Source: Bacteroidales bacterium | GTDB lineage: Bacteria; Bacteroidota; Bacteroidia; Bacteroidales; B18-G4 | DNA length: 64,000 nt | Direction: 5' to 3' | Assembly (NCBI GenBank): GCA_018400295.1 | Contig: JAGYMZ010000006.1 | Span: 1 to 64,000 of the forward strand | Shown: piece by piece, positions 1 through 64,000 of the stretch | How positions within the stretch are numbered: position 1 is the first letter of the stretch | Layout: the number at the start of each line of letters is the position of its first letter | Program-made: the position numbers and the translations under genes | The notes under the pieces: model-generated | The model's input: the letters and a program-made list of their open reading frames with translations, nothing else | What the model was told of the DNA's origin: nothing | Database searches by the model: none

Positions 1-1
1 T

Positions 2-589
2 TATAGCAACGAAATGGAAGTGGTTAATCGATGGGATTACACCAAAGAAGAATGGATAGCTATTTTCAGGAATGAGCTCGATAACGGTCGTCCTATATTT
101 ATTGACGGCCGTACAGAAGACAGCCCGCCGCCATGGGAACCGGGTTCCTGGCAGGGCCATTTTTTCGTGTGTGACGGTTACAACGAAAATGATGAGTTTT
201 ATATGAACTATATGTTCGGGGGTATTAGCGGATATTATGACATTGATGACATGGGCGATTTCAAGGCCTATCATCGTATCATCCTGAATTTTGAACCGCA
301 GAGTGTGGGAATGGAAGAATATGATTTTTCGAACAAATTGTCTGTAAATATTTATCCCAATCCTGTAACAGACCAGGAACTATCGGTTAAGGTTGAAAAC
401 TCAAAGATCAGGAAAACAAATGTTGAGTTGCTGGATCTTTCAGGTAAAACCCTTAAACGAATTGCCGACAGGGCTTTTCACGGCAACCAAATTTTTATGG
501 TAAACACAGATGATCTGAGATCCGGCAGTTATCTGCTGAAAATTCAAACTACGGATGAGGTTCGTTTGGAAAAACTAATTGTTCTATAG
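2..589 (+). CDS. C10-type (streptopain-like) secreted cysteine peptidase, 3' part, with T9SS sorting domain
   Basis: The reading frame is open to the left edge, so the protein begins outside the window and only its last ~195 residues are visible. The segment GHFFVCDGY followed by FYMNYMFGG matches the C10 (SpeB/streptopain) pattern in which the His of the G-H-x-F-V-x-D-G-Y motif is catalytic; the catalytic Cys would lie upstream, outside the window. The last ~80 residues (SVNIYPNPV ... GSYLLKIQT ... EKLIVL) form a type A T9SS sorting domain, so the product should be exported and released or anchored at the cell surface. The usual Trp of the family's N-W-G-W-G-G stretch is changed here (NYMFGG), which could affect activity. 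Family assignment is fairly firm; substrate is unknown. Confidence 0.75.
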   Translation, partial: YSNEMEVVNRWDYTKEEWIAIFRNELDNGRPIFIDGRTEDSPPPWEPGSWQGHFFVCDGYNENDEFYMNYMFGGISGYYDIDDMGDFKAYHRIILNFEPQSVGMEEYDFSNKLSVNIYPNPVTDQELSVKVENSKIRKTNVELLDLSGKTLKRIADRAFHGNQIFMVNTDDLRSGSYLLKIQTTDEVRLEKLIVL

Positions 590-619
590 CTGATATCATA
601 ACATAATATTCCATTGCTC

Positions 620-652
620 AAACCTGACGGGTTTCCGAAACCCGTCAGGTTT
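620..652. terminator. Perfect 15-bp inverted repeat, probable terminator
   Basis: Arms 620-634 (AAACCTGACGGGTTT) and 638-652 are perfect complements around a 3-nt loop. A T-rich stretch follows on the + strand. It lies 30 nt after the peptidase stop codon, so it probably ends that transcript. The AACCCGTCAGGTTT type of palindrome also recurs between genes in many Bacteroidota, so it may be both a terminator and a member of a dispersed palindromic family; this second point is from general knowledge, not from a second copy seen here. Confidence 0.75.
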
Positions 653-740
653 CTTGTTTCAGGGCAACCACTCCCCGACTGTGATTTTTGGTTTACAAAA
701 TAAATTTTATATTTATGATAAATTTAAACCTGAGATCCAA

Positions 741-1649
741 ATGAGAATCAACCGTCGCAGTTTCATCAAATCCACTGCCCTGATCAGCGGCACCGCCATG
801 TTGAGCGGATCATTGCTCACCCGCGTGCTGGGATCTGCCTTCAGCAATCCCGATATCATTACAGCAACAGCCGATGATCCCATGCTTACCGTTGAAAATC
901 TGGTAAAGGCCATGGGAGGATTTAAAAAGTTTGTCTCGCCGGGTCAATCGGTGGGCTTTCTGTTAAATTCGCCCTGGAAAACCGCGGGCAACTTCACCCA
1001 TCCCGATGTGGCGCTGGCTGCCATAAAAATGTTTAAAGATGCAGGCGCAGGAAAAATAGTGGTTTATAAGCCCGTTCCGGATGGTTACTGGGAAAGGAGC
1101 AGTTATTACCAGGCCAATCAAAAACTGGTGGACGAGATCAGTTATGGAGATGAACGTGTTGAAATAGAAATCCCCGAAGGCAAACAACTGAAGAAGGCAG
1201 AGGTGTTCAAGGCATTTCTTGATACCGATGTTTTTGTGAATATCCCGGTAGCCAAACATCACAACGGAACCATTTTCAGCGGCATGCTGAAAGGGCTGAT
1301 GGGCGTTTCTTCCTCCACCACCAACCGCCACATGCATTCCCCCGACGGCAAGTACACTTACGACAAGCCTGTTTACCTGGCCGAGTGCATTGCCGACCTG
1401 GCTCTGGTGCGCAAGCCTGATCTTTGCCTGTTCGATGCTATTGAATGTTCGCTCGACAACGGACCCCGGGGACCCAGCTCCACCGTTAAACCCAACCAAC
1501 TGATGGCCGGAACAGATCCGCTGCTGATGGATGTGTATGCCGCCGATTTGATCGGGTTTTATCCCGGGGATATCATCACCTTCGAAAAAGCCCGGGAAAA
1601 CAACATCGGAAAAACCGACATCGATAATGCCCAAATACTGGAAATCTGA
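741..1649 (+). CDS. DUF362 domain protein with Tat-type signal
   Basis: 302 residues from the ATG at 741. That start is chosen because it places a twin-arginine motif (R-R-S-F-I-K at residues 5-10) and a hydrophobic stretch at the N-terminus; an upstream extension in frame has no signal-like character. The body matches the DUF362 family, with conserved stretches NIPVAKHH (about residues 165-172) and GTDPLLMDVYAADLIG near the C-terminus. Family members often go with 4Fe-4S proteins, but no CxxCxxC ferredoxin motif is present here. Export in folded form through Tat suggests a cofactor is inserted in the cytoplasm; that is inference. Function of the family is not established. Monocistronic: the terminator at 620-652 lies before it and a 100-nt gap after. 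Confidence 0.8.
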   Translation: MRINRRSFIKSTALISGTAMLSGSLLTRVLGSAFSNPDIITATADDPMLTVENLVKAMGGFKKFVSPGQSVGFLLNSPWKTAGNFTHPDVALAAIKMFKDAGAGKIVVYKPVPDGYWERSSYYQANQKLVDEISYGDERVEIEIPEGKQLKKAEVFKAFLDTDVFVNIPVAKHHNGTIFSGMLKGLMGVSSSTTNRHMHSPDGKYTYDKPVYLAECIADLALVRKPDLCLFDAIECSLDNGPRGPSSTVKPNQLMAGTDPLLMDVYAADLIGFYPGDIITFEKARENNIGKTDIDNAQILEI

Positions 1650-1687
1650 AAATTGCAATCGCTATTTATTTTAAACTAAAATATAAT

Positions 1688-1722
1688 GCCACCAAGGCGC
1701 CAGGGCACAAAGGAACACAAAG
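1688..1722 (+). repeat. Dispersed intergenic repeat, copy 1 (GCCACCAAGGCGCC type)
   Basis: Begins GCCACCAAGGCGCCAGGGCA and continues with A-rich, C-poor sequence. The reverse complement of 3021-3055 matches it at most positions, with a weaker match at 2963-2996. Sequences of this look are common between genes in Bacteroidota. The 100-nt gap it occupies separates the DUF362 gene from the next small gene. Confidence 0.65.
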
Positions 1723-1881
1723 TAGTGCAGTGGTGTTACGATTGCCCGATTGAACGATATTCGAAGTGAAGGGAAAAATAAGCTTCATACCCTCAAAAAA
1801 TCAATTCATCACACCAAAGCCTTTTTACGGGTAATCGACAGTATTCTTGTGCTATATAAGAATGAATATGACTACATTTCG

Positions 1882-2070
1882 ATGCTGAAAGAAAAACCGC
1901 ATATGGAAAAATCAAAGGAAAATAAAAGCCGGAATATGATGAAAGAGGTTCCTTTATGCTGTACCAAGTTTTTCAAGTGCAGCCACTGCGGCTACGTTTC
2001 CCTTTCAAACCATCCCTGTCCCATTTGCAAAACCAGATTAGAACCGGATTTTCACTGGAAGAAAATCTAA
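1882..2070 (+). CDS. Small zinc-ribbon protein
   Basis: A 62-residue reading frame from the ATG at 1882 (a second ATG at 1903 is equally possible; the frame continues upstream to 1750 but only a TTG is available there). The C-terminal half contains CSHCGY and CPIC, a C-x2-C ... C-x2-C knuckle pair like a rubrerythrin or rubredoxin-type zinc ribbon, followed by a basic tail ending FHWKKI. Two further Cys (C-C-T-K-F-F-K-C) precede it. The first half is Lys/Glu-rich and probably disordered. No function can be assigned; it could be a metal-binding accessory protein or a remnant of a larger ribbon protein. It stands alone between an intergenic repeat and a convergent regulator gene. Confidence 0.45.
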   Translation: MLKEKPHMEKSKENKSRNMMKEVPLCCTKFFKCSHCGYVSLSNHPCPICKTRLEPDFHWKKI

Positions 2071-2112
2071 CCTACCTACAACATTTAAGTTTATGAATTA
2101 TTCGGGCTGATG

Positions 2113-2871
2113 TCAGGAGGAACTCCACTTCTCTTCAAGAATCTTCAGGTTTTTTAACGTTCCTTTCACAACAATTTTTTCCCCGTCGGCCAGCAGGGTG
2201 CATGAATGGTCTTTGCGTTCCACTTTTTTCAGATATCCCAGGTTAATGATGTTGAAGCGGCTGATCCTGAAAAAATCATCATCCGGCAGCATTTGCCCGA
2301 CCCGGTTCATATTGCAGGTCACCAACTCCCGTTCTCCGTTGGTCAGGAACAATTCGCAATAGTTGCGACTGGCCTGGCAGTACAGGATATCTTTGGGGTC
2401 GATCAGGATGAAGCCTGTGCTGGTGTTGAATTTTAATTGTTTTGGTTTGCCGATGGCCCGGAACAGGCTTTGCAGCTTTTCACTGTAATCGGGTTGCTTT
2501 TGTTTTTCCCCAATTCGCTGCAGCGCTTTTGTCAGTTCAGTTTCACTGATAGGTTTCAGCAGAAAATCGAAAGCCGCATGCCGTATAGCCTCGATGGCAT
2601 ATTTTTCATAGGCTGTTGTAAAGATCACAATGGGTTGGTATAGTCCTCCTGAAACCTCCTTCAATACATCAAAACCTGATTTACAGGGCATTTGTACATC
2701 CAAAAAAAGCAGGTCGGGTTCATTGTTTTGAATTTCACGAATGGCTTCTTCCGGGTCCTGATAAGTGCCAATAATTTCCACTTGTTGATGCGGTTGCAAC
2801 AATGTTTCCAAATTGCTGATGGCTTCTGCTTCGTCGTCAACGATGATGGCTGTTAGTTGCTTTGGTTTCAT
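2113..2871 (-). CDS. LytTR-family response regulator
   Basis: 252 residues from the ATG at 2871, the first Met directly before the receiver fold (KQLTAIIVDDE). Receiver: acidic pair D12/D13, phosphoacceptor D58 in FLDVQMP, and the LLKPIS Lys near residue 105. The C-terminal ~100 residues (FILIDPKDILYCQASRNYCELFL ... NIINLGYLKKVERKD) form a LytTR DNA-binding domain. It is the AlgR/AgrA/LytR type of regulator and should be phosphorylated by the LytS-type kinase encoded upstream on the same strand (3105-4895). The two genes are separated by 233 nt that contain a palindromic repeat, so co-transcription is likely but attenuated or separate expression is possible. Confidence 0.9.
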   Translation of the reverse strand: MKPKQLTAIIVDDEAEAISNLETLLQPHQQVEIIGTYQDPEEAIREIQNNEPDLLFLDVQMPCKSGFDVLKEVSGGLYQPIVIFTTAYEKYAIEAIRHAAFDFLLKPISETELTKALQRIGEKQKQPDYSEKLQSLFRAIGKPKQLKFNTSTGFILIDPKDILYCQASRNYCELFLTNGERELVTCNMNRVGQMLPDDDFFRISRFNIINLGYLKKVERKDHSCTLLADGEKIVVKGTLKNLKILEEKWSSS

Positions 2872-2962
2872 ATTAATAGATTGATTTGTGGTAAACTTAA
2901 TGAATTTTAGCGGGATTTGCAAAGCTTGAAATTCGAAGATGCCAAAATGGTTTTTATAAAAG

Positions 2963-3055
2963 GCCACAAAGGCTCTAAAACACAAATACACTAAGCGTTA
3001 CAAGCTTACGCCTTATGTTTTTTGTGAATCCTTCGTGCCTTGGCGCCTTAGTGGC
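2963..3055. repeat. Palindromic intergenic repeat pair (copies 2 and 3)
   Basis: Two arms face each other: 2963-2996 (GCCACAAAGGCTCTAAAACA and on) and, inverted, 3021-3055, whose reverse complement starts GCCACTAAGGCGCCAAGGCA. They could fold into a long imperfect hairpin. The inverted arm matches the copy at 1688-1722 closely. The element sits in the 233-nt gap between the kinase and regulator genes, so in their shared transcript it would form a structured intercistronic segment. Confidence 0.6.
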
Positions 3056-3104
3056 TATATATTTTTTTGAAGATAGGTATGAAGAACTTACTTCTACTCA
3101 ATTT

Positions 3105-4895
3105 TCAAATCCGGTAACTAAACTTTAAAGGAATGCTAACCACCACTTTTGTACCCGATGGCTTGCCTGTATTATCATAAAGATCAATGATCTCATGGGC
3201 AATCCTCGCTTCATTGTACTCATTGAAAAGCCTGTAATAGTTTTCCATGATCTGCAGACCAAAACCGGTTGAATCCGTGGATAGCTCTTTGGCCTTTGCC
3301 CTGCCGACCCCGTCATCTTTTATGCTGATGGTGATGTTTTTGTTATCGGATGTTATGGAAACTTCGATATGCCCTTTTCTTTCCTTATGCCGGATGCCAT
3401 GCTTGATGGCGTTTTCCACATAGGTTTGCAGGATCATCTTGGGGACTTTTGTACTTGTGTCGATTCCATCATCCATTTCGATCACATAATCAAACTTATC
3501 AGGGAAGCGCAACTTTTCCAGTTCCAGGTAGCTCTCCAGGTAGCTGATCTCTTCCGATAATGAACGGGTGATCTTATCCGAGGATTCCAGTATATTGCGG
3601 ATCAGTTTTGAGAACTGTATGAAATCGGGATAGGTTTTGGGGCTTTCCTTCCTGATCTTTGAAGCAATGGCATTAAACACATTAAATGTAAAATGTGGGT
3701 TCATCTGGTTTTTCATATTTTTCAGTTGCAACTGAACGATTTCATTCCGGATGCGGTTTTTCTTTTCAAGCTGTACGAGCTGCCTGTTAAATAAACGCTG
3801 GTTTGTTTGAATGCTGTCTGTTACTTTGAGCTTCTTATTGAGCAACACAAGCATTCCCGTTTCATGAAGTATTACAAAAGGATGCGCCTGATTATCCGGT
3901 AATGAAATCAAGCTACGATGGGTTTTATCCGATTCGGGAAAAACAGTCTTTTGAATGACCTTACCTTGCTTATCAAACAGCATTAATTTGGGAAAATTTT
4001 TCAATGGTCCGATATGGTTGTGAAAAACCAGCAAAGCGGTTTCATTTTTCAATTGATAAGGATAAACCCAAATGGTAGACCGGAACCCCGGGAACTCAAT
4101 GGGTTCAAACAAAAAATCAAGCTTATGATCAAAAGCCATCAGCCAGGCGCTGTAATCGTGGAAGGGATATCTCAGGCTGTCGTGTATATTGCCCGCCGAA
4201 CCGCAACGACCAATGATTTCAAGTTTTTCATCCCCGGTAAGATCAACTGCATGTGGGCAGATAAAATTTCCCATGTCTTTTGTGCTGTGCAGCGAATCAT
4301 GAAAAATATCATACCATATAAGCCTTCTGGGAAATTTTGACGTGCCGGCATGGATTGTAAAGAGTAAATCCCTGTGGCCATCCTGATTTATGTCGGCAAA
4401 TTGCAATGCAGTGATTGCCGGATCAGGTTCAGCATATTCCCGGTTGAGTTCACAAATAAATCTATTTTGAAAAGTGAATGGTGAAAACTTATCCAGGGGT
4501 TCAATACAATCCAGGAAAACCCTATCATTTAGTTGATGAAACACATAGATTTCAGGCAGGCTGTCTTTATCATGATCCCCGAAAATAAACCTGTCTCCTT
4601 CCAGCAGTGTGCCTTCAACATTCCATTGGTCAATATACCCTCCATCTTCCTGAAATATCTGCAGGGCCAGAAAACCATCCTGATCAAGCAGGGAGCTTAC
4701 CTTTTCGCTGTAGCCGTCATGATCAATGTCGTACAAATGCGTTCTTAACTTTCTCTGTCCATCCTGAGGAACTTTTTCTACCAGCTCTATCTTGTACTTG
4801 CTAAAGATATCCGGCATTAAAAAAATCACCAGCAAAGTAACCGGCAAAGCCAGAAACCAGGGTTTGAGGAGGACATGTTTTAGCTTCCTTGGCAT
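3105..4895 (-). CDS. LytS-type sensor histidine kinase with FG-GAP-like extracytoplasmic sensor
   Basis: 596 residues from the ATG at 4895, which puts a single membrane segment at about residues 11-28 (PWFLALPVTLLVIFLMP); an in-frame Met 25 codons upstream is less likely. A ~330-residue periplasmic region follows, with several D-x-D/N-x-D-G calcium-loop motifs (DIDHDGYSE, DINQDGHRD) of FG-GAP/VCBS type, suggesting a beta-propeller sensor. A coiled coil leads to the His_kinase domain: MNPHFTFN with phosphoacceptor His near residue 401, then an HATPase with YVENAIKHGI and DDGVGRAKA. It should signal to the LytTR regulator at 2113-2871. No second membrane segment is obvious before the kinase domain, which is unusual for a periplasmic sensor, so the propeller could instead be cytoplasmic; the topology deserves checking. 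A shortened paralogue lies at 8291-9019. Confidence 0.88.
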   Translation of the reverse strand: MPRKLKHVLLKPWFLALPVTLLVIFLMPDIFSKYKIELVEKVPQDGQRKLRTHLYDIDHDGYSEKVSSLLDQDGFLALQIFQEDGGYIDQWNVEGTLLEGDRFIFGDHDKDSLPEIYVFHQLNDRVFLDCIEPLDKFSPFTFQNRFICELNREYAEPDPAITALQFADINQDGHRDLLFTIHAGTSKFPRRLIWYDIFHDSLHSTKDMGNFICPHAVDLTGDEKLEIIGRCGSAGNIHDSLRYPFHDYSAWLMAFDHKLDFLFEPIEFPGFRSTIWVYPYQLKNETALLVFHNHIGPLKNFPKLMLFDKQGKVIQKTVFPESDKTHRSLISLPDNQAHPFVILHETGMLVLLNKKLKVTDSIQTNQRLFNRQLVQLEKKNRIRNEIVQLQLKNMKNQMNPHFTFNVFNAIASKIRKESPKTYPDFIQFSKLIRNILESSDKITRSLSEEISYLESYLELEKLRFPDKFDYVIEMDDGIDTSTKVPKMILQTYVENAIKHGIRHKERKGHIEVSITSDNKNITISIKDDGVGRAKAKELSTDSTGFGLQIMENYYRLFNEYNEARIAHEIIDLYDNTGKPSGTKVVVSIPLKFSYRI

Positions 4896-5217
4896 CGGAT
4901 TCAGTGGGATCTGATACAGGTATAGGGCAGATCGGTATCCCTTTTCCTGCATGGCATTTTTTGTTGGCACTTATAATTCCTGGCAGCGGAGAAAAAGCCG
5001 GACGGGAGCATTATCGGGTTATGGGATCTTCATTTTTAATACATATCTTTACCCCCCCCGCCGGGCTACTCTTTTCATTCATCAGGTGTATTGCATACAT
5101 GCCGGGGAAGTACATGGCAAGGCTATCGCATACCGTATGGCCGGCTTTAATTTTTTATGCAGGGTTGTATAAACTGGGTTTTTGTATCTTTGCCGAGAAT
5201 GGCAACACATCAAAAAT
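4896..5217. other. Intergenic region between divergent kinase and GLUG cargo genes
   Basis: 322 nt without a convincing gene. It contains a -7-like TATCTTTG at 5185-5192 reading toward the GLUG gene, with a TTG at 5165-5167 only 17 nt upstream (shorter than the usual 19-21), and a C-tract followed by GCCGGGCTAC near 5052. The predicted leader of the GLUG gene would be about 22 nt. Nothing else is recognisable. Confidence 0.4.
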
Positions 5218-7875
5218 ATGAAAAAATATACCCTTGATCTGACGGCGGCCGTATTGTTTGTTTTTTTAAGCCTTCATCTTTCCGGCCAGGATTTTGCCGG
5301 CGGAACTGGCACTCCGGAAGATCCCTACCAGGTTGAAACTGCTGAGCACCTGAACAATGTCCGGAACTATCTGACATCCTGTTTTAAACAGACTGAGGAT
5401 ATTGACCTGGATGCAGATTACCCAAACTGGGTCCCCATTGCCGGGGGTGGAACGGACGATGTGTTTACCGGCAATTATGACGGCCAGGACTATACGATCA
5501 GCAATCTTTCGATCGATCGCCCGGATACAAACAATGTTGGATTGTTCGGCCACCTGGGGGAGGGGTCCGCATCCAAACCTGCCGTTATCCGGAATGTTGA
5601 ACTTCTCAATGTAAATGTTACCGGCGCCCGTGGTACGGGCAGCCTCGCCGGACGGGTTACCGGGAATATATACACGCTCATAGAATATTGCTCGGCCAGC
5701 GGCGAATCTTCCAACCGTAGCGTTACGGGAGATGCGGCGACCGGGGGACTGGTCGGTTCAAACAACAGTGTGCAGCAAACACCCGGCGGGACCAACAACC
5801 CCATTGTTTCTGAATGCTGGGCGTATATTGATGTTGAATATTCGGGAGCGGATCCGGGTGGGGATAACGATGCAGAGAAATTTGGCGGATTGGTGGGATG
5901 CAGCCAGAAAGGTACCATCATCAATTCCTATGCCAAAGGGTCGGTAACGGTGGATAAACCATCCGGTTCCAGTTGGGCTGTGCGGAAGGTGGGAGGAATC
6001 GCTGGGTGCATCCTGTACAGGGGGGTCCTGGAAAGGAGCTATTCAACCGCGGGCGTGAGTACCAGCGGCGGCGTTGATGATGTCGGTGGGCTCCTGGGTA
6101 ATGTGGGGTCCGGTGGTAATGCCGGTGTGGTTGAATATTCATACTGGGATACGGGAACATCCGGTCAATCTTCTTCAGCCGGAGGGACCGGGCTTACCAC
6201 TTCCCAGATGAAGGTGGCAGCTAACTTCGTTGGGTTTGATTTTACCAATATTTGGGGCATTGACGGTACAACGAACGACGGATATCCTTTTTTGCGGGTC
6301 ATACCTGCAACCACCTATGTGACCTGGACGGGCAGCAATTCAACGGATTGGGGTATATCCGGTAACTGGGAGAATGATGATCTGCCCGGTTCTACGGATA
6401 TTGCATACATTCCTGCCGGATTAACAAATTATCCGGTAGTATCCACCGTGACCACATGCCTGCCCAAGGGATTGTCCATTGCTGAAAATGCCTCGGTGAC
6501 CATTGATCCCGACGGGGCCCTGACCATCAGCGATCTTCTGCTCAACGACACCACGGGTGGCATCGTCCTTAAATCCGGAAGCACGGGGACCGGCTCGCTA
6601 ATCCACGACAACCGCGACATACCCGTAACGATCGAGCGCTACATAACGGGAAGCGCAACGCTGACGGATATGAAATACCATACGGTCTCGGTTCCGTTGA
6701 CCGCTGGTTCCGGTCCGCTATCGGGCTTGTTTCTGGGCTCCTACCTGTACGGTTATGATGCCTCCACTCAGCAATGGGATCCATTGGGTACTTCCACTAC
6801 AACCCCGCTTTCTGTTGACCAGGGATACCTGATATATTACCCGGGTGCGGACATAACCTATTCTATGACCGGGTACATGAACAACGGGGAATTCACTGCA
6901 GCCGTTGAATACACCGCCGCCGAATACTATAACCTGGTGCCCAACCCTTATCCCTCTGCTGTGGATTGGGACGCAGCTTCAGGATGGACAAAAACAAATC
7001 TAAACGATGCGATATGGATATGGGACCCTTCGTCGAATAATTATGCTTCTTACATAAATGGATCCGGAACCAACGGCGGTTCGCAATACATTCCGGCAGG
7101 GCAGGCTTTTTTCGTCCAGGCCAGCGATGGAGGCCCGGAACTCGCGATGAACAATGATGTCCGTGTTCACAATTCGCAGGACTTTTTCAGGGAAACGGAA
7201 CAAGAAAGCAATGCGCTCCGGATCACCGCTTCCGCTAATAACTACCGCGATGAGCTGGTGGTACGGTTCAAGACAGGGGCGACCCGTTATTTTGACGGGG
7301 CGTATGATGCGGCCAAAATGTATGGCATGGATGGCGCTCCCCAATTATACAGCGTGTCGGATGATGATCACAACCTTTCCGTCAACAGCCTGCCCTTTAC
7401 ACCGGAAGTTGTTTCAATCCCGGTGGGATTTGAGCTTGACACGATCGCCCAGGTTTCGTTGGTATTTTCTTCCCCGGAGATGTTCGAGCCGCAGATACCC
7501 ATAAAGCTGATTGACAACCTGACGGGAGATATCATCGATCTGGAAGCCTCTTCCCGGTATGATTTTATGCATGACCCCGTAAACGATCCTTTGCGTTTTG
7601 AGTTGCAACTGAACAGCCCTGCATCCGTGGGCGGACTTCAAAGATCACCCGTGTCGGTCTTCTACAGCAACCGGCAGCTTCATGTGACGATCCCTGAAAA
7701 GTTCAGCGGCCTGTCCCGGATCGATGTCTTCGATCCAGCGGGCCGGGGGGTGTTCAGCACCTGTGTTCAGCCGGGAAGCTCTTCCCTGCCGTTGCACGGC
7801 ATGAGCCCGGGAATGTATGTGGTGCGCTGTACCGGTGACGGTTGGATCACTGTGAAAAAAATATTGTATAACTGA
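5218..7875 (+). CDS. Large GLUG-repeat surface protein with T9SS sorting domain
   Basis: 885 residues from the ATG at 5218, which gives a signal peptide (MKKYTLDLTAAVLFVFLSLHLSG). The N-terminal third begins GGTGTPEDPYQVETAEHL, the usual opening of GLUG-motif proteins, and has repeated N-V-G-L-F-G, G-G-L-V-G and G-G-I-A-G units of a parallel beta-helix (residues ~60-330). The middle (~370-800) is beta-rich, with VPNPYPSAVDW and similar stretches seen in large T9SS cargo. The final ~70 residues (SVFYSNRQLHVTIP ... GMYVVRC ... VKKILYN) are a type A sorting domain. Likely secreted through the T9SS and attached to the surface, possibly as an adhesin; binding partner unknown. A small sorting-signal protein follows 26 nt downstream. 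Confidence 0.85.
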   Translation: MKKYTLDLTAAVLFVFLSLHLSGQDFAGGTGTPEDPYQVETAEHLNNVRNYLTSCFKQTEDIDLDADYPNWVPIAGGGTDDVFTGNYDGQDYTISNLSIDRPDTNNVGLFGHLGEGSASKPAVIRNVELLNVNVTGARGTGSLAGRVTGNIYTLIEYCSASGESSNRSVTGDAATGGLVGSNNSVQQTPGGTNNPIVSECWAYIDVEYSGADPGGDNDAEKFGGLVGCSQKGTIINSYAKGSVTVDKPSGSSWAVRKVGGIAGCILYRGVLERSYSTAGVSTSGGVDDVGGLLGNVGSGGNAGVVEYSYWDTGTSGQSSSAGGTGLTTSQMKVAANFVGFDFTNIWGIDGTTNDGYPFLRVIPATTYVTWTGSNSTDWGISGNWENDDLPGSTDIAYIPAGLTNYPVVSTVTTCLPKGLSIAENASVTIDPDGALTISDLLLNDTTGGIVLKSGSTGTGSLIHDNRDIPVTIERYITGSATLTDMKYHTVSVPLTAGSGPLSGLFLGSYLYGYDASTQQWDPLGTSTTTPLSVDQGYLIYYPGADITYSMTGYMNNGEFTAAVEYTAAEYYNLVPNPYPSAVDWDAASGWTKTNLNDAIWIWDPSSNNYASYINGSGTNGGSQYIPAGQAFFVQASDGGPELAMNNDVRVHNSQDFFRETEQESNALRITASANNYRDELVVRFKTGATRYFDGAYDAAKMYGMDGAPQLYSVSDDDHNLSVNSLPFTPEVVSIPVGFELDTIAQVSLVFSSPEMFEPQIPIKLIDNLTGDIIDLEASSRYDFMHDPVNDPLRFELQLNSPASVGGLQRSPVSVFYSNRQLHVTIPEKFSGLSRIDVFDPAGRGVFSTCVQPGSSSLPLHGMSPGMYVVRCTGDGWITVKKILYN

Positions 7876-7901
7876 GCATTTCAATAGAATAAAAAAATAC
7901 G

Positions 7902-8156
7902 ATGAAAATGATAAAGATAAGCCTTCGCACGTTGTTCATTACCATGTTCATGATCTTTGCATCCGCAGGAATTTTTGCCCAGAACGGGACGCCGCCGCCG
8001 CCGCCGGATGATCCATCCTCCGGCGGGAACGGACCGGTCGGAGGAGGCGCGCCCATTGGCAGCGGCATGGCCTTTTTCCTTGCCCTTGGACTGGGTTACG
8101 GTGCAAAAAAGGTATACGATGCCAGGAAGACAGGCAAAGGCCCCTCGATGTTGTAA
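7902..8156 (+). CDS. Small PID-CTERM-like membrane protein
   Basis: 84 residues: a signal peptide (residues 1-26, ending SAGIFAQ), a short Pro/Gly linker (P-P-P-P-P-D-D-P-S-S-G-G), then GAPIGSG followed by a hydrophobic stretch and a basic tail (GYGAKKVYDARK). This matches the PID-CTERM-type sorting tail of Bacteroidota (P-I-D/G-x-G, hydrophobic segment, G-x-K-K-x-Y). Such small proteins commonly accompany surface or exopolysaccharide-related genes. It lies 26 nt after the GLUG cargo and is probably cotranscribed with it. Function unknown; the mature part is only about 15 residues, so it may be a membrane-inserted peptide rather than a carrier of a domain. Confidence 0.7.
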   Translation: MKMIKISLRTLFITMFMIFASAGIFAQNGTPPPPPDDPSSGGNGPVGGGAPIGSGMAFFLALGLGYGAKKVYDARKTGKGPSML

Positions 8157-8290
8157 ATCCATACGCTTCCACTGCTCCCACCACTCATAACACCCCTGAT
8201 CAACCGTCTGTCGAATAACTTTGCAGGGCGTTTTCCGCATGTTTCAAACATGTGGAACAACAGGTCCCGGATTGATTAGAATGTAAGCCT

Positions 8291-9019
8291 GTGAAAAAAT
8301 ACCGATGGATCCAGCTGCTCTCAAATCCCTTCCTCCAGGCGGGGATATTTTTCATTGTGCTGGTTTGTGTGATCCCGGATTTCCTGCCGGAATACAAGCT
8401 AAGGCTTATGGGAAAGAGGAATGTGCCGGAAACAACGTGTGTGGTCTATCGTGATCTGGACAATGATTCGGTCAGTGAAGAGATCCTGGTCACACAGGAG
8501 GAAAAGGAGTATTATACGGTAATGGTGTTAAGCAGGGGGAAGATCCTGTACCAGTGGCGGATCAGGGGCCAGCTGTCACCAGGGGATTTTTTGTGTTTCG
8601 GCGACCGCGACAGGGACGGATGTGAAGAGATCTATATGGATGGGATATTTGATTTTGAGGTGTCCACCGGACCGGATGCAGACCTGCAAAGATACATCCC
8701 GAAAACCCTGGTGTTCACTTTTGTGGAAAATGCGGTCAAGTATGGCATCCGTTCGCTTGAGGGAAAAGCCGGGCGTATATCCCTTACCCTGGGTCCGGAG
8801 AAGGGTAATTTCCGCATACGGATTGAAGACAATGGCATCGGACGGGGGAAAGCGGCTGAACACAAAGGCCAAAGCACCGGGAAGGGGCTGGAGATCATAG
8901 ATGATATGCTCTCCCTGTACCAGGCCATGGAAAATACAAAGATCCATTACCGGATCGAAGATCTCTACCCGGGGGCAGAATATCCCGGCACCCGGGTGGA
9001 GATCATCCTGCCCGGATAG
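8291..9019 (+). CDS. Shortened LytS-like kinase paralogue lacking the phosphoacceptor domain
   Basis: 242 residues from a GTG at 8291. Residues ~9-120 align with the N-terminal part of the kinase at 3105-4895: membrane segment, VIPDFLPEYKL against LMPDIFSKYKI, and the DLDNDSVSEE calcium-loop. Residues ~125-240 align with its HATPase end: VENAVKYGIRS and IEDNGIGRGKA, ending TRVEIILPG. About 375 residues in between are missing, including most of the sensor and the MNPHFxFN segment with the histidine. The frame is open across the junction (about 8650-8670) and motifs on both sides are intact, so it is either a recent in-frame deletion or a product kept as an ATP-binding decoy. No regulator gene adjoins it. 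A -7-like TAACTTTG is at 8216-8223 without a clear -33 box. Confidence 0.75.
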   Translation: MKKYRWIQLLSNPFLQAGIFFIVLVCVIPDFLPEYKLRLMGKRNVPETTCVVYRDLDNDSVSEEILVTQEEKEYYTVMVLSRGKILYQWRIRGQLSPGDFLCFGDRDRDGCEEIYMDGIFDFEVSTGPDADLQRYIPKTLVFTFVENAVKYGIRSLEGKAGRISLTLGPEKGNFRIRIEDNGIGRGKAAEHKGQSTGKGLEIIDDMLSLYQAMENTKIHYRIEDLYPGAEYPGTRVEIILPG

Positions 9020-9052
9020 CATGGGCGCGGCAGGTCAAATGCCGGCCACAGC

Positions 9053-9730
9053 TTACTTCCCCGGAAACCGGTACCCGATCCCGAACATCAGGTGCCATGC
9101 TGTATTATAAACACTGTGGTCGTTTGCGTAATAGCCAGAGCCAGGCACGTATATCTCAGGTGTATCGTAAGCATTGATAAAACTGATGCTGCTTCTGGAT
9201 TCCAGGAAGGCGACAAGGCCGGGTGCCAGGGGGAACGATATTCCAAGCCCCGCGGCAACGCCTGCATTGACCGATTTGTAATGGTCTTTTACATCTTCAT
9301 CGATCTCAAAATAATTATTTCCTGGGGAATGTCTTTCGTATTTTCGATGTGCGTAAACCAAAAACCCGACGTAGGGCCCGAATTGTCCGTAGAACTTAAC
9401 CACACCGGGGGTGTTAAAATGAAACAGAAGCGGAATGGTCAAATAGCGCATGTCGAAAACGTCCTTGCCAAAGGTGAATGAAAAGTCATCATCGCTCAGA
9501 TGCCTCCCCTTGCGTTCAAAATTCAATTCCGTTTGCAGGGCAAACCATTTTGTTAGTTGAAACTGAGCCATACCGCCCACATGATAGGAATAGATCATAT
9601 TGATCCCGTCCATGCCTTTGCCGAACTGGTAGGCATAACCAAAGGGGCTTGCTTTTCCGCCCAGGGTGACCTGGGACCAGACACTGCTGCTGATGCAGGC
9701 CATCAGCAGCAAAAAAACGGTTTTTTTCAT
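9053..9730 (-). CDS. Outer-membrane beta-barrel protein (porin-like, PorT-type fold)
   Basis: 225 residues with a signal peptide (MKKTVFLLLMACISSSVWSQ) and alternating beta strands ending in an aromatic-rich C-terminus (WHLMFGIGYRF). The order of strands (VGGMAQFQLTKWFALQTELNFERKG, TIPLLFHFN, YGQFGPYVGFLV, AGVAAGLGISF) is that of the 'outer membrane protein beta-barrel' family common in Bacteroidota. Likely an eight-stranded barrel in the outer membrane. Its role is unknown. It is convergent with the shortened kinase and has 409 nt of upstream sequence. Confidence 0.8.
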   Translation of the reverse strand: MKKTVFLLLMACISSSVWSQVTLGGKASPFGYAYQFGKGMDGINMIYSYHVGGMAQFQLTKWFALQTELNFERKGRHLSDDDFSFTFGKDVFDMRYLTIPLLFHFNTPGVVKFYGQFGPYVGFLVYAHRKYERHSPGNNYFEIDEDVKDHYKSVNAGVAAGLGISFPLAPGLVAFLESRSSISFINAYDTPEIYVPGSGYYANDHSVYNTAWHLMFGIGYRFPGK

Positions 9731-9947
9731 TTTTCCGGATTATTGGTTCATAATGTGTTAAGTAGAGATTATTGGTATTTTGAATATGTTCAGGATCCCC
9801 GTCAATGGGCAGTCATCGGAATGGGCAGGATCGGGAGGGGATTGAAATATCCCGGGCCCGATTGCCGCAACAGCGGAATTGGATCGATCAGTGCTTAAAT
9901 ATAAAAAAAAATCCCCAATATGATGCGGTGATCCATCATTTGTTTTC

Positions 9948-9978
9948 TTGCATTTCCATAAAAAATATATTATATTTG
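9948..9978 (+). promoter_or_regulatory. Bacteroidota-type promoter for the tandem-domain T9SS cargo
   Basis: TTG at 9948-9950, a 20-nt spacer and TATATTTG at 9971-9978 match the TTTG-N19-21-TAnnTTTG consensus. It lies in the 409-nt gap 9731-10139, which has no gene. A leader of about 155 nt would follow; it ends in an AATT tract (10109-10124) and a strong Shine-Dalgarno GGAGG at 10131-10135, unusual in a phylum that rarely uses one. Confidence 0.65.
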
Positions 9979-10139
9979 GATATGATCATAGATCCAACTG
10001 AAAAGATGGATCCATGCTCATGCGCTCTGCTTCCTCAACAAAACCACAGAACAACATCTGACCCGGTGCGAACAGGACATCATCAATGACGGAATGCGAC
10101 AACTTCAATAATTAATTAATTAATATAAATGGAGGACAT

Positions 10140-11480
10140 ATGAAAAAAAGAATTTTACTATCAGGACTGGCGTTTATGGTTTTTTCCTTTGCCGGGTTTG
10201 GCCAGCATTGTGTGGACTTTAATTCCCTGAACCCGGGCGACCAGTACGGGGACGGGATCAATGCCGTGGGCGAAGTGATCTTCACCGAGAGCGACATCCC
10301 GGTTTCCGTTGAGTATTTTGAATGGAATACCGGGGGCACATTCGGAACGGCCACCGTCAACAACCCTTCGGGTTTTGGTTCCGGGAATGTCATGTGGACC
10401 AGCAACATCAATTTGCGCTTCGATTTTACGCAGCTGTCCTATCCGGTCACCAAGGTTACATTCATTTACGCGGATTACGGCGGCTTTGAGAATTTTTCGG
10501 TGAACGGGCATCCGATCTACGTCGGCGAGCTGGAAAACATCCCCGCTTTCCCGGACGTGAGCATCAGCCATGCCGGTACGGCCAACGGGGGAATGGTCAC
10601 CATTTACGGGCCGGTGGATGAGCTCATCGTCGGGGGACAGGAATTTGAACTGGATGATATTTGCACTTTTGAGGTGGGCTCCGATTGTGTGGATTTCGAG
10701 TCCCAGACCCTGGGCAAGGAATACGGCGACGGGTTCAATGCGGTTGGTGAGGTGGTCTTTGCCGAGTCCGGGATCCCCGTGGCGGTGGAATATTTCTACT
10801 GGAACACCGGTGGCACCTTCGGCGTTTGTGAGATCTACAATGCCATGCCCGATTTCGGGGACGGCCAGATCATGGGTATGAACAACATCAACCTCAAGTT
10901 TGATTTCACCCAGCTGGGTTTCCAGGTCTCGGAAGTAACCTTTGAATATGCCGACCAGGGAGGTCACGAGAACTTTTCCGTGAACGGTGGCCCGGTCTAT
11001 GTCGGGGAACTCACCGCCGCCCCCAGTCCGCCGGGGATCACCATGTCGGTGACCACCACTTCTTTTTCCGGCGGGGAAAAGGGCCTGGTTTCCCTGATGG
11101 GTCCCGTGGATACCCTATTGGTCGGCGGACAGGAATTCTGGCTGGATAACATCTGCGTCTATTTCATGGTGGATATGGAAGAAAACCCGGAAGCAGCCGC
11201 ATCCGTTGTTCAACTGGGCCAGAATTACCCGAACCCGGTTGTTTCTGAAACCCTGATCCCCTTCCGGATGAAAGAACCACAAAAGGTCACCCTGGAGATA
11301 TTCAACAACATGGGCCAGAAGGTCCGGACCCTGTTCGAAGGCTTAAGTCCTTCCGGCGCCCACGAAATGCTCTGGAACGGGAAAGATCAACACGGCAACC
11401 CGGTCCCCGCCGGCATTTACCTGTATTCCCTGAAGACCCGCAATTTTTCCCGGATCCGGAAAATGATCGTCCTGGATTGA
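10140..11480 (+). CDS. Secreted protein with two tandem copies of an unknown domain and a T9SS/FlgD-like C-terminus
   Basis: 446 residues with a signal peptide (residues 1-22). Residues ~24-178 and ~183-342 are two copies of the same ~155-residue domain: each begins CVDF, then YGDG-x-NAVGEV, an EYF-WNTGGTFG block, FDFTQL, ENFSVNG-P-YVGEL and a closing GPVD-L-VGGQEF. The beta-rich pattern suggests a jelly-roll or carbohydrate-binding-like fold; I do not recognise a named family. Residues ~360-446 (LGQNYPNPV ... WNGKDQHGNPVPAGIYLYSL ... KMIVLD) are a FlgD-Ig-like type A T9SS sorting domain. A GGAGG ribosome site lies 4 nt before the start. It should be an abundant secreted or surface protein; ligand unknown. 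Confidence 0.82.
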   Translation: MKKRILLSGLAFMVFSFAGFGQHCVDFNSLNPGDQYGDGINAVGEVIFTESDIPVSVEYFEWNTGGTFGTATVNNPSGFGSGNVMWTSNINLRFDFTQLSYPVTKVTFIYADYGGFENFSVNGHPIYVGELENIPAFPDVSISHAGTANGGMVTIYGPVDELIVGGQEFELDDICTFEVGSDCVDFESQTLGKEYGDGFNAVGEVVFAESGIPVAVEYFYWNTGGTFGVCEIYNAMPDFGDGQIMGMNNINLKFDFTQLGFQVSEVTFEYADQGGHENFSVNGGPVYVGELTAAPSPPGITMSVTTTSFSGGEKGLVSLMGPVDTLLVGGQEFWLDNICVYFMVDMEENPEAAASVVQLGQNYPNPVVSETLIPFRMKEPQKVTLEIFNNMGQKVRTLFEGLSPSGAHEMLWNGKDQHGNPVPAGIYLYSLKTRNFSRIRKMIVLD

Positions 11481-11497
11481 TCCGGCAACGGAAAAGA

Positions 11498-11544
11498 AAA
11501 AAAGAGAAGCCGTACCGGGGATTCCCGGTGCGGCTTCTCTTTTT
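11498..11544. terminator. Bidirectional rho-independent terminator
   Basis: An 18-bp stem (AAGAGAAGCCGTACCGGG paired with its near-complement ending CGGCTTCTCTT, one G-T pair) with a GATT-type loop, preceded by an A-tract and followed by a T-tract. It sits between two converging genes and can end both. Confidence 0.9.
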
Positions 11545-11568
11545 CCCATCGCCCCATCGCTGAATCGC

Positions 11569-12375
11569 CTAATCGTTCAATTGTTTATACATCCTTCCCA
11601 TCACCCGGTTCACGATACCGGCCGCCATTCGCCGGGGCATGAGCCTTTGCAGGAGAAAATAAGTCAACCGGTTGCTGTACCCCGGAATGTAAAGCGTTTT
11701 GCGGCCCAGCTGTTTTAGGGCCGCGTCAGCGACATGTTGCGGGTCCATGACAGAAGCCGCCGGAAAGTTCCTGCGCGGGTTGGTCTTTAAAAATGCCGGT
11801 GTGGCTGTGGCACCGGCCAGGCAGGACATGACATCAATGCCGTATGGTCTTAGCTCATAATGCAAGGCTTCGGCCAGGGTCAGGTTAAAGGCCTTGCTGG
11901 CACTATAGGGAGCAACCAGGTGTGTACCGAACAATCCGGCCAGGGATGACATCAGAACAATGCCCCCGCGCCCTGCGTCCCTGATCTGCCGTGAAAACCC
12001 GTAAGCCAGCCGCAGGGGTGTGCGGCAATTTGTGTCGATAAAACGGTTCAGTGCTCCTGGCTCATATTCCAGGAAAGGCAGAATATGGCTGTAAGCGGCA
12101 TTGTATATGAGCAAATGGCAACCTGTAGCACCGGTTTGAGATAAGACCTGCCGGCTTGCGTTTTCTTCGGAAAGGTCCAGGACCACGGTCCGTGTTTCTA
12201 TGAAATGTTTTTTTTCCAGGATGTCTGATAACCGGGTAAGCGTATCAGCATCCTTGTCGATCATGACCAGGTTCAGTCCCTGCGCAGCCAGATTTCGGGC
12301 AAAAGCTTCGCCCAGTCCCGATGCTGAGCCTGCAATTGCGGCCCATGGCCCATAATGACTTCTGAGATCCTTCAT
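11569..12375 (-). CDS. Short-chain dehydrogenase/reductase (SDR)
   Basis: 268 residues, the usual classical SDR length. Cofactor loop G-S-A-S-G-L-G at residues 16-22, NAA at 92-94, catalytic S143/S144, Y157 and K161 (YSASK). It is of the cis/DltE-like group acting on lipid or polyketide-like substrates; an NAD(P)-dependent oxidoreductase in the cytosol. It is divergent from the DUF1214 gene, 82 nt away, and shares its neighbourhood with a sulfotransferase and a second SDR, which suggests one pathway. Substrate cannot be read from the sequence. Confidence 0.88.
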   Translation of the reverse strand: MKDLRSHYGPWAAIAGSASGLGEAFARNLAAQGLNLVMIDKDADTLTRLSDILEKKHFIETRTVVLDLSEENASRQVLSQTGATGCHLLIYNAAYSHILPFLEYEPGALNRFIDTNCRTPLRLAYGFSRQIRDAGRGGIVLMSSLAGLFGTHLVAPYSASKAFNLTLAEALHYELRPYGIDVMSCLAGATATPAFLKTNPRRNFPAASVMDPQHVADAALKQLGRKTLYIPGYSNRLTYFLLQRLMPRRMAAGIVNRVMGRMYKQLND

Positions 12376-12457
12376 ATTTTTATATATTTACCATCCCGGT
12401 TTTGTATATTTTTACTGCATCAAAGCCGGACAACAATATTAATCAATTCTGCCCTGT

Positions 12458-13627
12458 ATGAGAAAATTGCTGTTTGCTTTTTTAAAAATATCCGGAAGCT
12501 GGCGGAAGCTGGCATTGAAGATCCGTGGGAAGACCGAACAGGATATCAGCGATGAGCGGGTCGTTTCGGGCAAGGCATGGGAAGAATTTTGCGACCAGCT
12601 TAAGCTGGCCGGTTCCGTGCTGCATTATCCCGGGGCTCCCCGGGATGCATTTCAGCAAGCCGAAGGGATGCGGTACCTCACACGCCTGACACGGGGCGGC
12701 CTGGAGGCTTTCGTGGAATACAATGATCCGGCTTTTCCGGTTTTCCGGCGGATGGTGCATGAGACGGTGAAAATGGGTGGGGACAATCCCGATAACCATT
12801 ATTTTAACGCACAGATAAGCGGTGAATATGAATACCGGATCACCGGCCGGCGCAACAGTATCCATTACCTGGGCTTTTTTACACAGAACGGGAATTATGG
12901 CACGACCGGGGGACTGGCACCTTGCGGGGTGCTGGAACACCAGGATATGCACGTGGAACCCGACGGTACGTTTGAAATTATCCTGAGCAGGGAAAAAAAA
13001 GGCAGGAACTGGCTGAAGACCGAAGGGGAAACAAGCATGGTAATGGCCAGGCAGACGTTCCTGGACCCCGTGAACGAAAAGCCTGCGGAAATCATGATCG
13101 AGAACCTGGATGGCCGCCGGGCGCCATGTCCGGTTACCACGGCAAGGGTGGACGAAGGCTTGAAAACGGCTTCCATGTTCGTGGCCGGGGCATCCCTGCT
13201 CTTTGCCCGCTGGGCCAACGGTTTCCGGAAACATGCCAATCGCCTGCCCCTGTTCGACCCGGCCGTTTCCAATGCCGCCGGCGGGGATGCCGGTATCATA
13301 TATTACCACAGCTACTGGAAGCTGGAGGAAAACGAGGCCCTGGTCATCGATGTGCTTCCGCCGGCGTGCGATTCCTGGAATTTCCAGCTCAACAATTACT
13401 GGATGGAATCTCTGGACTACCGGTATTTCAACGTTTCCATCAACAAAGCAAGCGCCGTGTATGAGAAGGATGGCAGGGTACGCGTTGTGGTTGCACACCG
13501 CGACCCCGGAATGCCCAACTGGCTGGAAACCGCCGGGCACCGGGAAGGTACCATGTGCTGGCGCTGGTACCGGCTGGCCGCTGGGGCGGAAGCCGTGGAG
13601 CCGGAGTGCAGGGTGGTGAAGGTTTAG
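12458..13627 (+). CDS. DUF1214 domain protein
   Basis: 389 residues with no export signal. Stretches DNPDNHYFNAQISGEYEYRI and the closing half (SYWKLEENEALVIDVLPP, SWNFQLNNYWMESLDYR) fit the DUF1214 family, which is found beside SDR and sulfotransferase genes in other bacteria. It may bind or modify a small hydrophobic substrate; no catalytic residues are defined for the family. It starts a + strand run DUF1214 - sulfotransferase - SDR with gaps of 66 and 58 nt. The segment 12.5-16 kb looks richer in G+C codons than the flanks by eye, which could reflect acquisition. Confidence 0.78.
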   Translation: MRKLLFAFLKISGSWRKLALKIRGKTEQDISDERVVSGKAWEEFCDQLKLAGSVLHYPGAPRDAFQQAEGMRYLTRLTRGGLEAFVEYNDPAFPVFRRMVHETVKMGGDNPDNHYFNAQISGEYEYRITGRRNSIHYLGFFTQNGNYGTTGGLAPCGVLEHQDMHVEPDGTFEIILSREKKGRNWLKTEGETSMVMARQTFLDPVNEKPAEIMIENLDGRRAPCPVTTARVDEGLKTASMFVAGASLLFARWANGFRKHANRLPLFDPAVSNAAGGDAGIIYYHSYWKLEENEALVIDVLPPACDSWNFQLNNYWMESLDYRYFNVSINKASAVYEKDGRVRVVVAHRDPGMPNWLETAGHREGTMCWRWYRLAAGAEAVEPECRVVKV

Positions 13628-13693
13628 GAATGGGTCGGGGAACAGGAAGGAGATTGAGCGAAGGGGGTGTTCCGGTATTTGGAAATTGTTTTG

Positions 13694-14998
13694 ATGTTAA
13701 GAGATTATACCATGCAACATGCAGGAAATGTGATCAAGCCCACGGATTTTGACAGGCAGCCGTGGTGGTTCAAGGGGCTGAACCGGGCCTGGAAGGCCTT
13801 ATATCCCCTGGGGGCAGAGATCGTGCTGGATAAGGACCGTCTGATCCGGGCGGCCCGGGAAAGCACCGGTTTGCAAGACCTGGGCGGGGATTTCTGGGAC
13901 GAACCGCTGGAACGCATGCTCTGGTCCATCAACCATGAGGCCGACCTGCATCCGGCCGGGCGTTTTATTTCGAAACAACGCATCGTGGGATTGCTGAACA
14001 TTCGCCTCAGGGCAGAGTATTGGTTCAGGAAGCATCCGGAGATCCTGGACAGGCCACTGTATCCCGTATGGCTGATCACCGGATTGCAGCGCACCGGGAC
14101 GACCAAGTTGCAACGCTTGCTGGCTGCCGATCCCGGAAACCGGGTACTGAGCAGTTGGGAGGCCATCAACCCGGCACCGCTGAACCATCATTTCCCTGCA
14201 AGGGATAAACGGATCCGCATGGCCAGGATCAGTGAGCAGTCGCTACGGATCATGGCCCCCGGTTTCTTTGCCATACATCCGGTGGAGCACATGGCCCCGG
14301 AAGAAGACATCCTGCTGCTTGATACGACCTTCCTGAGCACAACCCCGGAAGCTACCATGCATGTGCCTTCCTATGCTTCCTGGCTGGAAAGAACGGACCA
14401 GTCGTTGGCCTACGAATACGTCGTGAAGCTTCTGAAATTCCTGCAATGGCAAAAACCTGCCCGGCGATGGGTGCTAAAGTCCCCCCACCACCTGGAATTT
14501 CTGGATTTGATCATCAAACACTTCGGGGATGTACGGATCCTTTGGACACACCGCAATGTATTGGAATCCATTCCCTCTTTCCTGAGCATGATGGCACACA
14601 GCCAAAAAATATTCAGCGATGCAGTGACCCTGGAAAGGGTCGCGGAACACTGGGTGCGGAAATCCGGGTACATGCTCGACAAGGGATTGCGATTCCGCAG
14701 GTCAGACCACCGGGAGGGATTGTTTGCCGATATAAAATACACGGGACTGGTCCGGGATGCTTCTTCAGTAATGCAAAAAATATATGAAAAAGAAGGAGGG
14801 ATGCTTCCTCAATTGGCTGATAAATTCGCTGAGGCAGAAAAAATGAACCCTCCTGCCAAATACGGCACTCACCAATATGACCTTGCGGATTTCCGTTTGA
14901 CCCCTGGGGATATTGAGAGGTATACCGCAGGCTATGAGAAGTTTGTCAGCGATGACCTGGGGATGCAGCTTGCAGGGAAGACAGGCACCGGGCGCTGA
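13694..14998 (+). CDS. PAPS-dependent sulfotransferase family protein
   Basis: About 434 residues from the ATG at 13694 (a GTG at 13667 and an ATG at 13712 are alternatives; no good ribosome site decides). The 5'-phosphosulfate loop ITGLQRTGTTK is at residues ~128-138, and the 3'-phosphate segment ILWTHRNVLESIPS follows LKSPHHLEFLD further on. This is the bacterial Sulfotransf_3 type that transfers sulfate from PAPS to a hydroxyl of a small molecule or lipid. No signal peptide, so cytosolic. Flanked by the DUF1214 gene and an SDR on the same strand. Confidence 0.85.
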   Translation: MLRDYTMQHAGNVIKPTDFDRQPWWFKGLNRAWKALYPLGAEIVLDKDRLIRAARESTGLQDLGGDFWDEPLERMLWSINHEADLHPAGRFISKQRIVGLLNIRLRAEYWFRKHPEILDRPLYPVWLITGLQRTGTTKLQRLLAADPGNRVLSSWEAINPAPLNHHFPARDKRIRMARISEQSLRIMAPGFFAIHPVEHMAPEEDILLLDTTFLSTTPEATMHVPSYASWLERTDQSLAYEYVVKLLKFLQWQKPARRWVLKSPHHLEFLDLIIKHFGDVRILWTHRNVLESIPSFLSMMAHSQKIFSDAVTLERVAEHWVRKSGYMLDKGLRFRRSDHREGLFADIKYTGLVRDASSVMQKIYEKEGGMLPQLADKFAEAEKMNPPAKYGTHQYDLADFRLTPGDIERYTAGYEKFVSDDLGMQLAGKTGTGR

Positions 14999-15056
14999 GA
15001 TGCGTCTGAACCTTGGGGTTTTTGCCCTGTTCTGTTACAAATATAAAACATACACC

Positions 15057-16061
15057 ATGAAACCGGGATCGGCGAAAAATCAGCAATATCAAAACCCAGT
15101 GAAGGCTACGTTAAAGGGGATCCGCGACTTGTTCCGGGAACGGGAGCGGGTTGGGGAGTTGAGGCCGGATGACCGGCTGGACGGGAAAACCGTAATGGTG
15201 ACCGGCGCCAGCTCGGGCCTGGGCCTGGCCACTTCCATTGCGCTGGCCAAACGGGGGGCACGGGTGATCATGGCCTGCCGCAGCGGGATACCCTCGAAAG
15301 GGGAGGAGGTAAAGCGGAAAAGCGGATCGGATGCGGTGGAGATGGTTTATGTGGACCTCTCGGATATGGTCTCCATTCAGCGGCTGGTGGACGGGCTCGG
15401 GAAAATGAAGGTCCGCCTGGATGTCCTGGTCTGCAATGCCGCCATTGTCCCGAAAAAAAGCCGGAAGACCCCTCAGGGCCTGGAGCAAATGTTTGTGGTG
15501 AACTATTTCGCCAAATTCGTGCTGCTGGACCGGCTGCTGAAGCATAAGCTTATCCGGCAGGGAAACGGGGCATTGCCCCGGATCATATTTGTATCCTCCG
15601 AGAGCCATCGCAACCCGAAGGCGTTTGACCTGAAGGGGTTTGGCGAATACCGGGTGTTCGGTATCGGAAAGGCCATGGAAAAATACGGGTATTATAAAAT
15701 GCTGCTGACCACCCTGGCCGTGGAACTGTCCCGCAGGCTCAACCCCAATAAACAACCGGAGTATTCCGTTTTTGCCCTTTGCCCGGGCCCGGTGAATTCC
15801 AACATCGCACGGGAAGCCCCGGCCGTTTTCCAACCCCTGCTGACACTCATCTTTTCCCTGTTCTTCAAGTCTCCGCAAAAGGCCTGCGAACCGGTGGTGT
15901 ACCTGGCGGCTTCCCCCGACATGGAAGGGCGGGCTTTTGAATACCTGTTCATGATGGGCCGGAAGGATGCAGATGAAAAAGCTGCCGACCCTGCCCACGG
16001 CCGGGAGCTCTGGCATAAGTCCACCCGGCTCCTGGAGCAGGTCGGCCATTGCACGAAGTAA
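15057..16061 (+). CDS. SDR, retinol-dehydrogenase/protochlorophyllide-reductase-like
   Basis: 334 residues from the ATG at 15057; an in-frame upstream extension overlaps the sulfotransferase gene and has no homologous look. Cofactor motif T-G-A-S-S-G-L-G at 49-56, NAA at 127-129, Ser at 180-181 and Y210-x3-K214. The TGASSGLGLATSIALAKRG start and the long C-terminal part are like the WWOX/retinol dehydrogenase branch of SDRs. Probably the last gene of the DUF1214-sulfotransferase-SDR run, oxidising or reducing a hydrophobic alcohol/ketone. Confidence 0.85.
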   Translation: MKPGSAKNQQYQNPVKATLKGIRDLFRERERVGELRPDDRLDGKTVMVTGASSGLGLATSIALAKRGARVIMACRSGIPSKGEEVKRKSGSDAVEMVYVDLSDMVSIQRLVDGLGKMKVRLDVLVCNAAIVPKKSRKTPQGLEQMFVVNYFAKFVLLDRLLKHKLIRQGNGALPRIIFVSSESHRNPKAFDLKGFGEYRVFGIGKAMEKYGYYKMLLTTLAVELSRRLNPNKQPEYSVFALCPGPVNSNIAREAPAVFQPLLTLIFSLFFKSPQKACEPVVYLAASPDMEGRAFEYLFMMGRKDADEKAADPAHGRELWHKSTRLLEQVGHCTK

Positions 16062-16127
16062 CAAAAATCCGGAATTTTGATCCGGGAAATGAAAAATGCC
16101 CGGTATGGGGCCGCCGGTGAAAATTTC

Positions 16128-16751
16128 CTAAGGCCGGGCGACCACATCGCTTTGCAAAAGATCCCTGACCGCAGTTTTGGCAAAGTCCTGGATGGCATCC
16201 TCCATGGAACCGAGCTGGCGTGTCTTTGTCTGGACCGACCAAAGCAATTTCCCGGCGGGAAATGAATACAAATTGCATTCCAGGAAAAAGGATTCCGATC
16301 CGTATGTATATCCCGGCGCATAGATGTAATTCGCCATTTGCCCGTAATAATCCGTTAAAGGGACATCATCGGTCGGCACATAATAATATCTCCCTGGAAC
16401 ATGCCGGCGGTCATCCTCTTTATCAAGAAGGGAAATGGTGATGACGCCGTCCATTTTGTTGAGGGCTAAAAACTCGGTCAGGATCTCTTTGGTAAGATCC
16501 TTTTTGGTTGCGTGGGGGGGCAAAAATTCCAACCCTGCAACGGCATTGACACCTTTCTTCAGGAGCTGTTGCTCAAAAGCCTCTTCGGTGGCTTTTCGGA
16601 CATCCAGGTGGCTGGCAATGGCCACGATGGCCAGGTTGCTGAAGTGAATGTCTTCTGCTTCCGGATCATGCCAGGAGCCGGATATATGGCTGGATGTTCC
16701 GCAGAATGAGAGGATGACGGGCATCAAAATGAAGATCAATGACTTTTTCAT
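16128..16751 (-). CDS. Exported (probable lipo-) protein, DUF4136-like
   Basis: 207 residues. The N-terminus (MKKSLIFILMPVILSFCGTSS) is a signal with a Cys at residue 17, in a loose lipobox (L-S-F-C), so lipidation is possible. The body, with GSWHDPEAEDIHFSNLAIVAIA near the start, a Tyr-rich middle (RYYYVP ... YIYAPGYTYG) and the late LLWSVQTKTRQ, resembles DUF4136-type lipoproteins. Function unknown. Convergent with the second SDR; 288 nt of non-coding sequence lie upstream. Confidence 0.6.
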   Translation of the reverse strand: MKKSLIFILMPVILSFCGTSSHISGSWHDPEAEDIHFSNLAIVAIASHLDVRKATEEAFEQQLLKKGVNAVAGLEFLPPHATKKDLTKEILTEFLALNKMDGVITISLLDKEDDRRHVPGRYYYVPTDDVPLTDYYGQMANYIYAPGYTYGSESFFLECNLYSFPAGKLLWSVQTKTRQLGSMEDAIQDFAKTAVRDLLQSDVVARP

Positions 16752-17039
16752 AGGAAGCTGTTTTTATTTGGGTCAACCAGCGCCTGTAAATGTTTTGGCG
16801 ATATGAATGTTTGATGGCTGACCGTTTATGTGCTCAGCAGGTTCCTCCCTCACAGTTTTATCAGGGAACCTGAATGCAACAAAAATACGGGAATTTTCAG
16901 TGCCTCCATACGGTGATGTGATGGTATTGAATTATTTTTGTACATTTAAGTGGCGTTTTTGATGCCGGATGATCGCTTATGCTGTCATTACCTTTTTTCC
17001 TGAAGGATGAACATTTTGTTGGTTTAAAAATTTAAAATC
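16752..17039. other. Intergenic region between divergent genes
   Basis: 288 nt. A -7-like TATTTTTG is present at 16933-16940 reading toward the gene at 17040, without a TTG at the expected distance. No gene or strong repeat is seen. Confidence 0.35.
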
Positions 17040-17807
17040 ATGAAAACCTGGATCAGTCTTTTATTTTTTATGGGTATCGTTTGTCTGGGCTACGGCCAGA
17101 TCGACAAAATGCGTGCCCAGTTGGATGATGTTGCAGCAGCGGAAGAGGGCCTGCTTACCCTGCGCTTTTATAATGCCGTGGATGGGGAGCCCATTCCTGA
17201 GGCCGGTATTTATATTCAGGATATCGGGGAGTTTACTACCGACATGGAAGGCAAGGTGCGCTTTGAAAATCCCGGAGAAGACGGCCGGTATCCTTTTCGT
17301 TTTACCAAAGAAGGATATATTACCGAGGAAGATGTTTTCGAGATCATCGCCAACACCATTTTTTACTACCGCTTCAGTATGTCGCCAAAGATCAACCTCG
17401 GGACGTACCGCATTGTGCTGGAATGGGACAAAAAGCCGGAAGACCTGGATGCGCACCTGGTTAAAGGGGATGCGTACCATATTTCATACCGGCACATGCT
17501 TTCCACACGGGACGGCAAAACGCGCCTCGACCGGGACGACCGCGACGGGTACGGACCGGAGACCATTACCATTGAGGATGTTGACGATCATGGCGAATAT
17601 GAATACTATGTTTACGATTACACGAACCAGAAACGGAAAGGATCCAATAAATTATCCAGATCCAAAGCCCGCGTGAAAGTGTACGGGGAGGGCCGGTTGT
17701 TGGAAACGTTTCAGATCGAGCCCAAAAAGGACGGGAATACCTGGAACGTTTTCCGCATCGTGAACGGAACGGTTTATCCGGTTGATAATATCCGTTTTGT
17801 GAATTGA
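17040..17807 (+). CDS. Exported DUF2135 (YfaP-like) protein with carboxypeptidase-regulatory-like domain
   Basis: 255 residues, signal peptide residues 1-20 (ending LGYGQ). Residues ~40-115 (LRFYNAVDGEPIPEAGIYI ... FTTDMEGKVRF) form a carboxypeptidase-regulatory-like beta domain. Residues ~120-250 contain RIVLEWDKKPEDLDAHLV, a YHISYR stretch, LDRDDRDGYGPETITI and a closing WNVFRIVNG, which are the hallmarks of DUF2135/YfaP. Probably a periplasmic or surface beta-sandwich protein. Function not known. Confidence 0.78.
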   Translation: MKTWISLLFFMGIVCLGYGQIDKMRAQLDDVAAAEEGLLTLRFYNAVDGEPIPEAGIYIQDIGEFTTDMEGKVRFENPGEDGRYPFRFTKEGYITEEDVFEIIANTIFYYRFSMSPKINLGTYRIVLEWDKKPEDLDAHLVKGDAYHISYRHMLSTRDGKTRLDRDDRDGYGPETITIEDVDDHGEYEYYVYDYTNQKRKGSNKLSRSKARVKVYGEGRLLETFQIEPKKDGNTWNVFRIVNGTVYPVDNIRFVN

Positions 17808-17949
17808 CCGGGCCACCGGAGCAATCTGCGCCCGCACTTGCACTCCGGCCGGGAAAGGCATTGTTCCATGAATTAAAAATTATTTTTGGCTGTATGTATA
17901 TTCCATTCGTTTTCTGTCTAAATTGCCAGCCATAAACAAACCTAAAAAA

Positions 17950-18078
17950 ATGAAAAAACACATTGCATCAGCAGTTGTATGGTTTTTTGCCATGCTTTCA
18001 GGGACCGGCATGGTCCGCAGCGAATCCTATGAAAAAGGGAAGTTATCCGGTTATACGGTGTTAACGTCCGTTAAATGA
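17950..18078 (+). CDS. Possible 42-residue exported peptide or gene remnant
   Basis: ATG at 17950 to TGA at 18076-18078: a basic start (MKKH), a hydrophobic core (ASAVVWFFAMLSGTGMV) and a short polar tail ending TVLTSVK. It looks like a signal peptide with almost no mature part, so it may be a secreted micropeptide or the 5' stump of a lost exported gene. It ends 5 nt before the convergent porin gene. No strong promoter was found; confidence is low. Confidence 0.3.
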   Translation: MKKHIASAVVWFFAMLSGTGMVRSESYEKGKLSGYTVLTSVK

Positions 18079-18082
18079 TCCA

Positions 18083-19291
18083 TCACAGGTCAAACTGGAC
18101 CATAAAATTGATCCGGTTGGCCGCACCTTTCCGCCCGTTCTTATTTACCCTTTGCCCCCACAGGTATTCTATGGCTGTGGTGACCATGGGCAGTATTTTC
18201 CAGAAAACATTCGCAGCAACATATTGCCCAAGTGCATAGGATGTGGCTGGCTTGTTCCCGAGGTCATCTGCCTGGGTGAAGCCATATATCAGGGTATTGC
18301 TGATGGCGGTGGTCCAGTTGTGTTCCCAGGCTCCGTAAGCGCCCCATACCGGAAGGGCTTCCAGGGCGGTGGCGTTCATGTTTTCCGGGACCAGGTCCAG
18401 GCCTGCACCGCTGATGTCCTGGATATACCTTGCGATCCCTTTGCCGTATGTTCCCTGGAACATGAAAACATCGTTTTTGGAAATATGCAACCTGCCGCTC
18501 AGTGCCAATCCCCAGCCGGCGGCCGTCCTGGTCGTTCCGCTGCTGGTGTCCTCATAGGCTATGTCCCTGTATACCCCTGCCAGTTGCAGGTGGCCGGGTT
18601 TGCCATATACGGAAGCTCTTCCCGTAAAATCTGGCATGAACTGGGGAATGTTTTTCGTACTCAGGGTATTGGTAATGGATGTTTCCGGAGTTTCTGCAGC
18701 TATTGCGAAGCGGAAAGCAGGACCAATTTTTCCGCTGTACCGCACCATGGGGCTCCGCAGGGCGATCTCACTGTTGGGCCCTTCAAAATCAATGGTATTG
18801 GGCGATGCTTCCAGATCCATGAAGGTGCTCCAGGTCTGGCCAACCAGGAACCCTGCAAAGGAACCATAGGCATGCCTCAGGCGCAGGTTGTTATTGGAAC
18901 CGTAAAAATCGGCTTCTATATAGATCTTTAACGGCCCGTACCTCCGGGTCCGGGCACGGAATTCCGTAAATATCCGGGATTGTCCTGCATCCAGTTGAAA
19001 CCGGTCCTGCGAAGTATTTTCGCTCCCTACCGGGATCTGGTAGGTAATGAAATCTTTCAGGTTTTGCAGGCCGTTGAGGTCGTAAATACCGATCAACCGG
19101 ACATATCCGCCAATGCCGAGCTGTGCGTTTTTTTTGCCTGGCAGCAGAAAAAATGCAGGCTCCCCGGGGTCCTGGGGATGCCGGGATGCAAAGATGTTTT
19201 GAATAATGACCGGTGCTTCTTCCTGGCTGAAGCTTTCCACAGTGCCCATGAAAAGGGCGGCGGTCATGAAAAAGATGGCCGATTTTTTCAT
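18083..19291 (-). CDS. DcaP-like outer-membrane porin
   Basis: 402 residues from the ATG at 19291, chosen to give a signal peptide (MKKSAIFFMTAALFMGTVESFSQ); an in-frame Met 9 codons upstream is possible. The body has GGYVRLIGIYDLNG, DFITYQIPVG, QSRIFTEFRARTRRYGPLKIYIEADFYG, LRHAYGSFAGFLVGQTWSTF, and D-x-E-G-P-N-S-E-I, which fit DcaP-type porins that make trimeric channels for dicarboxylic or other organic acids. It ends in a Phe-rich strand (INFMVQFDL) typical of outer-membrane barrels. No transport operon adjoins it. Confidence 0.82.
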   Translation of the reverse strand: MKKSAIFFMTAALFMGTVESFSQEEAPVIIQNIFASRHPQDPGEPAFFLLPGKKNAQLGIGGYVRLIGIYDLNGLQNLKDFITYQIPVGSENTSQDRFQLDAGQSRIFTEFRARTRRYGPLKIYIEADFYGSNNNLRLRHAYGSFAGFLVGQTWSTFMDLEASPNTIDFEGPNSEIALRSPMVRYSGKIGPAFRFAIAAETPETSITNTLSTKNIPQFMPDFTGRASVYGKPGHLQLAGVYRDIAYEDTSSGTTRTAAGWGLALSGRLHISKNDVFMFQGTYGKGIARYIQDISGAGLDLVPENMNATALEALPVWGAYGAWEHNWTTAISNTLIYGFTQADDLGNKPATSYALGQYVAANVFWKILPMVTTAIEYLWGQRVNKNGRKGAANRINFMVQFDL

Positions 19292-19471
19292 GTTGACACA
19301 ATTGATGAAAAAATGCAAGATAAAGATATTTGAATTCCCAACCTTGACAACTTTGGATATTTCAGGTCCCTGAATGCACTTAAGCCGGCAATGCCACTTC
19401 CTTTAAACATTTTGCCCCGCTGCTTCGATTGTTTTTTTTCCTTTCCTTTTTCGCGTCATGGTATCTTTTGC

Positions 19472-20506
19472 TTATTCCCCGGGGTTTGCCAATCCTGTGG
19501 TCGAAAGCAAGCCGCATGCGGCTTGAATATCCTGGCCGCGGGAAGCCCGCAGCGTTGTGATGATGCCTTTTTCATTCAACATCTGGCGGAAAATTTCAAT
19601 GCTGTGGTCATTGCTGCTTTCCAGGGACGTTCCGGGAATGGGGTGGAAACGTATCAGGTTGATGCGGCACTTCAATCCATGGAGGGTCCGTACCAGCTCC
19701 CTGACATGCCGGGGGGTGTCGTTGAGCCCCTTAAACATGATGTACTCAAAGGAAATCCGGCGCTGCTTCCCCGGCTCATATTCCCTCAGTACCTTGAGTA
19801 CCTCCCTGACGGGGTGAATATGTTCAACAGGCATGAGTTTGCGGCGCTCTTCACTGAAAGGGGTATGCAGACTTACGGCAAGGTGCGCCTGGCTGGTTTC
19901 GATAAAACGGCGCATTGCCGGGATGATCCCTATGGTGGAGACGGTGATCCGCCTGGGGCTCATGGCAAAACCCCAGGGCGCTGTGAGTATCTCCAAACTC
20001 TTCAGTACCTCGCCAAGGTTGTCCAGTGGCTCGCCCATGCCCATGTATACAAGGTTGGTGATCTGTTCCCGTTCGGGCAGGCTGCGGATCTGGTTGAGGA
20101 TCTCTCCGGCGCTGAGGTTGCCATGGAAGCCCTGCTTGCCGGTCATGCAAAACAGACATCCCATTTTACAGCCTGCCTGGGAGGAAAGGCATAAGGTGTT
20201 CCGGTTGCTTTCTGGGATGTAAGCTGCCTCGACAAATTTTCCTGAGCGGCATGGAAAGAGGTATTTTCTGGTGCCGTCGCGGGATTCCCTGACCGTTGCG
20301 GGGCTGGCCAGCCCGAATTCATAATGTTCCTTCATGTGGTCCCGGGCCCTGGTGGACAGGTTGGTCATTTCGTCTATGGACGATGCGTTTTGGGCATACA
20401 ACCATCCGGCCATTTGTGTTGCCGTATAAGCGGGGAGACCTTCCTTGTTCGCTATATCCCGGAGTTCATCGATGGTTTTGCCAAATAAGCGTTCTTTATT
20501 GCACAT
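19472..20506 (-). CDS. rlmN: Dual-specificity RNA methyltransferase RlmN
   Basis: 344 residues, the usual length. Radical SAM motif C113-x3-C117-x2-C120 (CKMGCLFC), the PLDN stretch after YMGMGE, and the methylation Cys C331 in DIQAACG. The family methylates C2 of A2503 in 23S rRNA and A37 in some tRNAs through a Cys-linked intermediate. It overlaps nothing but starts only 7 nt after the DUF3078 gene, with which it is probably cotranscribed. The 180 nt between its end and the porin gene start hold nothing recognisable. Confidence 0.96.
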   Translation of the reverse strand: MCNKERLFGKTIDELRDIANKEGLPAYTATQMAGWLYAQNASSIDEMTNLSTRARDHMKEHYEFGLASPATVRESRDGTRKYLFPCRSGKFVEAAYIPESNRNTLCLSSQAGCKMGCLFCMTGKQGFHGNLSAGEILNQIRSLPEREQITNLVYMGMGEPLDNLGEVLKSLEILTAPWGFAMSPRRITVSTIGIIPAMRRFIETSQAHLAVSLHTPFSEERRKLMPVEHIHPVREVLKVLREYEPGKQRRISFEYIMFKGLNDTPRHVRELVRTLHGLKCRINLIRFHPIPGTSLESSNDHSIEIFRQMLNEKGIITTLRASRGQDIQAACGLLSTTGLANPGE

Positions 20507-20513
20507 AAATCTG

Positions 20514-21383
20514 TTAAAATTTCAACGCCAGTCCGGCCCCAAAAACCTCCTTAAACTGAGTCCTTGGCCGGTGCACCGGATCATTTCCTGCCGCAAAATT
20601 GATGTCGTGGTCGTAAATGAGGGAAGTGGATAGGTTGGCAGACAGGTACTTGTTTACCTTCATGTTGATGAGCACATCCCATGTGACATCTATATTTTGC
20701 GGTTTGTTTTGGTAATCTGAGAACAATTCCAGGTTGGTCTGGAAATCTACATTTTCGATGATCGTGCATTTGAACATGCCCCGGAAAAGTCCGCCGATCT
20801 GATTCCTGACCTTTTCTCCGGCATCTAGTCCGTACCGCTCCGACAAAAGCGTATCGGATATGATGGTCACTCGGTCTGTGAGCGGTGAAATGTAAATGGA
20901 TAAGTTTTCATTGGGTTCATAGGACATACCCACGCCGGCGGTTATGTATGCCGGTGACAGAAATCCGGATGTTTTGGCAGAATCCGGGTGATTGTCCTTA
21001 TACCCCGGGGTGAACTGAGATTTGAATCCCAGCATGGCCGAATAATACCAATTGTTTTTGGCCCGGTAACCATATTTGGAGTTCATTTCGATCCGGTCAT
21101 CGGTTTTGATCCATTCACCCTCCCCCTGTTTCATGAGGCCATAACCCATGATCAGGTCGTTGTCCCAAATGTTTTTGTCTTTTTTATAATCCGCGGAAAC
21201 GTTCAGCAGGCCATTCCCCGAAAAGGAACTTTCACCGCCTGCGGCCCAGTTTGTCAGGCTTACCTGGGAAAAGGTGAGCGAAAGGTCTCCCCCTGTTTTC
21301 CAGAATTTTGTAGTGTCGGGACTTTCCTGGGCTGCCAGTGCCCCGGAAAGTAACAGAATGCTGAAAAGAAATGCTTTTTTCAT
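20514..21383 (-). CDS. DUF3078 outer-membrane-barrel-like protein
   Basis: 289 residues with a signal peptide (MKKAFLFSILLLSGALAAQ). The opening WKTGGDLSLTFSQVSLTNWAAGGESS is the DUF3078 signature, and the rest is long amphipathic strands ending in AGLALKF, as expected for a barrel. Function unknown; the family is widespread in Bacteroidota. First gene of a likely two-gene unit with rlmN. Confidence 0.88.
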   Translation of the reverse strand: MKKAFLFSILLLSGALAAQESPDTTKFWKTGGDLSLTFSQVSLTNWAAGGESSFSGNGLLNVSADYKKDKNIWDNDLIMGYGLMKQGEGEWIKTDDRIEMNSKYGYRAKNNWYYSAMLGFKSQFTPGYKDNHPDSAKTSGFLSPAYITAGVGMSYEPNENLSIYISPLTDRVTIISDTLLSERYGLDAGEKVRNQIGGLFRGMFKCTIIENVDFQTNLELFSDYQNKPQNIDVTWDVLINMKVNKYLSANLSTSLIYDHDINFAAGNDPVHRPRTQFKEVFGAGLALKF

Positions 21384-21467
21384 GTTCTGGGGTTTTGGTT
21401 ATGAAACAATAAAGGTATACGAATATTCTGATCTTTTTGTCACTGCATGCCGGTTCTCAAAGCAATG

Positions 21468-22550
21468 CTATGCATTGTACCTGATGATTATGTCTACCGC
21501 CCCGACACCAAATTTTGCCAGCGAGGCATCATAATTTTCCAGTCCTTCGTAGTCTTTGATCTTTTCCATAATGGCATTTTTCAATGTACCGTTACCCACG
21601 CCGTGTATGTAGGTGACTTTTCTGTATTTTTCAAGTATGGCGCTCTCCAGGGTGCGTTCAAAATACTGTGTTTGCAGGTTTAGCATATCGCTGCTGCTCA
21701 TACCGGCTATGTTGCCGGTGAGTTCCGCAATGTGAAGATCCACCACCGCTTCCCGTTCGGATGTCCGGTGTTTGCTGATCAGTGATGGCGGCTTTTTCGC
21801 GGTCGCTTTTGGAAGCTTGCTGCCGCCCTGATCAAATTTTTTCCGGACCGGGTCCTGTGTTAATTTTTGGGTTTCGCTGATCAGGCCTGCCGGGAGGAGG
21901 ATGGCCTTTTCATCCAGGAGGCCGGTCTCTGTATAGCTGCCTTCATGCATGAAGCGCGATGCTTTCAGATTAAATTCTCGGTGCACGGGAAGGATGGCTC
22001 CGGGTTTGTCTTCGCTATGGAACAGGATCTGAATGTGTCCCGTCAGCCATTGGTCCAGGGCATCCCGGGGAATAATCTCAATGCTCATCGCGGACTCCGG
22101 GCCCAGTGAACCGTAATCGATCCCGGCATACCTGCCATCGTCCTTTTTCAGATACAGGTTGTATAATATGTCGTAGCCGGAATGGTTCAGGACCTGCAGA
22201 TCTATGTCGCCCGTTACAAGCCATTTCTGGTCCCGCGGGATAAAAGCCAGATACACACCTTCCGCCTGTTTTTGACCGCTTCGTTTCCGGGTTATCCGGG
22301 ACCCGCGTGCAGATGCCTGGCTTTCTTTTTCTGCCGGCCGCTCTGCTTCCACATCCACATCAAAGTCCTGATCGAACATCTTCCCTGAATACCCGCTGTC
22401 TTCCATTTTTAATAAATTGCTGGTCAGGGTTGGAATATCAAAGCCTTCCTCAATGGCTACGTTCACCAGGCCCGGACTGATGATTTTTGTTATGATGCCT
22501 CCGCCGGGTTCGTTCAGGAATTTGACCTTGTCGCCTACATTGAATTTCAT
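21468..22550 (-). CDS. DUF2027 - Smr domain protein
   Basis: 360 residues from the ATG at 22550 (MKFNVGDKVKFLNEPGGG), 13 codons inside a longer frame; this start gives the typical DUF2027 N-terminus. Residues 1-70 form a small SH3-like barrel, a charged linker follows, then the DUF2027 beta domain (VYLAFIPRDQKW). The C-terminal ~80 residues are a Smr domain: VVDLHIAEL and the catalytic-loop-like YIHGVGNGTLK. Smr domains nick or bind branched DNA or act on stalled ribosomes; which applies here is not known. Divergent from the copper receptor gene, sharing the 132-nt region with an inverted repeat. Confidence 0.85.
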   Translation of the reverse strand: MKFNVGDKVKFLNEPGGGIITKIISPGLVNVAIEEGFDIPTLTSNLLKMEDSGYSGKMFDQDFDVDVEAERPAEKESQASARGSRITRKRSGQKQAEGVYLAFIPRDQKWLVTGDIDLQVLNHSGYDILYNLYLKKDDGRYAGIDYGSLGPESAMSIEIIPRDALDQWLTGHIQILFHSEDKPGAILPVHREFNLKASRFMHEGSYTETGLLDEKAILLPAGLISETQKLTQDPVRKKFDQGGSKLPKATAKKPPSLISKHRTSEREAVVDLHIAELTGNIAGMSSSDMLNLQTQYFERTLESAILEKYRKVTYIHGVGNGTLKNAIMEKIKDYEGLENYDASLAKFGVGAVDIIIRYNA

Positions 22551-22596
22551 GTCCCGAATTTTTAGCAAAGGTATAATGAAATCACACAACCATACC

Positions 22597-22620
22597 TAAT
22601 TTAGAAAACTCTCTAAATTA
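22597..22620. promoter_or_regulatory. Operator-like inverted repeat before the copper receptor gene
   Basis: TAATTTAGA at 22597-22605 and TCTAAATTA at 22612-22620 are perfect 9-nt complements with a 6-nt spacer. A -7-like TATCTTTG lies at 22655-22662 toward the receptor gene, with TTAG at 22631-22634 in the -33 place. The repeat therefore sits just upstream of the promoter and could bind a metal-responsive repressor (the TTTAGA-N6-TCTAAA outline is reminiscent of DtxR/MntR- or Fur-type sites); that is inference. Confidence 0.6.
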
Positions 22621-22682
22621 TATGATTGCATTAGATGTGTCCTTGTTTAATGGTTATCTTTGTATGATCAACCAAATTGACG

Positions 22683-24785
22683 ATGAAAAGTTTTTGGGTT
22701 CTGCCAGTCTTTTTGTTTTTAATGCCCACTCCGGGATTTTCCCAGGAAGCGGATACACTGATCGACCTTGAAGGGGTGGAGGTCAGAGAGGTCGAAAAGC
22801 GTCCGGAACCTTTTCAGGTGGACATTCTGAAAAAGCGTGAGATCTATGAGACCGCTGTCCGGGATGCCGGGGATATTCTTCGCAAAGTACCCAATGTTTC
22901 AGGGATCAGGAAAGGGGGGATAGGGCTTGACCCTGTTGTACGCGGGTTCAAGTACAGCCAGTTGAACGTTCAGTTGAACAACGGGCATAAGATCGAGGGC
23001 GGATGCCCCAACCGGATGGACCCGGCCATGTCCCATATCGATGTCGATGATATTGCGGCCATGGAAGTGATTAAAGGTCCTTTTGCCTTGCGCTACGGAC
23101 CGAATTTTGGCGGAGTGATCAACGTGCTCACGGTAAGGCCCGCACCGGCAGATAAACTCTCTTTTCATGTAAAGGCCATGCAGGGCTTTGAAAGCAACTG
23201 GAATGGAAGTAAGCAGCATCTTGCCCTGTATGGCGGGAACGGGGATATCTTTTTCCGGCTCATGGGTAATTATAAGAAGTACGGCGACTATGAGGATGGG
23301 AACGGAAATACCGTCAGTTCGCATTTTACCCGCTATAATTATTCTGCCGCCTTTGGCGCTGTCCCATGGAAAGGACATGAGCTGATCCTGAGCTTTGAGG
23401 ATTCCCATGGCCGCAATGTTATGTATCCTTCACTGCCCATGGATGAAAGGACCGACGATACCCGGCTGATGTCCCTGGATTATACGATCGATGACCTTTC
23501 CGGTACCTTCCGGGAACTGAACCTGAAATGCTATCATTCTGCGGTGAGCCATGCGATGGACAATAAAGAAAGGCCTTTCTCCGATACGGTGGTTGCTGTT
23601 TCGGAAATTGATGCCATAAATATGGGTTACCGGTTGGAAGGACGGTTTTCACTTGGCCGGGGACACCTGTGGGTGGGAACGGACCTGGAGGATATCCGCA
23701 AGGATGGAGCGCGGGTCAAAACACGCATACTGGAGCCTACCATGCCGGTTATGAAGGAGAACCTGTGGGCCAATGCACACATACGGGATTATGGGTTTTT
23801 TACTGAATTCAGGCGGACGTTCAATGCATTGGAATTGGTCGCTGCGGCCAGGGTTGACCTGAATGCCGCGCGATCGGATGACCTGCGGCTGGAAAAAATG
23901 GGAAACCTGGTATTTTTTGACGGCGAAACCGGTTCGGATTTTACGAACTTCAGTGCCAGTCTGGGAGGCACCTGCCACCTCACCGGTGATATAGACTTGA
24001 GCCTGAGTTTCGGAAGGGGGATGAGAAGTGCAGATATGGTTGAACGCTTCATTATTTTGTTGCCCATCGGGTATGATAATTACGATTATCTTGGGAATCC
24101 CCAACTGAAACCGGAGATCAATTATGAAGCGGACCTCGGGGCTCAGATCAACAGGGAAAATTCCGGTGTTTTGAACCTGAACGGTTTTTTTTCCTATGTG
24201 GAAGATTATATAACCGGACGTTACCTGCCCCCGTCTGTTGTAAAACCTCAGACCAAAGGGGTTTTGGGGGTTAAGGAGTTTTATAACGAGGACCGGGTTT
24301 TCCTGTGGGGCTGGGAGGTGTCATACCGCTCGCCCGCCATGTACCGCTGGGGGGTGCGTTTTCATGCAGCCCGCACCTGCGGGGTCAATCCCGGAGCCAA
24401 AAAGTATGTCTTCGATGAGGGCAACCTGGTTGGCGTGACCAGCCTGGAAAACGATCCTTTGTCTGAAATACCCCCGCTGGAGGCCAACCTGACCTTTCGC
24501 TACACCTTCCTGGACAATGCGGTGATACCCAAGGTTTCCGTAAGGGCTGTGGGCAGGCAGGACCGGGCATCGGAGGCATTCAACGAACCGGAAACCCCCG
24601 GGTTTATTACCGCCAGTGCCGGCCTTTCATGGAGGTTCAACCGTTATTTTACGGCAACCGGCGGGGTGAACAATATTTTTGATAAAGCATATTACGAACA
24701 TCTGAACCGGAGGATCGTCGGGGGTGGCGGGAATCTCTACGAACCGGGCAGGATCTTTTATGTGAACCTGATATTTTCTGTTTGA
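22683..24785 (+). CDS. TonB-dependent copper receptor, OprC-like
   Basis: 700 residues from the ATG at 22683, with a signal peptide ending PGFSQ. A plug domain (RDAGDILRKVPNVSGIRKGG ... KGPFALRYGPNFGGVINV) and a 22-strand-type barrel ending VNLIFSV are clear. The plug carries G-G-C-P-N-R-M-D-P, giving C108-x3-M112, and a later S-H-A-M-D-N gives H290-x-M292. These are the CxxxM and HxM ligands known from P. aeruginosa OprC, with almost the same separation (about 180 residues). It should therefore import copper through the outer membrane using TonB. No N-terminal carboxypeptidase-like extension is present. It is first in a same-strand run with three copper-related or accessory lipoproteins. Confidence 0.9.
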   Translation: MKSFWVLPVFLFLMPTPGFSQEADTLIDLEGVEVREVEKRPEPFQVDILKKREIYETAVRDAGDILRKVPNVSGIRKGGIGLDPVVRGFKYSQLNVQLNNGHKIEGGCPNRMDPAMSHIDVDDIAAMEVIKGPFALRYGPNFGGVINVLTVRPAPADKLSFHVKAMQGFESNWNGSKQHLALYGGNGDIFFRLMGNYKKYGDYEDGNGNTVSSHFTRYNYSAAFGAVPWKGHELILSFEDSHGRNVMYPSLPMDERTDDTRLMSLDYTIDDLSGTFRELNLKCYHSAVSHAMDNKERPFSDTVVAVSEIDAINMGYRLEGRFSLGRGHLWVGTDLEDIRKDGARVKTRILEPTMPVMKENLWANAHIRDYGFFTEFRRTFNALELVAAARVDLNAARSDDLRLEKMGNLVFFDGETGSDFTNFSASLGGTCHLTGDIDLSLSFGRGMRSADMVERFIILLPIGYDNYDYLGNPQLKPEINYEADLGAQINRENSGVLNLNGFFSYVEDYITGRYLPPSVVKPQTKGVLGVKEFYNEDRVFLWGWEVSYRSPAMYRWGVRFHAARTCGVNPGAKKYVFDEGNLVGVTSLENDPLSEIPPLEANLTFRYTFLDNAVIPKVSVRAVGRQDRASEAFNEPETPGFITASAGLSWRFNRYFTATGGVNNIFDKAYYEHLNRRIVGGGGNLYEPGRIFYVNLIFSV

Positions 24786-24787
24786 TC

Positions 24788-25159
24788 ATGAAAACACATC
24801 ATATTATCGTGTTTCTGTCGTTGTCATTAACCCTGCTTGTTGCAGGCTGTGAAAAAGAAACGGACAAAAAGGTCGTGTACCGGATATCGGATAATGCAAG
24901 CGGATATTCCGTGAATTACCGGGGCCCTGAGGGTGCATTGCATGCTTCTGCGGTCAGCGTTGCCAGCGGGGAGGATGTATGGACCTATGCTTTCATGGCC
25001 GGGGAAGGCGATATTGTTTTCGTTTCGGCCATTTACAAAGATATCACCGGCGAGATCAAGGTGGAAATATTGATCGATGGCAAGGTTTATAAACAAGGGT
25101 ACAGCAAGTATGATACGGTAAAATACGTTACGGTCTCGGGTGTGGTCCCTTACGAATGA
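24788..25159 (+). CDS. MmpS-like small lipoprotein
   Basis: 123 residues from the ATG at 24788, 2 nt after the receptor stop codon, so translation is probably coupled. Lipobox L-V-A-G-C gives a lipid Cys at about residue 21. The mature part (VVYRISDNASGYSVNYRGPEG ... VEILIDGKVYKQ ... VTVSGVVPYE) resembles the MmpS-type beta-sandwich seen in many Bacteroidota lipoproteins. It contains few Cys, His or Met, so it is more likely an accessory or scaffold than a copper store. Role in the locus is inferred from position only. Confidence 0.65.
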   Translation: MKTHHIIVFLSLSLTLLVAGCEKETDKKVVYRISDNASGYSVNYRGPEGALHASAVSVASGEDVWTYAFMAGEGDIVFVSAIYKDITGEIKVEILIDGKVYKQGYSKYDTVKYVTVSGVVPYE

Positions 25160-25229
25160 TGCAAAGGGGGACTCCTGTTTCATTTGCCTGATTGCCACAG
25201 CTTGAATAACGCGGGCCAATCTGTATGAT

Positions 25230-26024
25230 ATGAATCTTAAAACAACCATATTGTTTCTGCTGGCCATGCCCGTTCTGATCTATTCCTGTCATAAGGATGA
25301 AGAGGGCGGGCAGGAGCCGTCCTATGGACACATAACAATGGAATTCCTGCATTATGCGGATGGAAGCCCCCTGGTGACCGACACGATGATGTATGTGAAT
25401 GAGGCAGGCAATCCATACCTGGTCAATGAGATCCAGTATTTTATCTCCGACCTGACCCTGCACCGTGCGGGTGGGGGCCGGGTGCTGATCGATGACTGGA
25501 AAGACATGCATTATGTGGATACGGACATACCCGGAACCCATGGCTGGGATATTCCGGACAAGCTTCCTGTTGGTGCATACGAAAAGATCTCCTTTACATT
25601 TGGCATCCGGGAGGAGAAAAATAGTTCGCTGATGTTTGTCAACCCGCCGGAATCGTATATGTTCTGGCCTGAATATCTGGGAGGGGGATACCATTATATG
25701 AAACTGAACGGTAAATGGCTGGACAAAGACGGCCGGATATCCCCTTTCGATTTCCACCTTGGCATTGGCCAGATATATGATACGGCAGGTAATATTACGG
25801 GATTTATTCATAATGCTTTTGAGATAAGTTTTCCGGGAGCGGCATTTACACTGGCGGAAAACGAAACCCAGCATATACAGCTCACGATGAACGTGGAAAA
25901 TTGGTTCCGCAACCCCAACACATACGACCATGATGAATGGGGCGGGGACATTATGCAAAAGCAGGAAGCAATGCTGCTGGGATGTGAGAACGGGCATGAT
26001 GTGTTCTCAGTGAGCTTTCAATAA
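25230..26024 (+). CDS. MbnP-like copper-binding lipoprotein
   Basis: 264 residues with an N-terminal signal and Cys20 in L-I-Y-S-C, probably lipidated. The body matches MbnP-like proteins: ITMEFLHYADG, LVNEIQYFISDLTLHR, EKISFTFGI, an M-F-W-P-E stretch and GYHYMKLNGKW, then FHLGIG. In methanotroph MbnP a Trp is oxidised to kynurenine by MbnH and this is needed for copper binding; candidates here are W90, W106, W146, W163, W225 and W237. It is followed by an MbnH-like gene 21 nt on. A GC gap of 70 nt separates it from the MmpS-like gene. Confidence 0.82.
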   Translation: MNLKTTILFLLAMPVLIYSCHKDEEGGQEPSYGHITMEFLHYADGSPLVTDTMMYVNEAGNPYLVNEIQYFISDLTLHRAGGGRVLIDDWKDMHYVDTDIPGTHGWDIPDKLPVGAYEKISFTFGIREEKNSSLMFVNPPESYMFWPEYLGGGYHYMKLNGKWLDKDGRISPFDFHLGIGQIYDTAGNITGFIHNAFEISFPGAAFTLAENETQHIQLTMNVENWFRNPNTYDHDEWGGDIMQKQEAMLLGCENGHDVFSVSFQ

Positions 26025-26045
26025 CGCTGCAGAAAACAAAGGAAT

Positions 26046-27236
26046 ATGTCTACATTCATGATGCGGGATACGCGGATATCGTTAGCTGTGGCGCTGATGC
26101 CACTGCTTATACTTTTTTTCTTTGTTGCCTGTGAAAAGGATAAGGATACAGATCCATCCACGGGTACTGGTTTTCAGCCTACTCCGTATGAATTAGAGAT
26201 ACCCTTTGGTTTTCCTACCCGGTTGAATGTTCCGGATGATAATCCGATGACCGTAGAAGGCATTGAACTGGGGCGTTACCTTTTTTATGACGGCCGTATA
26301 TCGGGCCGTACGCATCCGGATTCGATGATGAGTTGTGCCACCTGCCATATACAGGAGAATTCTTTTGAATGTGGCATAAACCACCCGGTCTATGAAGGGG
26401 GCCATCCCTTTGGCGTTACCGGAATACATACACCCCATATGATGCTTCCCTTGATAAACCTGGTTTGGAATACGTCGGGATTTTTGTGGAATGGCTCCGT
26501 GCGCCCCGGCAACCCGGACGGGAGCCGCAGGAATATTGAAGACCTGGTATGGATGGGCATCGTGGCCCCTCATGAGATGAACAGTGATACCAACCGCGCC
26601 AAAGCGTTGATCCAGCAAACCCCCGGATACCCGGAGCTGTTTGAAAAGGCTTTTGGATCTGACAACGTGACTGTCGACCGCATGGGTAAAGCCATAGCGC
26701 AGTTTATCCGCACCTTTGTTTCCGCCGACGCAAAGTTCGATAAGTATATGCGGGGGGAACTGCAGCTAAGCCCCTCCGAATTGAACGGGTATGTCCTGTT
26801 CACCACCGAAGAGGGTGCCGATTGCTTTCATTGCCACGGGGGCTTTGGGAACCCCTTGTTTACGACCAACCTGTTTTATAACAACGGGAAAGATTCTGTT
26901 TTCAATGATCCGCGCGATCGTTATGCAGTGACGGGAGACCCGAACGATAAAGGGGCATATAAGGCCACAACCCTGAGGAACATAGAGTTGACCGGTCCGT
27001 ATATGCACGATGGACGGTTTGAAAGCCTGGAAGAAGTGATTGATTTTTATTCCCATCACCTGGTATGGTCGCCACAGGTGGATCCCCTGATGCATCACAT
27101 CAATAACGGGGGCACGCAACTTACCGCCACGGAAAAAGCCGACCTGGCGGCCTTTATCCGCACCCTGCGCGACGAAACTTTCCTGAACAACCCGGAGTAT
27201 TCTAAACCCGGGACGTTCCCGGACGGGAAGGAGTAA
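26046..27236 (+). CDS. MbnH/cytochrome c peroxidase-type dihaem enzyme (lipoprotein)
   Basis: 396 residues with a signal and Cys29 after F-F-V-A, so probably lipidated. Two haem c sites: C97-A-T-C100-H101 and C260-F-H-C263-H264. G-P-Y-M-H-D-G-R-F (around residue 320) is the conserved axial-ligand region of the CcpA/MauG superfamily. Next to an MbnP-like gene this points to MbnH, the bis-Fe(IV)-forming enzyme that oxidises a Trp of MbnP. A plain cytochrome c peroxidase cannot be excluded, but the pair order argues for MbnH. Haem maturation genes are not in the window. Confidence 0.85.
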   Translation: MSTFMMRDTRISLAVALMPLLILFFFVACEKDKDTDPSTGTGFQPTPYELEIPFGFPTRLNVPDDNPMTVEGIELGRYLFYDGRISGRTHPDSMMSCATCHIQENSFECGINHPVYEGGHPFGVTGIHTPHMMLPLINLVWNTSGFLWNGSVRPGNPDGSRRNIEDLVWMGIVAPHEMNSDTNRAKALIQQTPGYPELFEKAFGSDNVTVDRMGKAIAQFIRTFVSADAKFDKYMRGELQLSPSELNGYVLFTTEEGADCFHCHGGFGNPLFTTNLFYNNGKDSVFNDPRDRYAVTGDPNDKGAYKATTLRNIELTGPYMHDGRFESLEEVIDFYSHHLVWSPQVDPLMHHINNGGTQLTATEKADLAAFIRTLRDETFLNNPEYSKPGTFPDGKE

Positions 27237-27240
27237 TGGA

Positions 27241-27274
27241 CAGGGGGGCTGAAAGCTTCTTCCCCTGAAGTTTT
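27241..27274. terminator. Possible weak terminator between convergent genes
   Basis: CAGGGG at 27241-27246 and CCCCTG at 27262-27267 can form a short stem with a partly self-paired loop, followed by AAGTTTT. It lies between the end of the copper locus and the end of the prolyl oligopeptidase gene and partly overlaps the latter's stop codon. Confidence 0.4.
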
Positions 27275-29393
27275 ATTCCATCTCCATTCCCAGGTTATAG
27301 AACGTAAAGGCCCACATGTCCGTATATTCTTCAATGATCTTGGAAGTGGGCTTGCCTGCCCCATGGCCTGCCTTGGTGTCGATGCGCAGCAGGATGGGGT
27401 TGGGGCCATCGTTCCGTTCCTGGAGGGTGGCCATAAATTTAAAGGTATGCGCCGGCACCACACGGTCGTCGTGATCGGCCGTGAAAGCCAGGGTGGCCGG
27501 GTAGCTTACGCCTTCTTCTATGTTATGCAGCGGTGAATACCCCAGGAGATAACGGAACATGGTGCTGTCGTCCTCACTGGTCCCGTAATCTGTGGCCCAG
27601 GCCCAGCCGATGGTGAATTTATGGTACCTCAGCATATCCATGACCCCTACAAAGGGCAGGGCGACTTTGAAAAGGTCGGGACGCTGGGTCATACACGCCC
27701 CTACCAGCAAACCGCCATTGGATCCGCCCATGATGGCCAGCTTGTCTGGTGAGGTATAGTTGTTTTCAACCAGATATTCGGCTGCGGAAATAAAATCATC
27801 GAAGACATTTTGCTTTTGCAGCTTGGTGCCGGCCTCATGCCATTCTTCACCATATTCCCCTCCGCCACGGAGGTTCACGGTAACGTAAATCCCTCCGTTT
27901 TCAAGGAAGATAAGCCGGTTGATGCTGAACGAGGGGGTGATGCTGATGTTAAACCCCCCGTAGCCATAAAGCAGGGCAGGATTGTTCCCGTCCATGGGAA
28001 GGCCCTTCTTGTGTACGATGAACATGGGGACTTCCGTGCCGTCTTTGCTTTCATAAAAGATCTGGTTCACTTCATATTCCTCGGCATCGAAACTGATCTC
28101 CGGCTTGCGGAATATGGAAGCGCGGTTTTCCTTTACATGATACTGGAAAATGGTCGTTGGATAAATGAAAGAAGTAAACCCGTAAAAAGCGACATCGTCT
28201 TCCATCTTGCTGCTGAAACCTGCAAGGGTGCCCAGGGTGGGCAGCTCAAGGTCGTGCAGGTACTTGCCGTCCAATGTGTAGATACAGACCCTGCTGTTGG
28301 CGTCTTTCATGTAATTTGCCACGATCCGGCCTCCGGCCAGGGAAACCGATTGCAATACTTCTTCTTTTTCAGGTATCAGGGTTTCCCAGTTTTCTTTGCC
28401 GGGCTTGTTTGTATTGATGGAAATGACCTTCTTTTTGGGTGCCTCATCGTTGGTAAGCACCAACAGATGATCCCCGCTGTTGTCTATGACGGAAAAATCA
28501 TGTTCAAAGTCCTGAACGACCGGGATAAAATCACTCCCTTTCTTTTCCAGGTCCTTGAAATACAATGCATTTCCACTGGTGGATTCCGATTCATACAGGA
28601 TCAAGAACCGTTCGTCTTCGGTGGTTTGCACATAATAATTGCGCAAGGGATGCGCATCGTTTTTATACACCAGCCTGTCGTCCGACTGCGGCGTACCTGC
28701 CTTGTGGTAATATACCTTATGGTATTCATTCACATCGCTCAGCGCTTCTCCCTGTTCCGGCTCGTCGTAGCGACTGTAATAAAAGCCATGGTCCTTCCAT
28801 GATATCCCGGAGAATTTGATCCATTTCAGGTGGTCTTCCAGGTCCTTGCCGGTTTCAATGTCTTTGATATAAATCTCATTCCAGTCGGATCCCCCGCGGG
28901 AGATCTGGTATGCCAGGTATTCCCCGTTGTGCGATACAGAGGATCCTGTGAGTGCGACGGTGCCGTCTTCAGACAGTTTATTGGGATCCAGCAATACTTC
29001 CGGTTCGCCTTCCAGGCCTTCCTGGATATACATGACGCTTTGATCCTGGAGCCCGTCGTTTTTGGAAAAGATGTAATGGTTCCCTTCCCTGCGGGGCAGG
29101 CCGTATTTGGGGTAATCCCAGATGCTGGTCAGTCTTTCTTTTATTTGGTCCCGGTATGGGATCTGGCCCAGGTATTCGTTTGTGACCGCATTCTGGGCAC
29201 GGACCCATGCCATGGTCTCTTCCGAGTCATCGTCTTCCAGCCAGCGGTAAGGGTCTTTGACCTCAATGCCATAATATACATTTACCGAATCGGCTTTTTT
29301 GGTGACGGGGTATTCGATCTTTTTCGAACCCTCCTGACATCCGCTTGTGATCATCATGGATACAACAATTGTTAAATAAAAAATCTTTTTCAT
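27273..29393 (-). CDS. Prolyl oligopeptidase (S9A) lipoprotein
   Basis: 706 residues, typical of S9A. N-terminal lipobox T-S-G-C gives lipidation at about residue 19. Propeller domain residues ~70-410 and the C-terminal alpha/beta hydrolase domain. Catalytic Ser558 in G-G-S-N-G-G, Asp in HDDRVVP and His in AGHGAGKP. The family cleaves after proline in peptides shorter than about 30 residues; membrane attachment suggests peptide scavenging in the periplasm or on the surface. Monocistronic, convergent with the copper locus. Confidence 0.93.
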   Translation of the reverse strand: MKKIFYLTIVVSMMITSGCQEGSKKIEYPVTKKADSVNVYYGIEVKDPYRWLEDDDSEETMAWVRAQNAVTNEYLGQIPYRDQIKERLTSIWDYPKYGLPRREGNHYIFSKNDGLQDQSVMYIQEGLEGEPEVLLDPNKLSEDGTVALTGSSVSHNGEYLAYQISRGGSDWNEIYIKDIETGKDLEDHLKWIKFSGISWKDHGFYYSRYDEPEQGEALSDVNEYHKVYYHKAGTPQSDDRLVYKNDAHPLRNYYVQTTEDERFLILYESESTSGNALYFKDLEKKGSDFIPVVQDFEHDFSVIDNSGDHLLVLTNDEAPKKKVISINTNKPGKENWETLIPEKEEVLQSVSLAGGRIVANYMKDANSRVCIYTLDGKYLHDLELPTLGTLAGFSSKMEDDVAFYGFTSFIYPTTIFQYHVKENRASIFRKPEISFDAEEYEVNQIFYESKDGTEVPMFIVHKKGLPMDGNNPALLYGYGGFNISITPSFSINRLIFLENGGIYVTVNLRGGGEYGEEWHEAGTKLQKQNVFDDFISAAEYLVENNYTSPDKLAIMGGSNGGLLVGACMTQRPDLFKVALPFVGVMDMLRYHKFTIGWAWATDYGTSEDDSTMFRYLLGYSPLHNIEEGVSYPATLAFTADHDDRVVPAHTFKFMATLQERNDGPNPILLRIDTKAGHGAGKPTSKIIEEYTDMWAFTFYNLGMEME

Positions 29394-29492
29394 GGTTACC
29401 GGCGTTTAATAATGGAATTAATGATGTTGAGTGATTTTGGATGTAAAATTAGCCAATAAATCCAAACGAACACCACATCCGGGTGTTTTTGA

Positions 29493-30836
29493 TTATGTGT
29501 CTTGCGTTATCACCGTTTTGGTTTTCCATTTGCCTGTGAGGTAATAGAGGTAGGATAGGATCATTCCGGATATCCAGGCCAGGGGTATACCCCACCATAT
29601 GCCCGTTGCTCCGTATTCCAGGGAAAGAAAATAACAAACGGGGATGCGGATGATCCACAGGGCAAAGAAGGTAATGATCATAGGGACCAGGGTGTCTCCT
29701 GCCCCCCGCATGACCCCGCCTACCACGAACATGGTGGTGAAAATGATGTAGAAAGGGCTGACGATCTTAATGTATTGGGCACCGATGCGGATCACTTCCG
29801 CGTCGTTCGTAAACAAGCTCATGATGGGTGTGGAAAACAGAAGGGTAATGGCCGACATTACAATAGCGATCAGGGATGTCATGCGAAAAGTGGCCCACAG
29901 TCCCGATCGCACCCTGTATGGTTTGTTAGCCCCCAGGTTTTGTCCGACAAAAGTCGCGAGTGCATTGGCAAAATTCATGGCCGGCATGGCTGCGAAGGAA
30001 TCTATCCGGAACACAACCGCGTATGCGGCAACCGTTTCTGTTCCAAAAGGGTTGACGAGCCAGAACATGGCCAGCATGCCGAGGGCGACAAAAGCCTGCT
30101 GCAGTCCGACCGGCAGGCCAATGCGTAAGTTTTTGTAAAAAACCGAACGGATAAAGTAAAGTTTTCTCCAGGACAAATTGATGACGGGGTGTGTCCGGTT
30201 CAGGTATATGATGGCGGTCAGAAAAGCACCTCCCTGGGCGGCCACCGTGGCGGTGGCTGCCCCTGCAATGCCCCATTTAAAAACAACCACGAATAAAAGG
30301 TCAAACAGTATGTTCGTGATGGTGGCGATGATCATAAAATACAGGGGGGTCCTGGAATCTCCCAATCCCCTCAATATGGCGCTGGTCCCGTTAAACCCGA
30401 AAAACAGGAGCAGACCTCCCAGGTAGATCTTCAAATACAGGCTGGCCTGGGGGATGACCTCCTCCGGCATCCGGATCAGTCTGAAAATATGATCGCTGGC
30501 TAGTATCCCGACGATGCTGATGAAAATGGAGGCAAAGAACAGGAAGATATACAGTGTGTCGATGGCTTTTCGCACATTATCCATGTCTTTTGCGCCAAAG
30601 TACTGGGCGATGATGACCGTGGAGCCAATGGTAATGCCAATGATGAAGGATATCAGGGTGAACAGGATGGGGAAGGATGCGCCCACCGCTGCCAGCGCTT
30701 CTTTGCCTATGTAATTCCCAACGATGATGCTGTCCACAACGTTGTATAGTTGGTGGAAAACATTCCCAAGCACCATGGGGGTGGCGAAACGCAGGATCAG
30801 GCGGCTTTCTTTCCCTTTGCTTAAATCTTTCATCAA
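29493..30836 (-). CDS. MATE family efflux transporter
   Basis: 447 residues with twelve expected membrane helices and two MatE repeats (FATPMVLGNVFHQLYNVVDSIIVGNYIG at the N-terminus and the GMLAMFWLVNPFGTETVAAYAV region in the second half). NorM/DinF-like transporters export cationic drugs or lipophilic compounds using a Na+ or H+ gradient. Substrate unknown. Gene stands alone, divergent from an M23 peptidase gene. Confidence 0.92.
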   Translation of the reverse strand: MMKDLSKGKESRLILRFATPMVLGNVFHQLYNVVDSIIVGNYIGKEALAAVGASFPILFTLISFIIGITIGSTVIIAQYFGAKDMDNVRKAIDTLYIFLFFASIFISIVGILASDHIFRLIRMPEEVIPQASLYLKIYLGGLLLFFGFNGTSAILRGLGDSRTPLYFMIIATITNILFDLLFVVVFKWGIAGAATATVAAQGGAFLTAIIYLNRTHPVINLSWRKLYFIRSVFYKNLRIGLPVGLQQAFVALGMLAMFWLVNPFGTETVAAYAVVFRIDSFAAMPAMNFANALATFVGQNLGANKPYRVRSGLWATFRMTSLIAIVMSAITLLFSTPIMSLFTNDAEVIRIGAQYIKIVSPFYIIFTTMFVVGGVMRGAGDTLVPMIITFFALWIIRIPVCYFLSLEYGATGIWWGIPLAWISGMILSYLYYLTGKWKTKTVITQDT

Positions 30837-30918
30837 AACTTCATTTTCTCTGCTGGCGCCATCGGTTGAACCGGTGACCGGTCACCGCTTGCTTTTAATG
30901 GTCAACTGCAACGGGCAA

Positions 30919-30952
30919 CAAAATTAGCAAAATAGGGTGTGCATGGATCAAA
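30919..30952 (-). promoter_or_regulatory. Probable promoter of the MATE gene
   Basis: On the minus strand TTTG (30952-30949) is followed after 22 nt by TAATTTTG (30926-30919), close to the Bacteroidota promoter consensus though the spacer is slightly long. On the opposite strand a separate TAATTTTG at 30980-30987 faces the M23 gene without a clear -33 box. Confidence 0.5.
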
Positions 30953-31032
30953 TATTATGGTTATATGATAAAGAACCCCTAATTTTGTTCATTCAATATG
31001 GATGAATAACCAGATGATGTCCCGTTGAGCCT

Positions 31033-32757
31033 ATGAAGAATGTTGTGATGTTTTTTTGTTTTCTTTTAATCCAGGCGATGGTGGGTGCCCAGGAAAATGA
31101 ATCTTATCCTGCAGGGGATTTTATATCCCCTGTGGATATGCCGTTGCGTTTATCAGGAACCTTTGGTGAATTGCGTAACGGTCATTTTCATTCGGGAATG
31201 GATATCCGCACCAACGGTTCCAAGGGCTATGCGATCCGGGCTGTGGCCGATGGCTATGTCTCCAGGGTCAGGGTGGCGGCCGGAGGTTTTGGAAAAACGG
31301 TTTATATTTCACACCCCAATGGATATATGTCGGTGTATGCGCACCTTGACAGGTTTCGGAGCGATTTGGAAGCGTATGTCCTGGAGGCTCAATATCTCAG
31401 GGAAGAATTCGAGGTGAACCTGTTCCCGGATAAGGGCCGCTTTCGTGTGGACCAGGGTGATGTCATTGCATTTTCCGGTAACTCCGGATATTCTTTCGGT
31501 CCCCACCTGCACTTTGAGATCCGTGAGAATGCCACCCAGGAGCCGGTTAATCCGCTGCATTTTGGTTTTGATGTGGAAGATCAGGTGCGGCCCACCATAG
31601 AAAGCGTTATGATCTATCCGGATATCGCTGCCTACCATCCCGGCCCTTTCAATGTGCCGCGTGAAATAAGGATAGCGCGCAAAGGGACCCGTCATTTTCC
31701 CGTGCGTGAAGGGATCTTTGATGTACCCACCGATTTCTATGTTGGTGTGATGGCCTTCGACCAGCACAACGGATCCTGGACCCGGAACGGCGTCTATTCT
31801 ATGAAGGTTTACCTGGATACCCTGCTGGTTTACGAGCACCGGATGGACCGGTTTGCATTCAGCGAAACACGGTATATCAACAGCAGTATTGATTACCGGG
31901 AGTTCCTTTTGAACAAAAGAAGGTTTGTCCGGAGCCGGCTTGATCCCAACAACCGTTTAAATATTTACAGGTCCCTGGATAACGGAGGCGTCATCCATCT
32001 GGAAGATACCCTTCCGCATATCCTCCGGTGTGTGGTTGGGGATATCGCCGGTAATTATTCCCGGGTCGATCTACAGGTCAAAGCTTCTGATGAAGCCGGC
32101 ATGGCGGCTTTTATCGAGGATGATTCTTCATTTGTTTTCCTGTCGTGGAGGGATGCGACAAGGCTCTCACATCAGGGACTGGAGGTTAAAATACCGCCCT
32201 ATGCATTGTATGATAATGCCTTTATAAAAATTGAAACCACTGCCCCGGAACCCGGCCTCCTGTCTATGATCTATGATCTGCATGACAGCACCATACCCGT
32301 GCACCGGTACTTCAGCCTGTCCATCAGGCCGGATTCCGTTCCGCAGGGCAGGGAGGACAAACTGCTGATCGCTGAGATAGGGTCCGGAGGTAAACTTTCG
32401 TCTGCCGGAGGGGAATGGGTGAAGGACCGGGTCGTTTCACGCCTTAGAAAATTCGGCCGCTATGCGATTGCCATGGACACCGTTCCCCCGGAGATCCATC
32501 CGGTCAATATTGCAGATGGGACGGTAAAGCGGGCCCCCGGCCGGTTGTTGATCCGTATTGATGACGATCTCTCCGGTGTGGCGACATACCGCAGCATGCT
32601 TAACGGGGATTGGATCTTAACGGAATATGACCTTAAAAATAAATTGCTGATATGTGATGTGCAGGGGAAAGCCCGTGCGGGCAGGAACTTTTTTTTGCTT
32701 GAGGTCACAGACAATAAAAATAATTCCGCGGTCATGGAAAAAGTATTGTATTATTAA
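31033..32757 (+). CDS. M23 (LytM) metallopeptidase with long C-terminal region
   Basis: 574 residues, signal peptide residues 1-19 (ending VGAQE). The LytM domain at ~25-180 has HFHSGMDI (zinc His and Asp), a YAHL stretch and GPHLHFEIR with the last His ligand. The remaining ~390 residues are beta-rich with VDLQVKASDEAG and a bacterial-Ig-like RIDDDLSG block, as in other Bacteroidota members. Likely cuts peptidoglycan cross-links or acts as an envelope peptidase. All zinc-site motifs are present, so it should be active. Confidence 0.88.
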   Translation: MKNVVMFFCFLLIQAMVGAQENESYPAGDFISPVDMPLRLSGTFGELRNGHFHSGMDIRTNGSKGYAIRAVADGYVSRVRVAAGGFGKTVYISHPNGYMSVYAHLDRFRSDLEAYVLEAQYLREEFEVNLFPDKGRFRVDQGDVIAFSGNSGYSFGPHLHFEIRENATQEPVNPLHFGFDVEDQVRPTIESVMIYPDIAAYHPGPFNVPREIRIARKGTRHFPVREGIFDVPTDFYVGVMAFDQHNGSWTRNGVYSMKVYLDTLLVYEHRMDRFAFSETRYINSSIDYREFLLNKRRFVRSRLDPNNRLNIYRSLDNGGVIHLEDTLPHILRCVVGDIAGNYSRVDLQVKASDEAGMAAFIEDDSSFVFLSWRDATRLSHQGLEVKIPPYALYDNAFIKIETTAPEPGLLSMIYDLHDSTIPVHRYFSLSIRPDSVPQGREDKLLIAEIGSGGKLSSAGGEWVKDRVVSRLRKFGRYAIAMDTVPPEIHPVNIADGTVKRAPGRLLIRIDDDLSGVATYRSMLNGDWILTEYDLKNKLLICDVQGKARAGRNFFLLEVTDNKNNSAVMEKVLYY

Positions 32758-32816
32758 TTCTTGTACAGTTTTCCTGGCCGCGGGCTGAAAACATGTATGA
32801 ATAAATTCGTGAAAGA

Positions 32817-33677
32817 ATGAAAAATGCCATCCGGAACATACGGCTTGAAAAACTTGTAGAGCGGGAAAAGGAACTGAATTGCCTGTATGATGTTGAAAAG
32901 ATACTTGGCAACAAACAGGCGTCAACCGAAAAGGTATTCAAGGAATTGGTGCATGTCATACCTCCAGGCTTTCAGTATTCCACCGTGTGCGAATCCAGGA
33001 TCACCTTTGAAGACAAGGAATATAAGACCGAGGATTTTGAAGAGACCGAATGGATGCTGTCCTCGGCAATTGTCGTGGATGAACATGTTGCCGGGAAGAT
33101 CGATGTTGCATATACCCAGGTGATCCGCCTACATAAAGGGGAGGCTTTCCTCCCCGAAGAACAAAGATTGCTGAATACCATCGCCCTGTCGGTTGGCCGG
33201 TATGTGTTCAGAAGGAAGCTGAAATCCACGATGGATTATCTGAAAAGTACCCGGGAGGATAAAAAAGTCCGGATTGATGAGAAACTGATCCTGACTCCGG
33301 AATCCGATGAACATTGGAAATGGAGGCATGAGATTGCGCAAAAGATCGCCGCATGTGTTCCTGTGGACAAATTTGGGATCAGGGGCCTCTATCTTATCGG
33401 AAGCACCAAGAATGCCAGTGCAGGCCCCGGTTCGGATATTGATCTGATCGCCCATGTAGACGGTACGGATCATCAGAAGGAGAAGCTTTCGCTTTGGATG
33501 GAAGGCTGGGGTTTATGCCTCACGGAAATGAATTTCATGAAATCCGGTTACCGGTGCTCCGGCAGCCTGATAGACCTGCACATCATTACCGACGAGGATA
33601 TAAAGAACAAGGACAGTTTTGCATCCATGCTTACGGCCGTTACGGACCGGGCCAGGCCCCTCAGGTTAAATGTGTGA
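32817..33677 (+). CDS. GAF-like sensor fused to a nucleotidyltransferase domain
   Basis: 286 residues, no signal. Residues ~12-145 (VEREKELNCLYDVEKIL, PPGFQYSTVCESRI, FLPEEQRLLNTIALSVGRYV) form the GAF-like sensor module that in Bacteroidota often precedes PEP/pyruvate-binding or kinase domains. Residues ~165-286 hold a minimal nucleotidyltransferase: YLIGSTKNASAGPGSDIDLIAH, that is G-S ... D-x-D, with a third acidic residue in LIDLHII. It could modify another protein or a small molecule in response to a ligand. Its gene is 60 nt after the M23 gene and 109 nt before a phosphoesterase gene on the same strand. Confidence 0.7.
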   Translation: MKNAIRNIRLEKLVEREKELNCLYDVEKILGNKQASTEKVFKELVHVIPPGFQYSTVCESRITFEDKEYKTEDFEETEWMLSSAIVVDEHVAGKIDVAYTQVIRLHKGEAFLPEEQRLLNTIALSVGRYVFRRKLKSTMDYLKSTREDKKVRIDEKLILTPESDEHWKWRHEIAQKIAACVPVDKFGIRGLYLIGSTKNASAGPGSDIDLIAHVDGTDHQKEKLSLWMEGWGLCLTEMNFMKSGYRCSGSLIDLHIITDEDIKNKDSFASMLTAVTDRARPLRLNV

Positions 33678-33785
33678 GTTTTTTTGAATGCATGCGGATT
33701 GCCCGCGTATACACCTGTGCCTGGTCAATCGGGAAGGGAAACCAAAAACTTCCTGTATGTATGTTGAATCATTGAATCCGCGCCA

Positions 33786-34634
33786 ATGTTGAAATGTTTT
33801 TTTGTCAGCGATCTGCATGGGGTGGTGTCGCGCTATGAAAAGCTCACAGAAAGGATCATAACGGACCGGCCTGCCATTGTGCTGATGGGGGGCGACCTGC
33901 TTCCCCACGGGTTTGGGGTTGGATCGGAATTTTCGGATTTTTTCAGTGAATTCTTGTTCCGGAGTTTCATCCGGATGAAGGAGGAAATGCAGGAAGATTA
34001 TCCTGAAATACTCCTCATTCTCGGCAACGATGATCCGAAAGTGAATGAAATCCGTTTTGTTGAGGCCCAGAAATCCGGTTTATGGCGCTATATGCACAAG
34101 AAAAAGTATGATACGGATGGTTTTGCTTTTTATGGGTATGCCCATGTGCCGCCAACACCTTTCCGGCTTAAGGACTGGGAGCGGTATGATGTTTCGAGGT
34201 ACGTGGATCCCGGGTGCATCCACCCGGCAGAGGGGTATTTTTCCATGGAGCCTGAAGAAGATATTGAGTTTTCAACCATACAAAAGCACCTTGCAGAAAT
34301 GACTGGAGGCAGGGACCTGTCCGGGTCGGTTTTCCTTTTTCATTCCCCTCCGTATGGTACGCATCTCGACCGCGCTGCACTGGACGGCAGGATGATCGAT
34401 CACGTGCCCCTGGATGTGCATGTGGGCAGTATCGCTATCCAGCGATTCATCGAAGAACGACAGCCCTTGATGACCCTGCACGGCCATATTCATGAGGCGT
34501 CCAGGATCACAGGGGACTGGCACCAATATATCGGGAAAACACTGGCCGTCAATGCTGCCTGGGAAGGCCCGGAATTGAGCCTGATCAGTTTCGACCTGGA
34601 GGATCCGGCAACGGTGCAGCGGGAACTGATTTAG
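33786..34634 (+). CDS. Calcineurin-like metallophosphoesterase
   Basis: 282 residues. Metal-binding motifs in order: S-D-L-H-G (start), G-G-D-L-L-P-H, L-G-N-D-D, FHSPPYGTHLD and H-G-H-I-H-E-A. All five are intact. The family hydrolyses phosphomono- or diesters, nucleotides or phosphoproteins with a dimetal centre. Cytosolic. Its position after a nucleotidyltransferase gene makes an 'adder and remover' pair possible, but this is inference from order alone. Confidence 0.85.
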   Translation: MLKCFFVSDLHGVVSRYEKLTERIITDRPAIVLMGGDLLPHGFGVGSEFSDFFSEFLFRSFIRMKEEMQEDYPEILLILGNDDPKVNEIRFVEAQKSGLWRYMHKKKYDTDGFAFYGYAHVPPTPFRLKDWERYDVSRYVDPGCIHPAEGYFSMEPEEDIEFSTIQKHLAEMTGGRDLSGSVFLFHSPPYGTHLDRAALDGRMIDHVPLDVHVGSIAIQRFIEERQPLMTLHGHIHEASRITGDWHQYIGKTLAVNAAWEGPELSLISFDLEDPATVQRELI

Positions 34635-34675
34635 AAAGGATCAAAAAAATGCCCGGTTTGTATGTGGTAATGCCC

Positions 34676-35434
34676 TCATAAATTCAGCAGGGAAGCCTCA
34701 AATTGGAAATAATCGTGCAGATCACGCATGATAAATGATGTCAGTTGTTTTGTCCTGCGTATGGTGCAGGTGCGGCAATGCAGATACCCGTGTATTTTGT
34801 CCAGGCAGCTTTCTTCAAAGTCTGTGTCGGAAAGCAGTTCATCGACCAGACCCAGTTCCAGGGCATTTTCGGCCGTTATGCTGGCCGTGAGCTGTATTTT
34901 CATGGCCCGGGAATGGCCCAGGTAATGTCCCAGGAAAAATGGCATGGCCCCGGAAGGATGCAGCCCAAATTTGTTGTGGGCCATGATCAAACGGCTGTTT
35001 TCAGTTATATACCTGAAATCTGCTGCCAGGGAGGCCCCGATGAAAGGGGTCACAATATCTCCCCGGATGGCTGAAAAACAGAGCTTTTGATATTCCGCAA
35101 TGGCTTTTATGATTTTGTTCAATATGTTGATCTCGCGAAAACGGATGTTCTTTTGGGTGAAGCCCGGCAGGTTATCTTTATCGCTTTCCGTTTGATGGTC
35201 GATGATGTCGTGAATGAACCGGTCGTATTCATCCTCTCCCAGACAGCCCGGATCATTGATGATCATCAGCGCCATGATGTTGGGATCGTATTCGGTCTTT
35301 TTAATGAATTCCACAAGCAATTCGCTTTCCTGCAGGTTGGTGACAAGGTCAAATACGTTGTGGCGGATGTTAAGGACCGCGACCGGTTCTTTGGAATATG
35401 TTGTAAACGATTCTCTTTCAATAAAATAATCCAT
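34676..35434 (-). CDS. Enoyl-CoA hydratase/isomerase (crotonase) family protein
   Basis: 252 residues from the ATG at 35434; a longer frame runs upstream through a promoter-like region and is rejected. Crotonase fold: the oxyanion-hole segments AIRGDIVTPFIGASLAADFRY and the NKFGLHPSGAMPFFLGHYLG stretch, then AMKIQLTASITAENALELGLVDELL. The usual Gly-Gly pair of the oxyanion hole is partly replaced (I-G-A-S-L), and the catalytic Glu positions are not evident, so it could be a non-hydratase member. No CoA-ligase or dehydrogenase neighbours were found, so its pathway is unknown. Confidence 0.7.
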   Translation of the reverse strand: MDYFIERESFTTYSKEPVAVLNIRHNVFDLVTNLQESELLVEFIKKTEYDPNIMALMIINDPGCLGEDEYDRFIHDIIDHQTESDKDNLPGFTQKNIRFREINILNKIIKAIAEYQKLCFSAIRGDIVTPFIGASLAADFRYITENSRLIMAHNKFGLHPSGAMPFFLGHYLGHSRAMKIQLTASITAENALELGLVDELLSDTDFEESCLDKIHGYLHCRTCTIRRTKQLTSFIMRDLHDYFQFEASLLNL

Positions 35435-35554
35435 TTTTTGGTCTTTGTTTGATTTGTCAAAATACGAATTATTCACTGTATTTCCAATTCTTTCTTTGAA
35501 TGACCGTTGGGGACATCCCCTGGCCGGTTCCCATGCTATAAGTATTGTATGTCC

Positions 35555-35585
35555 TTGAATTTGTTCCATAAATGTCGTAACTTTG
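35555..35585 (+). promoter_or_regulatory. Bacteroidota-type promoter of the Mth938-like gene
   Basis: TTG at 35555-35557, 20-nt spacer, TAACTTTG at 35578-35585. It supports the start codon at 35628 rather than the upstream alternative at 35583, which would lie inside the -7 box. A leader of about 40 nt is predicted. Confidence 0.7.
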
Positions 35586-35627
35586 AGGGTGCAAGCATTT
35601 TCAGGAACCTGGGAATTCAATGGCTGT

Positions 35628-35993
35628 ATGAAACCTACGATTGATGGTATAAGTTTTGGCGCGATCACGATCGCTGGTCGGGAGTATGCGCATGATGTGA
35701 TCATCTTGCCGGATGGCACAGTGGAGAAAAGGAACAAGAAACTATCCAGGATGATTTTCGGGGATTCACATAAAGTATCGGAAAAAGAGGCCGCACACAT
35801 CCATCGTGAGGGAGCAGAACTGATCATTATCGGTAACGGCCATTACGGTGAACTTGAGTTGTCCGGAGAGGCGAAAAAGTATTTCTCTGAAATGCGCTGT
35901 GATGTGGAAGTATTAAATTCCAGAAAAGCGGTTGCACGGTATAATCAAACAGAACATTCCGGTGTAATTGCAATGATCCATGTTACCTGCTGA
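35628..35993 (+). CDS. Mth938-like domain protein (DUF498/AAMDC family)
   Basis: 121 residues from the ATG at 35628. It matches the Mth938 fold: DVIILPDGTVEKRNKKLS, ELIIIGNGHYGELELSGEAK, VEVLNSRKAVARYNQ and a closing H-V-T-C. The family is found across all domains; its biochemical role is undefined, though some members are linked to NADH-dehydrogenase assembly (NDUFAF3). Ends 12 nt before the convergent response regulator gene. Confidence 0.8.
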   Translation: MKPTIDGISFGAITIAGREYAHDVIILPDGTVEKRNKKLSRMIFGDSHKVSEKEAAHIHREGAELIIIGNGHYGELELSGEAKKYFSEMRCDVEVLNSRKAVARYNQTEHSGVIAMIHVTC

Positions 35994-36005
35994 AACGCTC
36001 AGTGC

Positions 36006-36380
36006 TTACCGCAAAAATTCCCTGATCTTTTCCAGGATCACTTCTTTTTTGATGGGTTTTGGCAGGTAATCATCGCATCCGGCGTCAATGGCTTTTTCTT
36101 CATCACCGACCAGGGCATAGGCAGTTTGCGCTATGATGGGCAGATCCGGTTTAAATTTTCTGATCTTTTTGGTGGCTTCAAAACCGTTGGATACCGGCAT
36201 CTTTATGTCCATCAGGATCAGGTTGACATCATGGTCTTTTGCCATTTCAACGGCTTCAATGCCATTCCTGGCATGAAGGACCGTAGCGCCTTCGCGGGTA
36301 AGGACCTCCTCAAGGTACATGTAGTTGGTCTGTTCGTCTTCAGCGATTAATATCACTTTATTCTTGAGCACCGAATGCAT
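36006..36380 (-). CDS. Single-domain response regulator (receiver only)
   Basis: 124 residues with only a receiver domain: acidic D15, phosphoacceptor D58 in LILMDIKMP, T86 and K108 in LPKPIK. No output domain, so it should act by protein contact, as CheY- or Spo0F-like relay proteins do. No kinase gene adjoins it; its partner is elsewhere. Expression appears to start ~195 nt upstream from a good promoter with a palindrome just after the start site. Confidence 0.9.
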   Translation of the reverse strand: MHSVLKNKVILIAEDEQTNYMYLEEVLTREGATVLHARNGIEAVEMAKDHDVNLILMDIKMPVSNGFEATKKIRKFKPDLPIIAQTAYALVGDEEKAIDAGCDDYLPKPIKKEVILEKIREFLR

Positions 36381-36543
36381 GATATTATTTCATTTGGTTA
36401 TTAATTGGGTTCATCTTTTTATTGCCGGCCCGTAAGGAAGGGAATGCCTGAATTAAAAATTCTGCCGGGGATAAATCTCACAACAACATCACTGCCCTGC
36501 GATGCAAGGGTATATTGTTCGTTTAAACCATCAGACCCGTTCC

Positions 36544-36614
36544 TGCAATACCCAGGGTATTGCATAAATGTTGCCGGAACATCTCAAAGGTAACATAAAT
36601 AGTTGCCATGTCAA
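36544..36614 (-). promoter_or_regulatory. Promoter and operator-like palindrome of the response regulator gene
   Basis: On the minus strand TTG (36614-36612), 19-nt spacer, TACCTTTG (36592-36585) fit the consensus. Downstream of the expected start site, TGCAATACCC at 36544-36553 and its complement at 36555-36564 form a perfect 10-bp-arm palindrome around a single base. No T-tract follows, so it looks like an operator or an RNA hairpin in the leader, not a terminator. The rest of the 300-nt gap 36381-36680 holds nothing recognisable. Confidence 0.65.
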
Positions 36615-36680
36615 CATTTATTCTGTTTTTCCGGAAAATTGGGAGGGGTTTTATGGTTTCATCCCTGTTCTTATCCGCTG

Positions 36681-38051
36681 CTAAAGCCTCCGCCAGAGCT
36701 GCCGGAATCTCTTTCTCCGGATCTTGCAGGGATCGCTGTGAACATTGAATTGCAAAATGTCATTCTGCAGACGAAAAGCGTATTTCCCAGCCCGGTTTTT
36801 GCAGAGGCTGTCTTTTTCCCCGTCCAGATGAATGGTTACGGTTTGCCCGTCAATTTTCAGGGATCCATGCCACATGAGGGTTTCTTCAACGGAGGGAAGG
36901 TCGATGGTGAAATTCCCGGCCGCGCTGACCGAGAGCATGGCCCCGTCTGTTTCACTCACCCATGTTCCTTCCAGCCGGTGTGATTTGGTTTGTTTGTGAT
37001 GCGTGTGCAGGGTGAGGAATTGCAGGGTCCTGTCGCTGATCCCGTCCCATTCCTTTCCAATCCAGAACAAATGTCCGCATCCGTTGAATGCATACAATTC
37101 CGCTTCCGGAACCTTCTGCATTACATGTTCGGCATGTTCGTACGGGACCTGCCTGTCTTGTCTGCTGTGGCACAGGAGTATGGGAATATTAAGGTTTTCT
37201 ATGGACAAACGGAGATCATGAACCTGTGCCCTGTCGTTTTCCAATCCCTTCTTTCGCAGGCTCATGGGAGAGACGATATCAACCATGGTCCTGAGCTTTT
37301 TTGCGCCTGAGGGATTTTGCAGGACGGACCGGCGCATTTCGCTGCACTGATCCCGGTTGTAAAGCGTATGTGCCTTCAATAACCTTGTGAGCAAATTTTT
37401 TGGTTTATATCTGGAAGCCAGATGCATGATCCAGTTGGTGAAGTCTGAACCCCCCTTCTGATCATAAACCCCGGGCAGGGCACCGTGTTTTTCTGATGGT
37501 TCGGGATTGTATGGTTGTGTTATGGCATCCATTAAGATCAGGCCCCTGCAACGACCGGGATGATCCAGGCAAAATGCGATGCCTGCGGGACCGCCCAGGG
37601 AAGTGGCCAGTACAAATACCGGCTGATGTATTTCCAGGGCATCCAGCAAGGCCGCCATCATGCTTGCCTGGGCGTTTATGGTTTTACCTGAAGACAAAGG
37701 TGTTGAAAGGTATCCGGGTCTGGAAGGACAGATCAACCGGTATCCTTCCCGGGCGAGATCTTCGTAAAGCCGGATGGCATCCCAACCGAATCCGGCGCCA
37801 TGGGAGATCAATATGACCGGCCCTTTCCCCATCGATGCATATTGCACCTTGCCGGCAGAAGTTTCAATGATGTAGGCACTTTCCATGGCATTTCGTGTCG
37901 CCCTGGATTTCCAGCTGAAATAGCTGATCGCACCGCATGCCAACACGATGCCGGCCAGAATGAGTAGAATGATAAGAAATCTTTTCCGGGCAATGGATTT
38001 CCGGTTTTCCTTTTTGGACTTTTTTTGTTTTTTTCTTGCGTTACGGGCCAT
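36681..38051 (-). CDS. Membrane-anchored alpha/beta hydrolase with C-terminal beta domain
   Basis: 456 residues. A very basic N-terminus (ARKKQKKSKKENRK) precedes one membrane helix (residues ~24-46), so the hydrolase is probably periplasmic and anchored in the inner membrane. Hydrolase domain ~55-340: oxyanion region SHGAGFGWD, nucleophile S151 in A-T-S-L-G-G (the first Gly of G-x-S-x-G is Ala), acid in CHSRQDRQVP and His in NGCGHLFW. The last ~100 residues (LEGTWVSETDGAMLSVSAAG ...) resemble a small lipocalin-like beta domain. Substrate unknown. Confidence 0.78.
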   Translation of the reverse strand: MARNARKKQKKSKKENRKSIARKRFLIILLILAGIVLACGAISYFSWKSRATRNAMESAYIIETSAGKVQYASMGKGPVILISHGAGFGWDAIRLYEDLAREGYRLICPSRPGYLSTPLSSGKTINAQASMMAALLDALEIHQPVFVLATSLGGPAGIAFCLDHPGRCRGLILMDAITQPYNPEPSEKHGALPGVYDQKGGSDFTNWIMHLASRYKPKNLLTRLLKAHTLYNRDQCSEMRRSVLQNPSGAKKLRTMVDIVSPMSLRKKGLENDRAQVHDLRLSIENLNIPILLCHSRQDRQVPYEHAEHVMQKVPEAELYAFNGCGHLFWIGKEWDGISDRTLQFLTLHTHHKQTKSHRLEGTWVSETDGAMLSVSAAGNFTIDLPSVEETLMWHGSLKIDGQTVTIHLDGEKDSLCKNRAGKYAFRLQNDILQFNVHSDPCKIRRKRFRQLWRRL

Positions 38052-38231
38052 GGTTTATGGTATTGATCAAACAAAGATAAAAAGAAACCCCAGAGCATTG
38101 GTTTTTTTAATATCTGATCCGAACACCATGTCTGTACTGCGTTAATACCTTGAAGGATAGCTTTTTGACCATTGCTTGCCCGTTTTCAGCGTGCCCTGGA
38201 TAATCTTCCGGTTTGAAAAGGCCATTTTTCC

Positions 38232-38239
38232 TATCTTTG
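38232..38239 (+). promoter_or_regulatory. -7 box abutting the guaA start codon
   Basis: TATCTTTG ends 4 nt before the guaA ATG. A TTTG at 38212-38215 is only 16 nt upstream of it. If used, the mRNA would begin at or near the start codon, giving a leaderless guaA message. Confidence 0.45.
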
Positions 38240-38243
38240 TCCA

Positions 38244-39773
38244 ATGCAAGAAATGATATTGATCCTGGATTTTGGCTCTCAATATACCCAATTGATCGCC
38301 AGGCGTATACGAGAGCTTAATGTGTATTGTGAAATACATCCTTATGATAAGATCCCAACCTTGGATGATTCCATCAAAGGTGTGATACTTTCGGGAAGCC
38401 CGCATTCCGTGAGGGATCATGATGCGCCCGTGCCGGACCTGTCCGGGATCGGGGAAAGGTATCCCATGCTGGGTGTCTGCTATGGCGCCCAATACATTGC
38501 CCTGAAGCACGGAGGGGAAGTGGAACCTTCTGTTTCCCGTGAATATGGCCGGGCGAATTTGTCTTATATCATGGACAACGATGAACTCCTTACCGGCATG
38601 ACCCGGGGTTGCCAGGTGTGGATGTCTCACGGCGATACCATTGAAAAACTACCTGCCGGGTTTGAGGTGATCACCAGTACGGCCGATGTTCATGTTGCCG
38701 GGTTTAAGGTCGGGAATAAGCCGGTCTATGGCATTCAGTTCCACCCCGAAGTCTATCATTCCACGGAAGGGATGGTGCTGCTCCATAATTATGTTGTCAA
38801 TATATGTGGTTGCCAACAAACCTGGACTCCTTCATCTTTCATTGAGACCACCATTGGCGAATTGCGTGAAAGGATTGGCGGGGAAAGGGTCGTTCTGGGC
38901 CTTTCCGGGGGAGTGGATTCTTCCGTGTCTGCCCTCTTGCTTCACAAGGCCATCCATAAAAATCTGCATTGTATTTTTGTGGACAATGGGTTGTTGAGAA
39001 AATTCGAGTTCGAAACCGTGCTCGATTCCTATAAGCACCTCGGACTTAATGTTCGGGGCGTGGATGCCAAAGACCGTTTTTACGATGCGTTAAAAGGGAT
39101 CTCTGATCCTGAGGACAAAAGAAAAGCCATTGGCAGGACCTTTATTGAGGTTTTCGATGAGGCTGCCCATGAGATCCGTGACGTGACGTGGCTGGCGCAG
39201 GGCACCATATACCCGGATGTTATTGAGTCCGTGTCGGTGAAGGGCCCTTCCGCCACGATCAAATCGCATCATAATGTGGGAGGGTTGCCGGATCTTATGA
39301 ACCTTAAAATAATAGAACCCCTTCATTCGTTGTTCAAGGACGAAGTGAGGAAGATCGGCAGGGAGCTGGGAATGCCTCCCAATATATTGACACGCCATCC
39401 GTTTCCCGGCCCCGGTTTGGGGATCCGCATCCTGGGGGAAGTTACCCCGGAAAAGGTCCGTATCCTTCAGGAAGTCGATCACCTGTTCATTGAACGTTTG
39501 AAAGAACATAACCTGTATGATGAAGTTTGGCAGGCTTTGGCAGTGCTGCTCCCTGTTCAGTCGGTGGGGGTTATGGGCGATGAAAGGACCTATGAAAATG
39601 TGGTTGCGCTCAGGGCTGTCGGCTCCACGGATGGAATGACTGCAGATTGGTCGAGGCTGCCCCAGGAATTTCTGGCCGGGATATCAAACGAGATCATCAA
39701 TAAGATCCCCGGGGTGAACCGGGTAGTGTATGATATCAGCTCCAAGCCGCCCTCTACCATTGAATGGGAGTGA
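38244..39773 (+). CDS. guaA: GMP synthase (glutamine-hydrolysing)
   Basis: 509 residues, typical. Class I glutamine amidotransferase domain 1-190 with C79 in GVCYGAQ and the His/Glu of [11 protein letters not shown] pyrophosphatase domain with the PP-loop LSGGVDSS, then the GMP synthase dimerisation domain ([14 protein letters not shown] ... [10 protein letters not shown]). Converts XMP, ATP and glutamine to GMP. It is divergent from the hydrolase gene; the intervening 192 nt hold the -7 box noted above. Confidence 0.97.
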
Positions 39774-39889
39774 TCTCCGGCCAGGGCCGGGGGTGCTTCG
39801 TTGCTGTGGAGGACGCATGATGTCTGTTTGGATCAATGCAATCTCCGGATGACAGGACACGGCGCTTTCAAAATCAAAATCAATATCGG

Positions 39890-42250
39890 ATGAAGCTTAT
39901 CAGGGTACATTTTTTACTTCTTCTTTTGCTGGCGGGTTTATGGGCATCCGGTCAGGAGAAATACAGCGTCGAAAAGTCGACACTTGTCAAATCCATCGAT
40001 GGCCGCGAATATTATATTCACGAAGTACGGGAAGGCAATACCCTGTACTCCATTTCAAAAGTTTACGACCTTCCCGTAGAAGAGATATACTTTGAAAATC
40101 CGGAGACACGTGAAGGGTTGAAGGTTGGGCAAACCCTGAGGCTTCCCGTGGTCAGCCGCGATGAGGATGTACTCCGGGAGGTCAATGAAAAGGATTTTGA
40201 TTTTATATTCCACGTGGTAAAAAAAGGGGAGACCCTGTATGGTATTTCACAGATCTACGATGTGAATATGGATGATCTGAAAGAACTGAACCCGGAAGCA
40301 TCCCGGGGACTAAAAACCGGGCAGTATCTTAAGGTCCCGGTAAGGTATAAATCGCCGGATTTTCTTGGACGGCCGGATAAATTTCTGGCGCATGAAGTTA
40401 AAGCCGGTGAAACCCTGTATTCCATATCAAAACAATATGGGGTGGATACGGAAGAACTCCGGGAGGTCAATCCCGGGCTTACCCCGGATATTGATGTTGG
40501 CCGGATCATTTATATACCCTATGAAGAAGAGGCAGAGGCCCGGGAAGAGGATACCGTTCAATACCGGAAACACACGGTGGAAAGAGAAGAGACCTTATAC
40601 GGCATCGCATTGCAGTATAAGGTGAGCATCGATAGCATCCGGAAAGTAAACCCGGGACTGGTGGAGGATATTTATGCAGGGCAGGTGCTGAATATTCCGG
40701 ATCCTGTGCAGGGGAAGGAGTATATCATTCATACTGTTCAAAAAAGGACCAGGCTTCGTAAGATCGCCGGTCTTTACGATATGAGATTCCGGGAACTGAA
40801 AGGGATCAACCCCTTTGCCGACCGGAAAGTCAGCAGGGGGGAAGTGTTGAAGATCCCGGTCGAACCCTTGCCTGTTGATGATACGGAAAAACCAGCCCGG
40901 GAAGATGAGCCCGGTATACGGGAGATCCCTGATAAGCTCGGCCGGTTGGTAACCCTCGATAGCATACGTTGCCACGGCGATTATCTGCATACCGGTAAAA
41001 TATTTAAGGTGGCCATGATGCTCCCCCTTTACCTGGAAGAAGTTGACAGCATGAAGGTTGACAAACCGGAAGATTTCAAAGTCCGTGGATCCCATAAGCC
41101 CTTCCGGTTCGTTCAGTTCTATGAGGGATTCCTTATTGCCATGGATTCCCTGCAGAAAAAAGGCCTGAATGTTGAACTGCATGTGTATGATGTGGATGAG
41201 ACCATATCCAAAACCATACAGGTCCTTCAGCGTGAGGAGCTTCAGGATATGGACCTGATCGTGGGACCGCTGTTTAAGAGAAATTTTAAGCTGGTTTCGA
41301 ATTTCGCCAAGATCTTTCATATTAAGATCGTCAATCCCCTTACGCAGAGGGAAGAAGTGCTGGACCATGATTTCGTTTTCAAGGTCACACCATCCCGTCA
41401 GGCACAATTGAAACCAGTGGAGAACATCATTAAGAAAAATCACCGGGATGCCCGCATTATCCTGGTGAGAAACAATAAATACAGCCAGCCGGAATTGCTA
41501 AGCCAGCTCAGGACAAACCTGGAGTTGGATCTGAACGATAAAGTGAACATAGCAAATTCGCTACTGGATGAGATCATTTATGATTATTCCATGGCGGATA
41601 CTACGTTGCCGGAGGGAGAACTGCTCGAAAGCATTGATGTGGAAAACATTTTGATCTACCGGGAGTTTTTGCAAAACGACCTGGGAGACAGTACCACTTT
41701 TGTCAACCGTATTGAGGAGGTTGTATTCAGCGAAGAAGGTATTGAAGGGATCGCCCGCAAGGCATCCATCGTCCGGCCGAATGTTATCGTGGCGTATTCC
41801 GAGAACAAGGTGTTTGCCCTGGAACTGCTGACGAATCTGAATGAATACAAAGATACATTCAACCTGACGCTGATCGGATTGCCGGAATGGGCGAGGTATC
41901 CGGATATGGAAATTGAGCATTTGCTGAACCTTAATGTACACCTGTTTTCAGATTCTTTTATTGATTACCGTGACCCCGGAGTGAAAAATTTCATCTGCCG
42001 TTTCAGAAAGAAATACAGGACGGAGCCTGGCGAATACGCTTACGATGGGTTTGATATCGGCTATTATTTCCTGAATGCCCTGCTGACCTACGGAAGAAAT
42101 TTTGAAAATTGCATACCCTATTACCAAAAAGATATGATGCAGAATACATATATATATAAGCATATTCCTTCTTCCGGTTTTGAAAATCAGCACTGGAATA
42201 TATACACCTATATTGATTACAAGCCCGTGATCCTGAATGAGGCATGGTAA
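39890..42250 (+). CDS. Exported protein with five LysM repeats and a periplasmic-binding-like domain
   Basis: 786 residues from the ATG at 39890, which gives a signal peptide (ending ASGQ). LysM repeats at about 42-87, 107-151, 167-211, 227-270 and a degenerate fifth at 280-324. The C-terminal ~415 residues (KVAMMLPLYLEEVDS ... IIKKNHRDARIILVRNNK) have the type 1 periplasmic-binding fold of amino-acid-receptor type. This architecture is common in Bacteroidota and probably holds a ligand-sensing domain to peptidoglycan. Its gene overlaps or nearly touches the next one. Confidence 0.85.
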   Translation: MKLIRVHFLLLLLLAGLWASGQEKYSVEKSTLVKSIDGREYYIHEVREGNTLYSISKVYDLPVEEIYFENPETREGLKVGQTLRLPVVSRDEDVLREVNEKDFDFIFHVVKKGETLYGISQIYDVNMDDLKELNPEASRGLKTGQYLKVPVRYKSPDFLGRPDKFLAHEVKAGETLYSISKQYGVDTEELREVNPGLTPDIDVGRIIYIPYEEEAEAREEDTVQYRKHTVEREETLYGIALQYKVSIDSIRKVNPGLVEDIYAGQVLNIPDPVQGKEYIIHTVQKRTRLRKIAGLYDMRFRELKGINPFADRKVSRGEVLKIPVEPLPVDDTEKPAREDEPGIREIPDKLGRLVTLDSIRCHGDYLHTGKIFKVAMMLPLYLEEVDSMKVDKPEDFKVRGSHKPFRFVQFYEGFLIAMDSLQKKGLNVELHVYDVDETISKTIQVLQREELQDMDLIVGPLFKRNFKLVSNFAKIFHIKIVNPLTQREEVLDHDFVFKVTPSRQAQLKPVENIIKKNHRDARIILVRNNKYSQPELLSQLRTNLELDLNDKVNIANSLLDEIIYDYSMADTTLPEGELLESIDVENILIYREFLQNDLGDSTTFVNRIEEVVFSEEGIEGIARKASIVRPNVIVAYSENKVFALELLTNLNEYKDTFNLTLIGLPEWARYPDMEIEHLLNLNVHLFSDSFIDYRDPGVKNFICRFRKKYRTEPGEYAYDGFDIGYYFLNALLTYGRNFENCIPYYQKDMMQNTYIYKHIPSSGFENQHWNIYTYIDYKPVILNEAW

Positions 42251-42264
42251 TAAAACACAACGAT

Positions 42265-42912
42265 ATGATGCATAAGAAAATATATTTGCTTTCATTGCTC
42301 TTGCTGGCTTTTTTGGTCGCATGCACCCGGACGGAAACCGAATATTTCGAGAACGGGAATAAAAAATCAGAGATTTCATACAAAGGCGACCGTATCCATG
42401 GCAACGCCATCTGGTATCACCCCAATGGTGAAAAAAAATATGAAGCAACATATGAAAATGGCAGGCTCCAGGGGAAAGCGATCCGGTATTATATTACCGG
42501 ATGGAAACATACCGAAGAAACCTATACGGACGATATGCTCAACGGGGTTGCCCGGGAATGGAGCCCCCAGGGCAGGCTGATCGAAAAGAAGACATACCGG
42601 AACGATACCTTGCATGGTGCCTACCGGCGCTGGTTTGATAACCGGCAGATGCAGATCAAAGGCCGTTACGAGCATGGATTGTATGAGGGTAAGTGGCTTT
42701 ACTGGGATACCTATGGCAATATTGTGGGCGAGGGCACTTATTCCGGTGGCAAAGGGATCCAGAAGGGCTGGAGTGCGGAAGGATACCTGCTCCGGAAAGT
42801 TTCCTATGACCGGAATGAAAAGCATGGCAGGGAATATGTCTATAATGACCGGGGTAACGTGATCAGGATCAATGTTTATGATCACGGAGCGCTTGTTGAA
42901 GTACTTGAATGA
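42265..42912 (+). CDS. YwqK-family (MORN-like repeat) lipoprotein
   Basis: 215 residues from the ATG at 42265; an ATG at 42244 overlaps the previous stop codon and would allow translational coupling. Lipobox F-L-V-A-C gives lipidation at about residue 19. At least six repeats of the type NG-K/E-K-Y-E-x-T-Y-x-(N/D)-G/D-x-L-x-G-x-A/W run through the protein. Although this family is often labelled as an antitoxin, no toxin is nearby and the signal shows an envelope lipoprotein. Function unknown. Confidence 0.8.
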   Translation: MMHKKIYLLSLLLLAFLVACTRTETEYFENGNKKSEISYKGDRIHGNAIWYHPNGEKKYEATYENGRLQGKAIRYYITGWKHTEETYTDDMLNGVAREWSPQGRLIEKKTYRNDTLHGAYRRWFDNRQMQIKGRYEHGLYEGKWLYWDTYGNIVGEGTYSGGKGIQKGWSAEGYLLRKVSYDRNEKHGREYVYNDRGNVIRINVYDHGALVEVLE

Positions 42913-42960
42913 ATCGCGGCATCTGGGGGATGCATGGAAATGAAAAAATATTGAAAATAG

Positions 42961-42993
42961 TTTGGTGTATTCAAATGAATACCTATATCTTTG
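42961..42993 (+). promoter_or_regulatory. Bacteroidota-type promoter of gdhA
   Basis: TTTG at 42961-42964, 21-nt spacer and TATCTTTG at 42986-42993, an excellent match. The leader is ~60 nt and A/T-rich with repeated TTTTTAACA units (43005-43030). Confidence 0.8.
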
Positions 42994-43054
42994 CACTGTT
43001 AACTTTTTAACACTGTTATTTTTTTAACATTTTTTGATTATAAAACGTTGCGCT

Positions 43055-44392
43055 ATGAATCTTGAAAAAATTATGAATGACCTGGAGAAGAAGCATCCTG
43101 GTGAGAGCGAATATCTTCAGGCTGTGAGAGAAGTGCTGGAATCTCTTGAAGAAGTAGTCAATGAAAATCCACAGTTTGAATCTGCGGGGATTCTTGACAG
43201 GATCATTGAACCGGACAGGATCTTCACATTCAAAGTGCCGTGGGTGGATGACGAAGGTGGCGTACATGTGAACATCGGGTACCGTGTGCAATATAACAAC
43301 GCGATCGGCCCATACAAAGGCGGGTTACGCTTCCATCCCAGCGTCAATTTGAGCATCCTGAAATTCCTGGGATTTGAACAGGTATTTAAGAACAGTCTGA
43401 CCACACTCCCCATGGGTGGTGCAAAAGGAGGTTCGGATTTCGATCCCAAAGGGAAATCGGACGGTGAAATTATGCGTTTCTGCCAGTCTTTCATGATGGA
43501 ACTCTGGAATGTCATAGGCCCGCAAACAGATGTTCCGGCGGGGGATATCGGCGTCGGTGGCCGGGAGATCGGATATCTTTACGGTACCTATAAAAAACTG
43601 GCCCGCGAAAATACCGGAGTCCTAACAGGCAAAGGGGTAAACTGGGGTGGCAGCCTTATCCGCCCGGAGGCGACAGGATTTGGTGCCGTGTATTTTGCCA
43701 AGGAAATGCTTGCAAATCAGGACGAGGATATTAAAGGCAAGGTATTTGCCATATCCGGGTTCGGCAACGTTGCCTGGGGTGCTGTAAGAAAGATCAATCA
43801 GCTGGGTGGTAAAGTGATCACACTTTCCGGCCCGGATGGTTATGTGCATGACCCTGAAGGTATTTCCGGTGAAAAGATCGAATATATGCTGGAGCTGAGG
43901 GCTTCCAATCAGGATATTGTCAAGCCCTTTTCCTATGAATTTCCCAGTGCTCAGTTCCATCAGGGCAAACGGCCGTGGGAAGTGCCCTGTGACGTGGCAA
44001 TGCCCTGTGCAACGCAAAATGAGCTGAACCGGGAAGATGCCGAATTACTGGTGAAAAACGGCTGCAAGTGTGTGGCTGAAGGTGCCAATATGCCGAGCAC
44101 ACCGGAGGCCGTGGAAATCTTTCTGGAAAACAAGATTTTATTCGGACCTGGTAAAGCAGTGAACGCCGGAGGTGTTGCAACCTCAGGACTCGAAATGTCT
44201 CAGAATTCTATGAAGCTAAACTGGCCTGAAGAGGAAGTTGATAACAGGCTGCATCACATTATGCAAAGCATACACGAACAATGCTTAAAACACGGAAAAG
44301 AAGAAGATGGTTACATTAACTACGTGAAAGGTGCTAATATTGCCGGATTCCTGAAGGTTGCAAATGCCATGCTGGATCACGGTGTGATCTGA
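43055..44392 (+). CDS. gdhA: NADP-type glutamate dehydrogenase
   Basis: 445 residues from the ATG at 43055. Conserved blocks: GPYKGGLRFHPSVN, LPMGGAKGGSDFDPKGKSD with the catalytic Lys, PAGDIGVGGREIG, and the nucleotide-binding GFGNVAWGA. Length and the RIFTFKVPWVDDEG start fit the hexameric small-subunit class that mainly assimilates ammonium with NADPH. Coenzyme preference is inferred. A strong promoter lies upstream and a terminator downstream, so it is monocistronic. Confidence 0.95.
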   Translation: MNLEKIMNDLEKKHPGESEYLQAVREVLESLEEVVNENPQFESAGILDRIIEPDRIFTFKVPWVDDEGGVHVNIGYRVQYNNAIGPYKGGLRFHPSVNLSILKFLGFEQVFKNSLTTLPMGGAKGGSDFDPKGKSDGEIMRFCQSFMMELWNVIGPQTDVPAGDIGVGGREIGYLYGTYKKLARENTGVLTGKGVNWGGSLIRPEATGFGAVYFAKEMLANQDEDIKGKVFAISGFGNVAWGAVRKINQLGGKVITLSGPDGYVHDPEGISGEKIEYMLELRASNQDIVKPFSYEFPSAQFHQGKRPWEVPCDVAMPCATQNELNREDAELLVKNGCKCVAEGANMPSTPEAVEIFLENKILFGPGKAVNAGGVATSGLEMSQNSMKLNWPEEEVDNRLHHIMQSIHEQCLKHGKEEDGYINYVKGANIAGFLKVANAMLDHGVI

Positions 44393-44418
44393 TACACGAT
44401 GCATGCTGCTTTATTTAT

Positions 44419-44449
44419 AGCTCCCTTCGTTTTGAGGGGGGCTTTTTTT
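44419..44449 (+). terminator. Rho-independent terminator of gdhA
   Basis: A G/C-rich stem, AGCTCCCTTC (44419-44428) against GAGGGGGGCT (44434-44443) with wobble pairs, then a T-run to 44449. It touches the stop codon of the convergent SGNH gene. Confidence 0.8.
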
Positions 44450-44978
44450 ATAAATAATCCCTGATGAGGGAAGCCCAGTGGCTGTATCCTTTTTCAGTCA
44501 GGTGTCCGCCGTCGTAAGTATATTCCTTTCTTAACTGTTTTCCATCAAGAAAAGATACAAACAGATCAACATAGGTATGCTTATAATGGCGGCACATTTT
44601 TTTTAACGAACGGTTCAGCTTTCGTATCTTTTTGTTGATCCCCGAGCCCATGATCATGTCTTCGTTTACCGGGAGGATGCTTTGCACGACCAGGGTTGTG
44701 CCGGGAGAACGGTCACGGATGGTCACGAGAATATCTTCGTGGTTCAATGTGATCTCTTTTGGTTTCATGCCCTGGAACAGGTCGTTCAAACCGATCATAA
44801 GCAGGATTTTGGCCGGATGTCCGGATGTCACATCCCTTAAACGGTAAAGGACCCCATGGGTTGTATCTCCGGCAACCCCCTCGTTGATGAGATCCCGGTC
44901 GGGGAAATGCTTGTCCAGGTCGAACCATTCCGTGAGGCTGTCCCCGAGAAATACGATGCTTGACGTATCGATCTTCAT
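44448..44978 (-). CDS. SGNH/GDSL hydrolase
   Basis: 176 residues. Block I VFLGDSLTEW (nucleophile Ser), block II Gly in VAGDTTHG, block III G-L-N-D and block V Asp/His in DGGHLTEKGY are all present, so it should be an active esterase or acylhydrolase. No signal peptide. It lies downstream of amrS on the same strand with a 78-nt gap that includes a short palindrome. Confidence 0.9.
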   Translation of the reverse strand: MKIDTSSIVFLGDSLTEWFDLDKHFPDRDLINEGVAGDTTHGVLYRLRDVTSGHPAKILLMIGLNDLFQGMKPKEITLNHEDILVTIRDRSPGTTLVVQSILPVNEDMIMGSGINKKIRKLNRSLKKMCRHYKHTYVDLFVSFLDGKQLRKEYTYDGGHLTEKGYSHWASLIRDYL

Positions 44979-45007
44979 GTGCTCATGTGTATTTTTTCAT
45001 TCCCCTG

Positions 45008-45023
45008 CTGCTTCCGGAAGCAG
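45008..45023. repeat. 16-nt perfect palindrome between amrS and the SGNH gene
   Basis: CTGCTTCCGGAAGCAG. No T-tract follows on either strand, so it is not a canonical terminator; it may act as a processing or stability hairpin. Confidence 0.45.
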
Positions 45024-45056
45024 GGAGCGGCAAGGTATGTGATGCAATGCTCCGGG

Positions 45057-46190
45057 TCATTCCCAAACCCCGGCAATGGGTTCGTTGCAGAAAGCACAGG
45101 CACCGTTCTTTATGTTGTTTTCCGCAAGCCGGTATCCCATTCTTTTGATCAGCATTTTGTTGCAGGACGGGCAAATGGTATTTTCATGGCCCGCTCCGGG
45201 GGCATTGCCAATATATGCATAATGAAGCCCTGCTTTCCGGGCTGTTTCATGGGCTTTTAACAAGGTGTCGGTGGGTGTGGGGGGCAGGTTTTTGAGTTTG
45301 TACATGGGTTGAAACCTGCTAAAATGCAGCGGGGTGTCCTGAAAGCCATTGTCAACAAGCCAGTCGCACATTTTTTTGATCAAATCCATATCATCGGTCC
45401 AGGAAGGGACGATCAGGTTTGTGATCTCCAGCCATACCCCTTCTTCTTTCAATATTTTAAGGGTCCGCAGTACCGGGTCAAGCGTCCCGGCGTTGAGCAT
45501 TTCGTAAACCTCGTTGCTGAAACTTTTCAGGTCGATGTTGGCAGCATCGAGTTTCGGGCAAATTTCCCTGAGGGGCTTTTCATTGATATACCCTGCAGAG
45601 ATGAAAATGTTCCGTACCCCTTCTTTATGTGCTATGGTTGCTGTGTCGTAAGTGTAATCATAAAAGGCAATGGGTTCGGCGTACGTGTATGCAATGGAAT
45701 CGCACCCGTGCTTTATACATTCCTTTACGGCCCTGGCGGGCATAAGGTCGTAGTTCCTTGTTTCTGTTGGGCTGGCCTGGGAAATGGTCCAGTTCTGGCA
45801 ATTCAGGCAGGCCAGGTTGCAACCGGCGATGGCCAGTGAATAAGTTTTGCTGGCGGGGAGGAAATGGTACAGGGGTTTCTTTTCTATGGGGTCGATATGG
45901 AGGGCACAGGGGTTGCCGTAAGCCAAAGTATACAATTCCCCGTCCTTGTTTATCCGTGTGCGGCAATCCCCGGTTTCACCGTTGTCCAGTTCGCATGCCT
46001 GAGGGCAAAGCTTGCATTTCACTCCCCTCGGTGTGGTGATGTAATGCATGGCTTTCCTGGTGTAGGGTTCATTGTTGTTTTCAGCAAGAGATGACAAAAA
46101 CCGGGTTGCGGCCGGGGCGGTCCGGCCGATGCCCACGGCAAATCCGCAAGCTGCACAAATGCTGTATTTTAGAAATGTCCTTTTATCCAT
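45057..46190 (-). CDS. amrS: AmmeMemoRadiSam system radical SAM enzyme with Tat-like N-terminus
   Basis: 377 residues. Radical SAM motif C124-x3-C128-x2-C131 (GCNLACLNCQNW), preceded by an N-terminal Cys cluster (KCKLCPQAC, C59/C62/C66, and C76) and followed by C-terminal CPSC and CAFC pairs. All this fits the AmrS family. The first ~35 residues (D-K-R-T-F-L-K then CAACGFAVGIG and an A-rich stretch) resemble a Tat signal with K-R instead of R-R. Export of a radical SAM enzyme would be unusual; it could also be an uncleaved anchor. It is followed upstream on the same strand by the membrane aminopropyltransferase-like gene with a 16-nt gap. Function of the system is not established. Confidence 0.88.
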   Translation of the reverse strand: MDKRTFLKYSICAACGFAVGIGRTAPAATRFLSSLAENNNEPYTRKAMHYITTPRGVKCKLCPQACELDNGETGDCRTRINKDGELYTLAYGNPCALHIDPIEKKPLYHFLPASKTYSLAIAGCNLACLNCQNWTISQASPTETRNYDLMPARAVKECIKHGCDSIAYTYAEPIAFYDYTYDTATIAHKEGVRNIFISAGYINEKPLREICPKLDAANIDLKSFSNEVYEMLNAGTLDPVLRTLKILKEEGVWLEITNLIVPSWTDDMDLIKKMCDWLVDNGFQDTPLHFSRFQPMYKLKNLPPTPTDTLLKAHETARKAGLHYAYIGNAPGAGHENTICPSCNKMLIKRMGYRLAENNIKNGACAFCNEPIAGVWE

Positions 46191-46206
46191 ATGTTGTTCC
46201 TGAGGG

Positions 46207-48363
46207 TTAGCCTAAAAGTACAAATTCTTTCCGGGATAGCCAAACATGCAAAATGGCCAGGATGTTAAGGCCGGCCAACAGCATGCAGGACCACCAGATG
46301 CCAAGCATCGGTACCAGTATCATGGCGGAAATGAGGGACCCGGCTGCGGATCCCAGCAGGTCAATGCTGTATGCGCTGGAAACCGACCTGATCCCGGGGA
46401 TCTTTGCCAGCCCGGAGGCGTTGGAAAATTGTATTCCTGTCAGAATGCCCGCTGCGATGGCCAGAAGGACAAAAAGAATACTTGAAAGGGTAATGCCTGC
46501 ATTCCAACGATTGACGAGATAGAGCGTGACCGGCAGCAGCAGGCTGAGTACCACCAGGGCCGACTGATACCGGAGGTAGTTGCTTTTGCTGACTGTGATC
46601 CGGGGGGATAAGATCGTGGCACCCAGGGCAATGCCTGCCATGAAAAAGGTGATGAGAATGGCGGAGAAGTAATAGATGAAACCAAAAATCACCTGAAAAG
46701 CAATAATGATCATGAACTCCAAAGATGCACCTGTAAAGCCGGTGACAAACAAAGCCCTGTTTACACGGTTGCTGATGAACAGTGCCAGCAAACTGAGAAT
46801 GACCGGGATAAGGATAAAGGCATACGGCCCTGTGCGGAAATGACTGAGCCATATTGCGATCTGTAAATAATAAGCAATGGGCCTGAAATCTGTGTTGATC
46901 CCTGAAACGTTCCCGCTTTCCAGGGTTTCCCGTAACAGGGAACTTCTCATGTCAAGGAGTGCGTCATCAATATAACCGGCGTTGACATACACCGTTTGTA
47001 TTCCCCGGGAAATCAATGAATCAGTGATGGCAACATGCAGGGAGCTTTGGGATGCAAGGTAATAATCCTGCTGCCCGGGAAGGATCAGAAGATGCTCGAA
47101 AGTATTATCCAGTGTGTTGTATATGGTCCCGTGAAGAAGCTGGGTTTTTTCGCTCATGTAATTTCCGGATGAAGAAAGATGGAAGGAGAATACCCCATCT
47201 GCCGTGAGCCGCTCTTTTATGCCGGTGAAAAACTCCCGGGTGTAAAACCGGTTGAGCTGGGCATTCAGTGGATCGGGCAGGTCTGCAATGATGATATCAT
47301 ATGCCCTGTTGCCCTGCCTCAGAAATAACCTGCCGTCTTCCCGGAAAATATGAACGCGGGGATCCTGCAATTCTTTTTTATATTTCAGTGCTTCTGTGAT
47401 CAGCACCGGGTTTATCTCCACATAATCAATTCTTTCCGCATCCGGATATTTCAAAATTTCTGCCACGGTCCCGGATATTCCCCCCGAGATCAACAATATC
47501 TGCTGTGGATCGGTATGTTGAGACAACGTGAAATGGACCAGTTCTTCGGCCCCTTGCTTTTCGCTTTCGCTGAACAATAAGTTGGCATTTTCGTAAAAGT
47601 TGATTTGCCCCGCAGTACTGGTAATATCAATTTTCCCGTAAGGGGTCTCTGACGATTGCAACAAGTCCTGTGCGGGGAAAATGCGTTGACGCAATTGCAT
47701 TTGACCTCCGGAAAAGAAGAACCAGGAAAACAGGATCAGTCCGGGTATGCTGAACAGAACGGCTTTCCATTTTTTGTGCGTTAAGGACAGGATGTAGGAG
47801 ATGATCAGTATGTTGGCAAGAAAAAGGATGAGTGCCGTCTGAACAGAACTCAGGTAAAACACGAACAGGAAACTGGTCAGCAGGCCTCCGGCCAGACTGC
47901 CTGCTCCTTCGATGCCGTACATTTTTCCCGCTGCATTGGACATTCCGGTGTGCCTGGCATTCTCGGACAAAAAGGGAAATAATAATCCTGAGCTGATGCA
48001 AAACGGGGCCAGGACCACCAGGGAAAATACCCATATCTGCAGCGGGCTGAGCATCAATCCGGGAGGGAAATATTGCTGGCGGATCACATAGACGCTGACA
48101 ATGGCTGCTATGGGAAATATGGCCAACAAAGCGATCAGGAAGGATGCCCTGCTTGGCCCGCGGTCCCGCAAATGGAAAAGCCGGCTGGCGATGGCGCCGG
48201 CACCGGTAAGCAACATCCAGTTGGTAAGGATGACCCCAACGACAAGTTCATTGCCGTTCAATACCGACAAAAATTCGCGCAGCAGGATCAGTTGGGTGGT
48301 CAGGCCCGTAAATCCGAGGGTTATGCAAGCGGTAAAAATTGCCCTTTTATTTGTGTCTGTCAT
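46207..48363 (-). CDS. Membrane protein with internal spermidine-synthase-like domain
   Basis: 718 residues. About seven hydrophobic helices (residues 8-225), a soluble domain at ~235-480, then ~seven more helices to the end. The soluble domain has the SAM-binding Rossmann motifs of polyamine synthases: ILLISGGISGTVAEIL, VEINP, EDGRLFLRQ and YDIIIADLPDP, the last keeping the D-x-P-D-P of the aminopropyl-transfer site. Fused membrane/spermidine-synthase proteins are widespread, but their substrate is unknown. Its position between amrS and the Memo-AMMECR1 gene suggests it belongs to the same system. Start chosen is the only plausible one, 45 nt from the divergent gene. Confidence 0.85.
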   Translation of the reverse strand: MTDTNKRAIFTACITLGFTGLTTQLILLREFLSVLNGNELVVGVILTNWMLLTGAGAIASRLFHLRDRGPSRASFLIALLAIFPIAAIVSVYVIRQQYFPPGLMLSPLQIWVFSLVVLAPFCISSGLLFPFLSENARHTGMSNAAGKMYGIEGAGSLAGGLLTSFLFVFYLSSVQTALILFLANILIISYILSLTHKKWKAVLFSIPGLILFSWFFFSGGQMQLRQRIFPAQDLLQSSETPYGKIDITSTAGQINFYENANLLFSESEKQGAEELVHFTLSQHTDPQQILLISGGISGTVAEILKYPDAERIDYVEINPVLITEALKYKKELQDPRVHIFREDGRLFLRQGNRAYDIIIADLPDPLNAQLNRFYTREFFTGIKERLTADGVFSFHLSSSGNYMSEKTQLLHGTIYNTLDNTFEHLLILPGQQDYYLASQSSLHVAITDSLISRGIQTVYVNAGYIDDALLDMRSSLLRETLESGNVSGINTDFRPIAYYLQIAIWLSHFRTGPYAFILIPVILSLLALFISNRVNRALFVTGFTGASLEFMIIIAFQVIFGFIYYFSAILITFFMAGIALGATILSPRITVSKSNYLRYQSALVVLSLLLPVTLYLVNRWNAGITLSSILFVLLAIAAGILTGIQFSNASGLAKIPGIRSVSSAYSIDLLGSAAGSLISAMILVPMLGIWWSCMLLAGLNILAILHVWLSRKEFVLLG

Positions 48364-48408
48364 TTATTATCTTTGTTAATAATATCTTTCACACGAATAT
48401 AAGCATTT

Positions 48409-49929
48409 ATGAACATTACAAAATATCCGGTCCATATGTTGATTTCACTGATCATGTTTTCAGGAAACGCTTTTTCACAGGAGGATGGTGCCCAGGGTAC
48501 CATTGACAGGCAACCTTATGCGGCAGGGAGGTTCTATGAAGATGACCCCGGGGCCCTGAAAGAAAACCTGAGATCCCTGTTCGAAAAGGCGGAATCTAAA
48601 AAGTTCGATAAGGTTGCAGCCGTGATTTCCCCCCATGCCGGATATCCGTTCTCCGGTGAAGTGGCCGCCTCGGTGTTTAACCAGTTGGATAAAGAAAAGC
48701 AGTATGACCGCATATTTATCCTGGCATCCAGTCACAGCATGTCTTTCAGTGGGGCATCCATATACAGTGCCGGGAATTATATTACACCCCTGGGTGAAGT
48801 CCCGGTGGACCTGGACCTGGCAAAAAAGCTTACGGAAGAACATGACATCTTCACCTTCCGCAGGGATGCCCATACACATGAGCACAGTCTGGAAGTGCAG
48901 CTCCCTTTCCTGCAGTACATACTGGAACATCCTTTTAAGCTTGTTCCGGTATTGGTGGGTACCCGCAATACCGGCGATTGCAAAAAGATCGCCGAAGCGC
49001 TGCAGCCTTACCTGGGCGGAGATGATCTTTTTGTGGTCAGCACGGATTTTTCTCATTATCCGGCTTATGAAGATGCGAAAATGATTGATGAAGCCACTGC
49101 CAATGCCATCGTTTCCATGTCGCCGGAAGCATTGCAGAAGGTCCTGCAGGAGAATGACCGGAAAGGCATTTCAAACCTCGCAACCAGCCTCTGTGGATGG
49201 AGTTCCGTTTACAGTTTGCTGTATATGATCAACGATAGCCCCGGGTATTCCGTTCAAAAGGTCAAATACATGAATTCCGGTGATGCCCGCTTCTACGGGG
49301 ATAAAAGCAGGGTGGTGGGTTATTACGGACTTGTGGTCACCGGGGAAGGAACGCAAAAAAAAAATGACTTCCGGCTCTCGGAAAAAGGGAAAGCGCAATT
49401 GATGCACATAGCCAGAAAAACGCTCGGTGAATTTATCCACAAAGGAACCCTCCCTGATTTTGACGAGAAAAAACTTGCTCCGGAATTGCTCAGAGAATGC
49501 GGCGCTTTTGTGACCCTGGAAAAGGAAGGGAATTTGCGGGGATGCATCGGACGCTTCCAGGTTGACAAACCCTTGTATCTTGTTGTCAGGGATATGACGG
49601 TTTCCGCTTCAACACAGGATTATCGCTTCCCGCGTGTTACACCGGAGGAGGTTGGCGAACTTGACATCGAGATATCCGTTTTAACCCCTTTGCGCAAGAT
49701 CCAAGATATTGAGGAGATCGAAATGGGCAGGCACGGGATCTATATAAAAAAGGGCACGGCTTCCGGTACTTTTTTGCCCCAGGTTGCCCAAAAAACCGGT
49801 TGGTCGCGCGAAGAATTCCTGGGCCATTGCGCTGAAGATAAGGCCCGGATAGGTTGGGATGGCTGGAAAGATGCCGATGTGTTCGTTTATGAAGCCATCA
49901 TATTTTCGGAGGATGAAACCCCGGAGTGA
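48409..49929 (+). CDS. Exported Memo-AMMECR1 fusion (AmmeMemoRadiSam proteins B and A)
   Basis: 506 residues. Signal peptide residues 1-24 (MLISLIMFSGNAFSQ). Memo domain ~33-310 with the metal-ligand equivalents of human MEMO1: H76 (SPHAGY), H109 (SSHS), H217 (DFSHY) and C263 (SLCGW). AMMECR1 domain ~325-500 with L-R-G-C-I-G near residue 378 and DIEISVLTPL. The fusion joins two thirds of the AmmeMemoRadiSam system in one protein and should act in the periplasm or at the membrane. A -7-like TATCTTTG is at 48368-48375 but its -33 box is unclear. Divergent from the membrane synthase-like gene, ends 6 nt before a convergent hydrolase gene. Confidence 0.9.
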   Translation: MNITKYPVHMLISLIMFSGNAFSQEDGAQGTIDRQPYAAGRFYEDDPGALKENLRSLFEKAESKKFDKVAAVISPHAGYPFSGEVAASVFNQLDKEKQYDRIFILASSHSMSFSGASIYSAGNYITPLGEVPVDLDLAKKLTEEHDIFTFRRDAHTHEHSLEVQLPFLQYILEHPFKLVPVLVGTRNTGDCKKIAEALQPYLGGDDLFVVSTDFSHYPAYEDAKMIDEATANAIVSMSPEALQKVLQENDRKGISNLATSLCGWSSVYSLLYMINDSPGYSVQKVKYMNSGDARFYGDKSRVVGYYGLVVTGEGTQKKNDFRLSEKGKAQLMHIARKTLGEFIHKGTLPDFDEKKLAPELLRECGAFVTLEKEGNLRGCIGRFQVDKPLYLVVRDMTVSASTQDYRFPRVTPEEVGELDIEISVLTPLRKIQDIEEIEMGRHGIYIKKGTASGTFLPQVAQKTGWSREEFLGHCAEDKARIGWDGWKDADVFVYEAIIFSEDETPE

Positions 49930-49935
49930 TCTTTG

Positions 49936-50727
49936 CTAAAGGAAATAATCCAGCACTTCCCTGACAAATTCGCCGGGATATTCGGCATGAATGGAGTGCC
50001 CCGCTCCGGGAATGATCGCCATTTCTTCAACCCCGGGCATTTCTTTCAGTTTTTCAGTTTCATCCGGGTATACCAGTATGTCGCGGCTGCCGGAGATGAG
50101 CTTGGTTGGTGTGTGAATGTCTTTAATGAGATCACCGGAATCAAAGCTGACCAATGCATCTATCTGGGCTTTGAAATTTTCCGGACTCTGCGTATATGGA
50201 TAACATACGGTGGAAATGATGGCTGCATCCAAAAAACGGGGATTGCTGAAGGCTTTGGGACTGAAAAGCCAGTAAAACAGGTTGCGCAGCCATTGTTCCT
50301 GCGATAATCCGTCTTTCCAGGAAGTGATCAGAAAATCAAACAGGGATTTGTTGCGGTCCGACATATGCGTGGTAGCACTGGCCAGGATCATTTTCTGTAT
50401 CCGTAAAGGATGGTGCAGGGCTAAAAGCTGTGACACACCGCCGCCCATGGAATGACCGATCAGAAAGCATTTTTCAATATTCATTTCATCCAGCAAGGCG
50501 ATGCAATCCCGGCTAAGATCGGCCATCCCAAAGGAGGCGCTTTTGGCTTTGGTCCGTCCTGAGCCACGGTTATCCCAGATCAGTACCCGGAAATGCTTTT
50601 GGATGTCTTTTAGTATGAACTGCCAGCTCTGATGGTCGCTGCCCAGTCCGGCGATCATGGCCAGCCAGGGCCCCTCGCCCCGGACATCATAATAAATGGT
50701 AGCCTCCCTGGTTTTTAAATATGGCAT
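49936..50727 (-). CDS. Alpha/beta-fold hydrolase
   Basis: 263 residues from the ATG at 50727; this start leaves 10 nt to the preceding nuclease gene, and the longer frame would overlap it. Nucleophile S93 in G-H-S-M-G-G, acid in GSRDILVYPDE and His in GAGHSIHAEYP. Typical of esterases, lactonases or C-C hydrolases with a short lid. Substrate unknown. It may be cotranscribed with the AddB-type gene. Confidence 0.88.
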   Translation of the reverse strand: MPYLKTREATIYYDVRGEGPWLAMIAGLGSDHQSWQFILKDIQKHFRVLIWDNRGSGRTKAKSASFGMADLSRDCIALLDEMNIEKCFLIGHSMGGGVSQLLALHHPLRIQKMILASATTHMSDRNKSLFDFLITSWKDGLSQEQWLRNLFYWLFSPKAFSNPRFLDAAIISTVCYPYTQSPENFKAQIDALVSFDSGDLIKDIHTPTKLISGSRDILVYPDETEKLKEMPGVEEMAIIPGAGHSIHAEYPGEFVREVLDYFL

Positions 50728-50737
50728 GGGCTTGTTT

Positions 50738-53563
50738 TTACCTGTTGCAAATATCTTTAAAATTACACCACGCACACCGGGCAACATCACTGGTTTGAAA
50801 AAATGTCCCCGACGGATCCAGCATGTCACGAACGGTCCCGGCCAGGCCTTCTCCGGTTCGGTCTGTCAGCTGCTGACCTATGTCCCGGCTGCCTTCCACG
50901 ACCAGTGGCACCAATCCCTGGCTGATCTTTCGCAGGGACAGGTTGCAGGCCGTGACCGGATGCCGGGGCTCCGTGCCCCGGAAGATCCATGCATACAACA
51001 ACAACTGTAAGGCTTTGGATTTCCGGGGGTCTTCGAAGAGGGCATCAGTATCCTTGACGTTGAGGGTCCGGGGGACCACATTCCCGGTTTTATAATCAAT
51101 GATCCGGTAGGAATCACCGATTTTGTCGATCCGGTCTATGCCTCCCTTGAAAAGGACCTCTTTGCCATTGATGTGCATGCGGCGGCGGTAAAATTTTTCA
51201 AGGGCATAAATCTGGCGTTTCTCCATTCCCGGTTCTTTCGTAAGGCTTGATTCAAAACGGAGGGCGTTTTTGATAAGGTTCAGGGCCACATGATATATGA
51301 GCAGGTTTTTTCCGTACCGGACGTCCCCTCCGGGGTAAATATCATGCAAAGCCTGGTCGAGCGCCTGTTTAATGCGTTGTTCCGGGATGCGGGACTCCGG
51401 GGAACGGCCCAGATACGGGGCATACAATGTGTTCAGGGATTTGTGTACCAGGCTTCCCAGCAGGGCGGCATCCATGCTTTCCGTGACTTCTTCCCTTTCT
51501 TTTATGCCAAGGATGTATGTGAAATAAAACTGCAGGCTGCAATGAATGTATGTGGCCAATGAGCTGGGTGATAATCCATTTTCCAGTACATTCGCAAGGG
51601 TTTTGAGAATTTGGGGTGTTTTGGCGATCTCTATCTGACCGTAAGTGGATCTTCCGGTTACCGGAAATACAGCCAGTTCATGCCTGATGTTTATCCGGGG
51701 GTTTGCGTTCGGCAATTCGGTTTCCAGTTGCGTCAGGAAACGGCTTTTTTCGCCACTGCCGGCTTCATCCGGCTCGGTGTGATAAATAAAAACTGCTTCT
51801 TTCGTACGCTGAAGCAGGTGGTAAAAATGATGGGCGAACAGGGCATTTTTTTCTTTGCGGGCAGGTAGGTGGAACCGCGACCTGATGTCATAAGGGATAA
51901 AGGAATGCTGGCTTTTGCCTTCCGGAAGAATGCCTTCGTTTGCGGATAGTACGACAACCCTCTCGAAATCCAGGGTCCGGGATTCCAGCATGCCCATAAC
52001 CTGTAAACCCCTGAGGGGCTCCCCATAAAACGGAATGGTGGAAAAACCGATCACCTTATAGAACAGGGAGTGAAAAGTCTTGAGGTTAAATTCCTCATCA
52101 TTTAAGTAGGGCCAGATCTTATTGATGTACTTGTTCAAATGGAACAGGTATTCAATATCGAGGTCCTTTGGTGCATCGGGGTTGTCCCGGTTCTGAAGGA
52201 TGAGCCGGTCCCTGAGGCTTTCTACCATGGCTTTGATCTTTGCGGCCAGTTCCGGGAAGCTCCCCGGGAGGTCAAAGAGCATGTCCAACCAGGAATTGTT
52301 TTCATTTTCCGGGCCCGCCAGGCTTTTTAATTCGGGAGGTGTAAAATAAAAACGGTTGCCTGTCAGCAATTCTTCCGATATTTTCCTGGCCTGCCCTCCG
52401 TTTGACAGCGCATGGGAATACGTGTGCTGCAGCAGGATCAGTACATCGTTTTTGTGATACACGGGGTTTTCCTGTTGGGCCTGAACCATAAAATACCCTG
52501 CCCTTTCGATCATGTTTATCCAGGCATCGAAAAAAGAGAAAGCGGGGGTGAAGCGGAAGGGATAACCCATGGTGACGTTGAAGTTTCCAACATTGCCGGG
52601 TATGGAATTCAGCACCGGGATCAACAGTTGTTCGTCAGGCAGGATCACGGCATCCATTTTTCCTGCCCCCTGCTTGTGGGTTTCTCCCCATTCCTGCAAT
52701 ACCTTTCCTGCGACCTTGGCCTGGTTGGATTTGCTGGGCGTGCCGATGATGCGAATATCCTTGGGGTTTGCGGTCAGGTGATCAAAAGCCCATTTGAATG
52801 CTCCCTGTTTTGACTGTTTCCTGAACTGCCGCATGAAAAGACCGGCTTCCTGTGCCGTATCGTTGAGATAATACGCATCAGCATCCCAAAAAATTTCAGC
52901 GATGGATTCAGCGCTGAGATGATCTGTGATGATTTTTTCGGACGGTGTCAGCGCATTGAAGCCTGCAAAAACAACCTTTTCCCAGGCCAGGTTTTTTGTC
53001 AGCTTATGGATGTTTTCCGCTGCCTCGCGGCGGGCCATGCCCTGGTAGGCAAGGTGGTCTTTTTTCAACATTTCCCGGAACGCATGATAATACCGGATAA
53101 GGGAACGGAAAAAGGCAAGATATTTTTTCTGGAATTCGCTCAGGGGCTCTCCTCCCGGATTCCAGACATTGATGGCCTTGGCTTCGGTGAGAAAACCAAA
53201 CAGTTCACCGGCCGGGACCATATAGGCATCGATGTCGTTGAGGTCTGATAACAAGACGGGCGACCAGGAAAGGAAGTCTTGCAGACTGTCTGCTTTGTCA
53301 CCTTCCAATTGCCGGTGTACCTCATATAAAATAAAGGTTTGGTGTATGTTGTCGATGATGCGGTTTCCGCTGATCCGCTCGATGAAGTCTTCGATCGACA
53401 GGTATTCGGGGGAAAAGATGGGGGTGCTGATCAGTCTGGCCAGGTTTTCTTTGAGGAACAGGCCGGAACGTTTGTTCGGTAATACGATGCACAATTTATC
53501 CAGGCGGTCCTGATGTTTGTCAAGGACCTCTTCCGCTAACATTTCCAAAAAGGGTTTTATCAT
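50738..53563 (-). CDS. AddB-type iron-sulfur PD-(D/E)XK nuclease, RecB-family
   Basis: 941 residues. The C-terminal nuclease domain has G-G-I-D-R-I-D ... Y-R-I-I-D-Y-K-T-G. An iron-sulfur staple is formed by C675 and C930-x2-C933-x5-C939, exactly the AddB spacing. The N-terminal part has an inactivated helicase-like fold (VLPNKRSGLFLKENLARL, no proper Walker A). AddB pairs with the helicase-nuclease AddA to process double-strand breaks, but no AddA/UvrD-type gene is in the window. Its upstream neighbour, 5 nt away, is the MurU-like gene. Confidence 0.9.
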   Translation of the reverse strand: MIKPFLEMLAEEVLDKHQDRLDKLCIVLPNKRSGLFLKENLARLISTPIFSPEYLSIEDFIERISGNRIIDNIHQTFILYEVHRQLEGDKADSLQDFLSWSPVLLSDLNDIDAYMVPAGELFGFLTEAKAINVWNPGGEPLSEFQKKYLAFFRSLIRYYHAFREMLKKDHLAYQGMARREAAENIHKLTKNLAWEKVVFAGFNALTPSEKIITDHLSAESIAEIFWDADAYYLNDTAQEAGLFMRQFRKQSKQGAFKWAFDHLTANPKDIRIIGTPSKSNQAKVAGKVLQEWGETHKQGAGKMDAVILPDEQLLIPVLNSIPGNVGNFNVTMGYPFRFTPAFSFFDAWINMIERAGYFMVQAQQENPVYHKNDVLILLQHTYSHALSNGGQARKISEELLTGNRFYFTPPELKSLAGPENENNSWLDMLFDLPGSFPELAAKIKAMVESLRDRLILQNRDNPDAPKDLDIEYLFHLNKYINKIWPYLNDEEFNLKTFHSLFYKVIGFSTIPFYGEPLRGLQVMGMLESRTLDFERVVVLSANEGILPEGKSQHSFIPYDIRSRFHLPARKEKNALFAHHFYHLLQRTKEAVFIYHTEPDEAGSGEKSRFLTQLETELPNANPRINIRHELAVFPVTGRSTYGQIEIAKTPQILKTLANVLENGLSPSSLATYIHCSLQFYFTYILGIKEREEVTESMDAALLGSLVHKSLNTLYAPYLGRSPESRIPEQRIKQALDQALHDIYPGGDVRYGKNLLIYHVALNLIKNALRFESSLTKEPGMEKRQIYALEKFYRRRMHINGKEVLFKGGIDRIDKIGDSYRIIDYKTGNVVPRTLNVKDTDALFEDPRKSKALQLLLYAWIFRGTEPRHPVTACNLSLRKISQGLVPLVVEGSRDIGQQLTDRTGEGLAGTVRDMLDPSGTFFQTSDVARCAWCNFKDICNR

Positions 53564-53568
53564 GCGGA

Positions 53569-54318
53569 CTAAATTCCGAATAATTCAGGATGATTGCAAA
53601 CAAATTCCGCTCCCTTTTTCAGATCCCGTATTTTTCCCACATCTGTCCATGTCCCTTCATTATGTTCAACGCCCTTTATGTCATGGTCTTCTGCCATTTG
53701 CAGGTAGGCCCGGATCACCGGGCAGGGTGTCTTGCCGGGAATGTATTCGAACAATTCCGGCCCCGCTATATGGATGCCGCTGAAAGCAAGCTTTTTCACC
53801 GGAGCCGGCCGTGATCCAACAAGTATTCGTGCTCCGCTTTTGTTGTTTTCCCACCCGCATAATGTATTGCGGCTGTCAAAAAGCAAATACCGCGACGTGT
53901 TCCTGGCACGGACGGCCAGGCTAACGGCATTCCGGTGCTCAACATGGTGGGCAATGAATGCGGGAATATCCAGGTCTGTAAGGATGTCTACGTTATGCAC
54001 CAGGAATGGTTTCCCGTCGTCCAGACAGGCGCGGGCTTTCTGAAGGGCGCCCCCTGTATCCATTAATTGGCTGGATTCATCGGAGATCCGGATATTCAGG
54101 TTGAAAAATTCTTTGCGTTCCAGGAAATCCCTGATCTGGTTCGGAAAGTGATGCACATTGACGATCATATCCCTGATACCCGCTTTTCGAAGCCTGCGGA
54201 TCACCCATTCCAAAAGCGGTTTTCCGTTTATTTCAACCAGGGCTTTGGGCCGGTTTTCTGTGATCGGGCGCAGGCGTGTTCCTGTTCCGGCAGCAAGGAT
54301 CATGGCTTTTACAGGCAT
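53569..54318 (-). CDS. Sugar-phosphate nucleotidyltransferase, MurU-like
   Basis: 249 residues from the ATG at 54318, the Met just before the nucleotide loop A-A-G-T-G-T-R-L-R-P; an in-frame Met 21 codons further upstream lies in a poorly conserved extension. Motifs RPKALVEINGKPLLEW, DTGGALQKA and HNVDIL define the pyrophosphorylase fold. Size and the next gene, an AmgK-like kinase, suggest N-acetylmuramate-1-phosphate uridylyltransferase (MurU) of the cell-wall recycling shortcut, though mannose- or glucose-1-phosphate activity cannot be excluded. Confidence 0.8.
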   Translation of the reverse strand: MPVKAMILAAGTGTRLRPITENRPKALVEINGKPLLEWVIRRLRKAGIRDMIVNVHHFPNQIRDFLERKEFFNLNIRISDESSQLMDTGGALQKARACLDDGKPFLVHNVDILTDLDIPAFIAHHVEHRNAVSLAVRARNTSRYLLFDSRNTLCGWENNKSGARILVGSRPAPVKKLAFSGIHIAGPELFEYIPGKTPCPVIRAYLQMAEDHDIKGVEHNEGTWTDVGKIRDLKKGAEFVCNHPELFGI

Positions 54319-54462
54319 CGGATCGTTTTTGGTTTGCAGAAATGTTTTTCTTTCGGAGCACCGGGGCGGCAGGGCCGGCATTCATGAACGGGTTTGTTTT
54401 CCCTGGCCTTTTTCCTTCCGGTGTTGCTCCTTTGTATAATTTTTCCGGCATGGCCGGTTGTA
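54319..54462. other. Gap between MurU-like and kinase-RapZ genes
   Basis: 144 nt with no good promoter or terminator; same-strand genes, so co-transcription is likely. Confidence 0.3.
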
Positions 54463-55896
54463 TTATCCTTTTTCCATTTCCCTGTGCCTGACAGATACAG
54501 AAACCGGGAAGTTTTGTTTTAGAAAAAGGGCAGTTTTTTCAGCGCAGTAAACCGACCGGTGCTGTCCGCCTGTGCAGCCAAAACTGATCGAAAGGTGTTC
54601 AAAACCCCGGGAAATATAGTTGCGTGTGGCTTGCTCAGCAAGATCATAAACGTTTTGCAGGAAGCGGCCCGTTTCACTGCGCGACTGGAGATGGTCAATT
54701 ACCCTGCGGTCCCTTCCGTCGAACCCGGCGTACTGCTGATATCTCCCGGGGTTTGGCAGGGGGCGGCAATCAAAAACAAAGCCGCCGCCATGGCCGCTGG
54801 TATCTTCCGGCAGGCCCTTTTTGTATGAAAAGCTTTCAATTTGGACGTGAAGACAGCTTTGCCGTGGCCCTGGCGCCTCCTTTTTTTCCAGGATTTGATC
54901 GAAGACAGAACCGAGTTCCGGCAATTCCGGTTTCATATCCCATTTCTGTAAAATGTCCCTGAGCGAAGCAATGGCCAGGGGGATGCTTTCCAAAAAATAT
55001 GGTTTCTTCTCATACAAACCCCGAAAACCATAGGTGCCGAAAACCTGCATTACCCTGAGCAGAAGGAAACCCGGAAAATAATGCATGAATTCGTCCTCCC
55101 TTTCATATCCGTAGCTCCTGAGCTGTTTCAGGTAGTAGCGCAGCAGATCCTGCCGTATGTTTTCCGGTATGCCGGCTTTCACCTGGTAAAGCAGGGAAAC
55201 AATATCGTATTGAAGCGGGCCTTTGCGTCCTCCCTGATAATCGATGAAATGCGGTTTATTGTTGTGGATCATGATGTTTCGCGACTGGAAATCGCGGTAC
55301 ATGAAAAAATCCGCAGGTGCCTCGGATAAATGGCTGCCCAGGGTATGGAAATCGTTTTCCAGCTTGTGCTCGTTGAAGCGCAATGCATTGAGTTTGATAA
55401 AGTAGTATTTGAAATAATTCATGTCCCATTTCATGGAACGTACATCAAAATTTGCCACCGGATGGCACCGGCTGTAATCCAGATCCCGGCCTGCCAAAAT
55501 CTGGAATCTGGGCAATTGATCAATTACCCGGCCGTACATGGTTGTCAGCATGCTGTCGAATCCCTTGCCCGGCTTACCCTGGCTTACCAGGGAATACAAG
55601 CTTGTATCCCCAAGGTCTTCGAGCAGGTAGATTCGCCGTGATCTGTGAATGCCTTTGATTTCCGGGACGGAAAGTCCGTGGCGATGAAAATGCCCGGTCA
55701 GATAAAAAAATGCCTCGTTTTCTGCCGTGTCTTCATTAAACACGCCGATCATGCTGGTGTTACCGGATGTAATCCGGAAATACCGGCGATGGGAAGCTGA
55801 AGAGCCCGTGGCTGTGATTTCCTCCGGGGCCTTTCCTGTGTGTTCCCTGTAAAAGGTTTCCACAAGGTTCCTGATCGCATTTGTATCTTCCATCAT
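54463..55896 (-). CDS. AmgK-like sugar kinase fused to a RapZ C-terminal domain
   Basis: 477 residues from the ATG at 55896 (ATG at 55893 equally possible). N-terminal ~340 residues are an aminoglycoside-phosphotransferase-type kinase: catalytic D202 and N207 in Y-R-D-F-Q-S-R-N and metal D219 in F-I-D-Y-Q-G, as in AmgK. Residues ~350-477 are a RapZ C-terminal domain: SFSYKKGLPED, FVFDCRPLPNPG, SISFGCTGGQHRSVYCAE and RHREMEKG. In E. coli this domain senses glucosamine-6-phosphate. The fusion suggests an amino-sugar kinase under allosteric control, feeding the MurU-like enzyme. A -7-like TAACTTTG overlaps the start codons (55906-55899), implying a nearly leaderless message. Confidence 0.85.
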   Translation of the reverse strand: MMEDTNAIRNLVETFYREHTGKAPEEITATGSSASHRRYFRITSGNTSMIGVFNEDTAENEAFFYLTGHFHRHGLSVPEIKGIHRSRRIYLLEDLGDTSLYSLVSQGKPGKGFDSMLTTMYGRVIDQLPRFQILAGRDLDYSRCHPVANFDVRSMKWDMNYFKYYFIKLNALRFNEHKLENDFHTLGSHLSEAPADFFMYRDFQSRNIMIHNNKPHFIDYQGGRKGPLQYDIVSLLYQVKAGIPENIRQDLLRYYLKQLRSYGYEREDEFMHYFPGFLLLRVMQVFGTYGFRGLYEKKPYFLESIPLAIASLRDILQKWDMKPELPELGSVFDQILEKKEAPGPRQSCLHVQIESFSYKKGLPEDTSGHGGGFVFDCRPLPNPGRYQQYAGFDGRDRRVIDHLQSRSETGRFLQNVYDLAEQATRNYISRGFEHLSISFGCTGGQHRSVYCAEKTALFLKQNFPVSVSVRHREMEKG

Positions 55897-56019
55897 CACA
55901 AAGTTAGGAAAACATGGCCAGGTTTTTTATATTCGCCGAACTTTCTTCAAAACATCATTGCATGCCAGAAAGCGTACAGATTGGTTTTTCCGGACTGACG
56001 CTGATTTTTTGAATGGCGC

Positions 56020-56050
56020 TTGTATTTTGAACATATGTTCATTAACTTTG
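56020..56050 (+). promoter_or_regulatory. Promoter with embedded palindrome for the DUF134-NifX gene
   Basis: TTG at 56020-56022, 20-nt spacer, TAACTTTG at 56043-56050. The perfect 14-nt palindrome TGAACATATGTTCA (56028-56041) fills the spacer, an ideal place for a repressor. Autoregulation by the DUF134 protein is a guess. Confidence 0.7.
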
Positions 56051-56063
56051 CAAAAAAAATTAC

Positions 56064-57023
56064 ATGACGCCCCGTCCCCGGAAAAAACGGACCATCGGAC
56101 GTCCTCCGTTTTACAGCGGCTTTACCCCCCTTGGCAAGTTGTATGAGGACACACAGGAAGTGGTCCTGGAATATGAGGAGTATGAGTCGCTGAAGCTGGC
56201 TGATTATGATGGTCTAACGCATATGCAGGCTGCACAGGCCATGAATGTTTCCCGGCCAACGTTCACCAGAATATATGAAGCGGCAAGAAGGAAGGTGGCT
56301 ACCGCTTTGTGGGAAATGCGCCCCATCATTTTCCTGAAGGGCAATTCTGAGTTTGATGCAGCGTGGATGATGTGCAGTGATTGTGATTCGGTTTTCAGGT
56401 TGGATAAGCCGGAACGGGAGCCGCAGTGTCCGGTATGCGGTTCGGATCTCATCCGGGCCATTATCCATCAGGATGCGCATGAGCACCGGAACAGATGGCG
56501 GCAGCGTGGAAAGGAGGGATGCTTTGAAGAATACTGTGTATGTCCCGGGTGCGGAAACAAGATCCTGCATACCCAGGGCATCCCGTGCCGCAATTTTCTT
56601 TGTCCGGATTGCCATATCGGTCTGGTCAGGGAAGATACCCCACAGTACCGGAAGATAATGGAAAGCAAAGCACGTCCCGGTCAGGCGTCCATCAGCCGGG
56701 ATCAGCTGGTTGCCATTCCCGTACAGGGATCAAGCGGTGATCCGGTGATGAACGAAAGGTTTGGCAGGAGCGCTTATTTTGCTTTTCTTTCCGCAAGCGG
56801 TGAATTGTTGCGGATTGATAAGAATCCGGCTGTGGACCAGCCACAGGGTGCGGGAACCTATGTGGTAGAGTGGCTTGTGAATCAGGGGGTCGGACTGATC
56901 GTGGCCATGGAATTCGGCCCGAAGGCAAAGGACATGCTGGACCGTCTTGGTGTGAAAATGATCCTGGAGCATGATGCAGGATTGACCGTACATGAAATCA
57001 GTAAGAAATATCTAAAAACCTGA
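56064..57023 (+). CDS. DUF134 DNA-binding protein fused to zinc ribbons and a NifX-like domain
   Basis: 319 residues. Residues 1-90 are DUF134: RKKRTIGRPP, then a helix-turn-helix around 45-80 (DYDGLTHMQAAQAMNVSRPTF). Two Cys clusters follow: C104/C107 with C122/C125, and C153, C158, C160, C163, C175, C180, C183, likely zinc ribbons or an iron-sulfur site. Residues ~214-319 match the NifX/NifB-type dinitrogenase-cofactor-binding fold (VAIPVQG ... NERFGRSAYFAF ... LDRLGVKMI). A transcription factor whose output depends on a metal cluster is a fair inference. A free NifX-like gene starts 3 nt after its stop. Confidence 0.82.
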   Translation: MTPRPRKKRTIGRPPFYSGFTPLGKLYEDTQEVVLEYEEYESLKLADYDGLTHMQAAQAMNVSRPTFTRIYEAARRKVATALWEMRPIIFLKGNSEFDAAWMMCSDCDSVFRLDKPEREPQCPVCGSDLIRAIIHQDAHEHRNRWRQRGKEGCFEEYCVCPGCGNKILHTQGIPCRNFLCPDCHIGLVREDTPQYRKIMESKARPGQASISRDQLVAIPVQGSSGDPVMNERFGRSAYFAFLSASGELLRIDKNPAVDQPQGAGTYVVEWLVNQGVGLIVAMEFGPKAKDMLDRLGVKMILEHDAGLTVHEISKKYLKT

Positions 57024-57026
57024 AAA

Positions 57027-57362
57027 ATGCAAAAAATAGCCATTCCGGTAAACGACAACATCCTGACCGCTCATTTTGGCCATGCTTCTGCTTATGTTGT
57101 CTTTGATGTGTATGAGAACACCATCGTTGGTGAGAAACAATTGATCCCTCCGCCCCATGCCCCCGGTATATTGCCCAGGTGGCTGGCCGGTCATGATGTT
57201 ACCGATGTTATTGCCGGGGGGATGGGCCAGCGTGCCATTAATTTGTTTAACGAAAACAAGATCAACGTATATGCGGGCGCGGAACTAAAGGATGCACGCA
57301 TCCTGGCGCAGGAATTACTGGATGGGCGCCTGGTTGCCGGACAAAACCTTTGTGATCACTGA
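57027..57362 (+). CDS. NifX/NafY-family cofactor-binding-like protein
   Basis: 111 residues: KIAIPVNDN, LTAHFGHASAYVVFDV and VIAGGMGQRAINLF ... GAELKDARILAQELLDG are the DUF134-partner type of the dinitrogenase iron-molybdenum cofactor fold. No nitrogenase genes are near, so it probably handles another metal cluster, as Orange-protein-complex members do. Translationally close to the previous gene (3-nt gap). Confidence 0.85.
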   Translation: MQKIAIPVNDNILTAHFGHASAYVVFDVYENTIVGEKQLIPPPHAPGILPRWLAGHDVTDVIAGGMGQRAINLFNENKINVYAGAELKDARILAQELLDGRLVAGQNLCDH

Positions 57363-57378
57363 TAAATAGTTATTTTTG
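57349..57378 (+). promoter_or_regulatory. Probable promoter of the PLP lyase gene
   Basis: TTTG 57349-57352, 18-nt spacer, TATTTTTG 57371-57378; it overlaps the end of the NifX-like gene and would give a 20-nt leader to the gene at 57403. Confidence 0.6.
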
Positions 57379-57402
57379 TAGAAACTTAAAACATACGATG
57401 CA

Positions 57403-58587
57403 ATGACGAGCAAGAAAAATTCCGGGATCAATTCCAGGCTTATTCATGCCGGTGGATTTGAAGACAACATGGGCAGTGCAACTACCCCGATCTATCAGAC
57501 CTCAACATTTAAATTCAAAAATGCCCGACACGGGGCCCGCTGTTTTACAGGGGAATCCAAGGGGTATATCTATACACGCCTGGGCAATCCGACCATTGAA
57601 GATCTGGAAAATTCGGTAGCGGAACTTGAAAATGGTTTTGCCGGGATCGCCACTTCATCCGGTATGGGGGCGGTGACTTCCGTTTATATGGCCTTTTTGG
57701 GACAGGGCCAACATATGGTCAGCCATGATGCTGTTTACGGACCGGCACGGGGTGTGATGGAAAATCTGTTTTCCCGTTTTGGCGTTGAATATACGTATGT
57801 CGATACCACCCGTATTGAAAATGTAAAGAATGCCATCAGGCCAAATACCCGTCTCATATACACTGAAACACCTGCCAACCCGACGATTGGGATCACCGAT
57901 CTCCGTGCATTGGCTGAGCTGGCCCATGCGCACAATATTCCTTTGTGCGTGGACAATACTTTTTGCAGCCCGTACCTGCAAAAACCACTGGATCTGGGTG
58001 CCGACATCGTTTTGCATTCCATGACAAAATTCATTAACGGACATGCGGACATTGTGGCCGGAATGATCGTGGCCAAAAAAGAAGCGGATGATAAAATTTT
58101 GCGTTCGGTCATGGCCAATATGGGCTGCAATATGGATCCCCATCAGGCCTATATGGTACGGAGAGGGCTGAAAACGCTGGGTATACGCATCGACCGGGCC
58201 CAGGAAAATGCCATTAGGATTGCAGAATTCCTGGAAAAACATCCCAAAGTGGCATGGGTCAAGTACCCCGGCCTGAAGTCCCATCCCCAGTATGCATTGG
58301 CCTGTGAGCAGATGAAAGGCCCCGGGGCCATGATCAGCTTTGAGCTTAAAGGTGGCTATGAAGCAGGGGAGCGTTTGATGGATAACGTTGCGCTGGCATT
58401 GCTTGCCGTTTCACTGGGGGGGATTGAGACGCTCATCCAGCATCCGGCGTCGATGACCCACTCCAGGATCAGCCATGAAAACAAACGCAAAGCCGGAATA
58501 AGCGATGGTTTGGTCAGATTGTCCGTTGGCATTGAAGATCTGAACGATTTGCTGGGAGACCTGGAGCAGGCTCTGGATAAGGCATGA
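57403..58587 (+). CDS. Methionine gamma-lyase/cystathionine lyase family PLP enzyme
   Basis: 394 residues. Cys/Met-metabolism PLP fold: S-x-G-M-G-A, YTRLGNPT, the PLP Lys in HSMTKFINGH, and a C-terminus (GGIETLIQHPASMTHSR, DGLVRLSVGIED) close to methionine gamma-lyases. The catalytic-site Cys of classical lyases (Y-G-C) is Pro here (V-Y-G-P), so specificity may be shifted toward cystathionine, homocysteine or another thiol substrate. It has its own promoter but sits after the NifX-like genes, so a sulfur-mobilising role is possible. Confidence 0.85.
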   Translation: MTSKKNSGINSRLIHAGGFEDNMGSATTPIYQTSTFKFKNARHGARCFTGESKGYIYTRLGNPTIEDLENSVAELENGFAGIATSSGMGAVTSVYMAFLGQGQHMVSHDAVYGPARGVMENLFSRFGVEYTYVDTTRIENVKNAIRPNTRLIYTETPANPTIGITDLRALAELAHAHNIPLCVDNTFCSPYLQKPLDLGADIVLHSMTKFINGHADIVAGMIVAKKEADDKILRSVMANMGCNMDPHQAYMVRRGLKTLGIRIDRAQENAIRIAEFLEKHPKVAWVKYPGLKSHPQYALACEQMKGPGAMISFELKGGYEAGERLMDNVALALLAVSLGGIETLIQHPASMTHSRISHENKRKAGISDGLVRLSVGIEDLNDLLGDLEQALDKA

Positions 58588-58713
58588 CCAGGTGCCCGGG
58601 CTTATGTTATGGTCCGGGATCCTTTCAGGTGAAGGGAAAATTTAACCCGGTTCTGTTCGTTATGTTATTTAAAACCCGGTGAAGTGTTTTATCGGGGAGT
58701 ATATGCTTAATTT

Positions 58714-61023
58714 ATGATTCCGGTTTCCGCTACGAAACGCAGCGCTGCATTGTTTTTCTTTGCTTTTGTTCTGTTTTGCCATGTTCAGGGACAAAAAACC
58801 GCACTTGTCCTGAGCGGCGGGGGAGCGAAAGGCGTTGTGCATATTGGTGTCATTAAAGCCCTTGAAGAAAAGGGCATACCTATAGATTATATTGCCGGAA
58901 CTTCCATGGGGGCTATTGTGGGAGGTCTCTATGCGGCCGGATACAGTCCGGAGCAAATGGAAGCGCTGGTCACATCCGAGGAGTTCCTTCGCTGGTCCGT
59001 GGGGGAACTTGACGAACAATATTCGTATTATTTTAAGGAAGCCCCGCCGGATGCTTCCTGGATCAAGGTCCGCTTTGACTACAATCTTAAAGAGAACAGG
59101 CTGAGATCCAAATTGCCTTTCAACATCATTTCCCCCTATCAGATGGACTTCCAGATCATGGACATTTTTAGCAAGGCCAATGCGGTTGCCGGAAATACTT
59201 TCGATAGTCTTTTTATTCCCTTTCGTTGCGTGGCGTCAGATATTGAGAATAATGTGGCGGTAGTGATGAAAAAAGGGCATCTTAGTGCGGCCGTCCGCGC
59301 ATCCATGACCATTCCTTTTTACTTTAAACCCATAGAGATCGATGGCATTTTAATGTTTGACGGAGGCATGTATAATAATTTTCCGGCCGATGTTGCGGTC
59401 CGGGAATTTCAACCCAATGTGATCATCGGGAGCAAGGCGGCCGGTAATTTTAACCCGCCCGAAGAAGGAGATATCATGTTGCTGATACAAAATATGCTCG
59501 CTGCCAAAACACAATACGATATGGTGATCGATAGTGCCGTTCTGATCGAACATGAGCTGGGCAAGATAAATATTTTAGACTTTTCCCAAACGAAGGCCTT
59601 CATTGACAGTGGTTACCGGAAGACAAACCGTATGATTGACAGCATCGGGCGGTTTGTCACACGGAGGGTGGACGCGGAGCAGGTCGAGCTCCGCCGGGCC
59701 TTGTTTAACAGCCGGAAGCGTCCCTACCTCATCGATGCCATAGAAATAAAAGGAATGAATAAGGCACAGTCCCGCTATGTAGAGAATATCCTGAAACATA
59801 AAGATGAGATCGTAAGCCTGGAGGATCTTAAAAATAAATATTTTGAGCTCATCGCCGATAACAAGATCAGCTATATTTTCCCGCAACTGGATTATGATGC
59901 TTCCTCGGGGTTTTATAAACTGTTGCTGAACATGAAACCGGTTGATAATTTTCAGGTCCGCTTTGGGGGAAACATCAGTTCAGGATCTGCAAACGAGGCC
60001 TTTCTCGGACTGGATCATGTGTATTTGGGCCGCCAGGCTTTCATGACTTCCGTGAATGCGTATTTTGGTCGTTTCTACAGTTCTTTCCAGGGTAATTTCC
60101 GGGTGGATTTTCCCAGTCGCCTGCCCTTTTACTTTAATGTGGGGTATACGTATAATCACCGCAACTATTTTAAGAGTACCACGCGTTTTTTTGAAGACCC
60201 CGACCCTTCTTTTCTGATCGAAAATGAAAACTTTGTCTGGGCTGAAGCAGTAATCCCCGTTAAAAACTCCGGAAAGCTGGTGGGCGGGATGTCCATTTCC
60301 AGGATAAAAGAAAAGTATTACCAGACCAACGCTTTTAGCAGGCTGGACACAAATGATATAACGTACTTCGATTTTTTCTCCCCACGTATATTACTGGAAT
60401 TGAATTCATTGAATTATAAACAATATGCGAACCAGGGTGCGTATTTTTCGGTGGGTGCAAATTATATCAACGGGAGCGAAGACAATATACCGGGCTCAAC
60501 ATCCATAAATAAGGAAGCGTTTTCTGAAAATCATGACTGGTTCCAATTGAAAATGGTATGGGATAATTATTTTGAACGTTTTGGTCCCGTCAGACTGGGT
60601 TTTTATGGTGAGGTACTGCTGTCCAACCAGCCCTTGTTCAATAATTATACTTCTACCATACTGGCATCACCTGCATTTGCGCCTGTTCCGGAAAGCAAGG
60701 TGCTTTTTTTACCCAAGTACCGGGCTCATAACTATGCAGGAGCCGGGCTGAAAGTGGTCACGAATGTACTTAAGAAGGTGGATTTCCGGTTGGAAGCATA
60801 TCTTTTTCAGCCCTACAGGGAGATTAAGCAAATGCCCGACCAAACCGTGGAATATGGCAAGGAGTTTTCAAACCGGTCCTATATCGGCACAGCCGCCCTG
60901 GTATGGCATAGTCCGATCGGTCCGGTGAGCGTCAGCCTGAATCATTACGACCGCAGCAATGATCAGTTTACCTTCTTTTTCAATATCGGTTATATCCTTT
61001 TCAACCGCTCATCCCATTATTAG
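58714..61023 (+). CDS. Patatin-like phospholipase with C-terminal outer-membrane barrel (PlpD type)
   Basis: 769 residues, signal peptide ending VQGQK. Patatin domain ~29-270: S-G-G-G-A-K-G oxyanion loop, nucleophile S64 in G-T-S-M-G and Asp216 in D-G-G-M-Y. The middle has a POTRA-like segment (~320-400) and the last ~370 residues are alternating beta strands with aromatic ends, finishing FNIGYILFNRSSHY. This order is that of type Vd autotransporters such as PlpD, which expose a lipase on the cell surface. Lipid substrate unknown. Confidence 0.88.
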   Translation: MIPVSATKRSAALFFFAFVLFCHVQGQKTALVLSGGGAKGVVHIGVIKALEEKGIPIDYIAGTSMGAIVGGLYAAGYSPEQMEALVTSEEFLRWSVGELDEQYSYYFKEAPPDASWIKVRFDYNLKENRLRSKLPFNIISPYQMDFQIMDIFSKANAVAGNTFDSLFIPFRCVASDIENNVAVVMKKGHLSAAVRASMTIPFYFKPIEIDGILMFDGGMYNNFPADVAVREFQPNVIIGSKAAGNFNPPEEGDIMLLIQNMLAAKTQYDMVIDSAVLIEHELGKINILDFSQTKAFIDSGYRKTNRMIDSIGRFVTRRVDAEQVELRRALFNSRKRPYLIDAIEIKGMNKAQSRYVENILKHKDEIVSLEDLKNKYFELIADNKISYIFPQLDYDASSGFYKLLLNMKPVDNFQVRFGGNISSGSANEAFLGLDHVYLGRQAFMTSVNAYFGRFYSSFQGNFRVDFPSRLPFYFNVGYTYNHRNYFKSTTRFFEDPDPSFLIENENFVWAEAVIPVKNSGKLVGGMSISRIKEKYYQTNAFSRLDTNDITYFDFFSPRILLELNSLNYKQYANQGAYFSVGANYINGSEDNIPGSTSINKEAFSENHDWFQLKMVWDNYFERFGPVRLGFYGEVLLSNQPLFNNYTSTILASPAFAPVPESKVLFLPKYRAHNYAGAGLKVVTNVLKKVDFRLEAYLFQPYREIKQMPDQTVEYGKEFSNRSYIGTAALVWHSPIGPVSVSLNHYDRSNDQFTFFFNIGYILFNRSSHY

Positions 61024-61111
61024 CTTTTTCCCTCAGGATGACAAAGAAAGGCCGCCCTTTACTTTTGCGGGTACTTTGCCGCAATTTGTTTCAGGGATCG
61101 CAAATATTTGC

Positions 61112-61147
61112 TATTTTTGCACTCCTTACCCGCTTTTTGGGATAAGG
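61112..61147 (+). promoter_or_regulatory. -7 box and 5'-leader hairpin before the DUF349 gene
   Basis: TATTTTTG at 61112-61119 (TTTG at 61085-61088 is 23 nt upstream). In the expected leader, CCTTACCC (61124-61131) can pair with GGG-A-TAAGG (61139-61147). The leader is ~70 nt, long enough for post-transcriptional control; no known riboswitch is recognised. Confidence 0.4.
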
Positions 61148-61189
61148 GTTAAGTCGCTCAGCATAAAAATATTACATTAAACATACGCG

Positions 61190-63310
61190 ATGAACAGCAA
61201 CGAACAACGCAATCAGAATCCCGGCAATGCGGAAGAAAGAACCCGGGAGGAGAATTCTCAATCTGCTGCAGGGGCAGAAGATCATTCGAAGGAAAAGGAA
61301 CAACCTGAAAAGGACACGGCCGGGAAGGATGCCGGGGATTTCATGACAGATAACGGAATGAATGAAATTAACCCTGAAAGGGCGCTTCCGGAATTCACGG
61401 CCCCGGCTTCTGATCCGGACCATCTTTTACCGGATGCCGGTCAGGATGCCCCTGGAGGAAAGCAACAGGATGCAGAGGGAAACGATGGCCTGACGGCTTC
61501 CCTGAAGGAATATGAAGATGAACAGGAGGATGAGCCGGATGAGGATGGCGGCGAGGCCGGAGGAGAAGAGGAAAAAGGAGAAGAGGCGGAAGATAAGTAT
61601 GACCAATACAGCCGCGATGAACTGGTGTCGAAATTGGAAGTGCTTGTGGATGAAGAAGATATATCGACGATTAAAACAAGGGTCGCCCTTATCAAAGTGG
61701 CTTTCCTGAAAAAAAACAAGGAACATCAGCAAAAAATGCTGGATGAATTCCTGAGCCGGGGAGGGAAGAAAGAGGAATATACACCCGCCCACGATGCATT
61801 GAAAAAACGGTTCGATGATGCTTTCCAGAAATATAAATCCAATAAAAAGAAGTACCTGGAAGAACTGGAAAAGCGAAAGAAGGAAAATCTTTCCAAAAAG
61901 GAAGAGATCCTGGAAAAATTAAGGGCACTGATCAATTCTGAAGAAACGCTTAAGAAAACCTATGATGAGTTTAAGGAATTACAGGATCAGTGGAAAAAAA
62001 CGGGACTTGTTCCGGCCGGAAAGGTGGCGGATCTTTGGCAATCCTATCATTTTCTGGTAGAGAAGTTTTTCGACAAGGTTAAGATCAATAAGGAGCTGAG
62101 GGACCTCGACCTGAAGAAGAACCTGGAAGCCAAAATGGAACTTTGTGAAAAGACGGAGGAACTTTTGCTGGAGACTTCCATTATTAGATCTTTCCGCCAG
62201 TTGCAGAAACATCATGAAGAATGGAAGGACATAGGCCCGGTGCCTGCCGATAAAAGGGAGGAAATATGGGGCCGCTTCAAGGCAGCGACGGATAAGATCA
62301 ATGAGCGCCGGCGTGAATATTATGATACACTGCATGAGGAACAGGAAAAAAACCTGCTGGCCAAGCAGGGCCTCTGTGATAAAGCTGAGCAGATCGTGGC
62401 CAGCGATCCCTCAAGCATGAAGGAATGGCAGGAGCTGACCGGTCAGATCAATGAGTTGTTCAAGCTCTGGCGTACCATCGGCCGGGCCCCGAAAAAGCAT
62501 AATGACGATGTATGGAAGCGGTTTAAAAGTTACCTGAATACCTTTTTTAACAACCGCAAGGAATACCTGAGCCGGATAAAGGAGGAGCAGGTCAATAATT
62601 ACAACCTCAAGCTGGATCTCTGTGTGCAGGCTGAAAGAATGAAAGACAGCTCCGACTGGAAAAATACCACACGTGACCTCATCAACCTGCAGAAAGAATG
62701 GAAAAAGATCGGCCCGGTACCCAAAAAACATTCCGACAGGATATGGAAACGTTTCCGGGCGGCCTGTGACGTTTTCTTCAACCGGAAATCGGAATATTTT
62801 AAGCATCAGCGTAAAAATGAAGAAGAAAACCTGAAAAAGAAAAAGGAACTGATCGACAAAGTGCTTAACCACGATTACGGGGAAGATAAAAATCAGAATC
62901 TTGAAATTATAAAGGAGTTTCAGCGGCAGTTCATGGATATCGGTTTTGTTCCCATCAAGGAAAAGGATGCGATCAATAATGAATTCCGTAATGCCGTGGA
63001 TGAACAGTTGGAAAAGCTAAAGATCAGTGCTGTTGAGCTCAGCAAGGATAGCTTCAGGAATAAAATTGAAAGCTTCCGCGATGCTCCGGGAGGTGATCGC
63101 TTGATGCGTAAGGAAAAGGGCACCCTGAGTAAAAATATAAGCCAGCTTAAAGAGGATATTCAGCTATGGGAAAACAATATCGGGTTCCTTGCAGAATCCA
63201 AAAAGGCCAACGTGCTGCGGGAAGCGTTCGAAAAGAAGATCGGGAAAGCGAAAAAGGATGTGGCGGTTATGGAAGCGAAGCTGAAATTGCTCAAAGAGGC
63301 AGATGATTAG
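61190..63310 (+). CDS. DUF349 domain protein, long coiled-coil type
   Basis: 706 residues, no signal. Residues 1-140 are acidic and low-complexity (E/D-rich, with EEEKGEEAEDKYD). From ~140 on, repeats of the type QWKKTG-x-VP ... WKRFR-AA-D-FF (WKDIGPVPADKREEIWGRFKAA; WKKIGPVPKKHSDRIWKRFRAA) occur about five times, the DUF349 signature. The protein should be a long helical rod. DUF349 proteins are common in Bacteroidota; function is not established. It ends 3 nt before aroC. Confidence 0.85.
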   Translation: MNSNEQRNQNPGNAEERTREENSQSAAGAEDHSKEKEQPEKDTAGKDAGDFMTDNGMNEINPERALPEFTAPASDPDHLLPDAGQDAPGGKQQDAEGNDGLTASLKEYEDEQEDEPDEDGGEAGGEEEKGEEAEDKYDQYSRDELVSKLEVLVDEEDISTIKTRVALIKVAFLKKNKEHQQKMLDEFLSRGGKKEEYTPAHDALKKRFDDAFQKYKSNKKKYLEELEKRKKENLSKKEEILEKLRALINSEETLKKTYDEFKELQDQWKKTGLVPAGKVADLWQSYHFLVEKFFDKVKINKELRDLDLKKNLEAKMELCEKTEELLLETSIIRSFRQLQKHHEEWKDIGPVPADKREEIWGRFKAATDKINERRREYYDTLHEEQEKNLLAKQGLCDKAEQIVASDPSSMKEWQELTGQINELFKLWRTIGRAPKKHNDDVWKRFKSYLNTFFNNRKEYLSRIKEEQVNNYNLKLDLCVQAERMKDSSDWKNTTRDLINLQKEWKKIGPVPKKHSDRIWKRFRAACDVFFNRKSEYFKHQRKNEEENLKKKKELIDKVLNHDYGEDKNQNLEIIKEFQRQFMDIGFVPIKEKDAINNEFRNAVDEQLEKLKISAVELSKDSFRNKIESFRDAPGGDRLMRKEKGTLSKNISQLKEDIQLWENNIGFLAESKKANVLREAFEKKIGKAKKDVAVMEAKLKLLKEADD

Positions 63311-63313
63311 GCA

Positions 63314-64000
63314 ATGCCTGGAAACACCATAGGACAAATGCTTTCCCTGACCACCTTTGGGGAGTCGCACGGACCTGCGACGGGCGGGGTAATTGATGGG
63401 TTGCCGTCCGGACTGTTCATCGATGATGCTTTTATTCGTTCCCAGCTTCGCAGGCGCAACCCCGAAAAACTTCCCGGGTCCACCAGCCGGGACGAACCGG
63501 ATAAGGTGCAGTGGCTTTCAGGGTTGCTAAACAACAAGACCACCGGTGCACCTCTTGGCTTTATCGTTGAAAATAAAGATTTCCGGCCACAGGACTATGC
63601 CCTGCTTAAAGACATCTTTCGTCCCTCGCATGCGGATTATGCGGTGTATTTGAAATACGGGGTGTATCCAATGCCCGGAGGGGGCAGAGCCTCCGGGCGG
63701 GAAACAGTTGCCCGGGTTGTTGCCGGAACCGTTGCCAAAACCCTGCTAAAAAAATATCGTGTGGATTTTCTCGCTTATGTTTCCGGCATTGGCGGGATAT
63801 GTGCCCGGGTGGACCAGCGATCCCTTACTTCCGGATCAATACAGAATGCCCTGTTGGGATGCCCCGATCCTGATGCTGCTGAAAAAATGCATGCCCTGAT
63901 CCAAAAGACATCAGCGGAACGGGATACGCTGGGGGGCACCGTAAGCTGCGTTATTCGCAATGTACCGACGGGACTTGGCGAACCGGTGTTTGATAAGCTG
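63314..64000 (+). CDS. aroC: Chorismate synthase, 5' part
   Basis: 229 residues visible, running off the right edge. Signature segments TTFGESHG, RRRNPEKLPGSTSRDEPD, PSHADYAV and the FMN-binding G-G-G-R-A-S-G-R-E-T are present. Converts 5-enolpyruvylshikimate-3-phosphate to chorismate. The start at 63314 is 4 nt after the DUF349 stop codon. Confidence 0.96.
   Translation, partial: MPGNTIGQMLSLTTFGESHGPATGGVIDGLPSGLFIDDAFIRSQLRRRNPEKLPGSTSRDEPDKVQWLSGLLNNKTTGAPLGFIVENKDFRPQDYALLKDIFRPSHADYAVYLKYGVYPMPGGGRASGRETVARVVAGTVAKTLLKKYRVDFLAYVSGIGGICARVDQRSLTSGSIQNALLGCPDPDAAEKMHALIQKTSAERDTLGGTVSCVIRNVPTGLGEPVFDKL

Follow-up and report, generated by a model that had tools for sequence, protein, structure and literature searches.

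A conserved three-gene variant of the AmmeMemoRadiSam system with predicted export signals in a Bacteroidales genome

Memo and AMMECR1 are proteins related to human disease, and the AmmeMemoRadiSam set, in which both are accompanied by the radical SAM enzyme AmrS, is normally located inside the cell. An exported version would be unusual, because SAM, which the radical-forming enzyme needs, is thought to occur only inside cells. No characterised AmmeMemoRadiSam member with an enzymatic product was found in the literature searched; Memo gene contexts have been surveyed by Burroughs et al. 2019 (JBC), and that survey may already note the signals or the SpdM linkage described here. In spermidine synthases, the Asp or Glu of the motif GxG(D/E)G binds decarboxylated SAM. 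Loss of this acid was used by Batth et al. to set apart NHMT, a 7-TM methyltransferase of the fungal endoplasmic reticulum that acts on the N-terminal histidine of LPMO (PMC10349129).

The window, i.e., the whole stretch of 64,000 nucleotides that was analysed, belongs to a genome of 2.63 Mb in 91 contigs (92% complete). All three modules named in the initial annotation were recovered, AmrS as one protein and Memo and AMMECR1 fused in another, together with the membrane protein of 14 helices reported between them. The latter is referred to as SpdM, a name coined in the present analysis. The features are as follows.

45057..46190, minus strand: AmrS, AmmeMemoRadiSam radical SAM enzyme, 377 aa (TIGR04337, 349 bits, cut-off 220; PF04055)
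46101..46190, minus strand: putative Tat-type signal of AmrS (MDKRTFLKYSICAACGFAVGIG...); R4 and F6 invariant in 59 homologues, [KR]RxF in 78 of 80
45798..45821, minus strand: radical SAM cluster motif C124-x3-C128-x2-C131 of AmrS, invariant in 59 homologues
46207..48363, minus strand: SpdM, 14-TM protein of MFS fold with an inserted spermidine-synthase-like domain, 718 aa (PF01564; AlphaFold2 pLDDT 91.3; VIA-align)
47713..48363, minus strand: TM1-TM7 of SpdM, the N-terminal MFS half plus one extra helix (AlphaFold2 helices; positive-inside count)
46831..47709, minus strand: spermidine-synthase-like domain of SpdM, predicted to be extracytoplasmic (AlphaFold2, charge count, VIA-align); Asp of GGGDG lost
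46210..46830, minus strand: TM8-TM14 of SpdM, one extra helix plus the C-terminal MFS half (AlphaFold2, charge count, VIA-align)
48364..48408, no strand: AT-rich gap of 45 bases between the SpdM-AmrS pair and the divergent Memo-AMMECR1 gene, possibly a divergent promoter (sequence)
48409..49929, plus strand: Memo-AMMECR1 fusion protein, 506 aa (TIGR04336, 242 bits; TIGR04335, 156 bits; PF01875, PF01871)
48409..48480, plus strand: predicted signal peptide of the fusion (MNITKYPVHMLISLIMFSGNAFSQ); hydrophobic N-terminal signal or anchor in 56 of 56 testable homologues
48508..49344, plus strand: Memo domain with H76, H109, D213, H216 and C262, invariant in 49 homologues and aligned with human MEMO1
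49381..49917, plus strand: AMMECR1 domain with the LRGCIG motif (376-381) (PF01871; alignment of 49 homologues)

The genes of SpdM and AmrS are 16 bases apart on one strand, and the fusion gene diverges from that of SpdM. In a scan of the 45-base gap for promoter consensus sequences, promoters were not more frequent than in shuffles. The set is flanked by a GDSL-type hydrolase (44448-44978) and an alpha/beta hydrolase (49936-50829); similar flanking genes are a GDSL-type hydrolase at locus L002 and an alpha/beta hydrolase at locus L010. According to profile searches the fusion is the sole Memo and the sole AMMECR1 protein of the source genome. A second AmrS without signal is encoded on another contig (L113:9145-10161, contig C67), next to deaminase-like and kinase-like genes and with Memo and AMMECR1 absent nearby.

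AmrS scores well over the family cut-off and carries the CxxxCxxC cysteines, which places it in the AmmeMemoRadiSam system. The survey covered 80 AmrS loci from a scan of GTDB genomes, nearly all of them from Bacteroidota, to which all sampled bacteria belong, and most from Bacteroidales. Cultured organisms are among the carriers, namely Mangrovibacterium marinum DSM 28823 (L036) and Gaoshiqia sediminis (L033). The Tat-like start noted initially in AmrS is general: 78 of the 80 homologues begin with [KR]-R-x-F followed by a hydrophobic residue, usually as S-K-R-x-F-[LI]-K and then a Gly/Ala-rich, weakly hydrophobic stretch. AmrS proteins with this N-terminal motif are called signalled below, those lacking it unsignalled. 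In the source genome the motif has K-R rather than R-R, as in most Bacteroidota members, and R-R is found in divergent and archaeal members. Lysine is tolerated in place of the first arginine of the SufI and TorA signals, and the Tat signal of TtrB has K-R by nature, but K-R signals can export more slowly than R-R signals (PMC1182353). TatC was found in the source genome and in 45 of 50 carrier genomes. With the motif, the weakly hydrophobic stretch and TatC in the genome, AmrS has the sequence features expected of a Tat substrate.

In the fusion protein, Memo and AMMECR1 profiles both exceed their cut-offs within one protein encoded near AmrS, again as in AmmeMemoRadiSam systems. The residue set H49/H81/D189/H192/C244 of human MEMO1 (PMC7694686) corresponds to H76, H109, D213, H216 and C262, all five invariant. 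The Memo ligands had initially been given as H76, H109, H217 and C263; the first two stand, the last two were off by one, and D213 also belongs to the set. In the AMMECR1 motif L376, R377, G378, C379 and G381 are invariant and I380 is nearly so (49 homologues). The signal peptide proposed for the fusion holds up: the N-terminus fits, on our own reading, a signal peptidase I signal with a predicted cleavage between NAFS and Q, and every testable homologue has a hydrophobic signal or anchor, as judged by an ad hoc rule of thumb rather than by SignalP. Most homologues, 39 in number, have a lipobox-like Cys, in contrast to the signal peptidase I-type signal of the source fusion. AlphaFold2 modelled the two domains confidently (pLDDT 93), but not their mutual arrangement (pTM 0.66). 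L179 (genome G337) and L180 (G160) each encode a second Memo protein, 412-432 aa long, in which the Memo domain is preceded by some 65 additional residues or more; these are perhaps another fusion.

One locus of the scan, L065, was labelled Woesearchaeota, and 193 genomes of its DPANN phylum were sampled. Full-length signalled AmrS is encoded in four of these (G333, G362, G416 and G462), each with a second, unsignalled AmrS. TatC exceeds its cut-off in four of the 193 genomes, three of which belong to the signalled-AmrS group, a group fixed before TatC was searched for (P = 1.4e-5). The TatC gene of G333 and of G416 is convergent with the Memo-AMMECR1 gene and abuts it or almost does so; in G462 the distance is 1.1 kb. 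The contig of G362, a fragmented bin, stops 1.8 kb beyond the fusion. The only sampled archaeal genome that has TatC and is limited to unsignalled AmrS is G477 (contig C5:220126-220737). The archaeal fusions keep the Memo ligands, except C262 in G362, and the LRGCIG residues that were checked. An archaeal NAC gene stands beside SpdM on the G416 contig (locus L200), which speaks against a bacterial contaminant in this case. That the archaeal loci stem from contamination, as first suspected for L065, is disfavoured by the number of genomes, the second AmrS in all four and the NAC gene, arguments that cover some of the bins and not all. In the sampled archaea TatC is thus kept almost only along with the apparently exported set, an association that independently supports Tat export of AmrS as predicted from its N-terminus.

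In one alternative, the AmrS N-terminus is an uncleaved anchor or a Tat relic; AmrS would then remain at the cytoplasmic side and cooperate with SpdM through the membrane. In its favour, most members have K-R and not R-R, SAM and the reductant for radical SAM chemistry are found in the cytoplasm, and in genomes G160 and G427 AmrS has no signal while the fusion is signalled or anchored. Against it stand the invariant R and F of the motif, the Gly/Ala-rich stretch that follows as in Tat signals, the R-R of the divergent and archaeal members, and the TatC genes that travel with the archaeal loci. A cytoplasmic AmrS is accordingly considered unlikely, and Tat export of AmrS is preferred.

The AlphaFold2 model of SpdM, built from 53 sequences (pLDDT 91.3, pTM 0.91), backs all 14 helices, of which the last two are merged by DSSP. 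Its membrane part matches MFS structures, namely VMAT2 (8thr, Z 28.4, 344 residues over 1-718), SV2A, FLVCR2 and MFSD10, and the inserted domain matches spermidine synthases (1uir, Z 29.1), the VIA-align comparison covering only chains ranked by Foldseek. The model thus has two six-helix halves that correspond to the MFS fold. Since seven helices precede the synthase-like domain and seven follow it, the domain should lie on the side opposite to the N-terminus. Counts of K+R are 20.5 on the N-terminal side versus 3.8 on the other, and all 53 sequences show this bias. Under the positive-inside rule the N-terminus is then expected inside and the synthase-like domain outside. From charge counts and AlphaFold2 the domain is therefore predicted to face outwards.

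The initial annotation had described SpdM as an aminopropyltransferase-like partner; the spermidine-synthase fold was borne out, but the aminopropyl label was not. A true membrane aminopropyltransferase, producing a polyamine and turning the set into a polyamine-modification system, would agree with the names of the best NCBIfam and PDB matches (spermidine synthase), with D-x-x-D-P being kept in some members including the source and archaeal ones, and with the AdoMet decarboxylase SpeD of one archaeal carrier, G333. That genome is, however, the sole SpeD-positive one among 50 carriers; SpeD (PF02675) is absent from the other 49 and from the 92% complete source genome, and a supply of decarboxylated SAM is thus unlikely. 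The GGGDG Asp is replaced by S297 here, none of 53 members has D or E at this position, and the acceptor-side D361 is N in most. SpdM also scores far below the equivalog cut-offs (TIGR00417, 81 vs 250 bits; NF002010, 108 vs 260; NF002956, 164 vs 472). Because of the lost Asp and the near-complete absence of SpeD, this function is rejected as very improbable, and SpdM is probably no aminopropyltransferase judging from its sequence. Two residues, D343 and the acidic E316 that follows strand 2, are retained, which makes the domain fit a SAM-type nucleoside. It is more likely that SpdM uses or supplies SAM.

SpdM and the fusion were detected at most of the 80 loci, several misses being at contig ends. 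In ten genomes SpdM is not beside AmrS; a full SpdM is encoded elsewhere in seven of them, in several next to the Memo-AMMECR1 gene. The envelope proposal was to fail if most related genomes lacked export signals and a linked membrane synthase gene; the neighbourhood survey found instead signals on AmrS (78 of 80) and on the fusion (56 of 56), and SpdM linked or, in seven of the ten unlinked cases, elsewhere in the genome. Gene order and strand differ between loci while the three genes are retained, which indicates selection on the set rather than an inherited order. No accessory gene beyond the three is common to all loci, and no other family occurs in more than 24. A contrast sample comprised a further 38 AmrS loci from the same phylum, five signalled and 33 unsignalled. 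SpdM lies near five of the five signalled and none of the 33 unsignalled AmrS, with a Fisher P of 2e-6 that serves as a guide only because related sequences are not independent. All five signalled AmrS also have a signalled fusion nearby. [KR]RxF is found in one of the 33, upstream of the likely start. Six genomes hold both AmrS types, namely the source (G000), G039, G078, G120, G259 and G267. In a maximum-likelihood tree the SpdM-adjacent AmrS cluster (6 changes versus 24 in shuffles), but they do not fall cleanly into a single clade, and the tree has several long branches. Most sampled loci come from Bacteroidales, but neighbourhood by accident, or through mere descent inside that order, is scarcely credible given the varied orientation of a set that is kept, its presence in other Bacteroidota families and DPANN archaea, the lack of any other family that recurs at more than 24 loci, and the restriction of SpdM to signalled AmrS. 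As judged from gene content and conservation, AmrS, SpdM and the Memo-AMMECR1 fusion are a distinct, conserved three-gene system.

Mixed states were also recorded. The AmrS at L012:8909-9964 has no signal, and its genome has no SpdM match while the signal of Memo-AMMECR1 is kept; this might be a reversal. L128 (G160) and L201 (G427), where unsignalled AmrS occurs with a signalled or anchored fusion, are intermediate states. Inside the set at L008:5549-5875, L015:4355-4681 and L198:9489-9731 lie genes of small membrane proteins whose similarity to cytochrome b561 or DUF4405 is weak and stays below curated cut-offs. In L200 a gene between AmrS and Memo-AMMECR1 (10366-11034) encodes a Fer4_5 (4Fe-4S) membrane protein, a candidate electron donor. 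These proteins hint at an electron supply.

The envelope location suggested at first is supported by the export signals, the SpdM linkage and the archaeal TatC association, and the set probably represents an extracytoplasmic variant of the AmmeMemoRadiSam system, with export predicted from the signals. AmrS would acquire its Fe-S clusters before leaving the cytoplasm, and Tat would export it in folded form. The fusion may be attached to the envelope or be a free periplasmic protein, and AmrS could act on one envelope substrate jointly with the Memo metal site and the AMMECR1 Cys. SpdM might handle SAM on the outer face: it could be a methyltransferase of this pathway that faces outwards, comparable to NHMT, or it could carry SAM out for use by AmrS. 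The complete scheme is put forward tentatively, as a possibility that we would not yet favour: a radical SAM enzyme that Tat has carried out of the cytoplasm in folded form could obtain SAM from a dedicated MFS-fold transporter with an outward SAM-binding synthase-like domain, and the Memo metal site and the AMMECR1 domain would finish the reaction on a molecule of the envelope. Neither free SAM nor a reductant of low potential is known to occur outside the cytoplasm, which counts against an envelope location, as do the potentially slower export by K-R signals and the unsignalled AmrS of L012, G160 and G427, whose fusions are signalled or anchored. With an envelope-confined version, the substrate of Memo and AMMECR1 would have to be sought outside the membrane. 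Such a version also raises the question whether SAM and radical SAM chemistry operate beyond the cytoplasm at all, and how SAM and electrons would get there.

Among known systems, peptide-processing conflict systems have a radical SAM domain related to that of the Memo-AMMECR1 systems; the parts of their description that were consulted concern an FtsH-associated peptide system and do not mention export (PMC7159879). SpdM exceeds the cut-off of the fused MFS/spermidine synthase family NF037959 (70 vs 40 bits) but stays below that of PRK03612 (164 vs 472) and, unlike both, is part of a conserved unit with AmrS and Memo-AMMECR1. NHMT resembles SpdM in having seven TM helices followed by a spermidine-synthase-like domain without the GxG(D/E)G acid, and it serves secreted proteins; it differs in lacking the seven C-terminal TM helices and a radical SAM or Memo partner, and in having a known substrate. 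With the cytosolic AmmeMemoRadiSam system the present set shares the three families (TIGR04337, TIGR04336 and TIGR04335) and the radical SAM, Memo and LRGCIG motifs. The ordinary copies of the phylum, in contrast, have no signals and no SpdM, and Memo and AMMECR1 are often separate genes. The apparently exported set is thus a new variant of the known, uncharacterised AmmeMemoRadiSam system.
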